Positions 1 to 48,029 of a stretch of 48,029 nucleotides of DNA are shown here, one piece after another. The position numbers and the translations under genes were made by a program. The DNA comes from Ammonifex sp. (GTDB taxonomy: Bacteria > Bacillota > Desulfotomaculia > Desulfotomaculales > Ammonificaceae). Where the stretch lies: contig QZIW01000034.1 of assembly GCA_003604985.1 (NCBI GenBank), positions 1 to 48,029 on the forward strand, written 5' to 3'. How positions within the stretch are numbered: position 1 is the first letter of the stretch; every line of letters starts with the position of its first letter. The notes under the pieces were generated by a model. The model searched no databases, was not told the DNA's origin, and saw only the letters and a list, made by a program, of their open reading frames with translations.

Positions 1-28
1 TTCTGAATTCTGTTCCTACCCCCGTAGG

Positions 29-1462
29 CTATACCTTCTTCCACCTTACCCCTTCCGGGGTGTCCTCCAAAACAACGCCTATCTCTTTAAGCCCCTCGCG
101 GATCTGATCCGCGACAGCCCAGTCCTTTCTGAGTCTGGCCTCCTGCCGTACGGCGATAATCAGGTCCAAAAGCCGCGCAGCAAAGTCATCGTCGCCCGCG
201 GTCTTTTCGAACGACGGTTTCCCTTCTTTCTCCGGGAATATCCCGAGAACATGGTTGAAAGCGCTGAACAGGTCCATCGCCTGCTCCAGCACCTTTCTGG
301 ACGGCAGCGGCACCGCATGGAGCACGGTATTCACTTCCCGCACCAGGTCAAAGTAGCAGGCCAGGGCACGCGCGCTGTTGAAATCGTCGTCCATCGCCGC
401 CCTGAACTCGGCGTCCAGGCCGCTCAAGCTATCCGCTAAGATGTCGCCCGCATCTCCGCCGGGTGTCGCCCTGGCAATTGCTTCAGTCAACAGGCCGAAG
501 CAGTTCTTCAGGCGCTCGACACCGCGGACCGCGGCCTCGAGGTACTCCGGGGCGTAATCGAGGGGGCTCCGGTAGTGCGTGCCGAGCAGGAAAAGCCTTA
601 CCGCCGGCGCCGGGTAGCGTTCAAGCACCTCCCGGACCAGAAACACGTTGCCGATGGACTTTGACATTTTTTCCTGCCGCACGGTAATAAAGCCGTTGTG
701 GAGCCAGTACCGGGCAAAAGGTTTCCCGGTCGCAGCCTCGGATTGCGCGATCTCGTTCTCGTGGTGGGGAAAAACGAGGTCGGCGCCGCCGCCGTGAATG
801 TCAAAGTCAGCCCCGAGGTATTTGAGAGCCATCGCCGAACACTCGATGTGCCATCCCGGACGCCCTTCTCCCCACGGGCTAGGCCATTTCGGCTCTCCCG
901 GTTTGGCCGCCTTCCAGAGTGCGAAGTCGAGCGGGTCGCGTTTGTTTTCCCCGGGCTCAACCCGTGCCCCGGCCAGCATCTCGTCCGGCGAACGGCCGGA
1001 GAGTTTACCGTAGTCCGGGTAACGTCTGACGCTGAAGTAAGCGTCGCCGCCGGCTGCGTACGCAAATCCTTTGGCCACCAGGCTCTCTATCAGGCTGATT
1101 ATCTCCTCGATGTGCTCGGAAACCCTGGGGTGAACATCGGCCCTCAAGATGTTCAGTCTGTCGGCATCTTCGTAGTACGCCTCGGTATACTTCAGGGCCA
1201 AGGCGTGCGGCGCCGTTCCTTCCTCCGCGGCCCTCTTGATGATCTTGTCGTCGACGTCGGTAAAGTTTTGTACTAAAATTACCTTAAACCCGCAGTATTC
1301 CAGATACCTGCGGATTGTATCGAAAAGCACGAACGTCCTGGCGTTCCCCAGGTGGATGTAGTTGTATGTTGTCGGACCGCACACGTACATCCGTACACGC
1401 CCGGGTTCCGCCGGTATTAACTGTTCTTTCCTTCTGGACAGGGTATTATATACTTCAATCAA
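29..1462 (-). CDS. cysS: cysteinyl-tRNA synthetase
   Basis: 477 aa ORF with class I aaRS motifs ([25 protein letters not shown]) and the Zn/ECSAM region typical of CysRS. Confidence 0.97.
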
Positions 1463-1502
1463 CGTTTTCCTCTCCCGCAGTCAATAAGTACATGCAGATT
1501 AA

Positions 1503-2159
1503 TCATTTCCCGTCCACCCGCTCCTCCAGTGCTTCTACCTGAGCCTTCAGGCGCGCCACTTCTTCCTCAAGCCTGGTCATCATTTCGGTCACCGGGTCGG
1601 GCAGCAGATCGTGGCGCAGATCTACAGCCTCGCGTATCCTTTGACCATCCCGTACCACCACTCTCCCGGGCACACCCACAACCGTACAGTTTGGCGGCAC
1701 GGGCTTTAAGACTACGGAGCCGGCACCGATCTTGGAGTTGTCGCCGACCGTGAAGGAACCGAGGACCTTTGCCCCGGCACTGATGACCACGTTGTTGCCG
1801 ATGGTGGGGTGTCGCTTGCCTTTGTCCTTCCCGGTGCCTCCGAGTGTAACGCCCTGATAAAGCGAAACGTTGTCCATGATCTCGGTGGTCTCACCGATTA
1901 CCACACCGGCGCCGTGGTCGATGAAAAAGCCCCGCCCGATCTTGGCGCCCGGGTGAATTTCGATACCGGTCAGCAACCGGGCCAGGTGAGAAAGCAAACG
2001 CGCGGCTGTGAACAGCCGCCGCCGGTAAAGGCGGTGCGCGACGCGGTAAAACCAGATGGCGTGCAGACCCGGATAGCAAAGGAGTACTTCCAAAACGTTT
2101 TTCGCGGCAGGGTCGCGCTCGAAAACCACCCTGATGTCTTCTTTGAGCCGCTTTAGCAC
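1503..2159 (-). CDS. cysE: serine O-acetyltransferase
   Basis: 218 aa; left-handed beta-helix hexapeptide repeats, [27 protein letters not shown]; next to cysS as in Firmicutes. Confidence 0.96.
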
Positions 2160-2297
2160 CGTCAGCCTCCCGTATCAGGAATTATAGCACCACTACGTTG
2201 CGGCGTAAACAACAGTGAACACGTGCTTACAGTAACGTTATCCTGGCATCACCGCCGCCGGTTCGCCTTTCCCGACCGCTTACTTTTGCCTCTCAGC

Positions 2298-3464
2298 TCA
2301 CGTCCGGTGTAAGAGCGCCACGGCGTACGCCGCGATCCCTTCGCCACGGCCCGCATAACCAAGGCCTTCGGTCGTGGTGGCCTTAATGTTTATCCGGGAA
2401 GCGGGAAGCTCGAGAACGGCGGCGAGGTTGGCGACCATCCGGTCTGCGTAAGGCGCTATTTTCGGCCTCTGGGCGACCACAACGGCGTCGGCGTTAACGA
2501 CTCCGAAACCGCGGCCGTTCACGATCTTGCGCACCTCTGCCAACAAGGTAAGACTCGATATCCCCCGAAAAGCTTCGTCGGTCGGCGGAAAGTGCCGGCC
2601 GATATCCCCGGCACCGGCGGCGCCGAGCAGGGCATCCATCAGCGCGTGGCAGAGCACGTCGGCATCGGAATGCCCCTCGAGACCTTTTTCCCAAGGGATC
2701 GTCACCCCGCCCAGGATCAGCGGCCTGTCCGTAACTAACCGGTGGACGTCAAAACCGTAACCCACCCGCAGCGGGGTGCTTTCACCGGCCAGCGCCGCAG
2801 CGACCGTAAAGTCTTCCGGTGTGGTGATCTTAATGTTTTCGTACCCCCCGTGAACCATCTGGACCGGTAATCCCCGGCGTTCAACCAGAACCGCATCGTC
2901 GGAACCGTAGAAGCCCTCCTCGCGCGCCCTGCGGTGGGCTTCGAAGAGAATGTCAAAGCGGAAAACCTGGGGCGTTTGCGCCAGATACAACCTGTCCCGC
3001 GGCAGGGTTTCGACGACCAGACCCGAGGCATCTACAACCTTCACGGTGTCTTTGGCGGGCACACCCACTACCACCGCCCCGTATGAAACGGCCGCATCAA
3101 TGGCCTCTTTCACGATCTCCGGGTCTACCAACGGCCGGACCGCGTCGTGAACGATAACGATATCCGGAGGGCCGGGAAGGCATTGGAGTCCGGCCCAGAC
3201 GGAGTCCTGCCGGTGCTCACCCCCGGCGACCACGGCCGCGACCTTCCGGCACCCGGCCGGCGCTACGATTTCTTTCCGGCAGTAGTCTTCATCGCCCGGC
3301 GGCACGACGAGAACCACGCTGGCGACCGCCGCCTCTTTTTCAAAAATGGTAAGCGTCCGGCTTACCACCGGAAGGCCCCCCAAAAAACGATACTGTTTCT
3401 TGGAGCCGCCTCCCATCCGGACGCTCCGCCCTGCGGCAACAATCACCGCGCCAACCTCAACCAA
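2298..3464 (-). CDS. ispDF: bifunctional 2-C-methyl-D-erythritol 4-phosphate cytidylyltransferase / 2,4-cyclodiphosphate synthase
   Basis: 388 aa; N-terminal IspD ([30 protein letters not shown]) fused to C-terminal IspF ([11 protein letters not shown]...[31 protein letters not shown]). Confidence 0.95.
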
Positions 3465-4590
3465 CCGCGTTCACCCCGTCAAGCTTGGTCTGCCCTGCTT
3501 CTTCCCGCAGCGTCTTCGGCTTCGCGAAAATCATTCTGCCCGCTGTTGTCTGGAGGACGCTGGTCACCGCGACCTTGACGGGCTGACCGATATGTTTCTT
3601 CCCGCCGTCGACGACAATCATCGTTCCGTCGTCCAGGTAACCCACTCCTTGTCCTGCTTCCTTACCGTCGCGGACAACGTGGACCACCATTTCCTCGCCT
3701 GGAAGCACTATCGGCCGGAGCGCATTGGCCAATTCGTTCACGTTCAAGACCTTGACACCTTGTAATTCCGCGACTTTATTAAGGTTAAAATCGGTGGTGA
3801 CAATCTTGCCTCCTATTCTTTTTGCAAGTTGGACAAGTTTCGCATCGACCTCCGCCAAGTCCGTAAGGTCTTGAACATTCTCGAGTACCTGCACCTTCAC
3901 CTGAGCTTCTTTTCTGATCCGGTTTAATATATCCAAACCCCGCCGGCCGCGGTTCCTTTTCAAAATGTCGTTGGAGTCGGCTATGTGTTGCAACTCATCC
4001 AGGATAAATATTGGAATCACCAGCGTCCCTTCGATGAACCCACTTGCACAAAGGTCGGCGATGCGCCCGTCAATGATCGCGCTGGTGTCCAAAACCTTGA
4101 CTTGCACGGGGACCCGGCTTTCTTTTCCGGATTTGTCCCTGGTAAGCCTGGGTAACGAGGCAAGCATCCCCCAAAACTCCTCGCGCTTCTTCACACCGAT
4201 TGAAAAACCCAGGTAACCCAATAATACCGTCGCCCCAAGCCAAATTGCCTTCCCGACCCATCCCAAGGCACTCAGGATGGTACCGAATAAATTTGCAATT
4301 ATAAGTCCGACAATCAACCCGAGAACTCCCGCCAAAAGGTCGGCAACCGGCATGCGCTGAAGATACTGCTCTCCCTTGGTGGCAATCCAGACGGCCCCGT
4401 TAATCAAACGGGGCGCAAGCAAAACGCCGGCTATTAATCCCAATGCGGTGAGCACACAAACGATACCGATTCCTACTAAAGCGGGGAAATCCCTTAACCG
4501 TAAAAACAAAAGGCCAAGGATAACTCCACCGGAGCCAAAAAGTAGAAACAAAATGGAAAATACCGCTCTCCGAATAAGAATATAGTTCAC
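3457..4590 (-). CDS. PIN/TRAM domain membrane protein (YacL-like)
   Basis: 377 aa; N-terminal TM helices, PIN domain ([18 protein letters not shown]) and C-terminal TRAM-like region; conserved position beside ispD. Confidence 0.92.
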
Positions 4591-4694
4591 CTCCCTTCTT
4601 TAGGTAGTTATCTTTACGTTCTGCCCTAATTATACGGCTTGAACACGGCATCTTCAAGGATGGTTTCCGGAACGGCCTTAACCGGCCCCCGAAA

Positions 4695-4724
4695 TAAAAA
4701 AACGCCAGTTTTTGCTGGCGTTTT
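4695..4724 (-). terminator. intrinsic terminator downstream of carD
   Basis: AACGCCAG/CTGGCGTT perfect 8-bp stem (4701-4708 / 4715-4722) followed on the minus strand by a T-run. Confidence 0.8.
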
Positions 4725-4729
4725 CTCAG

Positions 4730-5206
4730 TTAGGCGAACGTTATGTCGAGAAGGCCTTTTGCTTTATCTTCTTCCAGTTCGGTCGCCAGGACCAGCTCGC
4801 TTATCAGGATCTGTTTGGCGTTTTCCAGCATCCGTTTCTCCCCTGAGGACAAACCTTTCTCCCGTTCCCTCCTGGCAAGGTTACGCACAACTTCGGCTAC
4901 CGCGTATATATTTCCGCTCTTTATCTTTTCGAGGTTGGCGCGGTAACGGTGGTTCCAGTTAGTGGGCATCGCACTCCCGGAAGATTTCAAGAGTTTCAAT
5001 ACCTTGCCGACGTCCTGTTTGTCGATTACCTGCCGGAGTCCTATACCTTCACCGTTGGCGATCGGTATCATAACCTTCATGTTTCCGACCGGAAGCCTCA
5101 GCACGTAGTAATCCTTCTTTTCTCCAAGGACTTCTTCCTCTTCGATGGCCTCGATTACCCCCGCACCGTGCATTGGATAAACAACCTTGTCGCCTATCTT
5201 GAACAA
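4730..5206 (-). CDS. carD: CarD family transcriptional regulator
   Basis: 158 aa; MFKIGDKVVYPMHGAGVIEAIEEEEVLG...YYVLRLPVGNMKVMIPI, CdnL/CarD N-terminal RID signature. Confidence 0.93.
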   Translation of the reverse strand: MFKIGDKVVYPMHGAGVIEAIEEEEVLGEKKDYYVLRLPVGNMKVMIPIANGEGIGLRQVIDKQDVGKVLKLLKSSGSAMPTNWNHRYRANLEKIKSGNIYAVAEVVRNLARREREKGLSSGEKRMLENAKQILISELVLATELEEDKAKGLLDITFA

Positions 5207-5336
5207 TTCGACACCTCCCTGAAGCTATGCACGCTCATAAAACAAATATATCACCGGCCGCCGGTTCTGTCAAGAGCAGAGCATTTTAACATATCCCTCT
5301 GCAGGTGTCAATTATTTTTGGCGCCCAAGCGAAATT

Positions 5337-6395
5337 TTACCGGTACCGGTCCTGCAACAGCTGATTCCAGTAACGTTTTAACCCTTCTTTGATCAACCGG
5401 GCCCGCGCCTCACCGATTCCCTCGACATCGTCGAGTTCTTCGATCGAAGCCTGAAGAATTCGGCTGAAGTTGCCGAAAGTGCGCACAATGTTCTCGGTAA
5501 CCGGGAAAGGCAGGCGCGGAATCCGGCTTAAAATCCGGTATCCACGGGGAGAAACGACTTGCTCCAGGATCCCGGCCCCCCCGGAAAACCCTAAAACCCG
5601 GGCTATTAAAGACAGGTCTAAGAGGTCTTCAGCGGGCCAACTCCCGATAATACCGAGAATGTCTTTAGGCGGTTTGTCTTCGGCCACGGAATAGTCCTGA
5701 ATGATCAGCAGGCCTTCGTTCTCAATATTGGTCACCAGTTCCTCGACCTGCATTACGATCAAACGGCTTTCGCTCCCCAGTTCCGCGACGTAAAGTTCTA
5801 TCTCCTTGACTATCCGGAGGGTCATTTCGGTGCGCTGGATCGCCTTTGTGACTTCGAACAGCGTCACCGCATCTTCAAATTCGAGCACGGTCAGGTTGAC
5901 AACCGCCTGGTTCAGCACAGTCCGGTATTTTTCAAGAGTCTGTACCGCCTGGTTGGCTTTGGCCAGAACCACTTCCAGATCGCGCAAGACGTATTTTGTG
6001 GACCCTTTATAAACCGTAATCACACCGCGCCGCTGGGAAATCGAGATGACCAGCGTACCGGTCTGTTTGGCGACCCGTTCCGCGGTCCGGTGCCGGATAC
6101 CGGTTTCAGAGGACGGGATGCTTAAATCGGGAATAAGCTGGGTATTAGCGGCCACGATCCGTTTCCCGTCTTGACTTACGATAATGGCCCCGTCCATCTT
6201 TGCCAGTTCGTAAAGTCGCGCGGCCGAAAACTCCGCGTTCACCAGAAACCCGCCCTCGGCTATTTCCTTGACCTGGTCGGTGTCACCAAACACGATAAGC
6301 GCTCCGCTTTTGGAACGGAGGATATGCTCCAGGCCTTCCCTGAGCGGCGTCCCCGGCGCCACCAGGCGCAAAATCCTTACTATCTGTCTCTCCAT
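5337..6395 (-). CDS. disA: DNA integrity scanning diadenylate cyclase
   Basis: DAC motifs (SKSGALIVFGD, DGAIIVSQDG, GIRHRTAERVAKQTGTLVISISQRRG) and C-terminal HhH; the ORF extends to 6419 but ATG at 6395 (MERQIVRIL) is the likelier start. Confidence 0.95.
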   Translation of the reverse strand: MERQIVRILRLVAPGTPLREGLEHILRSKSGALIVFGDTDQVKEIAEGGFLVNAEFSAARLYELAKMDGAIIVSQDGKRIVAANTQLIPDLSIPSSETGIRHRTAERVAKQTGTLVISISQRRGVITVYKGSTKYVLRDLEVVLAKANQAVQTLEKYRTVLNQAVVNLTVLEFEDAVTLFEVTKAIQRTEMTLRIVKEIELYVAELGSESRLIVMQVEELVTNIENEGLLIIQDYSVAEDKPPKDILGIIGSWPAEDLLDLSLIARVLGFSGGAGILEQVVSPRGYRILSRIPRLPFPVTENIVRTFGNFSRILQASIEELDDVEGIGEARARLIKEGLKRYWNQLLQDRYR

Positions 6396-6560
6396 CAAAT
6401 CCCCCTCTAATCCGGCCATCGCACGTCGGACCCTGAAACCGGCATTTAGTACGGCGTTTGAAGTGCCTTAACCGTTCAATAAATCTTAGCCTCTATCAAA
6501 TATTTGTGGCGAGCGACACAACCTTAAAAAATCCAACCTTAAATCTCCGGCCTTTTACCT

Positions 6561-7889
6561 CTATTCCAGGGCAGCCTCCAAAGCGTCGCCAAGGGTGTCC
6601 ACCTGAACGGTTTCAAGGTAATCCTGAACCTCGCGTGCGGCGCAAACGACCGCCCGCCTGAAGCCCAACTTCGCCGCTTCTTTCAACCGGGCATTGAGCG
6701 CGTTGACGGGGCGTACTTCACCGGTAAGGCCCACCTCACCGACAACCACCGTACCCGGTAGCACCGCCGCCTCCCGGTAGCTTGAGGCCACGGCTACAGC
6801 TACCGCCAAATCGGCCGCGGGCTCGGTTATTTTTACCCCGCCAACAGCGTTTATGTAAGTATCGCAGTGCCCCAGTTTAAGTCCGACCTTTTTGTCGAGA
6901 ACCGCGATTAACAGCGTCGCCCTGTTAACATCGTAACCTGTCGCCATCCTCCGCGGCATACCGTAAGGGTTCGCGCTCACAAGCGCCTGCACTTCCACCA
7001 AAAGCGGCCGTGTTCCTTGCAGGGTCGGTACCACCACCGAACCCACCACCGCCTCTTCCTGCCTGGCGCCGTGGAAAAGGGCCGAAGGATTAGGCACATC
7101 GACCAACCCTTCTTCCCGCATCTCAAAAACCCCTATCTCGTCTGTCGCGCCAAAACGATTCTTGACCCCGCGGAGAATGCGGTAGTTGTGGTGCCGGTCT
7201 CCCTCAAGGTAAAGTACCACGTCAACCGCGTGCTCCAGCAGCCTGGGCCCGGCCAGGATGCCGTCTTTGGTCACGTGGCCGATAAGGAATACCGGCGTTT
7301 CTGTGCCCTTCGCCACCTGCTGGAACTCCGCCGCACATTCCCGGACCTGGGCAACGCTGCCGGGCACTGCCTGGACTTGCGACCGCGAGGTCGTTTGGAT
7401 CGAGTCGATTATCACCGCGGCCGGATTGAGCGAAGCGATGTGTTCCTTGATGACGTCCACATCGGTCTCTGATGCAATGTAAATGTTGGCGCCGCGGATA
7501 CCCAGGCGCTTGGCCCGCAAAGAGACCTGCCGGGCCGATTCTTCACCGGTGGCGTAAAGCACCGTTCCCCGGCCGCAGAGGCATTCCGCGGTCTGCAGGA
7601 GCAAGGTCGATTTTCCGATCCCGGGATCGCCGCCGATGAGGACCAGCGAGCCGGGTACCACCCCGCCGCCGAGAACCCGGTCAAATTCGGTGATCCCCGT
7701 AGGCAAACGGGCGTCTTCCGCCGCCACCTCTGTCAAAGAATGAAGTGCGCTTCCCTCCCTGGCTGATTTACGGTTAGAAACTGCCTTTGCCGCGACGAAA
7801 GAGTCCCAGTTGCCGCATGCCGGGCATCGGCCAACCCACCGGGGTGACTGGTAACCGCAAGCAGTACACTGAAAATCGGTTTTGCTCAT
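6561..7889 (-). CDS. radA: DNA repair protein RadA
   Basis: 442 aa; Zn finger CTACGYQSPRWVGRCPACGNW, Walker A GGDPGIGKSTLL, KNRFGATDEIGVFEM. Confidence 0.97.
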   Translation of the reverse strand: MSKTDFQCTACGYQSPRWVGRCPACGNWDSFVAAKAVSNRKSAREGSALHSLTEVAAEDARLPTGITEFDRVLGGGVVPGSLVLIGGDPGIGKSTLLLQTAECLCGRGTVLYATGEESARQVSLRAKRLGIRGANIYIASETDVDVIKEHIASLNPAAVIIDSIQTTSRSQVQAVPGSVAQVRECAAEFQQVAKGTETPVFLIGHVTKDGILAGPRLLEHAVDVVLYLEGDRHHNYRILRGVKNRFGATDEIGVFEMREEGLVDVPNPSALFHGARQEEAVVGSVVVPTLQGTRPLLVEVQALVSANPYGMPRRMATGYDVNRATLLIAVLDKKVGLKLGHCDTYINAVGGVKITEPAADLAVAVAVASSYREAAVLPGTVVVGEVGLTGEVRPVNALNARLKEAAKLGFRRAVVCAAREVQDYLETVQVDTLGDALEAALE

Positions 7890-7942
7890 ACCAAGCCCCC
7901 GGAGTTTAAAGAACTTAACCTACCCCTACATTTTAATAAAAA

Positions 7943-7983
7943 ATTCAACAAAACAAAAGACCCGCGGGCGACCCGCGGGACTT
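7943..7983 (-). terminator. intrinsic terminator downstream of clpC
   Basis: CCCGCGGG-TCG-CCCGCGGG GC hairpin followed by TCTTTTGTTTTG on the minus strand. Confidence 0.7.
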
Positions 7984-7986
7984 CTG

Positions 7987-10413
7987 TTACCTGGCCTTTT
8001 TTACGACTACCTTCCCATCTTTGGCATCGACCACAACCTTATCCCCCTTGGCGAAAGTACCTTTCAGGAGTTCTTCAGACAGCTTATCTTCCACCATGCG
8101 TTGTATGGTGCGGCGCAAAGGTCGCGCACCGAATTTTTCGTCGATACCTTCCTGCGCCAGTAGTTCTTTAAGCCCTTCGGCGAATTCCACCGTAACGTTT
8201 TGCTCTTTAAGCCGCTTGGCAACGTCCTTCAGCATGAGACTGACAATTGCGTGAATGTGCTCTTGGGAGAGCGCGTGAAATACGATCATTTCGTCGACAC
8301 GGTTCAGGAACTCCGGTCGGAAGGTCCGGTGGAGTTCTTCCGTAACCTTTTCCTTCATCGCCTCGTAAGCTTGCCTCCGGTCTTCCTCCGCCCGGAAACC
8401 AAGCGGGCCGGTCTTGTGAAGAAACTGGACGCCGACGTTGGAGGTCATGATGATCACGGTATTCTTAAAGTCGACGGTGCGCCCCTTGGCGTCGGTCAGC
8501 CGGCCGTCTTCCATCACCTGAAGCAGGATGTTGAACACGTCAGGGTGCGCTTTCTCGATCTCATCAAGGAGTATTACCGTATACGGCCGCCTCCTTACGG
8601 ATTCAGTAAGCTGGCCGCCCTCTTCGTAGCCCACATAGCCCGGCGGCGCGCCGACCAGCCGGGAAACGGTGTGTCGCTCCATGTATTCAGACATGTCAAT
8701 CCGTACCGTCGCGTCCTCGTCACCGAACAGAACCTCAGCAAGGGCCTTGGCAAGTTCCGTTTTGCCGACACCCGTGGGGCCCAGGAAGATGAAACTACCG
8801 ATCGGGCGCCGCGGGTCCTTCAACCCCGCACGCGCCCGCCTGATGGCGCGGGATACGGCCGTAACCGCTTCATCCTGTCCTACCACCCGTTGGTGCAGCG
8901 TCTCTTCCATTTTCAAAAGCCGTTCGGTTTCCTCAACCTTCAGCTCTTTTACCGGAATGCCCGTCCAAGTCGAAGCGATCACCGCAATGTCGTCCTCCGC
9001 AACCTCCGGTACTCCCTCATCCTGCTTCTGACGCCAGTTCTGGCGGGCCGCTTCAATTTGGTCCCGCAACCGTGCCTCCTGGTCGCGCAGTTGGGCCGCT
9101 TTCTCAAACTCCTGCGCCGCTATCGACGCCTCCTTTTCTTTGCGCAACTCCTCAATGCCCTGCTCCATTTCCTTGAGGTCCGGCGGCGGCGTAAAAGCCC
9201 GCAGCCTTACCCTTGAAGCCGCTTCGTCGACAAGGTCGATTGCCTTATCGGGCAAAAAGCGGTCTGTAATGTACCGGTCCGAAAGTTTAGCCGCCGCTTC
9301 AATAGCGCCGTCCGTGATCCGGACCCGGTGGTGGGCCTCATAGCGGTCGCGGAGACCTTTCAAGATGGCTATTGTATCCTCCACCGAAGGTTCATTGATC
9401 ATTACCGGCTGAAACCGGCGTTCAAGTGCCGGATCGCGCTCGATATGCTTGCGGTACTCGTCCAAAGTGGTCGCGCCGATACACTGCAGCTCGCCGCGGG
9501 CCAGGGCGGGTTTCAAAATGTTGGCCGCGTCAATGGCTCCTTCCGCCGCGCCGGCGCCGATAAGGGTGTGCAGTTCATCGATGAAAACCACTACGTTCCC
9601 CGTCGTTTTTATTTCGTCGATAATCTTTTTCAGGCGCTCCTCAAACTCGCCCCGGTACTTCGTTCCCGCAACCACGGACGCCATGTCGAGCGCCACCACC
9701 CTTTTGTTTGCCAGCACGTCCGGAACCTTGCCGCTCGCGATGTGATGCGCGAGACCTTCGGCGATCGCGGTTTTTCCTACTCCCGGATCGCCGATCAGAA
9801 CAGGGTTGTTCTTTGTCCGCCTGCTTAAAATCTGGACCACACGCTCGATCTCCTGCTCCCGCCCGATGACGGGGTCAAGCCTGTCCTCCCGGGCCAGAGT
9901 GGTAAGGTCACGTGAGTATTGGTCCAGCGCCGGGGTCTTTTTACCCCCCGGCCCGCCCTTGGCGCCGCCACCCGTAATACCCGCACTCAGCGCCTCCGTT
10001 ACTGACGCGCGCACGCGTTCCAGTTCCACGCCCGAAGCCGCCAGGACGCGGGCGGCGATCCCTTCTCCCTCGCGGATCAGTCCAAGAAGGAGGTGCTCGG
10101 TCCCTACATAGTTGTGTCCAAGCCGGCGCGCTTCGTCAATGGCCAGCTCCAAAACACGCTTCGCCCTCGGAGTAAGGGTCACCTCCTGTGCGACCGGGCC
10201 CTGGCCCGGTTCCACTAACTGCTGCACCTGAGACCGAACCGCGTCGGGGTCCACCCCTATTTCCGTTAAGACCTTGGCCGCCACTCCTTCGCCCTCACGC
10301 AGGAGACCCAGCAATATGTGTTCCGTCCCAACGAAAGGATATTGCATCTGGCGCGCTTCTTCCTGCGCTAAAAGCAGCACCTTTTGCGCCCGCCGCGTAA
10401 ATCTGCCGAACAT
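7987..10413 (-). CDS. clpC: ATP-dependent Clp protease ATP-binding subunit ClpC
   Basis: 808 aa; two AAA+ modules ([31 protein letters not shown]), N-terminal Clp_N repeats and UVR motif. Confidence 0.97.
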
Positions 10414-10427
10414 TTCTTCTACCTCCC

Positions 10428-11546
10428 TTAATCCGTATTGCCCTTCTTATTTCCTCTGCCCTCGCTACCCGCGCCCGTTCTCTTCCCCTGCAGCCGCTCG
10501 CGGATGAGTTGCGCCCGCAGAACGTCCCGCTCGGAGGGATTCAATTCCTTGCCGGCCAGCCTGATGAGAAACGCCGGTTGCGATAGCACCATCAACTCGG
10601 AGACAATACTCAACGGTAATTTTTTGATAATCTTAAGTGCCAGCCCGAGGCGCAAATCCGAGAGACTGCGCATGGCCTCTTCCGAGTTCAGCACCCTTGC
10701 GTACTGAAGGACCCCGTACGAACGAAAAATCCGGTCTTCCAGTGCCCCCCGCTGTTCCCGGTGAAGCCTCTGACGGGCCTCGCGCTCCTGGCTCACCAAT
10801 CGACGGGCCAAAGCCGTGAGGTTGTTGATGATCTCTGCTTCCTGCCGGCCCAGGGTGATCTGGTTGGAAACCTGGAAAAGGCTCCCGGCGGCCCTTGTTC
10901 CCTCCCCGTACAGGCCGCGCACCGTGAGCCCGAGTTTGCTAAGACCCGAAATGACTTCATCGATCACCCTGGTCGCCACCAGACCGGGAAGGTGCATCAT
11001 CACGGAAGCCCGGAGTCCCGTCCCCACGTTGGTGGGACACGCGCTGAGATAACCGAATTCCTCGTTAAAAGCATACTCCAGCGTGGCTTCAAGCGCGTCG
11101 TCAACCGCACCTGCCAATTCCCAGCATTCCTGGAGCGCCAGTCCCGGCATCAGACACTGAATCCGAAGGTGGTCTTCTTCGTTCACCATGATGCTTACCG
11201 TCTCGTCCTGGCGTATGACTACCGCCTTCCCCGCCGGGTTCCCCTTCAAAAAATCAGGGCTGACAAGGTGCTTTTCCACCAGGACGTGCCTTTCCACCGG
11301 TGTCAGTTCCGTCAGTCGCATAAACTCCATTTTCCCCAACCTTTTTGTCACTTCCGGCCGGTCCAGCGCAAGACGTACGGCGTGCAGGACCTCCTCCGCC
11401 TGTTCGGCACGGAGGCGGTGGGGAAAAGGGTATACCGCGAGGTCGCGGGCAAGCCGCACCCGGCTTGACACAACAACGTCCGCCTCGGGACCGCCGTCTT
11501 CCATCCAGCGGCTGCGGGGATCCGTCAGAATTTCTTTCAGCGCCAT
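10428..11546 (-). CDS. mcsB: protein-arginine kinase McsB
   Basis: 372 aa; guanido kinase-like domain ([39 protein letters not shown]); in the ctsR operon. Confidence 0.95.
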
Positions 11547-12053
11547 TTACTTTCCCCCTTTAAGGTCCTTCTCAAGTTCCCGAATCCGGTCCCGGAGTTC
11601 CGCCGCTTTTTCGAAAGCTTCCTGACGCACGGCCGCGTCAAGTTCCTGGCGGAGACGTTTCAGTTCATGTTTAACGCCAGCCATTTTACCGGTACGTCGA
11701 GGCAGTTTCCCCGTATGCTCGGCCTTGCCGTGGATTCGCTGCAAGATTTGGCCGACCGCCGGGCGGAACGCCGCGTAGCAGTCACCGCAACCCAAAAGCC
11801 CCCGCTGTGCAAAATCCTGTTCCGTGAGGCCGCACCGCTTGCACTGAGCGTAAGAAGGCTCAACCGGCGCCGGTGTTTCCTCGAACAGACCCCCCAGCAG
11901 GTTCTGCAGTACAAACTGCGGCATAATGCCTATACCCGTAATTCCCGCTTCACGCGCACACTCCTCGCAAAGACGTATCTCCTGTTTCTTGTTGTTGGTT
12001 ATCTCGGTGTAATGAACGTTGGCGGGTCTTTTATTGCACCTCTCGCAAAGCAA
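11547..12053 (-). CDS. mcsA: McsA, UvrB/UvrC motif zinc-binding activator of McsB
   Basis: 168 aa; CxxC pairs (MLCERCNKRPANVHYTEI, CEECAREAG) and C-terminal UVR motif (LDAAVRQEAFEKAAELRDRIREL). Confidence 0.93.
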   Translation of the reverse strand: MLCERCNKRPANVHYTEITNNKKQEIRLCEECAREAGITGIGIMPQFVLQNLLGGLFEETPAPVEPSYAQCKRCGLTEQDFAQRGLLGCGDCYAAFRPAVGQILQRIHGKAEHTGKLPRRTGKMAGVKHELKRLRQELDAAVRQEAFEKAAELRDRIRELEKDLKGGK

Positions 12054-12073
12054 CGCTTCTCCCCCCTTTCGAG

Positions 12074-12559
12074 CTAACGCTTCAAGACCGCTCCGACAAT
12101 GGCCTTAAGAAGAGCCGCCCGCATCCTGTTCCGCGCGGACGAAGCTCTCTGCACCATACCTGTTGAGAGCGCCGCTTCCACCAACACCGCCTCCCGGGAG
12201 GAGAGGAGTCCTTCCATCTTCAGCCTCTCGACAAGCGCTACAGCTTCCTGATGCGAAACGGCATCGCCAATGAAGCCGAATACTTCCCTGGCAAGGTCCT
12301 CACGGGTTCCCGACGGCAACCTTGAGATCCTGAGGAACCCGCCGCCGCCTCGCCGGCTCTCGACGCAGAAACCATGCCGGAGCGTAAAACGCGTCGCCAA
12401 AACATAGTTTATTTGGGAAGGCACACAGCGAAATTGAAGTGCCAGAGAATTACGCCTTATTTCTACCTGCCCGTTCGGACTCTCCGCCAACAGGGCCTTA
12501 ATGTACTGCTCAATTTCGTCTGAAAGGCGCAATATAACCACTCCGGCACCCCTAAACAT
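12074..12559 (-). CDS. ctsR: CtsR family transcriptional repressor
   Basis: 161 aa; FRCVPSQINYVLATRFTLRHGFCVESRRGGGGFLRI is a diagnostic CtsR winged-helix signature; true start may be a downstream TTG (MRLSDEIEQYI). Confidence 0.95.
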   Translation of the reverse strand: MFRGAGVVILRLSDEIEQYIKALLAESPNGQVEIRRNSLALQFRCVPSQINYVLATRFTLRHGFCVESRRGGGGFLRISRLPSGTREDLAREVFGFIGDAVSHQEAVALVERLKMEGLLSSREAVLVEAALSTGMVQRASSARNRMRAALLKAIVGAVLKR

Positions 12560-12560
12560 A

Positions 12561-12608
12561 TCTGACCTTAACTTACTTTAACTTTAGCATAAAGAAAAAA
12601 ATTGTCAA
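12561..12608 (-). promoter_or_regulatory. putative ctsR operon promoter and CtsR-like operator
   Basis: minus strand TTGACA (12603-12608), 16-nt spacer, TAAAGT (12581-12586), then direct-repeat-like AGTTAAAGTAAGTTAAGGTCAGA resembling degenerate CtsR heptads (RGTCAAA). Confidence 0.6.
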
Positions 12609-12819
12609 CCGCAAAAGTCTTTATAAGTGATTTTTACCTTTTAGGCCGCCATTTAAACCGATAGCGCAGGTTATCTTCCTTAAGCAAACAATTTCGCCAG
12701 TAAACAGGATTTCTTAGTTGACAATCCTCTTCAGCGGTGCGCACCCCGTTTAACCCCACAGGCGCCTTTTAATGTAACCTTGGCCTTCTTCGCGGCGTAA
12801 CCTGTAACGGGGGGATCGT

Positions 12820-13710
12820 ATGGCTAAGAAATTAGGTTTGGCCCTCGGCGGCGGGTTCAGCCGCGGCGCGGCCCATATCGGTGTGCTCAAGATTCTGGAG
12901 GAGGCAGGCATTAAACCCGCAGTGATAGCCGGTACCAGCGCGGGAAGCATCGTCGCCGCTTTATACGCCGCTGGTTGGACTGTTCAAGAGATGGAGCATT
13001 TTTCCCGTACGCTGTCTCCCCGGGAGCTGATAGACGACCGGTTAACCGCAAAACTGTGGCGACTTTTAGTGCACGAGGTCCGCCACCGGTTGAGGCGGAA
13101 GCCGCGTGCCGGCGGACCGCTGGGCGTTCTCTCGGGGCAGCGCCTGGCCGCGTTCCTGGAGAGGCTATTCGGCGCGCGGCGGTTCGATGAGCTTAAGCTC
13201 CCGCTGGTCGTTACGGCAACGGATCTCGTGAGCGGCCGCAGGATCCTTTTTATGCCGGCCCCTCTGTGCCGTGACGAGTTCGTCCGTCTTGCCAGGATAC
13301 CGGTTGCTTCGGCCATTCGCGCAAGTTGTACCGTACCCGGCCTTTTCGAGCCGGTGCGGTTGGAAAAGATGTTGCTGGTGGACGGGGCGATACGTGAAGC
13401 CATACCGGCGGAGGCGGTACGACTGCCCGGGATAGAAGCGGTGGTGGCGGTCGACGTCGGCGGCCGTACCGAAGAACGCCAGCCGCTGGAATTGTTTTCG
13501 GAGCTGGTGACCGAAGCCTGGGAGTTGGCGGTAAGCGAGGGCAAACGAAAGGAGCTTGAAACTTTCGCCGATGTGGTTATCGAGCCCGAGTTGAAAAAGA
13601 CTCCACCCTGGGACTTCAGCCGCGTCAGCCAGTACATGCGGGCCGGTGAGCAAGCGGCGCGGGCCAAATTGGGAGAGATACGGAGAGTACTGGAATTAGA
13701 CGTCCGCTGA
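12820..13710 (+). CDS. patatin-like phospholipase family protein (RssA-like)
   Basis: 296 aa; GGGFSRGAAHIGVLKILEE, GTSAGSIVAALYAAG (GxSxG nucleophile elbow), DGAIREAIP. Confidence 0.92.
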   Translation: MAKKLGLALGGGFSRGAAHIGVLKILEEAGIKPAVIAGTSAGSIVAALYAAGWTVQEMEHFSRTLSPRELIDDRLTAKLWRLLVHEVRHRLRRKPRAGGPLGVLSGQRLAAFLERLFGARRFDELKLPLVVTATDLVSGRRILFMPAPLCRDEFVRLARIPVASAIRASCTVPGLFEPVRLEKMLLVDGAIREAIPAEAVRLPGIEAVVAVDVGGRTEERQPLELFSELVTEAWELAVSEGKRKELETFADVVIEPELKKTPPWDFSRVSQYMRAGEQAARAKLGEIRRVLELDVR

Positions 13711-13845
13711 GCCGGGATCGTCCAGGTTTATTACCACCGTGTCTACGGGTGGATTAAAGTTGGTTCTTTTTCGGCGCGGCGGAAGGCTGGCCGTTTTTAC
13801 CGCCGCCGTTCTCCGAACCGGCATCATAAACCTTTCGATACTTGC

Positions 13846-13880
13846 CAAAAAAAATAAAGGGTCTCCGGCCGGGGACCCTT
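13846..13880 (-). terminator. terminator downstream of tRNA-Leu
   Basis: GGGTCCCCGGCCGGAGACCC hairpin followed by TTTATTTTTTTT on the minus strand. Confidence 0.7.
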
Positions 13881-13890
13881 CACTCTCTTC

Positions 13891-13976
13891 TGGTGCGGGT
13901 GAGAGGATTTGAACCTCCACGGGCTGAGCCCACCAGATCCTAAGTCTGGCGCGTCTGCCATTCCGCCACACCCGCA
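13891..13976 (-). tRNA. tRNA-Leu (anticodon UAG)
   Basis: minus strand TGCGGGTGTGGCGGAATGGCAGACGCGCCAGACTTAGGATCTGGTGGGC...GTGGAGGTTCAAATCCTCTCACCCGCACCA; class II tRNA with encoded CCA. Confidence 0.95.
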
Positions 13977-14272
13977 TTTCCTTTTTTAAATTATAGGGCT
14001 CTTGCCCACAATCGTCAATAAACCAGTGGCCCCACAGCGTAGGTCACCGTCCGTTCCTAAGCACTTTGTCATAAAATCACAATCCTCTAAAAATAAAGGA
14101 GGATTTTGGAACATAATGTCGTATTAATTAGTTCCGATATATGGGATTATAAGACGTCGTGTACCCGTTAACCAAGTTTCCTCCATAACGCAAACTCACC
14201 AAGAAGGGAGGATTTAGGCAACTTTTAAAGAAAATAATTAATTTTAGGCCTCATTTTGTTAGGAGGGATACG

Positions 14273-16306
14273 GTGCCGAAAATCGGCGTCTACCTCTGTC
14301 ACTGCGGCGAAAATATCGCCGGCGCCGTCAACATCGAAGAAGTTAAAAAACACGCCGCAAACCTGCCCGGCGTAGCAGTGGTCAGGGATTATTTATTCAT
14401 TTGTTCTGACCCGGGACAAGATTTAATCAAACAGGACATCCAAGCGGGCCTGGTTAACCGGGTGGTGGTGGCGGCCTGTACGCCCCGCACCCACGAGCCG
14501 ATTTTCCGTAAGACGGTGCAGGACGGCGGCCTCAACAAGTACATCTGCGAAATGGCCAACATCCGGGACCAGGGCAGCTGGGCGCACTGGCGCGACAAGG
14601 AAGGGGCAACGGAAAAAGCCAAGAAACTGGTTATGAGCGCCGTGGCCAAGGCCGCTCTGTTGGAACCCCTGGAAGACAGGTTTGTCAATGTGACCAAGGC
14701 CTCTCTGGTGGTCGGCGCCGGTGTCGCCGGGATGTTTGCGGCCATGGACCTGGCCAACATGGGATACAAAGTCTACCTGGTCGACAGGAACCCTTCGGTC
14801 GGTGGGAACATGGCCAAGCTCGACAAGACTTTCCCCACCAACGACTGCTCGGCCTGTATTCTTACCCCGGTTATGGTTCAGGTAGGGACACATCCTAACA
14901 TCGAGCTGCTGACGTATTCGGAAGTAGAGTCCGTGGACGGCTCCATCGGGAACTTCAAGGTCAAGATCAGAAAGAAACAAACCTACGTTGATTGGAATAC
15001 GTGTACCGGTTGCGGTGAATGCATCGAAGTGTGCCCGAAAAAAGTCCCGAACGAATTCAACGAGGGTATGGGTACGCGCAAGGCGATTTACATCGAGTTT
15101 CCCCAGGCGGTGCCGAAGAAAGCCGTCGTGGACGGGGCACACTGCATCAACTGCGGCAAACGGACAATCGGCACCAAGCCGCGGCTGCATTCCAAGACCG
15201 GAGAACCTGTCCTTGCCCCGTGCGAAAAAGTGTGCAAAATAGGGGCATGCGACCGGTCTGTCGCGTACGACCCCGACGGTGAATTGGTCGAGCTTGAAGT
15301 GGGTACAATTGTTGTGGCCACCGGCTTCAAGGCCATGGATAAAACTCCCTTTAAGGAATACTCGCCCCAGTCGCCCAATGTGGTCACCGCTTTGCAGCTG
15401 GAACGACTTCTTTCGGCGACCGGTCCTACAGAGGGAGACCTCAAGCGCCCGTCCGACGAGACAAAGCCGGAAACCGTGGCCTTCATCTCTTGCGTGGGGA
15501 GCCGCGATAAAAACCACCACACCTATTGTTCCAAGGTGTGCTGCATGTACATGCTCAAGCAAGCGCGGTTGATTAAGGAAAAAAATCCCGGCACCAACGT
15601 GTTCATCTTCTTCATCGACGTCAGGGCCGGTGGTAAAGACTTTGAGGAGTACTACAGCTACTGCCGCGACCTCGGTATCAGGGTCATCAGGGGCCGGGTG
15701 GGTGCTGTTGACGAGTTGGCCGGCGACCGTTTGAGAGTGCGCGCCTACGACGTGGATATGGGCAGCGCCGTGGAACTGGAGTCGGACCTGGTGGTCTTGG
15801 CCACCGCCATCGAACCCGCGCCCGGTCTCGAAGAACTGGGTAGAAGGCTGGGCATCTCCTGCGGCGCGGAAGGGTTCCTAAAGGAAGTCCACACCAAGCT
15901 TTACCCGGTGGAGACCGCGGTAAGGGGGATTTACATCGCCGGGTGCGTTCAGGGACCGAAGGACATCCCGGATTCGATCTCCCAGGCGCGGGCAGCGTCA
16001 TCGGCGGCGGCAGTCCCGCTGACCCTCGGCAAGGTTGTGGTCGAACCGCTGATTTCCGAAATAAATCAGGAGAACTGCAGCGGGTGCGGCATCTGCGTAC
16101 CCCTTTGCCCCTACTCCGCCGTGGCCATGACGACGGTAGGCGATAAGCCGCGGGCTAAAATCGATGAAGCCCTGTGCGCCGGCTGCGGCGTCTGTACCGC
16201 AGCATGCCCGTCGCGCGCCATTAAGCTGCACGGCTTTACCGCGGAACAAATCGAGGCGCAAATTATCGCCCTGACGGCCGGCATTGGGGGTGTTTCTTAT
16301 GTCTAG
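14273..16306 (+). CDS. hdrA: CoB-CoM heterodisulfide reductase HdrA-like FAD/iron-sulfur protein
   Basis: 677 aa; N-terminal MPKIGVYLCHCGENIAG, Rossmann ASLVVGAGVAGMFAAMDLA, several ferredoxin motifs (CTGCGECIEVCP, CSGCGICVPLCP, CAGCGVCTAACP). Confidence 0.95.
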   Translation: MPKIGVYLCHCGENIAGAVNIEEVKKHAANLPGVAVVRDYLFICSDPGQDLIKQDIQAGLVNRVVVAACTPRTHEPIFRKTVQDGGLNKYICEMANIRDQGSWAHWRDKEGATEKAKKLVMSAVAKAALLEPLEDRFVNVTKASLVVGAGVAGMFAAMDLANMGYKVYLVDRNPSVGGNMAKLDKTFPTNDCSACILTPVMVQVGTHPNIELLTYSEVESVDGSIGNFKVKIRKKQTYVDWNTCTGCGECIEVCPKKVPNEFNEGMGTRKAIYIEFPQAVPKKAVVDGAHCINCGKRTIGTKPRLHSKTGEPVLAPCEKVCKIGACDRSVAYDPDGELVELEVGTIVVATGFKAMDKTPFKEYSPQSPNVVTALQLERLLSATGPTEGDLKRPSDETKPETVAFISCVGSRDKNHHTYCSKVCCMYMLKQARLIKEKNPGTNVFIFFIDVRAGGKDFEEYYSYCRDLGIRVIRGRVGAVDELAGDRLRVRAYDVDMGSAVELESDLVVLATAIEPAPGLEELGRRLGISCGAEGFLKEVHTKLYPVETAVRGIYIAGCVQGPKDIPDSISQARAASSAAAVPLTLGKVVVEPLISEINQENCSGCGICVPLCPYSAVAMTTVGDKPRAKIDEALCAGCGVCTAACPSRAIKLHGFTAEQIEAQIIALTAGIGGVSYV

Positions 16307-16880
16307 CACCCCGGAAGAGGAGCGTAAAACAATTAACCTGTCAACCGGCGATTCTGGTTTTTTAAGCGAGATAAAGGCACTGGGAGCGGGGGACATCCTG
16401 GAGTGCATCCAGTGTGCCAAGTGCGCGGCCACTTGCCCCCTGGTCCTTGCCGGTTTCAATTTCTTTAACAAGCGGATCATTCAAGCGATTTTTCTCGGCA
16501 CGAGAGAAACGCTTTTGGACGACCCTTCAATCTGGGCCTGCCAGTCGTGCAACCGGTGCACCGAAGTCTGTCCCCGTAAACTTAAGCCGTTTGAGGTGAT
16601 TATGGCCATGCGCCGGGTGGCTGTACGCGAGTTCGCCCTTCCCACGATGGCCATTGAGGGCATCAAGTCTCTTTACGACGTGGGACATGCCGTCTATCTG
16701 TCGCAAGCAGGACGGTCGAGGGCAAGTGTGGGGCTCCCCGAGAGGCCGTACTCCACGGCTTCGAACCCCCGGGCGCTCAAGGAACTCCAGGCTCTACTGG
16801 GCAAAACGGCTCTGGCGGACCTGGGCATTATCCCGATGGGTGGCCCCGATGTCTCTGGAACGTGTGAGGTGGGCCAATGA
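16299..16880 (+). CDS. hdrC: HdrC-like iron-sulfur subunit
   Basis: two 4Fe-4S motifs CIQCAKCAATCP and CQSCNRCTEVCP; ATG at 16299 (MSSTPEEE) preferred over ORF start 16284; 8-nt overlap with hdrA. Confidence 0.93.
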   Translation: MSSTPEEERKTINLSTGDSGFLSEIKALGAGDILECIQCAKCAATCPLVLAGFNFFNKRIIQAIFLGTRETLLDDPSIWACQSCNRCTEVCPRKLKPFEVIMAMRRVAVREFALPTMAIEGIKSLYDVGHAVYLSQAGRSRASVGLPERPYSTASNPRALKELQALLGKTALADLGIIPMGGPDVSGTCEVGQ

Positions 16881-17767
16881 AAGTAGGGTTTTTTGTCGGC
16901 TGCAACACCGCGTTTAACAGGCCGGATCTTGAACGGGCTGTAAGATACGTATACCCGGCGCTGGGAGTCGAACTGGATGAGCTGGACGGCCAGTCCTGCT
17001 GCCCCACCTGGGGAACGATGCCTTCCATCGACCTTGCAGGCTGGTGCGCGGTAGGAGCGAGGAACTACACCATCGCCGAAGAAAAGGGGCTGGACATGGT
17101 GACGGTGTGCGGCAGTTGCTACGGCAGCCTGGCCGAAACCGCACACAAGATCAAATCGGACCCCGGGGTGAAGAGCCGCGTAAACGAACTTCTCGGGGTT
17201 ATCGGCAAGGAGTTTAAAGGTACGAGCCGGATCAGGCACGCGGTCTACCACCTTTATCAAGAGGTCGGCCTCGACACGTTGAAGGAATTTATCAAGTACC
17301 AGCTCGGGGGGCTCAAAATAGCCGTCCAACCGGGCTGCCATTCCCTCTGGCCGAGCGACGCATACGTCGACGGTGAAGAGGACACGTTTCACCCCACGGT
17401 CTTGCGGGAACTCTGCGAAGCGCTCGGCGCTTCGGCCCCGTATTACAGCCGGTTACTGGACTGCTGCGGCATGGGGGGAATGCGGAGTACCGATATGGAC
17501 AAGTCTTTCAAGCTGGTGGAAACGAAGCTGTCCTCCATGAAGGAGGAGGTCGAACCGGACCTGATCGTGACCGGTTGCAGTTCTTGTTTGATCCAACTGG
17601 ACACCGCGCAGGATTTTCTCAAGAAGGACGGCAAGATCAACTACGAAATCCCGGCAATCCACTACGTGCAACTGCTGGCGATATGCATGGGCGCCGACCC
17701 GCAACAGGTTACAGGTCTTGCCCGGACAAAGGTCGACCGGGTCGTGAACAGGATTTTGGAGGGATAA
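16877..17767 (+). CDS. hdrB: HdrB-like subunit (two CCG domains)
   Basis: 296 aa; MKVGFFVGCNTAFNRPDLERA, CCPTW...CGSCYGSL and DCCGMGGM...GCSSCLIQL CCG-type cysteine motifs. Confidence 0.95.
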   Translation: MKVGFFVGCNTAFNRPDLERAVRYVYPALGVELDELDGQSCCPTWGTMPSIDLAGWCAVGARNYTIAEEKGLDMVTVCGSCYGSLAETAHKIKSDPGVKSRVNELLGVIGKEFKGTSRIRHAVYHLYQEVGLDTLKEFIKYQLGGLKIAVQPGCHSLWPSDAYVDGEEDTFHPTVLRELCEALGASAPYYSRLLDCCGMGGMRSTDMDKSFKLVETKLSSMKEEVEPDLIVTGCSSCLIQLDTAQDFLKKDGKINYEIPAIHYVQLLAICMGADPQQVTGLARTKVDRVVNRILEG

Positions 17768-17770
17768 AGA

Positions 17771-18196
17771 ATGAGTGAATGGAAACCCAACATCGTGGTT
17801 TTTGCCTGCGATTGGTGCACGTACCAGGGAGCCGACCTTGCGGGTAGCCTGCGCTACGAATATCCCGCCAACGTCAACATCATCAGGGTGCCTTGCACCG
17901 GGCGGGTGGAACCCGAGTTTATCGTATCAGCTCTTAGTAACGGCGCCGACGGCGTTTTTGTGGGCGGTTGCCATCCGGGTGACTGCCACTACAAGGAAGG
18001 CAACTACAAAGCCATGCGGAGATTCACCCTCCTGAAGATGGTCCTGACCGGTATGGGATTCGAGGCCGAAAGGGTAAGGATGGAGTGGATCTCCGGTTCG
18101 GAGGGCAAGCGGTTTGCGGAAATTATGGCCGAGTTCAACAGGACCATCGAAAAAATCGGGCCAAACCCATTCAGGAGGGACAGCAATGCCGGATAA
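17771..18196 (+). CDS. mvhD: MvhD/FlpD-like hydrogenase delta (electron-transfer) subunit
   Basis: 141 aa; NIVVFACDWCTYQGADLAGSLRYEYP, VGGCHPGDCHYKEGN. Confidence 0.95.
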   Translation: MSEWKPNIVVFACDWCTYQGADLAGSLRYEYPANVNIIRVPCTGRVEPEFIVSALSNGADGVFVGGCHPGDCHYKEGNYKAMRRFTLLKMVLTGMGFEAERVRMEWISGSEGKRFAEIMAEFNRTIEKIGPNPFRRDSNAG

Positions 18197-19145
18197 AGTG
18201 AAGCTCGCATATTTCCTCTCCGGCGGGTGCGGCGGCTGCGACATGGCGATCATCGACCTCTCGGAAACGCTGGTGGACGTCCTCCCCTACTTAGAAGTGG
18301 TCTTCTGGGCGCCGACGGTGGCCGATGTGAAGTATAAAGACCTTGAAGCCATGCCCGACAAATCGATAGACGTCGGCCTCTACTCGGGTATGGTGCGGCT
18401 AAGTGAGCAGGAACACATCGCCAGGGTTATGCGCCGGAAGTGCAAGGTCCTGGTCGCCTACGGCGCATGCGCCGCGCTGGGCGGCATCCCGGGTATGGGC
18501 AACATGCATACCAGAGAAGACATCTTCCAGACCGCTTACTTCGACACCTACAGTACGGACAATCCGGAGGGCGTGACCCCGCAGGTGCGGTGCGTCGTGG
18601 ACGGTAAGTACGAACTCACGCTGCCCGAGTTCTACGGTTACGTCAGGCCGCTTCAGCATGTTGTCGACGTCGACTACTTCAGCGGCGGCTGCCCGCCGCA
18701 TCATTCCTTCGTTGGCCAGGCGGTGGTCGCCGTCCTGGAAGGAGAACTGCCCCCCCCGGGCTCGTGGATCACAAGCGGCAAAGCGGTCTGCGACGTTTGC
18801 GACCGGAACCCGGCTGGCCGGGGCGAACAAAGGCATTTAATCCAGTCGGTCAAGCGCACTATCGACGGCGTTCCGGAAGAAGGGAAATGCCTCCTGCAGC
18901 AAGGCTACCTCTGCCTCGGCGCGGTGACTCAGGGCGACTGCGGCTCGCTCTGCCCCCAGGTAAATATTCCTTGCAGGGGCTGCGGCGGACCGATCCCGGG
19001 TGTAAAGGATTTCGGCCTGCGCGCCATCGGCTCCATCGCGGCGTCGCTGGAGAAAGAAGAACTGGTTGAACAAATCCCCAGCCCGGTGAAGCTTTTCTAC
19101 CGGTACTCGCTACCCGCTTCGATGCTGGGCAGAAAGATAAAGTGA
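18186..19145 (+). CDS. mvhG: F420-non-reducing-type [NiFe] hydrogenase small subunit
   Basis: MPDKVKLAYFLSGGCGGCDMAIIDLSE; GACAALGGIPGMGN; C-terminal Fe-S cysteines; ATG at 18186 preferred over ORF start 18114; overlaps mvhD end. Confidence 0.94.
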   Translation: MPDKVKLAYFLSGGCGGCDMAIIDLSETLVDVLPYLEVVFWAPTVADVKYKDLEAMPDKSIDVGLYSGMVRLSEQEHIARVMRRKCKVLVAYGACAALGGIPGMGNMHTREDIFQTAYFDTYSTDNPEGVTPQVRCVVDGKYELTLPEFYGYVRPLQHVVDVDYFSGGCPPHHSFVGQAVVAVLEGELPPPGSWITSGKAVCDVCDRNPAGRGEQRHLIQSVKRTIDGVPEEGKCLLQQGYLCLGAVTQGDCGSLCPQVNIPCRGCGGPIPGVKDFGLRAIGSIAASLEKEELVEQIPSPVKLFYRYSLPASMLGRKIK

Positions 19146-19155
19146 GGGATGAATC

Positions 19156-20619
19156 TTGACCTTAAAGAAGATCGAAATAAACCCGATGACGAGGCTGGAA
19201 GGGCACGGCAAAATCTCCGTTTTTTTAGACGAGCAGGGGAACGTGGACAACGTTTTCTTTCAAACCGTTGAGTTGAGAGGATACGAGCGGTTTCTCACGG
19301 GTATGCCTATAGAGGAAGTACCCCGGACGGTATCTACAATCTGCGGGGTGTGCAGGTGCGTGCACTTTACCGCAGCAGTGAAAGCCGCCGATGCTGTTTA
19401 TCACGTCCAACCGACACCGACTGCCAGGAAAATCAGGGAGCTGCTCCTAAATGCCCACTACGTCGAGGACCACACGGCGATCCTTTACGCCCTCGGTTTC
19501 CCGGACTTCGTGGTCGGCCCCACGGCCGATGCCGGAGCGAGGAACCTGATCGGTCTCATCCAGGCGGTTGGCGCGGACGTGGGCAAGCTGGTGCTCAGAA
19601 AGAGGTACGCCGCCGTCAAAGTAATAGAAATGCTGGGCGGTAAACCGATCCACCCGGTGGCGGCGCTTCCGGGCGGCTGGTCCAAGAGAGTGACGGAACA
19701 AGAAAGAACAGAGATACTCGCGCTCGCCGACGAAATGGTTGAACTAGGGGAACTCACCCTGAAAGTTTTCGGGGACGTCGTGCTGAAAAACCAGGACTAC
19801 ATGGACCTGGTCACGGGCGATGTGTACAAGGTCGTGTGCAATTACATGGGCACCGTAGACGATAAAAACCGGGTGCAGTACTACGACGGCACGCAGCGGA
19901 TTGTCGATACCGAGGGTAAGGAGATCGGTCGTTTTAAGGGCAAAGATTACCTGAAACACATCGCTGAAAGAGTGCTCCCCTGGAGCTACCTGAAGGTGCC
20001 TTACCTCAAAAACATCGGCTGGAAGGGCATCGTCGACGGCGAAGGGACGAGCCTATACAGTGTCGGGCCTCTTGCCAGGCTCAACGCCGCCGACGGTATG
20101 GATACCCCGCTCGCCCAGGAGGCTTACGAAAAGATGTACGCCACCTTCGGCGTCAAGCCGGTGCACAACATCCTTGCTTACCACTGGGCCCGGGCCATCG
20201 AGCTTTTGAATGCGGCCGAAAAGGCGCGCCAGCTCGCTTCCGACGAGAGCATTACCAGCCCCGATATCCGGGCCGAGCTCTGGGCGCCTGACGAGGGTGT
20301 GGGCGTCATCGAGGCGGTCCGCGGGGTGCTCATCCACCATTACAAAACAGATGATCGCGGCATCGTTCAGGAGGCCAACCTGATCGTGGCCACGACTCAT
20401 AACAACGGGCCGATTAACGTAGCCGTAAAGCGGGCGGCAGAGCATTTCATCAAGAACGGGAAGGTTGACGACGGCATCCTCAACCTGGTTGAGATGGCCT
20501 ACCGGCCTTATGACATCTGCCTGGCGTGCGCGACCCACACGCTCCCCGGCCGGCTGCCGCTTCAGTTGGATGTGTATGATTGCAAAGGAGAACTGTACAA
20601 GAGCCTGAGAAATTTCTAA
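19156..20619 (+). CDS. mvhA: group 3-type [NiFe] hydrogenase large subunit
   Basis: 487 aa, TTG start; L1 motif TICGVCRCVH, L2 motif YDICLACATH followed by a 26-aa C-terminal tail. Confidence 0.95.
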   Translation: MTLKKIEINPMTRLEGHGKISVFLDEQGNVDNVFFQTVELRGYERFLTGMPIEEVPRTVSTICGVCRCVHFTAAVKAADAVYHVQPTPTARKIRELLLNAHYVEDHTAILYALGFPDFVVGPTADAGARNLIGLIQAVGADVGKLVLRKRYAAVKVIEMLGGKPIHPVAALPGGWSKRVTEQERTEILALADEMVELGELTLKVFGDVVLKNQDYMDLVTGDVYKVVCNYMGTVDDKNRVQYYDGTQRIVDTEGKEIGRFKGKDYLKHIAERVLPWSYLKVPYLKNIGWKGIVDGEGTSLYSVGPLARLNAADGMDTPLAQEAYEKMYATFGVKPVHNILAYHWARAIELLNAAEKARQLASDESITSPDIRAELWAPDEGVGVIEAVRGVLIHHYKTDDRGIVQEANLIVATTHNNGPINVAVKRAAEHFIKNGKVDDGILNLVEMAYRPYDICLACATHTLPGRLPLQLDVYDCKGELYKSLRNF

Positions 20620-20638
20620 TAGACCGAGGGTTGGTGGG

Positions 20639-21082
20639 ATGCGGACCGTCCTTGTCGGGATCGGGAACCCCGTTTTGACCGACGATTCCGTCGGCATTCA
20701 GATCGCGCAGCATTTTGAAGGTCTGGTGGATACCGAGATCCTTATGACTACCGACTTTAAAGTGCTCGATAAGATACTGGGGTACGAGAGGGCGATTATC
20801 GTGGACGGGGTGCGGCTGGGGAATGAGCCCGGCACGGTGGTGGAATTCGACTTTAAGGATCTGATTTTCACCCATACTTTTTCCGGCACCCACAACCTAA
20901 GCCTGCCGACCACGCTCAGCATGGGCTATCAGCTATTCGGCGAAGAGATGCCGAAAGAAATTAAAATCATCGCCGTTGAGGTGGAGGATGTCGAGACCTT
21001 TGGTACGGAGTGCACACCGCACGTGAAAGCGGCGATCCCTCGCGCAGTCGAATTGGTGCGAAGCCATGTGCAAAACCGGTAG
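20639..21082 (+). CDS. hydrogenase maturation protease (HyaD/HycI-like)
   Basis: 147 aa; MRTVLVGIGNPVLTDDSVGIQIAQHF...FGTECTPHVKAAIPRAVEL. Confidence 0.94.
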   Translation: MRTVLVGIGNPVLTDDSVGIQIAQHFEGLVDTEILMTTDFKVLDKILGYERAIIVDGVRLGNEPGTVVEFDFKDLIFTHTFSGTHNLSLPTTLSMGYQLFGEEMPKEIKIIAVEVEDVETFGTECTPHVKAAIPRAVELVRSHVQNR

Positions 21083-21110
21083 GGCCCGGTCTTAATATCT
21101 GAAAAACTCC

Positions 21111-21138
21111 GGACCGCTGCTTGTGAGTGGTCCTTTTT
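21111..21138 (+). terminator. terminator of the hdr/mvh operon
   Basis: GGACCGCT-gcttgtg-AGTGGTCC stem followed by TTTTTATT. Confidence 0.7.
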
Positions 21139-21189
21139 ATTGGCAGAATATGCGCAGGAACAATCATTACTAATGCTCGCGGGATACCG

Positions 21190-21520
21190 ATGAGAATCTG
21201 GGATGTTTCCCCTGAGAAATTATGCCGTAAACATTTGCTTGCCGAGCACAGAGAACTTCACGCCGTCTGGTCGATATTGACCCGGGGTAAAAAAGGGTAT
21301 GCGCAACATCCGGAAACCCTGCGTTGGAAAGGGAAGCTTAAAGCCCTGTATTTGAGGCACGAACAGCTTGCCAAGGAATTAAGGGCCAGGGGGTTACGCA
21401 CACCGCAGCCCTCTTGAAATCGAGCTGGCCACCGGGGAGAACAAGCAAACGCAACTGATTGACTCACTTGCCGCGCAGATGAAGATCCTTAGGAGTAAGA
21501 ATTGTGACTGCAAGTTCTGA
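21190..21520 (+). pseudogene. pyrimidine dimer DNA glycosylase-like protein, apparently frameshifted
   Basis: MRIWDVSPEKLCRKHLLAEHRELHAVWSILTRGKKGYAQHPETLRWKGKLKALYLRHEQLAKELRARG then stop; removing one G of the G5 run at 21389-21393 extends it to ...GYAHRSPLEIELATGENKQTQLIDSLAAQMKILRSKNCDCKF*. Confidence 0.75.
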
Positions 21521-21911
21521 ATAGGTATTGCTCCCCCAAAATGAGCGTGCACGCCTCATTCCACCATGAGGGGAAAGCATTCTGCCCGCTGGAATAGTAG
21601 ACTTTATCGCCGGCCCAGATGATAAAACACCAGCAGGTTCCGCTGGAACTTGAATAACGCGAAGTGTACCGCTCCTCCGCGTCTTTTAAGTACCCCAGCA
21701 TTTTGCCAAGGGCGCCGGAAACGCGCTCTTTTTCTTCTGGAGTAGTGATATCGCGTTCGGATATGGTTTCCGCCACTTTACGGAACCGAAAAAAGGGGAC
21801 GGGCTGCATGGCATACCTGACGCGCCTGGCGCTTATTCTGTCCGTTGTGACATTAAGCACTAAAAAGCCCTCTTTGGTGTTGCCGATTGCCGCTTCAAGT
21901 TCCAAAACCAC
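21489..21911 (-). CDS. hypothetical protein
   Basis: 140 aa ORF with an upstream GGGAGG on the minus strand; no family recognised; convergent with and overlapping the end of the glycosylase-like gene. Confidence 0.55.
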   Translation of the reverse strand: MVLELEAAIGNTKEGFLVLNVTTDRISARRVRYAMQPVPFFRFRKVAETISERDITTPEEKERVSGALGKMLGYLKDAEERYTSRYSSSSGTCWCFIIWAGDKVYYSSGQNAFPSWWNEACTLILGEQYLFRTCSHNSYS

Positions 21912-22178
21912 CCACCTCCCTTTAAAATACGACTTGTTTTTCTATTAATATATTCACGAGGTCCTAAACAAATCTACTTTTTTCAGGCTCCAGGTTCCCT
22001 ATGGAAAAAACCGCCTAAGAAAGCGGATTTGATCCTTGTATTAGATGGGCTTTTCCGCACAGGAGTAGAATCTGGTCGAGGCGTGTAACCTTTTGGCCCG
22101 TGGCGAATAAACTGATACCATAAAAAGGAAATAGTTACGCACTGCCCGCAGTGACTGGAGGTGAGACTTTTGAAGCTA

Positions 22179-22520
22179 AAGGGTACCTTGCTCCTGGCGA
22201 AGTTCGTTATGACCTTTGTTTTTGCCGGGGTCACCCTCGCATTATTCGGTAAAAACGCCCTGGGTTGGATCTTCTTACTGGCTCTTCTGCAAACCGCGCT
22301 CGGTTATCTCGGAGACTTGTGTGTCGTTGAAAAAGTCCGTAGCTTGGCAATCGCCGTCGGCAACGGTCTTACGGCCGCACTCATAGCGTACATCTTGAAT
22401 ATCATCGCGCCGGCTTTTCACGCAACCTGGGCTTCCCTGGTTATTTTCGGCCTGTTGGTGGCCGCGGGCGAGTACTTTATGCCCATTTGCCTTTCACGTT
22501 CTAAAAAGGCAACTCCTTAA
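22179..22520 (+). CDS. DUF2512-like (YndM-type) small membrane protein
   Basis: about 114 aa with 4 predicted hydrophobic helices; SD GGAGGTGAG before a probable TTG start near 22170-22179 (track ORF starts at 22161). Confidence 0.7.
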   Translation, partial: KGTLLLAKFVMTFVFAGVTLALFGKNALGWIFLLALLQTALGYLGDLCVVEKVRSLAIAVGNGLTAALIAYILNIIAPAFHATWASLVIFGLLVAAGEYFMPICLSRSKKATP

Positions 22521-22551
22521 TGTCCCCTTACCGACCCCTCAAGCAGAAGAT

Positions 22552-22581
22552 CCTACCTCCGCCCGGGTAGGGTCTTTTTTT
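22552..22581 (+). terminator. intrinsic terminator
   Basis: CCTACC-tccgcccg-GGTAGG stem followed by GTCTTTTTTT. Confidence 0.75.
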
Positions 22582-22633
22582 GCGCCGTAGTTTTAACGAA
22601 AAGGCTTCCGTATCCCGAAAGCCTTGATAATTC

Positions 22634-22710
22634 TGGTGAGCCATGCAGGACTCGAACCTGCGACACCCTGATTAAAAGTCAGGTGCTCTACCAACTGAGC
22701 TAATGGCTCA
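22634..22710 (-). tRNA. tRNA-Lys (anticodon UUU)
   Basis: minus strand TGAGCCATTAGCTCAGTTGGTAGAGCACCTGACTTTTAATCAGGGTGTCGCAGGTTCGAGTCCTGCATGGCTCACCA. Confidence 0.96.
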
Positions 22711-22716
22711 TATTTT

Positions 22717-22818
22717 GATGTGGGATGTGGAGGTTGGATGTTGGACTTCTTGTAGGAATTCGCTTCGCGAATTTCCTTCTCTTTTTCTAACCTCCAACTT
22801 ATAACCTCTCACTTCTAA
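22717..22818. repeat. imperfect long inverted repeat element (A) in the tRNA-Lys/Gln spacer
   Basis: GATGTGGGATGTGGAGGTTGGATG arm vs CTAACCTCCAACTTATAACCTCTCACTTC arm around GGAATTCGCTTCGCGAATTTCC. Confidence 0.6.
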
Positions 22819-22820
22819 AA

Positions 22821-22896
22821 TGGCTGGGGCGGCTGGATTCGAACCAACGAAATGGCGGATCCAAAGTCCGCTGCCTTACCACTTGGCTACGCCCCA
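22821..22896 (-). tRNA. tRNA-Gln (anticodon UUG)
   Basis: minus strand TGGGGCGTAGCCAAGTGGTAAGGCAGCGGACTTTGGATCCGCCATTTCGTTGGTTCGAATCCAGCCGCCCCAGCCA. Confidence 0.96.
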
Positions 22897-23017
22897 GTTC
22901 AGAAGTCGGATGCAAGATACCAGACGTCTGAACCTTTGTAGGAATTCTGTAGGAATTCGCCTTGCGAATTCCTACCTCAACTTCCGACCTCTAACCTCTT
23001 GCCTCCAACCTCTCAAA
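22897..23017. repeat. imperfect long inverted repeat element (B) in the tRNA-Gln/His spacer with a perfect central hairpin
   Basis: AGAAGTCGGATGCAAGA... arm pairs imperfectly with ...TCTTGCCTCCAACCTCT; centre GTAGGAATTCGC-CTT-GCGAATTCCTAC (22949-22975) is a perfect 12-bp stem. Confidence 0.7.
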
Positions 23018-23095
23018 TGGGGTGGATGATGGGATTTGAACCCACAGCCTCCAGATCCACAGTCTGGCGCTCTAACCGGTTGAGCTACATCCACC
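23018..23095 (-). tRNA. tRNA-His (anticodon GUG)
   Basis: minus strand GGTGGATGTAGCTCAACCGGTTAGAGCGCCAGACTGTGGATCTGGAGGCTGTGGGTTCAAATCCCATCATCCACCCCA; G-1:C73 consistent with tRNA-His. Confidence 0.95.
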
Positions 23096-23161
23096 ATCCG
23101 CAAATGATATCTTAGCAAACGCCTTGCCGGTTGTCAAGAGACGCGGCAGCCCCGTCCCTAC

Positions 23162-24136
23162 TTATTCAAGCATTTCCAGGAAGGCGTCGATTCTGACTCT
23201 CGTTCGCGCGTCAAGCGGCTCGGGCCTGTCACCCTCAATGGTTAAGACCGGAACGTCAAGTATCCGGCGGATGATCATGTCCTCGATCTGCCGGAAGCAG
23301 AAGCTCTGGGCGTAGTGAATGACGCCGGCTATCTTACGCCGCTTCAGTTCGCGGGTGATATCCTCCAAACGGTAGAAAATGCCGTAAGGATAAGTGTACA
23401 GGAGATACTGCTCCACGAGGTCAACTTTCTCAAAAGGCATGGCAAACTGACGCTGGACCTCGTTAAAAACTACCCGGGCACCGCGTTCTTCAAAATAACC
23501 GTAAAGATCGGTGAAAATGGGCGGTACGCCGATATACCCCAAGCGTACCGTCGCCGGCCGGGAAGGGCGTTTTTCCGCCTCTGCCAGAAAAGAGTCGACC
23601 TTCCGCCGGTATTCCTGCACATCGCCCTGAAAGTCGCTGCAGCAGACCTGATAAAAATGATTTTCAAAGCCTGTCACCCTATCACCGGCGTAAGTCAGGT
23701 AGTCAATCTCCCGGACTCGCTGCCGTACCGCGTCAAGCCTGTCCTTGGCGGCATTCACCGCCGCCTGGTCTACACCGAAGTGTTCCATCAGGCACTCGAT
23801 CTGGGTCTCCAGGAGCCGGCGCTCCCTGTCGTACGGGTAAGCGAAAGGGATTATCCGGATACCCTCCAGTTCGAGGGTTTCCATGAGGGCGTGGGTATTG
23901 CTGCAGTCCCCCTGCGTTACGGCAACTACGGTCCTTATTTCCTGATCCCTCAAAACCGCCCCGTAAATTCCCTTTATCCAGCCGCAGACGTTGCGCGGGT
24001 AACCGGCCCGCTCCGCGACCTCGAGCAGTTCACCGGCGGTCTCGCTGGCGATGAACAAGTTGTTCAGGTCTACAGGCACCACACCCGCAGCGAACAGCAC
24101 CTCAACCGGAATCGTAGTGGTTAAACCGACTTTCAT
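23162..24136 (-). CDS. 2-hydroxyacyl-CoA dehydratase / HgdB-like family protein
   Basis: 324 aa; MKVGLTTTIPVEVLFAAGVVPVDLNNLF, NVCGWIKG, TQGDCSNTHAL, HYAQSFCFRQIEDMI cysteine-containing motifs. Confidence 0.85.
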   Translation of the reverse strand: MKVGLTTTIPVEVLFAAGVVPVDLNNLFIASETAGELLEVAERAGYPRNVCGWIKGIYGAVLRDQEIRTVVAVTQGDCSNTHALMETLELEGIRIIPFAYPYDRERRLLETQIECLMEHFGVDQAAVNAAKDRLDAVRQRVREIDYLTYAGDRVTGFENHFYQVCCSDFQGDVQEYRRKVDSFLAEAEKRPSRPATVRLGYIGVPPIFTDLYGYFEERGARVVFNEVQRQFAMPFEKVDLVEQYLLYTYPYGIFYRLEDITRELKRRKIAGVIHYAQSFCFRQIEDMIIRRILDVPVLTIEGDRPEPLDARTRVRIDAFLEMLE

Positions 24137-24183
24137 TGCGTGAAACCCGCCACCCTCGAGTCAAAAGTAAATTTCCTGTAACT

Positions 24184-24981
24184 TTAAATTTCCACCTTAA
24201 TCGCCCCCGGCAAACGCCGGGTAGACAGTAAACCTGCCAACCGATTAAACTCCTCCGGATCGCCGCTGGTATAAAATTCGTACCGTGGTTGGCTTTCGCC
24301 TCCCTGCATCCCCCGCTGCATTATCTCCCGCCTTGCTTCCGCGGTGGTGGCCACCGCCGGGTCCACCATGGCAACTTTCTCCCCGAGGATCTGGAGGATC
24401 GGACCCGCAAAAAAAGGGTAGTGCGTACATCCCAACACCAGCGTGTCTATTTGCGCTTCCCGAAAAGGCGCCAGATAAGCGCCGAGCGCCTTCTTCGCCT
24501 CGGGGGTTTCGACTCTGCCGCCCTCAACAAGCGGCACCAGCAACGGCGCCGCCTGGCTGAATATCTGAACCGCCGGGTCAATCGAGGCTATGGCTTCGGG
24601 GTAAGAACCGCTTTTAACCGTCGCTTCGGTAGCCAGGATGCCAATGCGTTTGTTTCTTGTGGCGGCGACCGCCGACCGCGCGCCCGGCCTCACAAGGCCG
24701 ATCATGGGTACCGGGTACCTCTCCCTGAGAATCCCGATGGAAACAGAAGAGCTGGTGTTACAGGCAAAGAGGACATACTTTACCCCTTTTCCCATCAGGA
24801 ACCGGATAATACGGTCACCCAGTTCAACAAGCTCGTTTACCTCACGCCCTCCATAGGGTACATTCGCCGTATCGCCGAAGTACACCACAGACTCCCGGGG
24901 AAGCATATTGACCACCTGTTCAAATACCGTGAGACCTCCGAGACCGGAATCAAAAAGTCCCACCGGACGGTTATCGTTCAT
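24184..24981 (-). CDS. murI: glutamate racemase
   Basis: 265 aa; GLFDSGLGGLTVFEQV, FACNTSSSVS, LGCTHYPFF. Confidence 0.96.
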   Translation of the reverse strand: MNDNRPVGLFDSGLGGLTVFEQVVNMLPRESVVYFGDTANVPYGGREVNELVELGDRIIRFLMGKGVKYVLFACNTSSSVSIGILRERYPVPMIGLVRPGARSAVAATRNKRIGILATEATVKSGSYPEAIASIDPAVQIFSQAAPLLVPLVEGGRVETPEAKKALGAYLAPFREAQIDTLVLGCTHYPFFAGPILQILGEKVAMVDPAVATTAEARREIMQRGMQGGESQPRYEFYTSGDPEEFNRLAGLLSTRRLPGAIKVEI

Positions 24982-25156
24982 TTCCGGACCTCCAACAAGG
25001 CAACTGAATTACGGGGCCCAACCACCTCGACATTTTCCTCAAAGCGGCGTAAAAGCGTTTAAAAAAACAAAAAGCACCCTCGACTCCCTACACAAATTCT
25101 TAGAGTTTTCCCCTAAAATAATACGTGGGGATTCTTAGAGTGCAAGAGTCCTGGTA

Positions 25157-26962
25157 CTATTTATTCACCGCTTCGGCGGCGACTCCTTCTACGGGAGCGT
25201 CCTCGGACTCAACGGCTACAGGTAGTTTAATCAAGAAAGTTGTGCCTTTTCCCTCTTCGCTGAGAACTTCTATCCTCCCCTGGTGATCCTCGATAATCCG
25301 GTAACTGATCGCCAGCCCCAACCCGGTACCTTCTTCCTTGGTGGTGAAAAAGGCTTCTCCCAACCGCGAAAAGTGCTCGGGGGCTATGCCCAGGCCGGTG
25401 TCGGTAACCTCCAGCCTGACCCACCCGGGCGTTGTGTCTGTTGAGAGCCGAACGGTAAGCTTGCCTCCGCCGGACATTGCTTGAAACGCATTAAGGATAA
25501 GGTTGTGAAGCACCTGCTTGATCTGTTCAGAATCAGCCATGACACTGGGGGTATCGGCTGCGCATTCGCTCACGATTTCAATCCCCTTGAGCACGGCCTG
25601 GTTCTCCACAACCAGGAGTATGTCCTTAACCACCCGGTCGAGCTTTACGGGCACAGGCCGAAACTCACCTGAACGCGCAAGGTACAGGAAGTTGCGGATT
25701 ATTTCGTTCACCCTGTCGATTTCGGAAAGGACCACATCCAGATATTCACGCTCCCGGTCCCCCGACGTCCCCCGTTTTTCGGCCAGAAGCTGGATGAAGC
25801 CCCTGACGGAGGTGAGAGGGTTCCTGATCTCGTGCAGCAGGCCGGCGGCAAGTTTACCCATCGCGGCCAGTTTCTCCGCCCTCTCCAGGGCGGCGGGCAA
25901 GCTCTTGTCGCCCTCGTAAACCTGCTCCTGGGGTAATGCCGCAGCGCGTATAAATTCCTGGTAGGCGATGTTGTACCGGTACGAAACCTCGCGGGAGAGG
26001 TAATCGGCTGCAGACTCCACCAACTGGCGCGCGGTAACCTTCTCTTTCCTTTGCATCAGGGCACGTGCGATCCCGGCATGTTCCCTGAGGAGCGGCACGC
26101 TTAATTTAAGCCGCTGCCCTATCTTTACCAACTCCCCGCTGAGGGGAATTTCGCCTACGCCGACCACAAGCGCCCCTAAAGGGTAGAGTACTTTGTGAAA
26201 CTCGAGGCAGACCGGGCAGGCGTAAAGGGTCAATCCCCCCGGACAGGGGAGCATCACCGTCCGGCGTTCAATCGCCGCCCGTACGCTGGCAAGCCACCGC
26301 GTGTACCGGCAGGGTGAAACGCCGCTGATACGCACCGGCGACTCGGCTACGGTGCGACAGTACGGGGTACCCAGGCATTCAAGCGGTACGAGCCACCGTT
26401 CCTTGGCCAGCCAGGGAGGGAACGAACTAACGGGGATAAAAGAGGCGGTTGTGTTTAGGAGGCTTGCCAGCAAGCGAACAAAGTTTCCCGTCACTTCGGG
26501 GTCAAGTCCCGTTATCCCGGTCACCTGAAAAGGCGGTAAAAACCCCTTCGTACCAAGGAACTGCTTCCAGGCGCCGCTTTTGGATTCCCCGTTTTCCTTG
26601 CGCTGCCTGAAGTATGCGTTTGCCCCGGCAACCCTGACCAAATTTTCAATTCGGGCAACGAACTCCTCTTCCTGGGACGGGTTGAGAAGGTCGTCCACCC
26701 ACGCCATTCTGACCGGCGGTTCCAACGGGCTTTCCTGGATCACCGCGACCAGTGCTCGCGTCTCTGCTTTCATCTCCCGGCATATGGACCAGTTGTCGGA
26801 CTGAGCCTGGTTTTTGTGCAAAATCACAACCCCGGGGTCTTTCTCCCGCAGCGCCGCCCCCAACCCGGTTTCATCCACAAAGGAAAGCGGGAGTTTACTT
26901 AACGGCTGACGCCACGTCTCTTTACCGTCCGAAATCACCAGGACCTGTTCCTTTAAAAACAC
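25157..26962 (-). CDS. sensor histidine kinase
   Basis: 601 aa; HisKA (LAAGLLHEIRNPLTSVRGFIQLL) and HATPase_c N/G boxes (LHNLILNAFQAM, VTDTGLGIAPE, GTGLGLAISYRII); N-terminal region unassigned. Confidence 0.9.
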   Translation of the reverse strand: MFLKEQVLVISDGKETWRQPLSKLPLSFVDETGLGAALREKDPGVVILHKNQAQSDNWSICREMKAETRALVAVIQESPLEPPVRMAWVDDLLNPSQEEEFVARIENLVRVAGANAYFRQRKENGESKSGAWKQFLGTKGFLPPFQVTGITGLDPEVTGNFVRLLASLLNTTASFIPVSSFPPWLAKERWLVPLECLGTPYCRTVAESPVRISGVSPCRYTRWLASVRAAIERRTVMLPCPGGLTLYACPVCLEFHKVLYPLGALVVGVGEIPLSGELVKIGQRLKLSVPLLREHAGIARALMQRKEKVTARQLVESAADYLSREVSYRYNIAYQEFIRAAALPQEQVYEGDKSLPAALERAEKLAAMGKLAAGLLHEIRNPLTSVRGFIQLLAEKRGTSGDREREYLDVVLSEIDRVNEIIRNFLYLARSGEFRPVPVKLDRVVKDILLVVENQAVLKGIEIVSECAADTPSVMADSEQIKQVLHNLILNAFQAMSGGGKLTVRLSTDTTPGWVRLEVTDTGLGIAPEHFSRLGEAFFTTKEEGTGLGLAISYRIIEDHQGRIEVLSEEGKGTTFLIKLPVAVESEDAPVEGVAAEAVNK

Positions 26963-26982
26963 TGGGCCCCTCCGTCACCTTA

Positions 26983-28830
26983 CTATTGACTTTGGCTGAA
27001 AAACGCCTCCAACCCTTCGATAATGCCCTTGGCCGTAGCCTGGCGGAACCACTCCTGGCTTAGAAGGCCTTCCTCTTCCCGGTTGGAAACAAAAGCCGTC
27101 TCTATCAGCGCAGCAGGCATCGCTGCTGTCCGCAACACCACAAAGTTCGCGGTGTAAAGTCCTAAATCCTTCCTGCCCAAATTTCTGACCAGCCCTGCCT
27201 GCAGGCACTGCGCCAGGAACTCCCGTTCCGTTCTCTGGAGCCCCAGCACCGGGTCGCTGAGCGGAGCGTACCAATAGGTGCTTGTTCCCTGCTGCTGCGT
27301 GGACCGCTCGCTGGCGTTGGCATGAATGGAAACGAAAGCAGAGGCGTCCAAAGAGTTTGCTTTCGCCGTCCGGGCATATAGGTCAACGTACTCGTCCGTT
27401 TCACGGGTGAGCCAGACCCTTGCGCCGCGGCCTCTCAGTTCTTGTGCGGCCAGATGTGCTACTGCCAGGTTAAACTCCTTTTCTTCCAAGCCGCCTGCCC
27501 CTAATGCTCCGGTCTCACGCCCGCCGTGCCCGGGGTCCAATACGATGGTTTTGCCCGCCACCGCGTAAGTTGAACTCGGTCTCAACCGCAGCCTCAAAGC
27601 CTGCCTGTCCGGAGAGACGTCCGCCTGCCAGTAGACGTTTTCAGCCGCCGTTTTTAAAGCGAGAACCACCCGCGCCACGGGCGGGTTTTCCTGCAGCCAG
27701 CCTACCCGAACCGAAGAAACCAGGTCCGATCCGACGGTTAGAGGTCCGGGCAGTTCTCCTGAGGGCAATTCGCTAACGTCAACCAGCAGCAGGCTCGGGT
27801 CAATCATCCTTTGAATTTTGGGCAAAACAGGCCGACAAAAACTAATGATAAATTCCGTCCCGCCTCCGGTATTTTCCCAGTTGATCACCACCGGCGCCCC
27901 GGTATTTTCACCGCGGCTGACCGGAAATGGTTCCTGGGAAAAGACCGGTACCTGACCTTGCGCCTCCGGTTCGGTCAACACCTCCGGCCCCTCCAGGGGG
28001 GCAGGTTTTTCAGGCAGCGAAGTCACCGGCTCGCCTACATCTTTCGTTAAATCGGGAGCCGCTACCGGTTCAGCGTTTATTTTTACCAGCCACCCGGCTA
28101 TCCAGCAGAGCTCACCGCCGGCGAGGCGCACCCGGTACCAGTCGCCGGACTGCCCAGCAACCGCAAGCAGCGTTCCCCTGGGGACCTGTCCCGTCCGCGG
28201 GTAATCAGTTCCCGGCCCACTGCGCAGGTTTACCAAATCCCCCGTTACAGCCACCGACACCGCCGCTGATCCGGAACGGCTGGTGTTGCCGTCGGACCGT
28301 TTTTCCCCAGGCTTTACCAGCCACCCGGCTATCCAGCAGAGCTTACCGCCGGCGAGGCGCACCCGGTACCAGTCGCCGGACTTTCCTATAATCGTGAGCA
28401 ATGTCCCTCTGGCGACCTGTCCTGTCTTCGGGTAATCGCTTCCGGGACCGTCACGCAGATTGACCACATCGCCCGTCACGATAAGGGACGCCGGCGCTGA
28501 ACCGGAAGAACCGGCTGCGGCACCGCTGGACAGGCTCTTTTCCGGCTTTACCAGCCACCCGGCCAGCCAACCGATCTTGCCGCCGGCGAAGCGGACCCGC
28601 AACCAATCACCGGAACGGCCGATAACTGTCGCCGGAGTACCCCGGGGGATTTCAGTGAGCACTTTGTACCCGTTACCCGGCCCGCTCCGGACGTTCACAG
28701 AAGCCCGGTCTACAACCACTGTCTCCGCGGCACTTACCGCAGGACGGACAAGGAATAGAAAGCACAAGAGACCCAAAACCACCGTGGTGGTTATTGTTTT
28801 TCCGGCGTGTTGCAAGCGACGGCCCCCCAT
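26983..28830 (-). CDS. N-acetylmuramoyl-L-alanine amidase with three SH3_3 domains and an AMIN-like domain
   Basis: 615 aa; signal peptide, three (VNVRSGPG/VNLRDGPG/VNLRSGPG) SH3 units, C-terminal Amidase_3 (IVLDPGHGGRETGALG, SIHANAS, ALIETAFVSNREEE). Confidence 0.93.
   Translation of the reverse strand: MGGRRLQHAGKTITTTVVLGLLCFLFLVRPAVSAAETVVVDRASVNVRSGPGNGYKVLTEIPRGTPATVIGRSGDWLRVRFAGGKIGWLAGWLVKPEKSLSSGAAAGSSGSAPASLIVTGDVVNLRDGPGSDYPKTGQVARGTLLTIIGKSGDWYRVRLAGGKLCWIAGWLVKPGEKRSDGNTSRSGSAAVSVAVTGDLVNLRSGPGTDYPRTGQVPRGTLLAVAGQSGDWYRVRLAGGELCWIAGWLVKINAEPVAAPDLTKDVGEPVTSLPEKPAPLEGPEVLTEPEAQGQVPVFSQEPFPVSRGENTGAPVVINWENTGGGTEFIISFCRPVLPKIQRMIDPSLLLVDVSELPSGELPGPLTVGSDLVSSVRVGWLQENPPVARVVLALKTAAENVYWQADVSPDRQALRLRLRPSSTYAVAGKTIVLDPGHGGRETGALGAGGLEEKEFNLAVAHLAAQELRGRGARVWLTRETDEYVDLYARTAKANSLDASAFVSIHANASERSTQQQGTSTYWYAPLSDPVLGLQRTEREFLAQCLQAGLVRNLGRKDLGLYTANFVVLRTAAMPAALIETAFVSNREEEGLLSQEWFRQATAKGIIEGLEAFFSQSQ
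28082..28382. repeat. near-identical 70-nt intragenic direct repeat in SH3 domains
   Basis: 28082-28151 and 28313-28382 differ at one position (ctcacc/cttacc) and are offset by 231 nt (77 codons). Confidence 0.9.
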
Positions 28831-29049
28831 AAATCATCAGCCCTCGGTTATATATTCGTCACATTTCGTCAAAATCCTCCCAGGGTTGGGGGGAAATTGC
28901 TTGAAAAGTTAATAATGTGGAAAAAGAGGGTGGTTTCCCCTTGTAACAACCACTCCCGTTGCTTCCGGGAGAGTGTTGTAAAACTCCAAAACCGCAAGAA
29001 ATAAGTTCATCCCGCTGTGAAAGGTAAACACTCTCGGAGGCCGTGAAAA

Positions 29050-29144
29050 ACAGACGTCGGTCTTCGGATGTCGGACGTTGGAAAGAAAATCGTTTTCTTG
29101 GGTTTTTACTACTGACGACCGACGACTGACGACCGACAACTGTT
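29050..29144. repeat. imperfect long inverted repeat element (C)
   Basis: AGACGTCGGTCTTCGGATGTCGGACGTTGG arm vs ACTACTGACGACCGACGACTGACGACCGACAACTG arm; centre AAGAAAA-TCG-TTTTCTT. Confidence 0.65.
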
Positions 29145-29265
29145 ATGTCAAGCGTAGTTTCGCAGCGGCCTCCCGGGGGAACGTGATCCCAACTGGAATT
29201 ACCTGTAGAATTTGGACCGCATAACTTGTGGTCATGCAACCGTACACTACGAAGGATGAGGAGGG

Positions 29266-30072
29266 GTGACTCTGTTTGTCGCACTGCTTGCTCTCCTGTT
29301 GATTGTTTTTCCGTTCCCGGCCTCAGCGAGCCCACAACCGCTGCCGGTCACGCATCATATTTTTGCAGACGATGGAGGCCGGGACCCGGTGCCGGCGGGC
29401 GTGATTCCGGGCTTAAGGTCCTTAGCGGAAAGCGTTTCCCGCATACGGACACAGAATTTATTCCAGGTGTTCACCGCCCGGTGGCTGCCGGCTTTAACCC
29501 AAGAGCAGGAGACCTGCCCGGCAACGATACTCATTGACGTTCACCGCCGCAAACTCCTGCTTTTCAGCGACACCCGGCTCAAGGGCTCCTACCCCGTCTG
29601 CGTGGGTAAGCCAAAAACGCCCACTCCGGTCGGCAACTGGCAGATCAGCCGTAAAGCGTTGGACTGGGGCGACGGCTTCGGCACCAGGTGGATAGGTCTT
29701 AACGTCCCGTGGGGTATCTACGGTATACACGGGACCAACAAACCCTGGTCCATCGGTCGCTATGAGAGCGGCGGCTGCATCAGGATGTTCAACTGGGACG
29801 TCGAGGCTGTTTACCCCCAGGTGCGCCCCGGAACACCGGTGATTATCGTCGGCGACATCCTCCGGGGGCGTACAATAAGACAGGGAGACAACGGCTGCGA
29901 CGTGATCGAAGTGCAGCGAGTACTGAACCGCCTTGGTTTTTACGAGGGGTCGATCGACGGACGGTTCCAGGCGAAGACAATCGCCGCCGTCAGGGAGTTC
30001 AGGAAGGCCCACGGGCTGCCCCTCCTTGACGACGCCGTTGACGATGATGTGTACCGTTTGCTCGGGCTTTAA
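29266..30072 (+). CDS. L,D-transpeptidase (YkuD) with peptidoglycan-binding domain
   Basis: 268 aa, GTG start; signal peptide, YkuD HGTNKPWSIGRYESGGCIRMFNWDVEAVY, C-terminal PG_binding_1 (GDNGCDVIEVQRVLNRLGFYEGSIDGRF). Confidence 0.93.
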   Translation: MTLFVALLALLLIVFPFPASASPQPLPVTHHIFADDGGRDPVPAGVIPGLRSLAESVSRIRTQNLFQVFTARWLPALTQEQETCPATILIDVHRRKLLLFSDTRLKGSYPVCVGKPKTPTPVGNWQISRKALDWGDGFGTRWIGLNVPWGIYGIHGTNKPWSIGRYESGGCIRMFNWDVEAVYPQVRPGTPVIIVGDILRGRTIRQGDNGCDVIEVQRVLNRLGFYEGSIDGRFQAKTIAAVREFRKAHGLPLLDDAVDDDVYRLLGL

Positions 30073-30157
30073 GGTTATACCAGGGGGGCCTGTTTTTCCT
30101 TGCGCGTGAGGGGTGCCTGGGTTAAAGCTTAAGGGGGCTTTCTTGGGCGAGGGTGTT

Positions 30158-31072
30158 TCAGTCCTTCGGTGCGCTGTTTAAGACCCTAATGGAGGGCTTA
30201 AGCCCGATCTTTTCGATAAGGTCGAGGTAATCTTCGGGAGTTGCGTCTTCCCATTTTTTATTTAAAAGCGCCAAAAATACCGCTTCCATCACATTGGTAC
30301 CGAAAGACCGTCCCGCGAGTTCCGGTGTGGTTGTAACCAGGAGTCTGGCGCCACGTTCTCTGAGAACGGCCTCGTCTTGCTTGGTGGTGGTATTGGTAAG
30401 TACGACTTTACCGGCGATTGACGCCGGCAGGTATCTCCTTATGTAGTGAAAGTCGCCGGCAATCACTTCCGCCCACTCATAATAACGCCCATACTTGGTC
30501 TTTTCTTTTTCCTGTTTTTGTCCCGTAGGGTAAAGCATCTTGAACGAGAGCCTCCCCAAAACGGGGAGAATGATCGCCGCCAGTACCGCAACGGTGCTCA
30601 GGCTTCGGATTGGAATCGGAATTCCCAGGGCGAAGATCAGGTCGCCGAAAACCACCTCGGCGCCGTTTTGCACCAGGGCTTCCGCCATGCCGAAGCGGTC
30701 GACCGCGCTCACCAACAGCACCCGCTGACCCCGCTTTAAGACCCCCTCCCGGAAAAGCTGGTCGACCACCTGTCTTTCCAGGGTGTTCTTCAAGCCGGAG
30801 CCGTCGCAGGCGGGGGTCGTTTTTAAGACGTGCAGGAGCTTCAAACCGTCTTTTACAGGGTACCGCCTGTTGCGGGCTACCAGGTAAACGTCGATCCCAC
30901 CCAGACCGACGGCGTCAATTTTCCCGTCCAGTTCCTGAAGCAGAGCCAGCGCTTTTTCCAAATCGCCGTCGGTCCCGCGGCGGCTGATTTCAACCGTCTG
31001 GCCGAGGATTTCCACGTTTACCGTGTGGTCGCGCTTGGCAGAACCCAGACTGACGCTTACAACTCTTTTCAA
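30158..31072 (-). CDS. conserved protein of the type often annotated 'quinate 5-dehydrogenase' in Firmicutes
   Basis: 304 aa; MKRVVSVSLGSAKRDHTVNVEILGQTVEISRRGTDGD; annotation recalled by resemblance, function not demonstrable from sequence. Confidence 0.6.
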   Translation of the reverse strand: MKRVVSVSLGSAKRDHTVNVEILGQTVEISRRGTDGDLEKALALLQELDGKIDAVGLGGIDVYLVARNRRYPVKDGLKLLHVLKTTPACDGSGLKNTLERQVVDQLFREGVLKRGQRVLLVSAVDRFGMAEALVQNGAEVVFGDLIFALGIPIPIRSLSTVAVLAAIILPVLGRLSFKMLYPTGQKQEKEKTKYGRYYEWAEVIAGDFHYIRRYLPASIAGKVVLTNTTTKQDEAVLRERGARLLVTTTPELAGRSFGTNVMEAVFLALLNKKWEDATPEDYLDLIEKIGLKPSIRVLNSAPKD

Positions 31073-31160
31073 GGCCGCCTCCGGAAATTATCCAAAAACT
31101 TCCCATCATTTTAGCCCAAAGCAATCCAAAAGGCAAGGTGCGGAAGCGCCCGCACCTTCG

Positions 31161-31796
31161 CTAACCGTCGATTATGGCCACGGCCCTCACGGGCGAACCT
31201 TCCGCTTTTTGGAGCTTGAGGGGAAAACAGCAAAATGTGAATTCCCTCCCCAACAAGCAGCTCAAATTACAGAGGTTCTCCACAATTATGATTCCTTTCG
31301 CCAATAATATCCGGTGGACGGGGAACCCCCCGGAGTGCGGCACGTCAACCGAAGGCGCATCGACACCCAGGCCGTACAGGTCAAAGTCGCCCACCCACCG
31401 GGCCCCGTCCGGCGACAGCACCGGAAACCCACCATGATACGCCTCTCTGCCCCACAGCCGGCTCCAGCCCGTATGCAGAATCACAAACCGGCTATCGCTG
31501 ATCGCCCGGCGGTACGGCTCCAGGTGCTCAGGGGTTATGACCTCCGCGCGGGTGAAATCCAAAACTACGGCTCTGCCGCAAAAGTTCTCGATCGGCACGG
31601 TATCCAAAGTTTGGCCCCGGGGGAAAATGTGGGCCGGGGCGTCCAGGTGGGTGCCGGCATGCGAAGAAAGGCGCAGGGTCCGTTCCCTGAAACCGTGCCG
31701 CTTAATCGTAGCGGCGGCGGTAAATGCCGGCGGCTCGGTGCCCGGATATACCGGCATACCCGGTGATATTGGGTGGCTTAAATCAATTACTCTCAC
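31161..31796 (-). CDS. cyclase family protein (kynurenine formamidase-like metal-dependent hydrolase)
   Basis: VRVIDLSHPISPGMPVYPGTEPP, SSHAGTHLDAPAHI (HxGTHxDxPxH); GTG at 31796 with upstream GGGTGA preferred to ORF start 31850. Confidence 0.88.
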   Translation of the reverse strand: MRVIDLSHPISPGMPVYPGTEPPAFTAAATIKRHGFRERTLRLSSHAGTHLDAPAHIFPRGQTLDTVPIENFCGRAVVLDFTRAEVITPEHLEPYRRAISDSRFVILHTGWSRLWGREAYHGGFPVLSPDGARWVGDFDLYGLGVDAPSVDVPHSGGFPVHRILLAKGIIIVENLCNLSCLLGREFTFCCFPLKLQKAEGSPVRAVAIIDG

Positions 31797-31825
31797 TTTT
31801 TCACCCGGCAAGTTCACAAACCAGT

Positions 31826-33001
31826 TTAAAACACCTGGAAGACGCCGCATTTGAGGTAGTAAGTTTCAGGCACCTCGGGCAGCACCGGATGATCACGCGC
31901 CTGGCGGCGGAGTTCAACAAGGCGCAAAGTACGGCGGGCGTCGCGGGCAGCGGCGGCAATGGTCTCCAAAAAAAGCGCCTCGCCCAGGTGGTAGGAACAG
32001 GAACAGGTCGCCAGGTAACCGCCCGGCACAAGCAGCTTAAGGGCGCGCAGGTTGATTTCCTTATACCCGCGAACGGCTCCCGCCAGTGCTTGCTTTGATT
32101 TGGTGAAGGCCGGCGGGTCAAGTACGACCAGGTCGAATTGCTCCCCTGAATCCGCAAGACCCCTGAGTTCGTCAAAGGAGTTGGCTTCGCGAAAGGTGCA
32201 ACGGCCGGCCACCTCATTAAGCAACGCGTTCTGTGCGGCAAGTTCAAGGGCCGCCCCGGAAGAATCAACGGCCAGGACGGAACCCGCGCCCGCACGGGCG
32301 GTGCTGACGGCAAACCCTCCGGTGTAGCAGAAACAATCAAGGACCCGTGCTCCGGCAGCAAGTTCGGCTACCGCTTTTCTGTTTTCGCGTTGATCGAGGA
32401 AAAATCCTGTTTTCTGCCCGGCGTGGAGGTCTACCCGGTACCGGACCCCGTTTTCGCTTACTACCGTAAACTTCGGCACCTCGCCGTAAAGCGGTCCGGA
32501 AAAGGGCTGCAGACCTTCGCGCGCACGGACGCCGGCGTCACTGCGCTCGTAGATGCCCTCGGGGGTAAACATCTCTATCAGGAGTTCTATGACCGTTTGC
32601 TTAAAACGCTCCATTCCCAAAGCCAAAAACTGCACCACGAGGTAATTTCCGTAGCGGTCCACCACAAGCGCGGGGAGGAAATCTGCTTCGGCGTTGACAA
32701 GCCGGTAAGCGGTGGTATCTTTCACGACCTTTTTGCGGTAAGCGGCCGCGGCTTCGAGCCGCCGGCGGAAGAACTCCCGGTCGATGGCCTCATCCCGGCG
32801 TCGGGTTAGAAGCCGGGCGAAGATTTGCGAAGACGGGTTGGCATAGCCACGGCCCAAGAACCGGCCCCGCGCGTCGCAAACCTCAAGGACATCTCCTGCC
32901 GCAAACTCCCCCTCGACCTCTCCCACTTGGGTAAAGTACACCCAGGGGTGGCCGGAAAGCAGTCTTTTTTCCCTGCCCGGCAACAGAATTACCCTGGCCA
33001 T
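31826..33001 (-). CDS. class I SAM-dependent rRNA methyltransferase (RlmI/RlmK-like, PUA domain)
   Basis: MARVILLPGREKRLLSGHPWVY PUA start, LVVDRYGNYLVVQFLALGMERFK, VLDCFCYTGGFAV, DLVVLDPPAFTKSK; ATG at 33001 preferred to ORF start 33220. Confidence 0.92.
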   Translation of the reverse strand: MARVILLPGREKRLLSGHPWVYFTQVGEVEGEFAAGDVLEVCDARGRFLGRGYANPSSQIFARLLTRRRDEAIDREFFRRRLEAAAAYRKKVVKDTTAYRLVNAEADFLPALVVDRYGNYLVVQFLALGMERFKQTVIELLIEMFTPEGIYERSDAGVRAREGLQPFSGPLYGEVPKFTVVSENGVRYRVDLHAGQKTGFFLDQRENRKAVAELAAGARVLDCFCYTGGFAVSTARAGAGSVLAVDSSGAALELAAQNALLNEVAGRCTFREANSFDELRGLADSGEQFDLVVLDPPAFTKSKQALAGAVRGYKEINLRALKLLVPGGYLATCSCSYHLGEALFLETIAAAARDARRTLRLVELRRQARDHPVLPEVPETYYLKCGVFQVF

Positions 33002-33196
33002 AAAACCCCTCCTAACTATAGCTTCTCGGCGGCAAGCAAAGTACCTTTCCCCTATCTTTGCGCAACCATGAGCGTGGTATGAAAGCAAAAACGTGGTGGC
33101 CGGCAAATCTGCAATTTCCCGGGCCTGCGGCGGGCGACCCGGGATATTTTGCACCGCGGAGGTGCAGACTAAGCCAACGAGGAGGGAATCAAAAAA

Positions 33197-33430
33197 ATGA
33201 GTTGTTCGGCGTTGCGTCACCGTTTCGAGGAGGAAAAACAGAAAGGAATCACCTTTGAACGAGCCCTTGAGGTTTACACCGACGTGGAAGGCTCCGTCTC
33301 AGCACACCGGGTGGAAGTGGAAGAACTCCGGCGCCAAGGTGCCGCACTTGAAGAGATAAGACATCTGGAGGCTCACATTGCGGACGGTGAACGCCTCCTC
33401 GACGAAATCAAAAGCCTTAACCTGAGTTGA
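33197..33430 (+). CDS. small coiled-coil hypothetical protein
   Basis: 77 aa, heavily charged, upstream AACGAGGAGGGAATC SD; no family recognised. Confidence 0.65.
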   Translation: MSCSALRHRFEEEKQKGITFERALEVYTDVEGSVSAHRVEVEELRRQGAALEEIRHLEAHIADGERLLDEIKSLNLS

Positions 33431-33729
33431 GTTCCAGTCTCTTACAGCATTTGCACCTCTGAACTAAGAGCTGTAGGAACAGCGTTTTCCCTTTTCTTAG
33501 GGGTTGTTTCCCCCTTCGGGTTAACATCTAAGCCCCTTGTTGCTTCTGTGTGTCCGCAAACCGGGGAGAAAACCAAGCCGTTTAGCTTCGTGATGTCTCC
33601 TCTTATCTCTGAATTCCCGTTCCTCTTTGACGACCGGTACTCCAACCGCTCCCCTGCTTTCTCACCCGTTCCCTACTGCTCCTTACCCCGTTCCCCCCCA
33701 ACCTCTAACCTCCCGCATCCCACTTCCAT

Positions 33730-35043
33730 TCAAAGCAGGCTCCGCTCCTTAGGCTTACCTACGAGCCCCCGGGCTGACTCCCGCACGTTGTCCAGCACCG
33801 TCTCTACATTTACCGTAAGCACTTGTCCCGCATCGACCACGACCTTACCGTCAACCAGGACTGTATGCACGTCACCGGCCCGGGCGGCATAAACAATATG
33901 GGCAACGACGTCATGCGGCGGGTAAAAGTGCGGCTTCCTCAGATCAACCAGAACCAGGTCGGCGCGTTTACCGGTTTCGATCGTGCCGATCACCTGACCC
34001 AGACCAAGGGCCCGGGCCCCGCCGATGGTCGCCATTTCAAGAGCCGTGTAAGCGGGCAGGGCCATCGAATCTTCCCTGGCCACCTTCTGGAGCAAGGCGG
34101 CGGACCGCATCTCCTCCAGCATGTCCAGATTGTTGTTGCTCGCCGCGCCGTCCGTTCCCAGCCCCACGGTCACTCCCGCGCCTAGAAGGTCGGTGACCGG
34201 GGCGATACCGCTCGCCAGCTTCATGTTGCTCTCGGGATTGTGCGCCACAGCCGTACCTTTTTTCGCCAGAATCTCGATGTCCCCGGGCGAAACGTGCACA
34301 CAGTGCGCCGCCAGCACTTGCACGTCCAAAAGCCCGCACCCGGCGAGTAACTCCACTGGTGAGCATCCGTGTTGCTTTCGTATTTCCGCTGTCTCCTGGC
34401 GTGTTTCGGCAACGTGGATGTGAACACCGACGCCGAGTTCAGCCGCCGTCTCCGCTACCTTCTTCAAGTATTCGGGCGGGCAGGTGTAGGGGGCGTGGGG
34501 ACCGAGCATGCAAGAGACCCGGCCGCCGGCCTTACCGTGCCACTCCAGAATAAATTCCCGGCTTTCGGCCAGCGCTTCGCCGGCGTTGGGGCCGTACCCG
34601 ATGAGACCGCGGGAGAGGGACGCCCGCATTCCGCTCTCCTGAACTGCCGCAGCGACCTCGTTCATAAAAAAATACATGTCCGCAAAAGTCGTGGTACCGC
34701 CCAGGAGCATTTCCACACAGGCAAGAAGCGTTCCCCAGTATACATCCGCCGCCTTAAGCCTGTTCTCAAGCGGCCAGATTGCTTCTTCGAGCCATTTCAT
34801 CAGGGGAAGATCATCGGCGTAACTCCGGAACAGCGTCATCGCGGCGTGGGTGTGCGCATTGACCAGGCCGGGGAGCACAGCCGTTTCCGCCCCCCCAAAA
34901 ATTTTATCCGCGCTGAAGTCGTTCAAGCCGTCCAATCGACCGACGTAAACGATTTCCCCGTCTCTCACGGCCACAACACCGTCGCGAATGACATCTTCGG
35001 GCCCGGTCACCGGGACTATCGTACCCTTGATTAAAATGTCCAC
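33730..35043 (-). CDS. mtaD: 5-methylthioadenosine/S-adenosylhomocysteine deaminase (amidohydrolase)
   Basis: 437 aa; LPGLVNAHTHAAMTLFRSYADDLPLMKWLEEAIWPLE, GTDGAASNNNLDMLEEM. Confidence 0.93.
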   Translation of the reverse strand: MDILIKGTIVPVTGPEDVIRDGVVAVRDGEIVYVGRLDGLNDFSADKIFGGAETAVLPGLVNAHTHAAMTLFRSYADDLPLMKWLEEAIWPLENRLKAADVYWGTLLACVEMLLGGTTTFADMYFFMNEVAAAVQESGMRASLSRGLIGYGPNAGEALAESREFILEWHGKAGGRVSCMLGPHAPYTCPPEYLKKVAETAAELGVGVHIHVAETRQETAEIRKQHGCSPVELLAGCGLLDVQVLAAHCVHVSPGDIEILAKKGTAVAHNPESNMKLASGIAPVTDLLGAGVTVGLGTDGAASNNNLDMLEEMRSAALLQKVAREDSMALPAYTALEMATIGGARALGLGQVIGTIETGKRADLVLVDLRKPHFYPPHDVVAHIVYAARAGDVHTVLVDGKVVVDAGQVLTVNVETVLDNVRESARGLVGKPKERSLL

Positions 35044-35089
35044 GCTGAATCCACCCCCGTCAGCATAATCACCGGCGCTGCGATTTTTG

Positions 35090-35743
35090 CTATTGTTGCC
35101 CGTAGACGGTGAGGTAATCCTTCCGCAGTTTCAGGACCTCACCTCTGCTTAGGGCCACGGGCATACCCGCGAGGCTGGCCCAAAGATAAATCTGGGCGGC
35201 CTTTTCAACTATTTGACAAACGTTAAAAGCTTCGTCCAAGCCCTCGCCGACGCCCACCATCCCGTGGTTGGCTAGGAGCACCGCGTTGCCCTCTCCCAGA
35301 GCGCTTACCACCTTCTCCGCCAGTTCGCGCGAACCCGCGGGTCCATACTCCGCTACGGGTACCTCTCCCCCTACAAGCTGGGCTAAATCCTCCACCATGG
35401 GAGGAATGGGCATACGTGCCGCGGCCATCGCGCTCGCAAAGACGCTGTGTGTATGCATCACCGCGCAAACGTCGGGACGGGCCCGGTAAATGGCAACGTG
35501 CAGTTCCAACTCCGTCGACGGCTTCCTTTCACCCTCCACCACGTTGCCTTTCAGGTCGACGACAACAATGTCCCGCGGCATTAAAGCATCGTAGGGCATC
35601 CCGCTGGGAGTAATCACCGCCAAATCCTCGTGCAATACCCTGTACGAAACGTTCCCCCAGGTGCCGACGACAAGGCCCGCACGCGCCATCTTTGCCCCGG
35701 CCCGGGCGACTTTTTCCCGTGCTTTTTCCGCTCGAAGGATCAC
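35090..35743 (-). CDS. class II aldolase/adducin family protein (fuculose-phosphate aldolase-like)
   Basis: 217 aa; GTWGNVSYRV, MHTHSVFASAMAAARMPIPP, LLANHGMVGVGEGLDEAFN metal-ligand motifs; overlaps ahcY by 4 nt. Confidence 0.92.
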   Translation of the reverse strand: MILRAEKAREKVARAGAKMARAGLVVGTWGNVSYRVLHEDLAVITPSGMPYDALMPRDIVVVDLKGNVVEGERKPSTELELHVAIYRARPDVCAVMHTHSVFASAMAAARMPIPPMVEDLAQLVGGEVPVAEYGPAGSRELAEKVVSALGEGNAVLLANHGMVGVGEGLDEAFNVCQIVEKAAQIYLWASLAGMPVALSRGEVLKLRKDYLTVYGQQ

Positions 35744-36999
35744 AATACCTCACCCTTCCAAGAACTAAGATATTCCTCCTGGTCCGCCCCCAGCTTGTCG
35801 ATGCTGATACCCAGAGACTGAAGTTTCAGCTCCGCCACGCGGTTGTCTATCTCCACCGGCACGGGATAAACGTGACGCCCTAGATTTTTTCCTTCCGTCA
35901 AAACATATTGCGCGGTCAGCGCCTGCAGGGCAAAAGACAGGTCCATTATCTCCGCCGGGTGTCCGTCTCCCGCCGCAAGGTTGACCAGGCGCCCCTCAGC
36001 CAGCAAATAAAGTCTCCGGCCGTCCGGAAGGCGGTATTCTTCAATGTTCGCACGCACCCGCCGCCGGGATGCGGCTGCCTGCTCCAGGTCCGGCAGAGAA
36101 ATCTCGACGTTGAAGTGGCCCGCATTGGCCAACAGTACGCGGTCCTTCATCCGCCGGAAGTGTCCCGCATGCAGCACGTCCTTGCAACCGGTGGCGGTGA
36201 TGAAAACGTCGCCCCTTTCAGCAGCGCTCAGGGAATCCATGGTCTCAAAACCGTCCATGACCGCTTCAATCGCTTTAACCGGGTCAACCTCGCAGACCAC
36301 TACCTTCGCGCCCAACCCTTTTGCCCGGAGACTGATGCCTTTGCCGCACCAACCGTACCCGAACACCACCACGGTTTTCCCCGCCACCAAAAGGTTTGTG
36401 GTACGCATGATCCCGGTCCAAACCGACTCTCCCGTTCCGTACCGGTTGTCGAACAGATATTTCGTCCTGGCATTGTTCACCGCCACCATGGGAAACAGGA
36501 GTCGGCCGCTGAGATCCAGGGCCTTCAGGCGCAGCACCCCCGTGGTGGTTTCCTCGCACCCGCCGATAATCCCCCGGCTGATGTCCATCAAATCGCCATG
36601 CAGGAGACTGACGAGGTCGCCGCCATCGTCGATAACGATGTGCGGCTTTATGCCGAGTGTCAAAGCCAGGTGCTCTTGATATTCCTCCGGCGTTGGATCA
36701 TACCAGGCGAATACCCTCACCCCGGCAGCGTCCAGAGCAGCGGCTATATCGTCCCTTGTGGAAAGAGGATTGGAACCCGTGGCCGCCACTTCGGCACCCC
36801 CGGCCTTGAGCACAAGCGCCAAATAGGCTGTTTTTGCCTCAAGGTGAATGCTCAAGGCGATACGTACACCCTTAAAAGGCTGGGCCTGCAAAAACGTTTC
36901 CCGGACACTGTTCAAGACGGGCATATGGGCCGCCACCCAGTCGATCTTTTGCCGGCCCTCCGGTGCCAGGTCAGGGTTACGGATTAAGCTCGCCGCCAA
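35740..36999 (-). CDS. ahcY: adenosylhomocysteinase
   Basis: 419 aa; GVRIALSIHLEAKTAYLALVLKAGGAEV, NNARTKYLFDNRYGTGES, VVFGYGWCGKGISLRAKGLGAKVVVCEVDPVKA. Confidence 0.96.
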   Translation of the reverse strand: MAASLIRNPDLAPEGRQKIDWVAAHMPVLNSVRETFLQAQPFKGVRIALSIHLEAKTAYLALVLKAGGAEVAATGSNPLSTRDDIAAALDAAGVRVFAWYDPTPEEYQEHLALTLGIKPHIVIDDGGDLVSLLHGDLMDISRGIIGGCEETTTGVLRLKALDLSGRLLFPMVAVNNARTKYLFDNRYGTGESVWTGIMRTTNLLVAGKTVVVFGYGWCGKGISLRAKGLGAKVVVCEVDPVKAIEAVMDGFETMDSLSAAERGDVFITATGCKDVLHAGHFRRMKDRVLLANAGHFNVEISLPDLEQAAASRRRVRANIEEYRLPDGRRLYLLAEGRLVNLAAGDGHPAEIMDLSFALQALTAQYVLTEGKNLGRHVYPVPVEIDNRVAELKLQSLGISIDKLGADQEEYLSSWKGEVL

Positions 37000-37113
37000 G
37001 TTGAGACCTCCTCAATGTAGTCGTTTGTGGGATATTATGAAGTTCCAGTCATTTAAAAAGACCATAAAAACTCCCTTTCAACCTACACCCGTTGGTTCTT
37101 CCAACCACTGACT

Positions 37114-38136
37114 CTAACCGCCAAACTTATAAGGAGGGTGTATAACCCCCCTTTCGGTAATTATTGCCGTTACCAGTTCGCCTGGTGTGAGGTCGAAAGC
37201 AGGGTTCCAAACCGCTGTTCCCGGTGCAGCGACCGGTTCCCCCGCAAAATGGGTAACCTCATCGGCACCGCGCTCTTCAATCGGGATGCCCGCCCCTTGA
37301 GGCATAGCCGGATCGACGGTGGAAAAAGGTGCCGCAACGTAAAACGGCACTCCATGGTATTTTGCCAGCACCGCCAGGGAATAAGTACCGATCTTATTGG
37401 CCACATCCCCGTTGGCAGCTATCCGGTCCGCCCCAACGATTACCGCGTCAAGCCCCTTTTGGGCCATAAGGTATCCGGCCATCGAATCGGTGATCAGAGT
37501 CACCGGAATTCCGTCCTGCTGGAGTTCAAAGGCCGTAAGCCGCGCGCCCTGCAGGAGCGGGCGCGTTTCGCCGGCGTAGACCATTTTTATCTTTCCCGCC
37601 GCGTAGGCCGCACGGATTACACCGAGCGCCGTCCCGTACCCGGAGGTCGCCAGGCCGCCGGCATTGCAGTGGGTCAAAACCGCCGCCCCCCGGGACAAAA
37701 GCGCGGCCCCGTGCACTCCTATCGCCTTGTTTCCGTCTTTATCGGCCGTGAAAATCGCTGCCGCCTCTGAAAGCAGCCTCTCAACAATTTCTTGCGGGGC
37801 CCCAGCGCCCTTTTGTCTCGCAACCGCAAGTTGCCGCTGGATTGCCCAGTCCAGGTTAACCGCCGTCGGCCGGGCCTTCCCGATTTCGCCCGCCGCGGCC
37901 TCGAGCCGGGCCAAGAAGTTGCCCGCCCCTTCCCGCGCAAATTCCAGCGCCGCAAGCACCATCGCGTACGCCGCAGCCACACCGATAGCAGGCGCGCCGC
38001 GTACGGCCAGCCGGCGTATGGCCTGGATTACCTCCCTGTAATCTTTGACCGCCAGGTAATTCACCTTGCGCGGCAGCACCGTCTGGTCAAGAATATAAAG
38101 TGTCCCGTCCTCCCAGCGCAGGGTTTCCACGGTCAC
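37114..38136 (-). CDS. mtnA: S-methyl-5-thioribose-1-phosphate isomerase
   Basis: TLRWEDGTLYILDQTVLPRKVNYL, RGAPAIGVAAAYAM, THCNAGGLATSGYGTALGVIRAA, GADRIAANGDVANKIGTY; GTG at 38136 overlaps the mtnP stop (GTGA). Confidence 0.95.
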   Translation of the reverse strand: MTVETLRWEDGTLYILDQTVLPRKVNYLAVKDYREVIQAIRRLAVRGAPAIGVAAAYAMVLAALEFAREGAGNFLARLEAAAGEIGKARPTAVNLDWAIQRQLAVARQKGAGAPQEIVERLLSEAAAIFTADKDGNKAIGVHGAALLSRGAAVLTHCNAGGLATSGYGTALGVIRAAYAAGKIKMVYAGETRPLLQGARLTAFELQQDGIPVTLITDSMAGYLMAQKGLDAVIVGADRIAANGDVANKIGTYSLAVLAKYHGVPFYVAAPFSTVDPAMPQGAGIPIEERGADEVTHFAGEPVAAPGTAVWNPAFDLTPGELVTAIITERGVIHPPYKFGG

Positions 38137-38921
38137 GCCTCCATGGGCCCGGAGAGCGCGCGTTGACAGGCGCATTCTCTGTCCCCATCAATCCACGCCA
38201 CCGCCTGCATTAAAAGCCGCCGGATGTTTTCCCCCTGCGCCCGCATCATCTCAACAACCTCCTGGTGGCTTAAGCGGCAGGCGGCGATACCCGCGGCAAA
38301 ATTAGTAACCATCGCCACGGTTGCGTAACAAACCTCCGCCTCTCTGGCCAATACGACCTCCGGTATCCCCGTCATGCCCACCAGGTCGCCGCCGAGGTGC
38401 CGAAACATTTTTATCTCCGCCGGGGTCTCAAAGCGGGGCCCTTCCGTGCACACGTAAACGCCGCCTTCCTTGGCGGGAAGGCCCAAGGCCCGCGCCGCAC
38501 GCGCCAGTGTTCCCCTCAGTTCCGGACAGTACGGCTCGGTAAGGTCAATGTGCACCACTCCTTCGGGTCCGCCCTCGAAGAAAGTGTGCTTCCGCCCCTT
38601 GGTAAAGTCAAGAAACTGGTTCACAAACACGAACTCCCCCGGTTTCATTTCGGCGTTAAGCGAACCAACCGCCGCCGTGGCCATAATGGACCGGACCCCT
38701 ATCTTTTTAAGGGCTGTCAGATTTGCCCGGTAATTAACCAGGTGTGGCGGCACGGAGTGCGCCGCGCCGTGGCGCGGCAAAAAAGCCACCTCCTTCCCCT
38801 GGTATTTGCCCAAGGTTACCCTGACGTCGCCAAACGGCGTCTCGACGGGCACCTCGGCCACTTCAGTCAAAAGATCCGGGTGGTAGACCCCGGTGCCACC
38901 GATAATCGCCACTGATGGCAT
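38133..38921 (-). CDS. mtnP: S-methyl-5'-thioadenosine phosphorylase / methylthioinosine phosphorylase-like
   Basis: 262 aa; IGGTGVYHPDLL, FLPRHGAAHSVPPHLVNYRANLTALK, CTEGPRFETPAEIKMFRHLGGDLVGMTGIPEVVLAREAE. Confidence 0.93.
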   Translation of the reverse strand: MPSVAIIGGTGVYHPDLLTEVAEVPVETPFGDVRVTLGKYQGKEVAFLPRHGAAHSVPPHLVNYRANLTALKKIGVRSIMATAAVGSLNAEMKPGEFVFVNQFLDFTKGRKHTFFEGGPEGVVHIDLTEPYCPELRGTLARAARALGLPAKEGGVYVCTEGPRFETPAEIKMFRHLGGDLVGMTGIPEVVLAREAEVCYATVAMVTNFAAGIAACRLSHQEVVEMMRAQGENIRRLLMQAVAWIDGDRECACQRALSGPMEA

Positions 38922-39019
38922 TAATTAATCCTCCTACAATGGCACGAAACAACCTTCAACGTAGCAATAGCCGCTGCCGTTTGTCTCCAAGGGGACCTCT
39001 GCAGAAGCCGGCACTTAGG

Positions 39020-39126
39020 ACGTGAGAAGTGGGATGTTGGAAGTGAGATTATTGAAGGGATTGGACGCAACCCAATTCCAACAAAGTCACACCTCTAACT
39101 TCTCACTTCCCACCTCCCATAACGTC
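39020..39126. repeat. imperfect long inverted repeat element (D)
   Basis: GACGTGAGAAGTGGGATGTTGGAAGTGAGA arm vs CCTCTAACTTCTCACTTCCCACCTCCCATAACGTC arm; central GGATTGG...CCAATTCC. Confidence 0.6.
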
Positions 39127-39235
39127 GTTCGCTCCGAGACGAGCCGATGTCGCGTCGGCCTGGAGCACAGTGTCACCGGAAGACAAACCGGCAGTAAGGC
39201 GGTTTAATCCTTCGATGGCATGTCGGCATGGATGA

Positions 39236-40146
39236 CTAATCAAAAATCGCCGCGGCGAATTCCGTAGGGTGAAAAGGTATCAAGTCCTCTACGCCTTCGC
39301 CGATACCCACAAACTTTACCGGGATCTCGAACGCCTTTTTCACCGCCACCACCACCCCACCCTTTGCGGTGCCGTCGAGCTTGGTCAGCACAAGACCGGT
39401 AACCCCGGCCGCTTCCCCAAATAGTTTAGCCTGGTTGACCGCATTTTGCCCGGTGGTCGCGTCCACCACCAGCAACACTTCGTGGGGAGCCCCGGGCACC
39501 TCACGTTCGGCCACCCGCCTGATCTTCTTGAGTTCCTCCATCAAGTTGGTTTTCGTATGAAGCCTTCCGGCGGTATCCACGAGGACAACGTCCACCCGGC
39601 GCGCTTTGGCTGCCTGAAGCGCATCATAGACGACCGCCGCCGGGTCCGACCCCTCCCGTTGTTTGATTACGTCGACTCCGGCACGCTTAGCCCATACCTC
39701 CAGTTGGTCGATCGCCGCCGCACGAAAGGTGTCCGCCGCCGCCAAGAGCACCTTTTTACCCTGTTCCCGGAAATAACAGGCCAGTTTGCCGATGGAAGTG
39801 GTCTTACCGGTGCCGTTCACCCCCACTACCATAATGACCCCCGGCGGCTCTTTGGGAAGAAAAAGCGGGGTCGTTTCCAGACCTATGATACGTAAAACTT
39901 CGTCCTTAAACAGCGGCTTGAGTTGTAAAGGGTCCTTCAGCCGCAGTTCTTTAACCCTTGCCCTTACCCGCGACATTATCTCCTGCGCTGCAGCCACCCC
40001 AACGTCCGCGAGAATAAGAGCGTCTTCAAGCTCCTCGTAAAGGCTTTCATCGATTTCACGGTGGCCGGAGACGGCGTTTTCGACCGCCTCGACTAAAGTC
40101 TTGCGGACCTTTGTAAGGCTGGAACGGAGTTTACCGAGAAAGCCCA
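39236..40146 (-). CDS. ftsY: signal recognition particle receptor FtsY
   Basis: NG domain [61 protein letters not shown] at 40146 preferred to ORF start 40240. Confidence 0.96.
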
Positions 40147-40922
40147 CGATTGGAACCCTCCATTCGCTCAAGCGCTTCTTTTGCCGCCCGCTGCTCCGCT
40201 TCTTTTTTCGACCGTCCATCACCCCGGCCCAGGCATTCACCCTGCCAGAAAACGCCGGCGGTGAAACACTTGGCGTGCGCCGGCCCCTCCTCTTTCAAAA
40301 TCGCATAGGAGGCGTTTTCCCGCGAATGCTGTTGCAGAAGTTCCTGGAGTTCCGTCTTGTAATCAAGTTCCTGCCGGCCCTGCAAAACAGCTTCAACCAT
40401 CGGTTGAAGCTTGGACAGGGCGAAGCGGACCGCCGCTTCCAGCCCCTGATCCAGGTACAGAGCCCCTAAAACCGCTTCGAAAGCGTCGGCCAAAATAGAA
40501 GGGCGCTGCCGCCCCCCGGAACTCTCTTCACCCCGGCCGATGAGCAGGGCCTCGCCCAACCCCAATTCCTGCGCCACCTTCACCAGGGAAGGTTCGCAGA
40601 CCACAGCCGCCCTCAGTTTGGTCAACTCTCCCTCGCTTTTTCGTGGGAAGGAGAGATAAAGGTATTCACTTACCGCCAGTTGAAGTACGGCGTCGCCAAG
40701 AAACTCCAATCGTTGGTTGTTCGGAATTCCCGGATGCTCATATGCATACGACCCGTGCGTCAGCGCCTGGCGCAGGAGAGTCTCCTGTCTCCACACCACG
40801 CCTATTTTTGCTTTAAGTTCCTCGTAGATGTCCAAAGTCAGATACTCCCACGGCCTACCGGTTGTCTGGCAAGCTTTCAAAGGGCCGGAGCGCTGTAAGC
40901 CTTCTTGCCACCCCGCTCCCAC
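40131..40922 (-). CDS. rnc: ribonuclease III
   Basis: NNQRLEFLGDAVLQLAVSEYLY signature and C-terminal dsRBD (DYKTELQELLQQHS...GDGRSKKEAEQRAAKEAL); exact start uncertain. Confidence 0.95.
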   Translation of the reverse strand: MGAGWQEGLQRSGPLKACQTTGRPWEYLTLDIYEELKAKIGVVWRQETLLRQALTHGSYAYEHPGIPNNQRLEFLGDAVLQLAVSEYLYLSFPRKSEGELTKLRAAVVCEPSLVKVAQELGLGEALLIGRGEESSGGRQRPSILADAFEAVLGALYLDQGLEAAVRFALSKLQPMVEAVLQGRQELDYKTELQELLQQHSRENASYAILKEEGPAHAKCFTAGVFWQGECLGRGDGRSKKEAEQRAAKEALERMEGSNRGLSR

Positions 40923-40978
40923 AAGATTCCGGGCTCGAAGGTGTTCAGCTCCAGCCGCGGCCTAAATTAATTCCGGTA

Positions 40979-42220
40979 TTATCCGGAGTATTCCCGGAAA
41001 ATAAGTGTGGCGTTGTGCCCCCCAAAGCCCAACCCGTTGGAAAGCGCAACCTTTACCCGTGCCGCCCGGGCTGTGTTGGGAACGTAATCAAGGTCGCACT
41101 CCGGGTCCGGGTTTTCGTAGTTTACTGTTGGAGGAATAACACCGTTATTTATGCTCATCACACATATGGCGGCTTCAATTCCCCCGGCCGCACCCAGGAG
41201 ATGCCCCGTCATTGATTTTGTGGAGCTTACAGGGATCCGGTACGCTGCCTCCCCGAAAACCTTTTTGATGGCCATCGTCTCCACCTTATCGTTCAATGGG
41301 GTCGAAGTGCCATGGGCATTGATGTAACTGACGTCTCCGGGTTGCAAGCCGGCCCCCTTAAGCGCCCAGGTCATTGCCTTGGCAGCGCCCGAACCGTCCG
41401 GATCCGGCGCGGTGATGTGGTAGCTGTCGCAGCTCTGGCCGTAACCGACGACTTCGGCGTAAATATTGGCGCGCCTGGAAAGCGCGTGCTCGAGGTCTTC
41501 GAGAATGAGTACCGCCGCACCCTCACCGATTATGAAACCGTCCCTTTCGGCGTCAAATGGACGTGAAGCACGCTCGGGGTCTTCGTTACGCGTAGACATT
41601 GCTTTCATGGCGCAAAAACCCGCAACAGCCAAGGGAGTTACGGCGGCTTCAGTACCGCCGGCCAGCGCCACATCAGCTTCGCCCCGCTGAATCAGCCGGA
41701 AAGCCTCACCGATGGCGTGGTTTGAAGAGGCACAGGCGGTGACCACCGTGCTGTTGGGACCGTAAAACCCGTTAATGATTGCAATATATCCGGCCGCCAT
41801 GTTGCTGATCATCATCGGTACGAAGAACGGGCTTACCCGACCCGGCCCCCGCGTTACAATAACCCGCGCCTGTTCTTCAAAAGTCTCCATCCCACCGATG
41901 CCGCAGCCGAGAACCACACCGACACGGTCGGGGTCCAGACTGCCGGATTTGATGTTTGCATCCTCCAGCGCCAACCGGGCGGCCGCCACCGCAAACTGTG
42001 CAAACCGGTCCATCCGCCGCGCTTCTTTCTTTTCCATGTAAGCGTCTGCGTCAAAGTCAATGACCTCGGCGGCTATTTTCGTTTTGAAGCCTTCGGTATT
42101 GAACCTCGTTATCGGGCGGACTCCCGACTTACCCTGGATGATGTTTTCCCAAAAAACGCCCTTGCCGGTACCCACCGGTGATACAACCCCTATACCGCTA
42201 ACCACAACGCGTGGGACCAA
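40979..42220 (-). CDS. fabF: 3-oxoacyl-ACP synthase II
   Basis: VPRVVVSGIGVVSPVG, VTACASSNHAIGEA, NAHGTSTPLND, GLGFGGHN; probable TTG start at 42220 8 nt after AGGAGG. Confidence 0.95.
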   Translation of the reverse strand: MVPRVVVSGIGVVSPVGTGKGVFWENIIQGKSGVRPITRFNTEGFKTKIAAEVIDFDADAYMEKKEARRMDRFAQFAVAAARLALEDANIKSGSLDPDRVGVVLGCGIGGMETFEEQARVIVTRGPGRVSPFFVPMMISNMAAGYIAIINGFYGPNSTVVTACASSNHAIGEAFRLIQRGEADVALAGGTEAAVTPLAVAGFCAMKAMSTRNEDPERASRPFDAERDGFIIGEGAAVLILEDLEHALSRRANIYAEVVGYGQSCDSYHITAPDPDGSGAAKAMTWALKGAGLQPGDVSYINAHGTSTPLNDKVETMAIKKVFGEAAYRIPVSSTKSMTGHLLGAAGGIEAAICVMSINNGVIPPTVNYENPDPECDLDYVPNTARAARVKVALSNGLGFGGHNATLIFREYSG

Positions 42221-42272
42221 AACCGCACCTCCTGAAAAAAGCACAGCCTCTTAGTCATATTGGAAGCGCGCT

Positions 42273-42509
42273 TTAAGCCTTTTCCTGAATGAATTTTACA
42301 GCATCGCCGACTGTGCGGATTTTTTCGGCCTCCTCGTCGGGAATTTCCATTTCAAATTCCTCCTCGAAGGCCATGACCAGTTCAACCAGGTCAAGCGAGT
42401 CAGCCCCGAGGTCATCGGTGAAGGAAGCTTCTACCGTCACCTCATTCTCCTCTACGCCAAGCTGCTGAACAATGATCTTTTTCACCTTATCGAAAACCGC
42501 TGGTGACAT
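42273..42509 (-). CDS. acpP: acyl carrier protein
   Basis: 78 aa; [21 protein letters not shown] phosphopantetheine site. Confidence 0.97.
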
Positions 42510-42557
42510 ATTCCCGATTTCACCTCCTTCTCCGAAGTAAACTACAAGGCTGCTCGA

Positions 42558-43328
42558 TTAAAGTACCATCCCGCCGTCAACACTGAGGACCTGTCCCGTA
42601 ATGTACCGCGCCGCGTCACCGGCGAGGAAAACTACTACCTCGGCGACTTCTTCCGGCTCCCCGAGACGGCCCAGTATTATCCTTTCGCTTAACCGCTCCT
42701 TTACCCCTTCCGGTAGGCCGGCCGTCATTTCCGTTCGTATGAAACCGGGCGCCACCGCGTTCACCGTAATGTTACGGGGTCCGAGTTCCCGGGCCGCCGC
42801 TTTGGTGAACCCGATGAGGCCCGCTTTGGCCGCGGCATAATTAGCCTGTCCGGCATTACCCATCAGTCCTATGACTGAGCTTATGTTAATGATCCGGCCC
42901 CAGCGCGCTTTCACCATCGGCCGCGCCGCCGCCCGGGTGCAATTAAAAGCACCCCTTAAATTGACATTGACCACGGCATCCCAGTCCTCGTCCTTCATGC
43001 GCAGGAGCAAAGCATCCCGGGTAATACCCGCGTTGTTTACCAGGATGTCAAGGCGCCCGAACGACGAAAGGGCGTTTTCGATCAGGTTGTTCGCTTCGTC
43101 CGGGCGGGACACATCAGCCTGAAAAAGCACCGCCCGCCGCCCCATTGACTCTATTTCGGCCGCCACCGCCAGGGCATCTTCCGCACGGGAAACGTAATTT
43201 ATCATAACGTCGGCCCCTGACGCCGCTAAGGCCTTGGCAACCGCCCTCCCGATTCCCCGTGAGGCGCCCGTAACAACCCCCACCTTACCACTAAGATACA
43301 TTTTAGCCAACCCCTTTCCGTCAAGCAA
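42558..43328 (-). CDS. fabG: 3-oxoacyl-ACP reductase
   Basis: SDR VVTGASRGIGRAVAKALA, NNAGITRDALLLRM, YAAAKAGLIGFTKAAARE; start probably MYLSGKV. Confidence 0.95.
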   Translation of the reverse strand: MLDGKGLAKMYLSGKVGVVTGASRGIGRAVAKALAASGADVMINYVSRAEDALAVAAEIESMGRRAVLFQADVSRPDEANNLIENALSSFGRLDILVNNAGITRDALLLRMKDEDWDAVVNVNLRGAFNCTRAAARPMVKARWGRIINISSVIGLMGNAGQANYAAAKAGLIGFTKAAARELGPRNITVNAVAPGFIRTEMTAGLPEGVKERLSERIILGRLGEPEEVAEVVVFLAGDAARYITGQVLSVDGGMVL

Positions 43329-43428
43329 GCAGCTTTACAAGGATCCTGCTTCGGCCGACCGGCTTCAAGCCGTTTTGCTACAGCTGCCTCCAACCTCCGG
43401 CCTTTAAGTTGAATTCCTGCCTATATTA

Positions 43429-44376
43429 TCAGGCCAGCCCCGCGTGCCGTAAAACCTCCAACGCCGCGTTTAAGGAAGCTGTGTCTTCAACATTGCAGCA
43501 CGCCGCTTCCGGTGCAATCCGCTTCAAAAGCCCGGTCAGCACCTTCCCGGGGCCGACCTCCATGAAAAACTTCACCCCGTCCTGAACGAGCCGCCGGATG
43601 CCGTCCTCCCAGAGTACCGGGCTGTAAATCTGCCGTACCAGAGCGCCTCGCACCTCCGGCACGGTCTTGACGTAATTCCCGGTCGCGTTGGCCACGACCG
43701 GAAACTCGGGTTTTTTGATCACACCTTTTATCGTCAGTTCGGGCTCAAAAATCTCGCTGGCCCGCCGCATCAGAGAAGAATGGAAAGGGCCGCTGACCGG
43801 CAAAATGACGGATTTTTTCGCACCGGCCGCCTTAGCCGCCGCCACCGCCGCCTCCAGCGCGGGCATCTCCCCGGCAAGAACCACCTGACCGGGGCAGTTG
43901 TAATTGGCGGCCTCAATTACGCCCGCCTCCCGGGCAATGCTAAGCACGGTTTCCGTCCGTTCGCTTCTCAGTCCTAGGACGGCAACCATTCCCCCGCTGC
44001 CCAGGGGTACTGCTTCCTGCATTAACTGCCCACGCCGGCGCACTATTTTGACCGCCGCTTTGAAATCAATCGACCCGGCCGCGACGAGCGCGGTATATTC
44101 GCCCAGGCTGTGGCCCGCACCGGCATCCGGCCTGACCCCGTGCGCCAGCAAAACCGCGAGAGAGGCGATGCTGGCCGTCAGCACCGCGGGCTGGGTGTTT
44201 ACGGTTTTCTGGAGTTCCTCCTTCGGCCCCTGGAAGCAAAGGTCACTGAGCGAAAACCCCAGCGCCGCATCCGCCTTCGCAAAAACCTCCCTGACTTCGG
44301 CATACTGACGAAAAAACTCAAGGCCCATACCCACATACTGCGAACCCTGCCCCGGAAAAACAAAGGCCAGTTTCAT
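43429..44376 (-). CDS. fabD: malonyl-CoA:ACP transacylase
   Basis: MKLAFVFPGQGSQYVGMG, GAGHSLGEYTALVAAGSI; ATG at 44376 preferred to ORF start 44571. Confidence 0.95.
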   Translation of the reverse strand: MKLAFVFPGQGSQYVGMGLEFFRQYAEVREVFAKADAALGFSLSDLCFQGPKEELQKTVNTQPAVLTASIASLAVLLAHGVRPDAGAGHSLGEYTALVAAGSIDFKAAVKIVRRRGQLMQEAVPLGSGGMVAVLGLRSERTETVLSIAREAGVIEAANYNCPGQVVLAGEMPALEAAVAAAKAAGAKKSVILPVSGPFHSSLMRRASEIFEPELTIKGVIKKPEFPVVANATGNYVKTVPEVRGALVRQIYSPVLWEDGIRRLVQDGVKFFMEVGPGKVLTGLLKRIAPEAACCNVEDTASLNAALEVLRHAGLA

Positions 44377-44390
44377 AAACAGGCCCCCCT

Positions 44391-45380
44391 TTAATACCTT
44401 AATGCCAACGCGCCCCACGTCAGCCCGGCCCCAAACGCCACCAGAAGCGCCAGGCTGCCGGATTTTATTCTGCCGGTTGAAACGGCTTCGTATAAAGCGA
44501 TGGGAATCGAGGCGGACGAAGTATTGCCGTACCGGTCGACGTTGATCAGGACTTTTTCGGGCGGCAGGCAAAGTCTTTTGGCGAGGGCGTCGATAATGCG
44601 CACATTGGCCTGATGCGGTATGAAACAGTCCACTTCTTCTTGTTTTAAACCGCCGCTCCGCAACGCCTCCGCCGCTGCTTCTCCCATAGCTCTTACGGCA
44701 AACTTGAAAATCTCCCGGCCGTTCATAACCAGATGGTGAAGCCCGCTTCGAGCCGTTTCTTCCGAGGTTGGCAGCCTTGACCCGCCTGCCGGCATCTTGA
44801 GCAGGTCCGCCCCGGAGCCGTCCGCCCGCAGGACAACAGAAAGAACCCCCCGGGGCGGTTCAACGGGCTGCAGTACAACTGCACCGGCCCCGTCACCAAA
44901 AAGAACGCAAGTGCTCCGGTCCCGCCAGTCGGTGATTTTGGAAAGCGTGTCCGCGCCTACAACAAGGACATTGCGGAGGCAACCGGTACTTATGAACTGG
45001 GCCCCTACCGCCATTGCGTAAATAAAACTGCTGCATCCCGCCTCAAGGTCGAAAGCGGCAGCACGTTTGGCGCCAAGCTGGTGCTGCACAAGACAAGCGG
45101 TAGCGGGGAAGAGCATGTCCGGGGTAGCGGTAGCCACAATTATCAGTTCAACCTCAGCCGGCTCCAGTCCCGCCGCATTAAGCGCCCTAAGTGAAGCCTC
45201 AAAGGCAAAACTGGAAGTGCTTTCGCCGGAAGCAGCGATGCGCCTCTCCCGTATCCCCGTTCTTTCCCTGATCCAGGCATCGTTGGTTTCGACCATCTGC
45301 TCCAAGTCGTGGTTTGTAAGGACCCGGCTTGGAACGCTCATGCCGAGGCCGGTCACCCCTGCTGTCCGGGTTTCAGGCAT
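44391..45380 (-). CDS. fabH: 3-oxoacyl-ACP synthase III
   Basis: 329 aa; AFDLEAGCSSFIYAMAVGAQFI active-site Cys, PHQANVRIIDALAKRL. Confidence 0.96.
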   Translation of the reverse strand: MPETRTAGVTGLGMSVPSRVLTNHDLEQMVETNDAWIRERTGIRERRIAASGESTSSFAFEASLRALNAAGLEPAEVELIIVATATPDMLFPATACLVQHQLGAKRAAAFDLEAGCSSFIYAMAVGAQFISTGCLRNVLVVGADTLSKITDWRDRSTCVLFGDGAGAVVLQPVEPPRGVLSVVLRADGSGADLLKMPAGGSRLPTSEETARSGLHHLVMNGREIFKFAVRAMGEAAAEALRSGGLKQEEVDCFIPHQANVRIIDALAKRLCLPPEKVLINVDRYGNTSSASIPIALYEAVSTGRIKSGSLALLVAFGAGLTWGALALRY

Positions 45381-46323
45381 TTATCGTCTCTACTCCCTTA
45401 CCGGTTCGGCGGGCAAACCCATCGGCGGTAGCTTGTACAAGCCCGCTTGCTACCGCTGCCACCGCCACACGGATAGCGTTCTTAATCGCTCTGGCCTTCG
45501 AACTTCCGTGCGCGACGACCACCACGCCGCTCACACCCAAAAGAAGTGCTCCGCCGGTTTCGGCGTAGTCCAAGTTCTCCAGTCCCGGGCGGGCCGCCAT
45601 GCCAAAGGCCTGCGCCAGCCCCTCACCGGCTTTTAATACAACGTTGCCGACAAAACCGTCGCAGACGACTACATCCGCCCTGCCGTTGAAGACATCCCGC
45701 CCCTCGACATTACCGATGAAATTAACCGCTTCCTTTTTGAGCAGCGGATAAGCGCTCAAAGTCAGCTCGTTGCCTTTTGTCTCTTCCTCACCGATACTCA
45801 AAATCCCTACCCGTGGGGCCTGCAATTTCATAACACTTGAGGCGTAAGCTGAACCCATTACCGCGAACTGGGCCAAATGGTGGGGCTTAATGTCAACGTT
45901 CGCGCCGACATCAAGCAACACCGTATACCCGGATGTGTTTGGCACGAGGGCCATTAACGCCGGCCGGTCTACACCCTCCGGGCGCCCCAATTCCAACAAC
46001 GCCGCGGCCATTACGGCGCCGGTATTTCCTGCGGAGACCACGGCATCGGCCGAACCTTCCTTAACCAACCGTACGGCCCGGACAATAGAAGAGTCCCGCT
46101 TGCGACGCACGGCCTTGACAGGGTATTCTCCCATGCCGATCACTTCGCGCGCCGGGACCACCTTTATCCTGCCGTTTGACTTGCCTTTTAACTCTGCCTG
46201 AACTGGGGCCTCGTCTCCTACCAGGTAAGTCTCGATACCGTATTCCTCAACCGCTAGTAAGGCCCCCGCAACCACTTCCGCGGGGGCGTAATCGCCGCCC
46301 ATTGCGTCTACAGCTATTCGCAA
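45373..46323 (-). CDS. plsX: phosphate acyltransferase PlsX
   Basis: 316 aa; MRIAVDAMGGDYAPAEVVAGAL, SAGNTGAVMAAALLELGR. Confidence 0.96.
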   Translation of the reverse strand: MRIAVDAMGGDYAPAEVVAGALLAVEEYGIETYLVGDEAPVQAELKGKSNGRIKVVPAREVIGMGEYPVKAVRRKRDSSIVRAVRLVKEGSADAVVSAGNTGAVMAAALLELGRPEGVDRPALMALVPNTSGYTVLLDVGANVDIKPHHLAQFAVMGSAYASSVMKLQAPRVGILSIGEEETKGNELTLSAYPLLKKEAVNFIGNVEGRDVFNGRADVVVCDGFVGNVVLKAGEGLAQAFGMAARPGLENLDYAETGGALLLGVSGVVVVAHGSSKARAIKNAIRVAVAAVASGLVQATADGFARRTGKGVETINA

Positions 46324-46461
46324 AAAACACCCTCCTGCAGCACAGTATTCGCGCTAACCGGTTATGGCCGAATATAGGGCCCACTCCTTTAGAATGCCTG
46401 TTGCGACCTGGCCTGTAAGACTCAAACCGAACTTGGGGAAGACACCGGTCTTCGTGTTTAT

Positions 46462-46497
46462 AAAAATAGGGTTTGGTCTGTGCCAAAACCCTGGACA
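46462..46497 (-). terminator. terminator downstream of rpmF
   Basis: minus strand AGGGTTTTGG-cacaga-CCAAACCCT stem followed by ATTTTTAT. Confidence 0.6.
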
Positions 46498-46502
46498 TTC
46501 AA

Positions 46503-46688
46503 CTATTTTGTCTCTTCTACAGCGATTACCTTCCGCCCCTTGTACTGTCCGCAATTCAGACAAACACTGTGGGGTTTTTTTAAGGTCTTGCAATGCGGGC
46601 ATGGCACAAGACCAGGGGCCGTTGCTTTTATCTGCCCCCGGCGCAAGCGCCGCCGCTGCTTTGAAGTCCTACTTTTCGGTACCCCCAC
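46503..46688 (-). CDS. rpmF: 50S ribosomal protein L32
   Basis: GVPKSRTSKQRRRLRRGQIKATAPGLVPCPHCKTLKKPHSVCLNCGQYKGRKVI; GTG at 46688 (MGVPKSRTSK) fits L32 start and SD spacing better than ORF start 46697. Confidence 0.95.
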   Translation of the reverse strand: MGVPKSRTSKQRRRLRRGQIKATAPGLVPCPHCKTLKKPHSVCLNCGQYKGRKVIAVEETK

Positions 46689-47211
46689 CACCGCCACCTC
46701 CTTCTATTCCGCCGAATAAATCTTTCAAAACGGAAAGCCTCGGGTCACCCTTATCGACCTGGCAACTGCAGCCGCCGCTGTTCAGGTCTTTGCCGCAGTA
46801 TTGACACAATCCCAAACAGCTTTCCCTGCAGAGCGGCTTCATAGGCAGGGACAAGACCAAGCTCTCGGTTACGTGACCGGTAAAATCGATCTCGTCGGCT
46901 GCATAGGGGATCTCCTTGCCCTCTTCGTCAGCCCCGCCGTGAAGGCGATACTTCTCTTCAAACCGTCCTGCTATTTTTTCGGCGTATTCGCCGATACACC
47001 GGCTGCAACTGAGGCCGATGGTTGCGGAAACTTCGCCGACAGCCCAAAGAAAGTCTCCCGCATTGGTGACCGAAAGGTCAAGCTCGACCGGTGAAAGTAT
47101 GCGTACCGGCTCCCCGCCCGGGCCGGGGAAGGGTTCCACCCCGCCGGAAAGGAGGTAGCGCCGTTGCTGGGCCGGAGCATTTTTTAACCTTGCCACACTA
47201 ATGGTAAACAA
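46669..47211 (-). CDS. DUF177 / YceD family protein
   Basis: 180 aa; conserved position upstream of rpmF; LSCSRCIGEYAEKI and CQYCGKDLNSGGCSCQ-DPRLSVLKDLF motifs. Confidence 0.92.
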   Translation of the reverse strand: MFTISVARLKNAPAQQRRYLLSGGVEPFPGPGGEPVRILSPVELDLSVTNAGDFLWAVGEVSATIGLSCSRCIGEYAEKIAGRFEEKYRLHGGADEEGKEIPYAADEIDFTGHVTESLVLSLPMKPLCRESCLGLCQYCGKDLNSGGCSCQVDKGDPRLSVLKDLFGGIEGGGGGGGTEK

Positions 47212-47379
47212 ATCCCCACCTCAAATCAAGTAGTGATTATAATCGCCTGTCCTTCCAGTGTCAAGGTAATCCTGTCTTTGTTCGCCTTTGCGTGAATTGC
47301 TCATTGTTATCCTGGTTTAAAGGACAAAGGTGTTAGGAACCGGTGCGCCCACATAAAACGATAACGAGGTGAAGAGACC

Positions 47380-48029
47380 GTGCGTCCCAACCCCCGTAAG
47401 ACAGTGCTGGCGGTTTTGATATTGGTTTTCTTTTTGTTGATGATTACCCACCCCGCGGCCATTTACCGCGGGGCCACCGGTGGCCTGGGCATATGGTGGC
47501 AGATAATCTTTCCTTCTCTACTCCCTTTTTTCATTACCACCGAAATCCTGCTCGCGCTCGGTGTGATCCAGTTCTCGGGGGCGCTTCTTGAACCTTTGAC
47601 GAAAAAGGTATTCAGACTCCCGGGGAGCGCCGCCTTCGTATTGGCGGTCGGCTATACATCCGGATATCCGATGGGCGCCGCCATGGCCGCCCGCCTGACT
47701 TCCCAGAGACTGTTATCACCGTCCGATGCCTCCCGTTTGGCCGCTTTCACCAATAACGCCAGCCCCATCTTTATTCTGGTGACTGTCGCCGTGGGCATGT
47801 ATCATAACCCGGGCCTGGGGCCGTTTCTGGCGGTGATTCATTACCTGAGCAACATTTTGAGCGGGCTCGTGTTCAGCTTCTTCGCCCGCCCTCTTCCGGC
47901 AACCGCCCCCAACCCCTGGCGGCACGCGGTGGAAACGCTGGCCCGGGCGCACCAGCAGGATCTCAGGAACACCGGACAGCTTGCCGGCGACGCGGTCCGC
48001 TATGCGGTTAACAGTCTCTTCACCATCGC
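47380..48029 (+). CDS. ylbJ: YlbJ-like sporulation integral membrane protein / nucleoside recognition-type, truncated by window end
   Basis: open frame from GTG 47380 to the window edge, absent from the ORF track because no stop is reached; MRPNPRKTVLAVLILVFFLLMITHPAAIYRGATGGLGIWWQIIFPSLLPFFITTEILLALGVIQFSGALLEPL...GYTSGYPMGAAMAA. Confidence 0.88.
   Translation, partial: MRPNPRKTVLAVLILVFFLLMITHPAAIYRGATGGLGIWWQIIFPSLLPFFITTEILLALGVIQFSGALLEPLTKKVFRLPGSAAFVLAVGYTSGYPMGAAMAARLTSQRLLSPSDASRLAAFTNNASPIFILVTVAVGMYHNPGLGPFLAVIHYLSNILSGLVFSFFARPLPATAPNPWRHAVETLARAHQQDLRNTGQLAGDAVRYAVNSLFTI

Follow-up and report, generated by a model that had tools for sequence, protein, structure and literature searches.

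A seven-gene Mvh-Hdr operon of Ammonifex belongs to a dsrA-associated clade and may encode a bifurcating, H2-dependent reductase of DsrC

The hdrACB-mvhDGA-protease operon and its cofactor sites

The window, by which we mean the whole analyzed stretch of 48,029 nucleotides from Ammonifex sp., carries on its plus strand (14273-21082) seven contiguous genes in the order hdrA-hdrC-hdrB-mvhD-mvhG-mvhA-protease, whose neighbors overlap or sit at most 19 nt apart, with a hairpin and T tract just downstream. The first gene, hdrA (14273-16306, 677 aa), has a GTG start with AGGAGGG ahead of it and encodes an N-terminal domain, an FAD/Rossmann domain, an inserted ferredoxin domain, and a C-terminal domain with two [4Fe-4S] clusters. 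It is followed by hdrC (16299-16880), with two CxxCxxCxxxCP motifs for two [4Fe-4S] clusters, and hdrB (16877-17767), with two CCG domains. The hydrogenase part comprises mvhD (17771-18196), a [2Fe-2S] connector; mvhG (18186-19145, ATG start at 18186), the small subunit, in which three [4Fe-4S] clusters are expected; and mvhA (19156-20619), the [NiFe] large subunit, with an uncertain TTG start. The last gene (20639-21082) encodes a HycI/HupD-type maturation protease scoring above the TIGR00072 cut-off, so that all six MvhADG-HdrABC subunits and the cognate protease lie within one operon. The putative terminator (21111-21138, plus strand) is a GGACC hairpin and then TTTTTA, the hairpin and the following TTTTTATTGG spanning 21111-21133. 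Because such sites are no commoner here than in shuffled sequence (8 in the region against 8.3), it is the position of the hairpin that makes the case for a terminator.

Pfam, NCBIfam, and PDB sequence searches assigned each subunit unambiguously, all with matching methanogen counterparts. The PDB sequence matches were 8rvu_a for HdrA (E = 1e-216), 8rvu_b for HdrB (1.6e-64), 5odc_F for MvhA (4e-108), 9sfi_I for MvhG (4e-61), 5odc_D for MvhD (3.4e-49), and 7bkb_C for HdrC (1.2e-22). MvhA and HdrB missed the curated NCBIfam cut-offs for the methanogen subunits (VhuA, 380 of 800 bits; TIGR03288, 247 of 345 bits), and these families were nonetheless their top-scoring ones. The seven-gene order recurs in Bacillota, Nitrospirota, Thermodesulfobacteriota, and Archaeoglobaceae, which places the operon far beyond chance. 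Gene calls, subunit searches, and recurring order confirm the contiguous operon that an earlier note had described from the letters of the window, including its small gaps or overlaps and its hairpin/T-tract end.

The AlphaFold model of HdrA (pLDDT 79.4) finds its best folds in methanogen HdrA (5odc_A, TM 0.82), and the HdrA and MvhA models both match 5odc/8rvu. HdrA keeps the GxGxxG of the FAD site, on which the earlier note had placed bifurcation. Both GxGxxG and the cysteine motifs are invariant in our alignment (A3), which indicates that the FAD fold and the [4Fe-4S] ligands are present. The inserted ferredoxin domain has a loop enlarged by about 22 residues between CxxC and CxxxC. HdrB retains 10 of 10 noncubane-cluster ligands (C9, C41, C42, C78, C81, C154, C196, C197, C234, and C237) and is predicted to hold two such clusters. 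MvhA has all four cysteine ligands of the [NiFe] site (C63 and C66 in L1, C455 and C458 in L2), a modeled fold close to 5odc_F (TM 0.84/0.91), and a C-terminal extension of 26 residues past CATH (20539-20616, plus strand), presumably cleaved by the operon's protease.

A distinct clade of MvhA and HdrB

In the MvhA tree, the window's protein falls within a monophyletic group (100/100) of 21 sequences, here called clade X, from Bacillota, Nitrospirota, Thermodesulfobacteriota, and Archaeoglobaceae, with the gene order of the window. The L1 motif of the window's MvhA (19336-19368, plus strand) reads T-I-C-G-V-C-R-C-V-H-F against the canonical R-I-C-G-V-C-P-x-x-H-H, and its L2 motif (20503-20538, plus strand) reads R-P-Y-D-I-C-L-A-C-A-T-H against R-x-Y-D-P-C-x-x-C-A-T-H. 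Measured against published motifs (Poudel 2018, PMC6085437), the protein agrees with ICGxCxxxH in L1 (ICGVCRCVH, where the flanking R and P are T and R) and departs from AYDPCxxCATH in L2 (PYDICLACATH). T-x-CGxC-R replaces R-x-CGxC-P in 21 of 21 clade X members and in 0 of 115 other group 3c sequences; D[IL]CxxC replaces DPCxxC in 20 of 21 and again 0 of 115, the DPC proline being present in all 115 and the L1 arginine in most. Sharing on this scale rules out errors or decay of a single gene. The four cysteine ligands, the Glu motif of L1, the Arg of L3, and the Asp of L2 do not vary. That the DPC proline and the L1 arginine can be replaced together in several phyla provides a set of natural variants for the chemistry of the [NiFe] second shell.

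Clade X HdrB is likewise monophyletic (100/100). It groups with four methanogen HdrB (100/93), yet on a stem of 0.82 with uniform shell changes; the cluster flanks differ uniformly from those of CoM-S-S-CoB reductases (18 of 18), with the cysteine ligands kept. The HdrB phylogeny that the earlier note had proposed thus puts the window's protein with methanogen, not ordinary bacterial, HdrB.

The methanogen MvhADG-HdrABC complexes (Methanothermococcus/Methanothermobacter; 5odc, 8rvu, 9sw2) resemble the window's system in their six subunits, cofactor ligands, HdrA and MvhA folds, and the tree region of HdrB. They differ in MvhA (about 37-40% identity, other L1 and L2 motifs), in the HdrB shell (K158W, CPFC to CSSC, and one residue fewer after CCG in the window), and in the smaller HdrA loop, and CoM and CoB are not known in the window's host. 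Archaeoglobus Mvh:Hdl (AF1372-AF1377) was compared through an Archaeoglobaceae MAG (L045): the seven-gene order is identical, and MvhA, HdrA, HdrB, MvhD, and MvhG are 62-72% identical, although the window's host is a bacterium. On the L045 contig, an archaeal tRNA-splicing endonuclease adjoins the operon. The HdrACB-MvhDGA genes of Thermodesulfovibrio sp. N1 (THER_1123-1129) have the window's order as described in the relevant passages of PMC5165239, which treat them as ordinary Mvh-Hdr with no mention there of clade or motif differences; two Thermodesulfovibrio MAGs (L046, L047) fall in clade X. The ordinary group 3c Mvh-Hdr of bacteria, present in many phyla and for instance in Dehalococcoidia and Anaerolineales, shares the subunit set, with MvhA about 50-58% identical. 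Its genes, however, usually run hdrC-hdrB-hdrA-mvhD-mvhG-mvhA, its HdrB is no more than 23-34% identical, its motifs are the canonical DPCxxC and RxCGxCP, and dsrA is mostly absent. Trees, motifs, and gene order rule out assigning the window's operon to this type. By sequence, clade X differs from the usual bacterial Mvh-Hdr, and bacterial and archaeal operons of its kind have already been published.

Beyond the seven genes, no neighbor is conserved across all clade X loci, and none of the loci examined has dsrC adjoining. The MvhA extension and the protease are retained in nearly all. In four loci (L049, L156, L157, L159) the operon is bordered by hyp maturation genes, a sign that the [NiFe] site is assembled; because residues conserved in other group 3c enzymes are missing, H2 activity of clade X MvhA is not assured. 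Ahead of the operon, L155, L157, and L159 encode sigma-54 regulators that include an [FeFe]-hydrogenase-like domain and resemble H2 sensors. A sigma-54 site was convincing only in L157 and L159 (p ~0.015 each) and was not seen upstream of the window's hdrA, and no H2-sensor [FeFe] gene was found in the window's own MAG, 73% complete.

Association with sulfite and sulfate reduction

We found dsrA above the cut-off in 18 of 20 clade X genomes, plus one fragment at a contig end, compared with 2 of the 39 named genomes whose MvhA is of the ordinary type (Fisher p = 5e-11, kinship ignored). In this sample, clade X is essentially confined to genomes with dsrA or to sulfate- or sulfite-reducing lineages of several phyla, which favors sulfate or sulfite reduction among the settings that the earlier note had listed, and syntrophic or acetogenic growth less so. 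The co-occurrence could also reflect gene exchange among anaerobes of shared habitats. One 99% complete genome (G330) combines clade X and dsrA with no aprA over the cut-off, a pattern that suggests a link to sulfite reduction more than to the reduction of APS.

The earlier note had proposed dsr and Wood-Ljungdahl genes as a check. The window's own MAG contains acsB of the Wood-Ljungdahl pathway and dsrMK-dsrC; searches of this assembly, 73% complete, turned up neither dsrAB nor aprA. DsrC, on contig C3 of the MAG, scores over the TIGR03342 cut-off, has both C-terminal cysteines, and ends in ACKIAGLPKPTGCV. Two genus-mates, G300 and G301 (the latter 81% complete), have dsrA. A Qmo/Apr-linked HdrCB has been described for Desulfotomaculum (PMC4759654); such an identity for the MAG's second hdrCB pair (contig C15) is disfavored, as G300, G302, and G303 have a separate hdrC-like gene within their apr-qmo locus.

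Proposed function and alternatives

Subunit content, ligands, fold, and synteny support the MvhADG-HdrABC-type assembly of the earlier note, in which H2 reduces ferredoxin and a disulfide through the FAD of HdrA. We hold it somewhat probable that the operon encodes a soluble bifurcating H2:ferredoxin/disulfide oxidoreductase of a sulfate-reducer-specific type, HdrB most likely reducing oxidized DsrC. MvhA would oxidize H2 at [NiFe], with MvhG and MvhD relaying the electrons to the HdrA FAD, where they would bifurcate. In one branch, ferredoxin would be reduced by way of the ferredoxin domains of HdrA and would supply CO2 fixation along the acetyl-CoA pathway; in the other, electrons would reach the two noncubane clusters of HdrB via HdrC, and these would reduce a disulfide or trisulfide on a protein, the likeliest being oxidized DsrC, the product of dissimilatory sulfite reductase. 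The machinery is well supported: the analysis establishes the subunits with their ligands and fold, the clade, the gene order, and the co-occurrence with dsrA. That the proteins form a complex, that it bifurcates, which way it runs, and that DsrC accepts the electrons is what we infer.

For the acceptor, left open by the earlier note, DsrC is a specific candidate and probably the partner of HdrB. It has an experimental precedent, as DsrC binds FlxABCD-HdrABC, another bacterial HdrABC (Ferreira 2023, as cited in PMC10553843). In Desulfovibrio, this Flx-Hdr complex has a DsrC-linked HdrABC core, as in sulfate reducers (as cited in PMC10553843 and PMC4759654), but its donor is NADH via Flx and it has no hydrogenase. 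The Mvh:Hdl complex has been purified from Archaeoglobus profundus (Mander 2004, as cited in PMC2702500 and PMC3949148). Counting against our reading, Archaeoglobus mvh:hdl genes are weakly transcribed on H2/thiosulfate, with sulfite electrons routed via Vht hydrogenase and membrane-bound Hdr complexes (Hocking 2014, PMC3949148). The failure to find dsrAB and aprA in the 73% complete MAG and the lack of dsrC adjacency in the loci examined count against it too.

More tentatively, and short of probable, clade X may be a functionally distinct hydrogenase-Hdr spread among archaea and several bacterial phyla with dissimilatory sulfite reduction. Both the second shell of its [NiFe] site (with T in place of R, R in place of P, and I or L in place of the proline of DPC) and the pocket of its HdrB would be tuned to the DsrC trisulfide. 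The complex would then be a soluble DsrC reductase driven by H2, producing reduced ferredoxin alongside the DsrMKJOP route in the membrane. If so, earlier surveys filtering MvhA by AYDPC would have overlooked it. The question bears on the source of low-potential ferredoxin in H2-grown sulfate reducers and on the substrate of bacterial HdrB: a sequence-defined clade tied to dsrA, with a non-methanogen HdrB shell, turns an "unknown disulfide" into a DsrC-testable question.

An unlikely alternative leaves the bifurcating complex unchanged and gives HdrB a low-molecular-weight thiol disulfide, persulfides, or thioredoxin-like proteins instead, the dsr link reflecting a shared reducing lifestyle. 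The lack of an adjoining dsrC fits this, as does the persulfide chemistry proposed for Thermosulfurimonas hdrCBA-mvhDGA (PMC4911364), but many anaerobes that lack dsr have operons linked to ordinary MvhA, whereas clade X here occurs only in sulfate- or sulfite-reducing lineages of several phyla. Less likely again is confurcation, in which reduced ferredoxin and reduced DsrC or another dithiol would yield H2 in fermentative or syntrophic growth: Mvh-Hdr reactions are described as reversible (PMC6085437) and several relatives hold an additional, ordinary MvhA, but the acsB of the window's genome requires low-potential ferredoxin and the H2-sensor-like regulators of other loci speak against it. 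Finally, the R to T, P to R, and P to I/L changes, an FrhB-like gene adjoining the operon in L051 and L052, and the sharing of MvhD between FdhAB and MvhAG in methanogens (PMC6085437) might suggest a catalytically altered or poor [NiFe] site in an HdrABC-MvhD core serving mainly another donor (formate dehydrogenase or an FrhB-like protein), a very improbable case given the invariant ligands and Glu, Arg, and Asp positions, the extension and protease kept in nearly all loci, and the nearby hyp genes.

The operon and its subunits

Hydrogenase and heterodisulfide reductase genes had been read as a complete HdrACB-MvhDGA-protease operon closed by a hairpin and T-tract, and this holds: hdrA, hdrC, hdrB, mvhD, mvhG, mvhA and the hydrogenase maturation protease form one seven-gene plus-strand unit (window 14273-21082), with a hairpin bearing TTTTTA 3' of it (21111-21138). 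In GC content (57.8%) the operon resembles the window as a whole (57.2%). The window forms contig C4 of a genome of 1.82 Mb in 89 contigs, 73% complete. Each of the six Hdr/Mvh subunits matches a methanogen counterpart in Pfam, NCBIfam and PDB searches, and methanogen Hdr-Mvh chains are the best or near-best solved folds for the AlphaFold models of MvhA (pLDDT 86; 5odc_F, TM 0.84/0.91) and HdrA (pLDDT 79; 5odc_A, TM 0.82/0.85). All four [NiFe] cysteines of MvhA and all ten noncubane-cluster cysteines of HdrB are kept. The operon very likely makes an H2-using, HdrA-bifurcating complex.

Operons of the same gene order are already described in Thermodesulfovibrio (PMC5165239). In Archaeoglobus the Mvh and Hdl genes lie together in one cluster, AF1372-AF1377 (PMC3949148), and purification of a tight Mvh:Hdl complex from A. 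profundus has been reported (Mander 2004, as cited in PMC2702500). As far as these analyses show, what is new is the recognition of clade X as a cross-phylum unit, the two signatures at its active site, its association with dsrA, the shell around the HdrB clusters and the relocation of an hdrCB pair.

A minus-strand tRNA-Leu (tag; 13891-13975) lies immediately 5' of the operon, and a 93-aa ORF overlying it (13696-13977) was rejected as a gene. A protein related to double-cubane-cluster reductases (2-hydroxyacyl-CoA dehydratase D-like) at 23162-24136 is kept beside the operon in genus-mate G300 and in G304.

Clade X and its MvhA signatures

Alignment to MvhA from other bacteria shows the window's protein differing at sites otherwise invariant or nearly so. 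Searching named genomes returned a close-knit group at 63-77% identity before a drop to 56% and lower, and relatives added members at 73-86%. In a maximum-likelihood tree of 71 MvhA, 21 sequences group together as clade X (100/100, stem 0.63), from an Archaeoglobaceae MAG, Thermodesulfobacteriota, Nitrospirota and Bacillota. An archaeal tRNA-splicing endonuclease adjoins the Archaeoglobaceae operon (L045), which argues against contamination; by way of this locus, A. fulgidus and A. profundus would also fall in clade X.

The L1 motif reads S-T-[IV]-C-G-x-[C/U]-R in 21/21 clade-X sequences and 0/115 other MvhA, and L2 reads D-[IL]-C in 20/21 versus 0/115, L158 alone having DPC. Because one MvhA survey retained only sequences with AYDPC in L2 (PMC6085437), clade X would fall out of it. 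The ligand cysteines do not vary, nor do Glu15, Arg389 and Asp453; a maturation protease is found at every sufficiently long locus but two (L154 and L158), and at four loci hyp genes adjoin the operon. A working [NiFe] enzyme is therefore the simplest reading of these sequences, though this is not proved.

Many group 3c mvhA genes have TGA at the second L1 Cys (ICGVU), mostly in sulfate-reducing Bacillota but also in two clade-X Nitrospirota (loci L022, L026, L044, L046, L064, L077, L090, L103, L134 and L136-L149). A conserved hairpin follows about 20 nt past the TGA (GGCCUCGGGUAAGGCC; AGCCUC..GGCU in clade X), except in L026; its fold energies are not significantly under those of shuffles. 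selB was over cut-off in every TGA-bearing genome tested. A selenoprotein review gives the MvhA selenocysteine as UxxC, not the second L1 Cys.

At three clade-X loci (L155, L157, L159), the operon is flanked upstream of hdrA by a gene that fuses a sigma-54 activator with an [FeFe]-hydrogenase-like domain, its product being a likely H2 sensor; in L157 and L159 a -24/-12-like site (TGGCAT-N5-TTGC) stands some 200 nt 5' of hdrA.

HdrB and the link to sulfite reduction

The HdrB tree recovers the same clade (100/100, stem 0.82). The earlier note called for placing HdrB against methanogen and bacterial types, and clade-X HdrB joins the methanogen proteins (100/93; 35-41% identity), apart from ordinary bacterial HdrB (26-30%). 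Beside the clusters, 18/18 clade-X HdrB differ from four methanogen HdrB by I10N, G49P, H151Q, K158W and F236S, and 17/18 by P235S; they also have one residue fewer past CCG. The last CxxC is C-S-S-C in clade-X HdrB, C-S-[IN]-C in DsrK proteins of the window's genome and C-P-F-C in methanogens, a pattern that hints weakly at a DsrK-like substrate.

Of the 20 clade-X genomes, 18 have dsrA over cut-off, one more has a fragment cut at a contig end, and the last, G411, gives only a weak, partial match yet has full aprA. Among named genomes whose MvhA is ordinary, dsrA occurs in 2 of 39 (Fisher p=5e-11, without correction for kinship). Since dsrA is also present in genomes from the window's order that have ordinary MvhA, clade X implies dsr, not the reverse. 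aprA is likewise over cut-off in 18/20. G330 (99% complete) has dsrA and no aprA over cut-off; its probable substrate is sulfite or thiosulfate rather than sulfate.

The expected sulfate-reduction or Wood-Ljungdahl context was recovered in part in the window's own genome: DsrMK, DsrK-like proteins, acsB and a DsrC with both C-terminal cysteines are present, while neither dsrA nor aprA was found at 73% completeness. Ferredoxin formation with DsrC-type disulfides has been modelled for A. fulgidus (PMC3949148), and FlxABCD-HdrABC is reported to interact directly with DsrC (Ferreira 2023, as cited in PMC10553843). Given an H2-using, HdrA-bifurcating complex, DsrC is a reasonably probable acceptor; complex and acceptor together make a statement that we favour only slightly.

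Relocated hdrCB and possible other partners

A second clade-X hdrC-hdrB pair lies on contig C15 of the same genome (L012:5320-6776), beside nusG-rplK-rplA, its HdrB 70% identical to that of the operon. In G300 the operon stands in the same surroundings as in the window and is without hdrCB, and the sole clade-X hdrB is the nusG-linked copy, in the same place as on C15; in that genome, therefore, the HdrA-Mvh unit very probably works with the nusG-linked pair. The apr-qmo locus carries a separate hdrC-like gene of its own.

In a Desulfohalobiaceae MAG (L053:316-5383), the gene after clade-X mvhG-mvhA-protease encodes a QmoB-like HdrA carrying an MvhD domain, possibly an alternative partner; the genome yielded no clade-X HdrB. 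The window's genome has a third Hdr unit, on contig C7 (L013:5557-11894), which is of ordinary type, hdrC-hdrB-hdrA-mvhD with two FeS proteins, one resembling sulfhydrogenase beta/AsrA, and without a hydrogenase large subunit. An FrhB/FdhB-family gene adjoins the clade-X operon in two Thermodesulfobacteriota (L051:11074-12156, L052:2982-4085).
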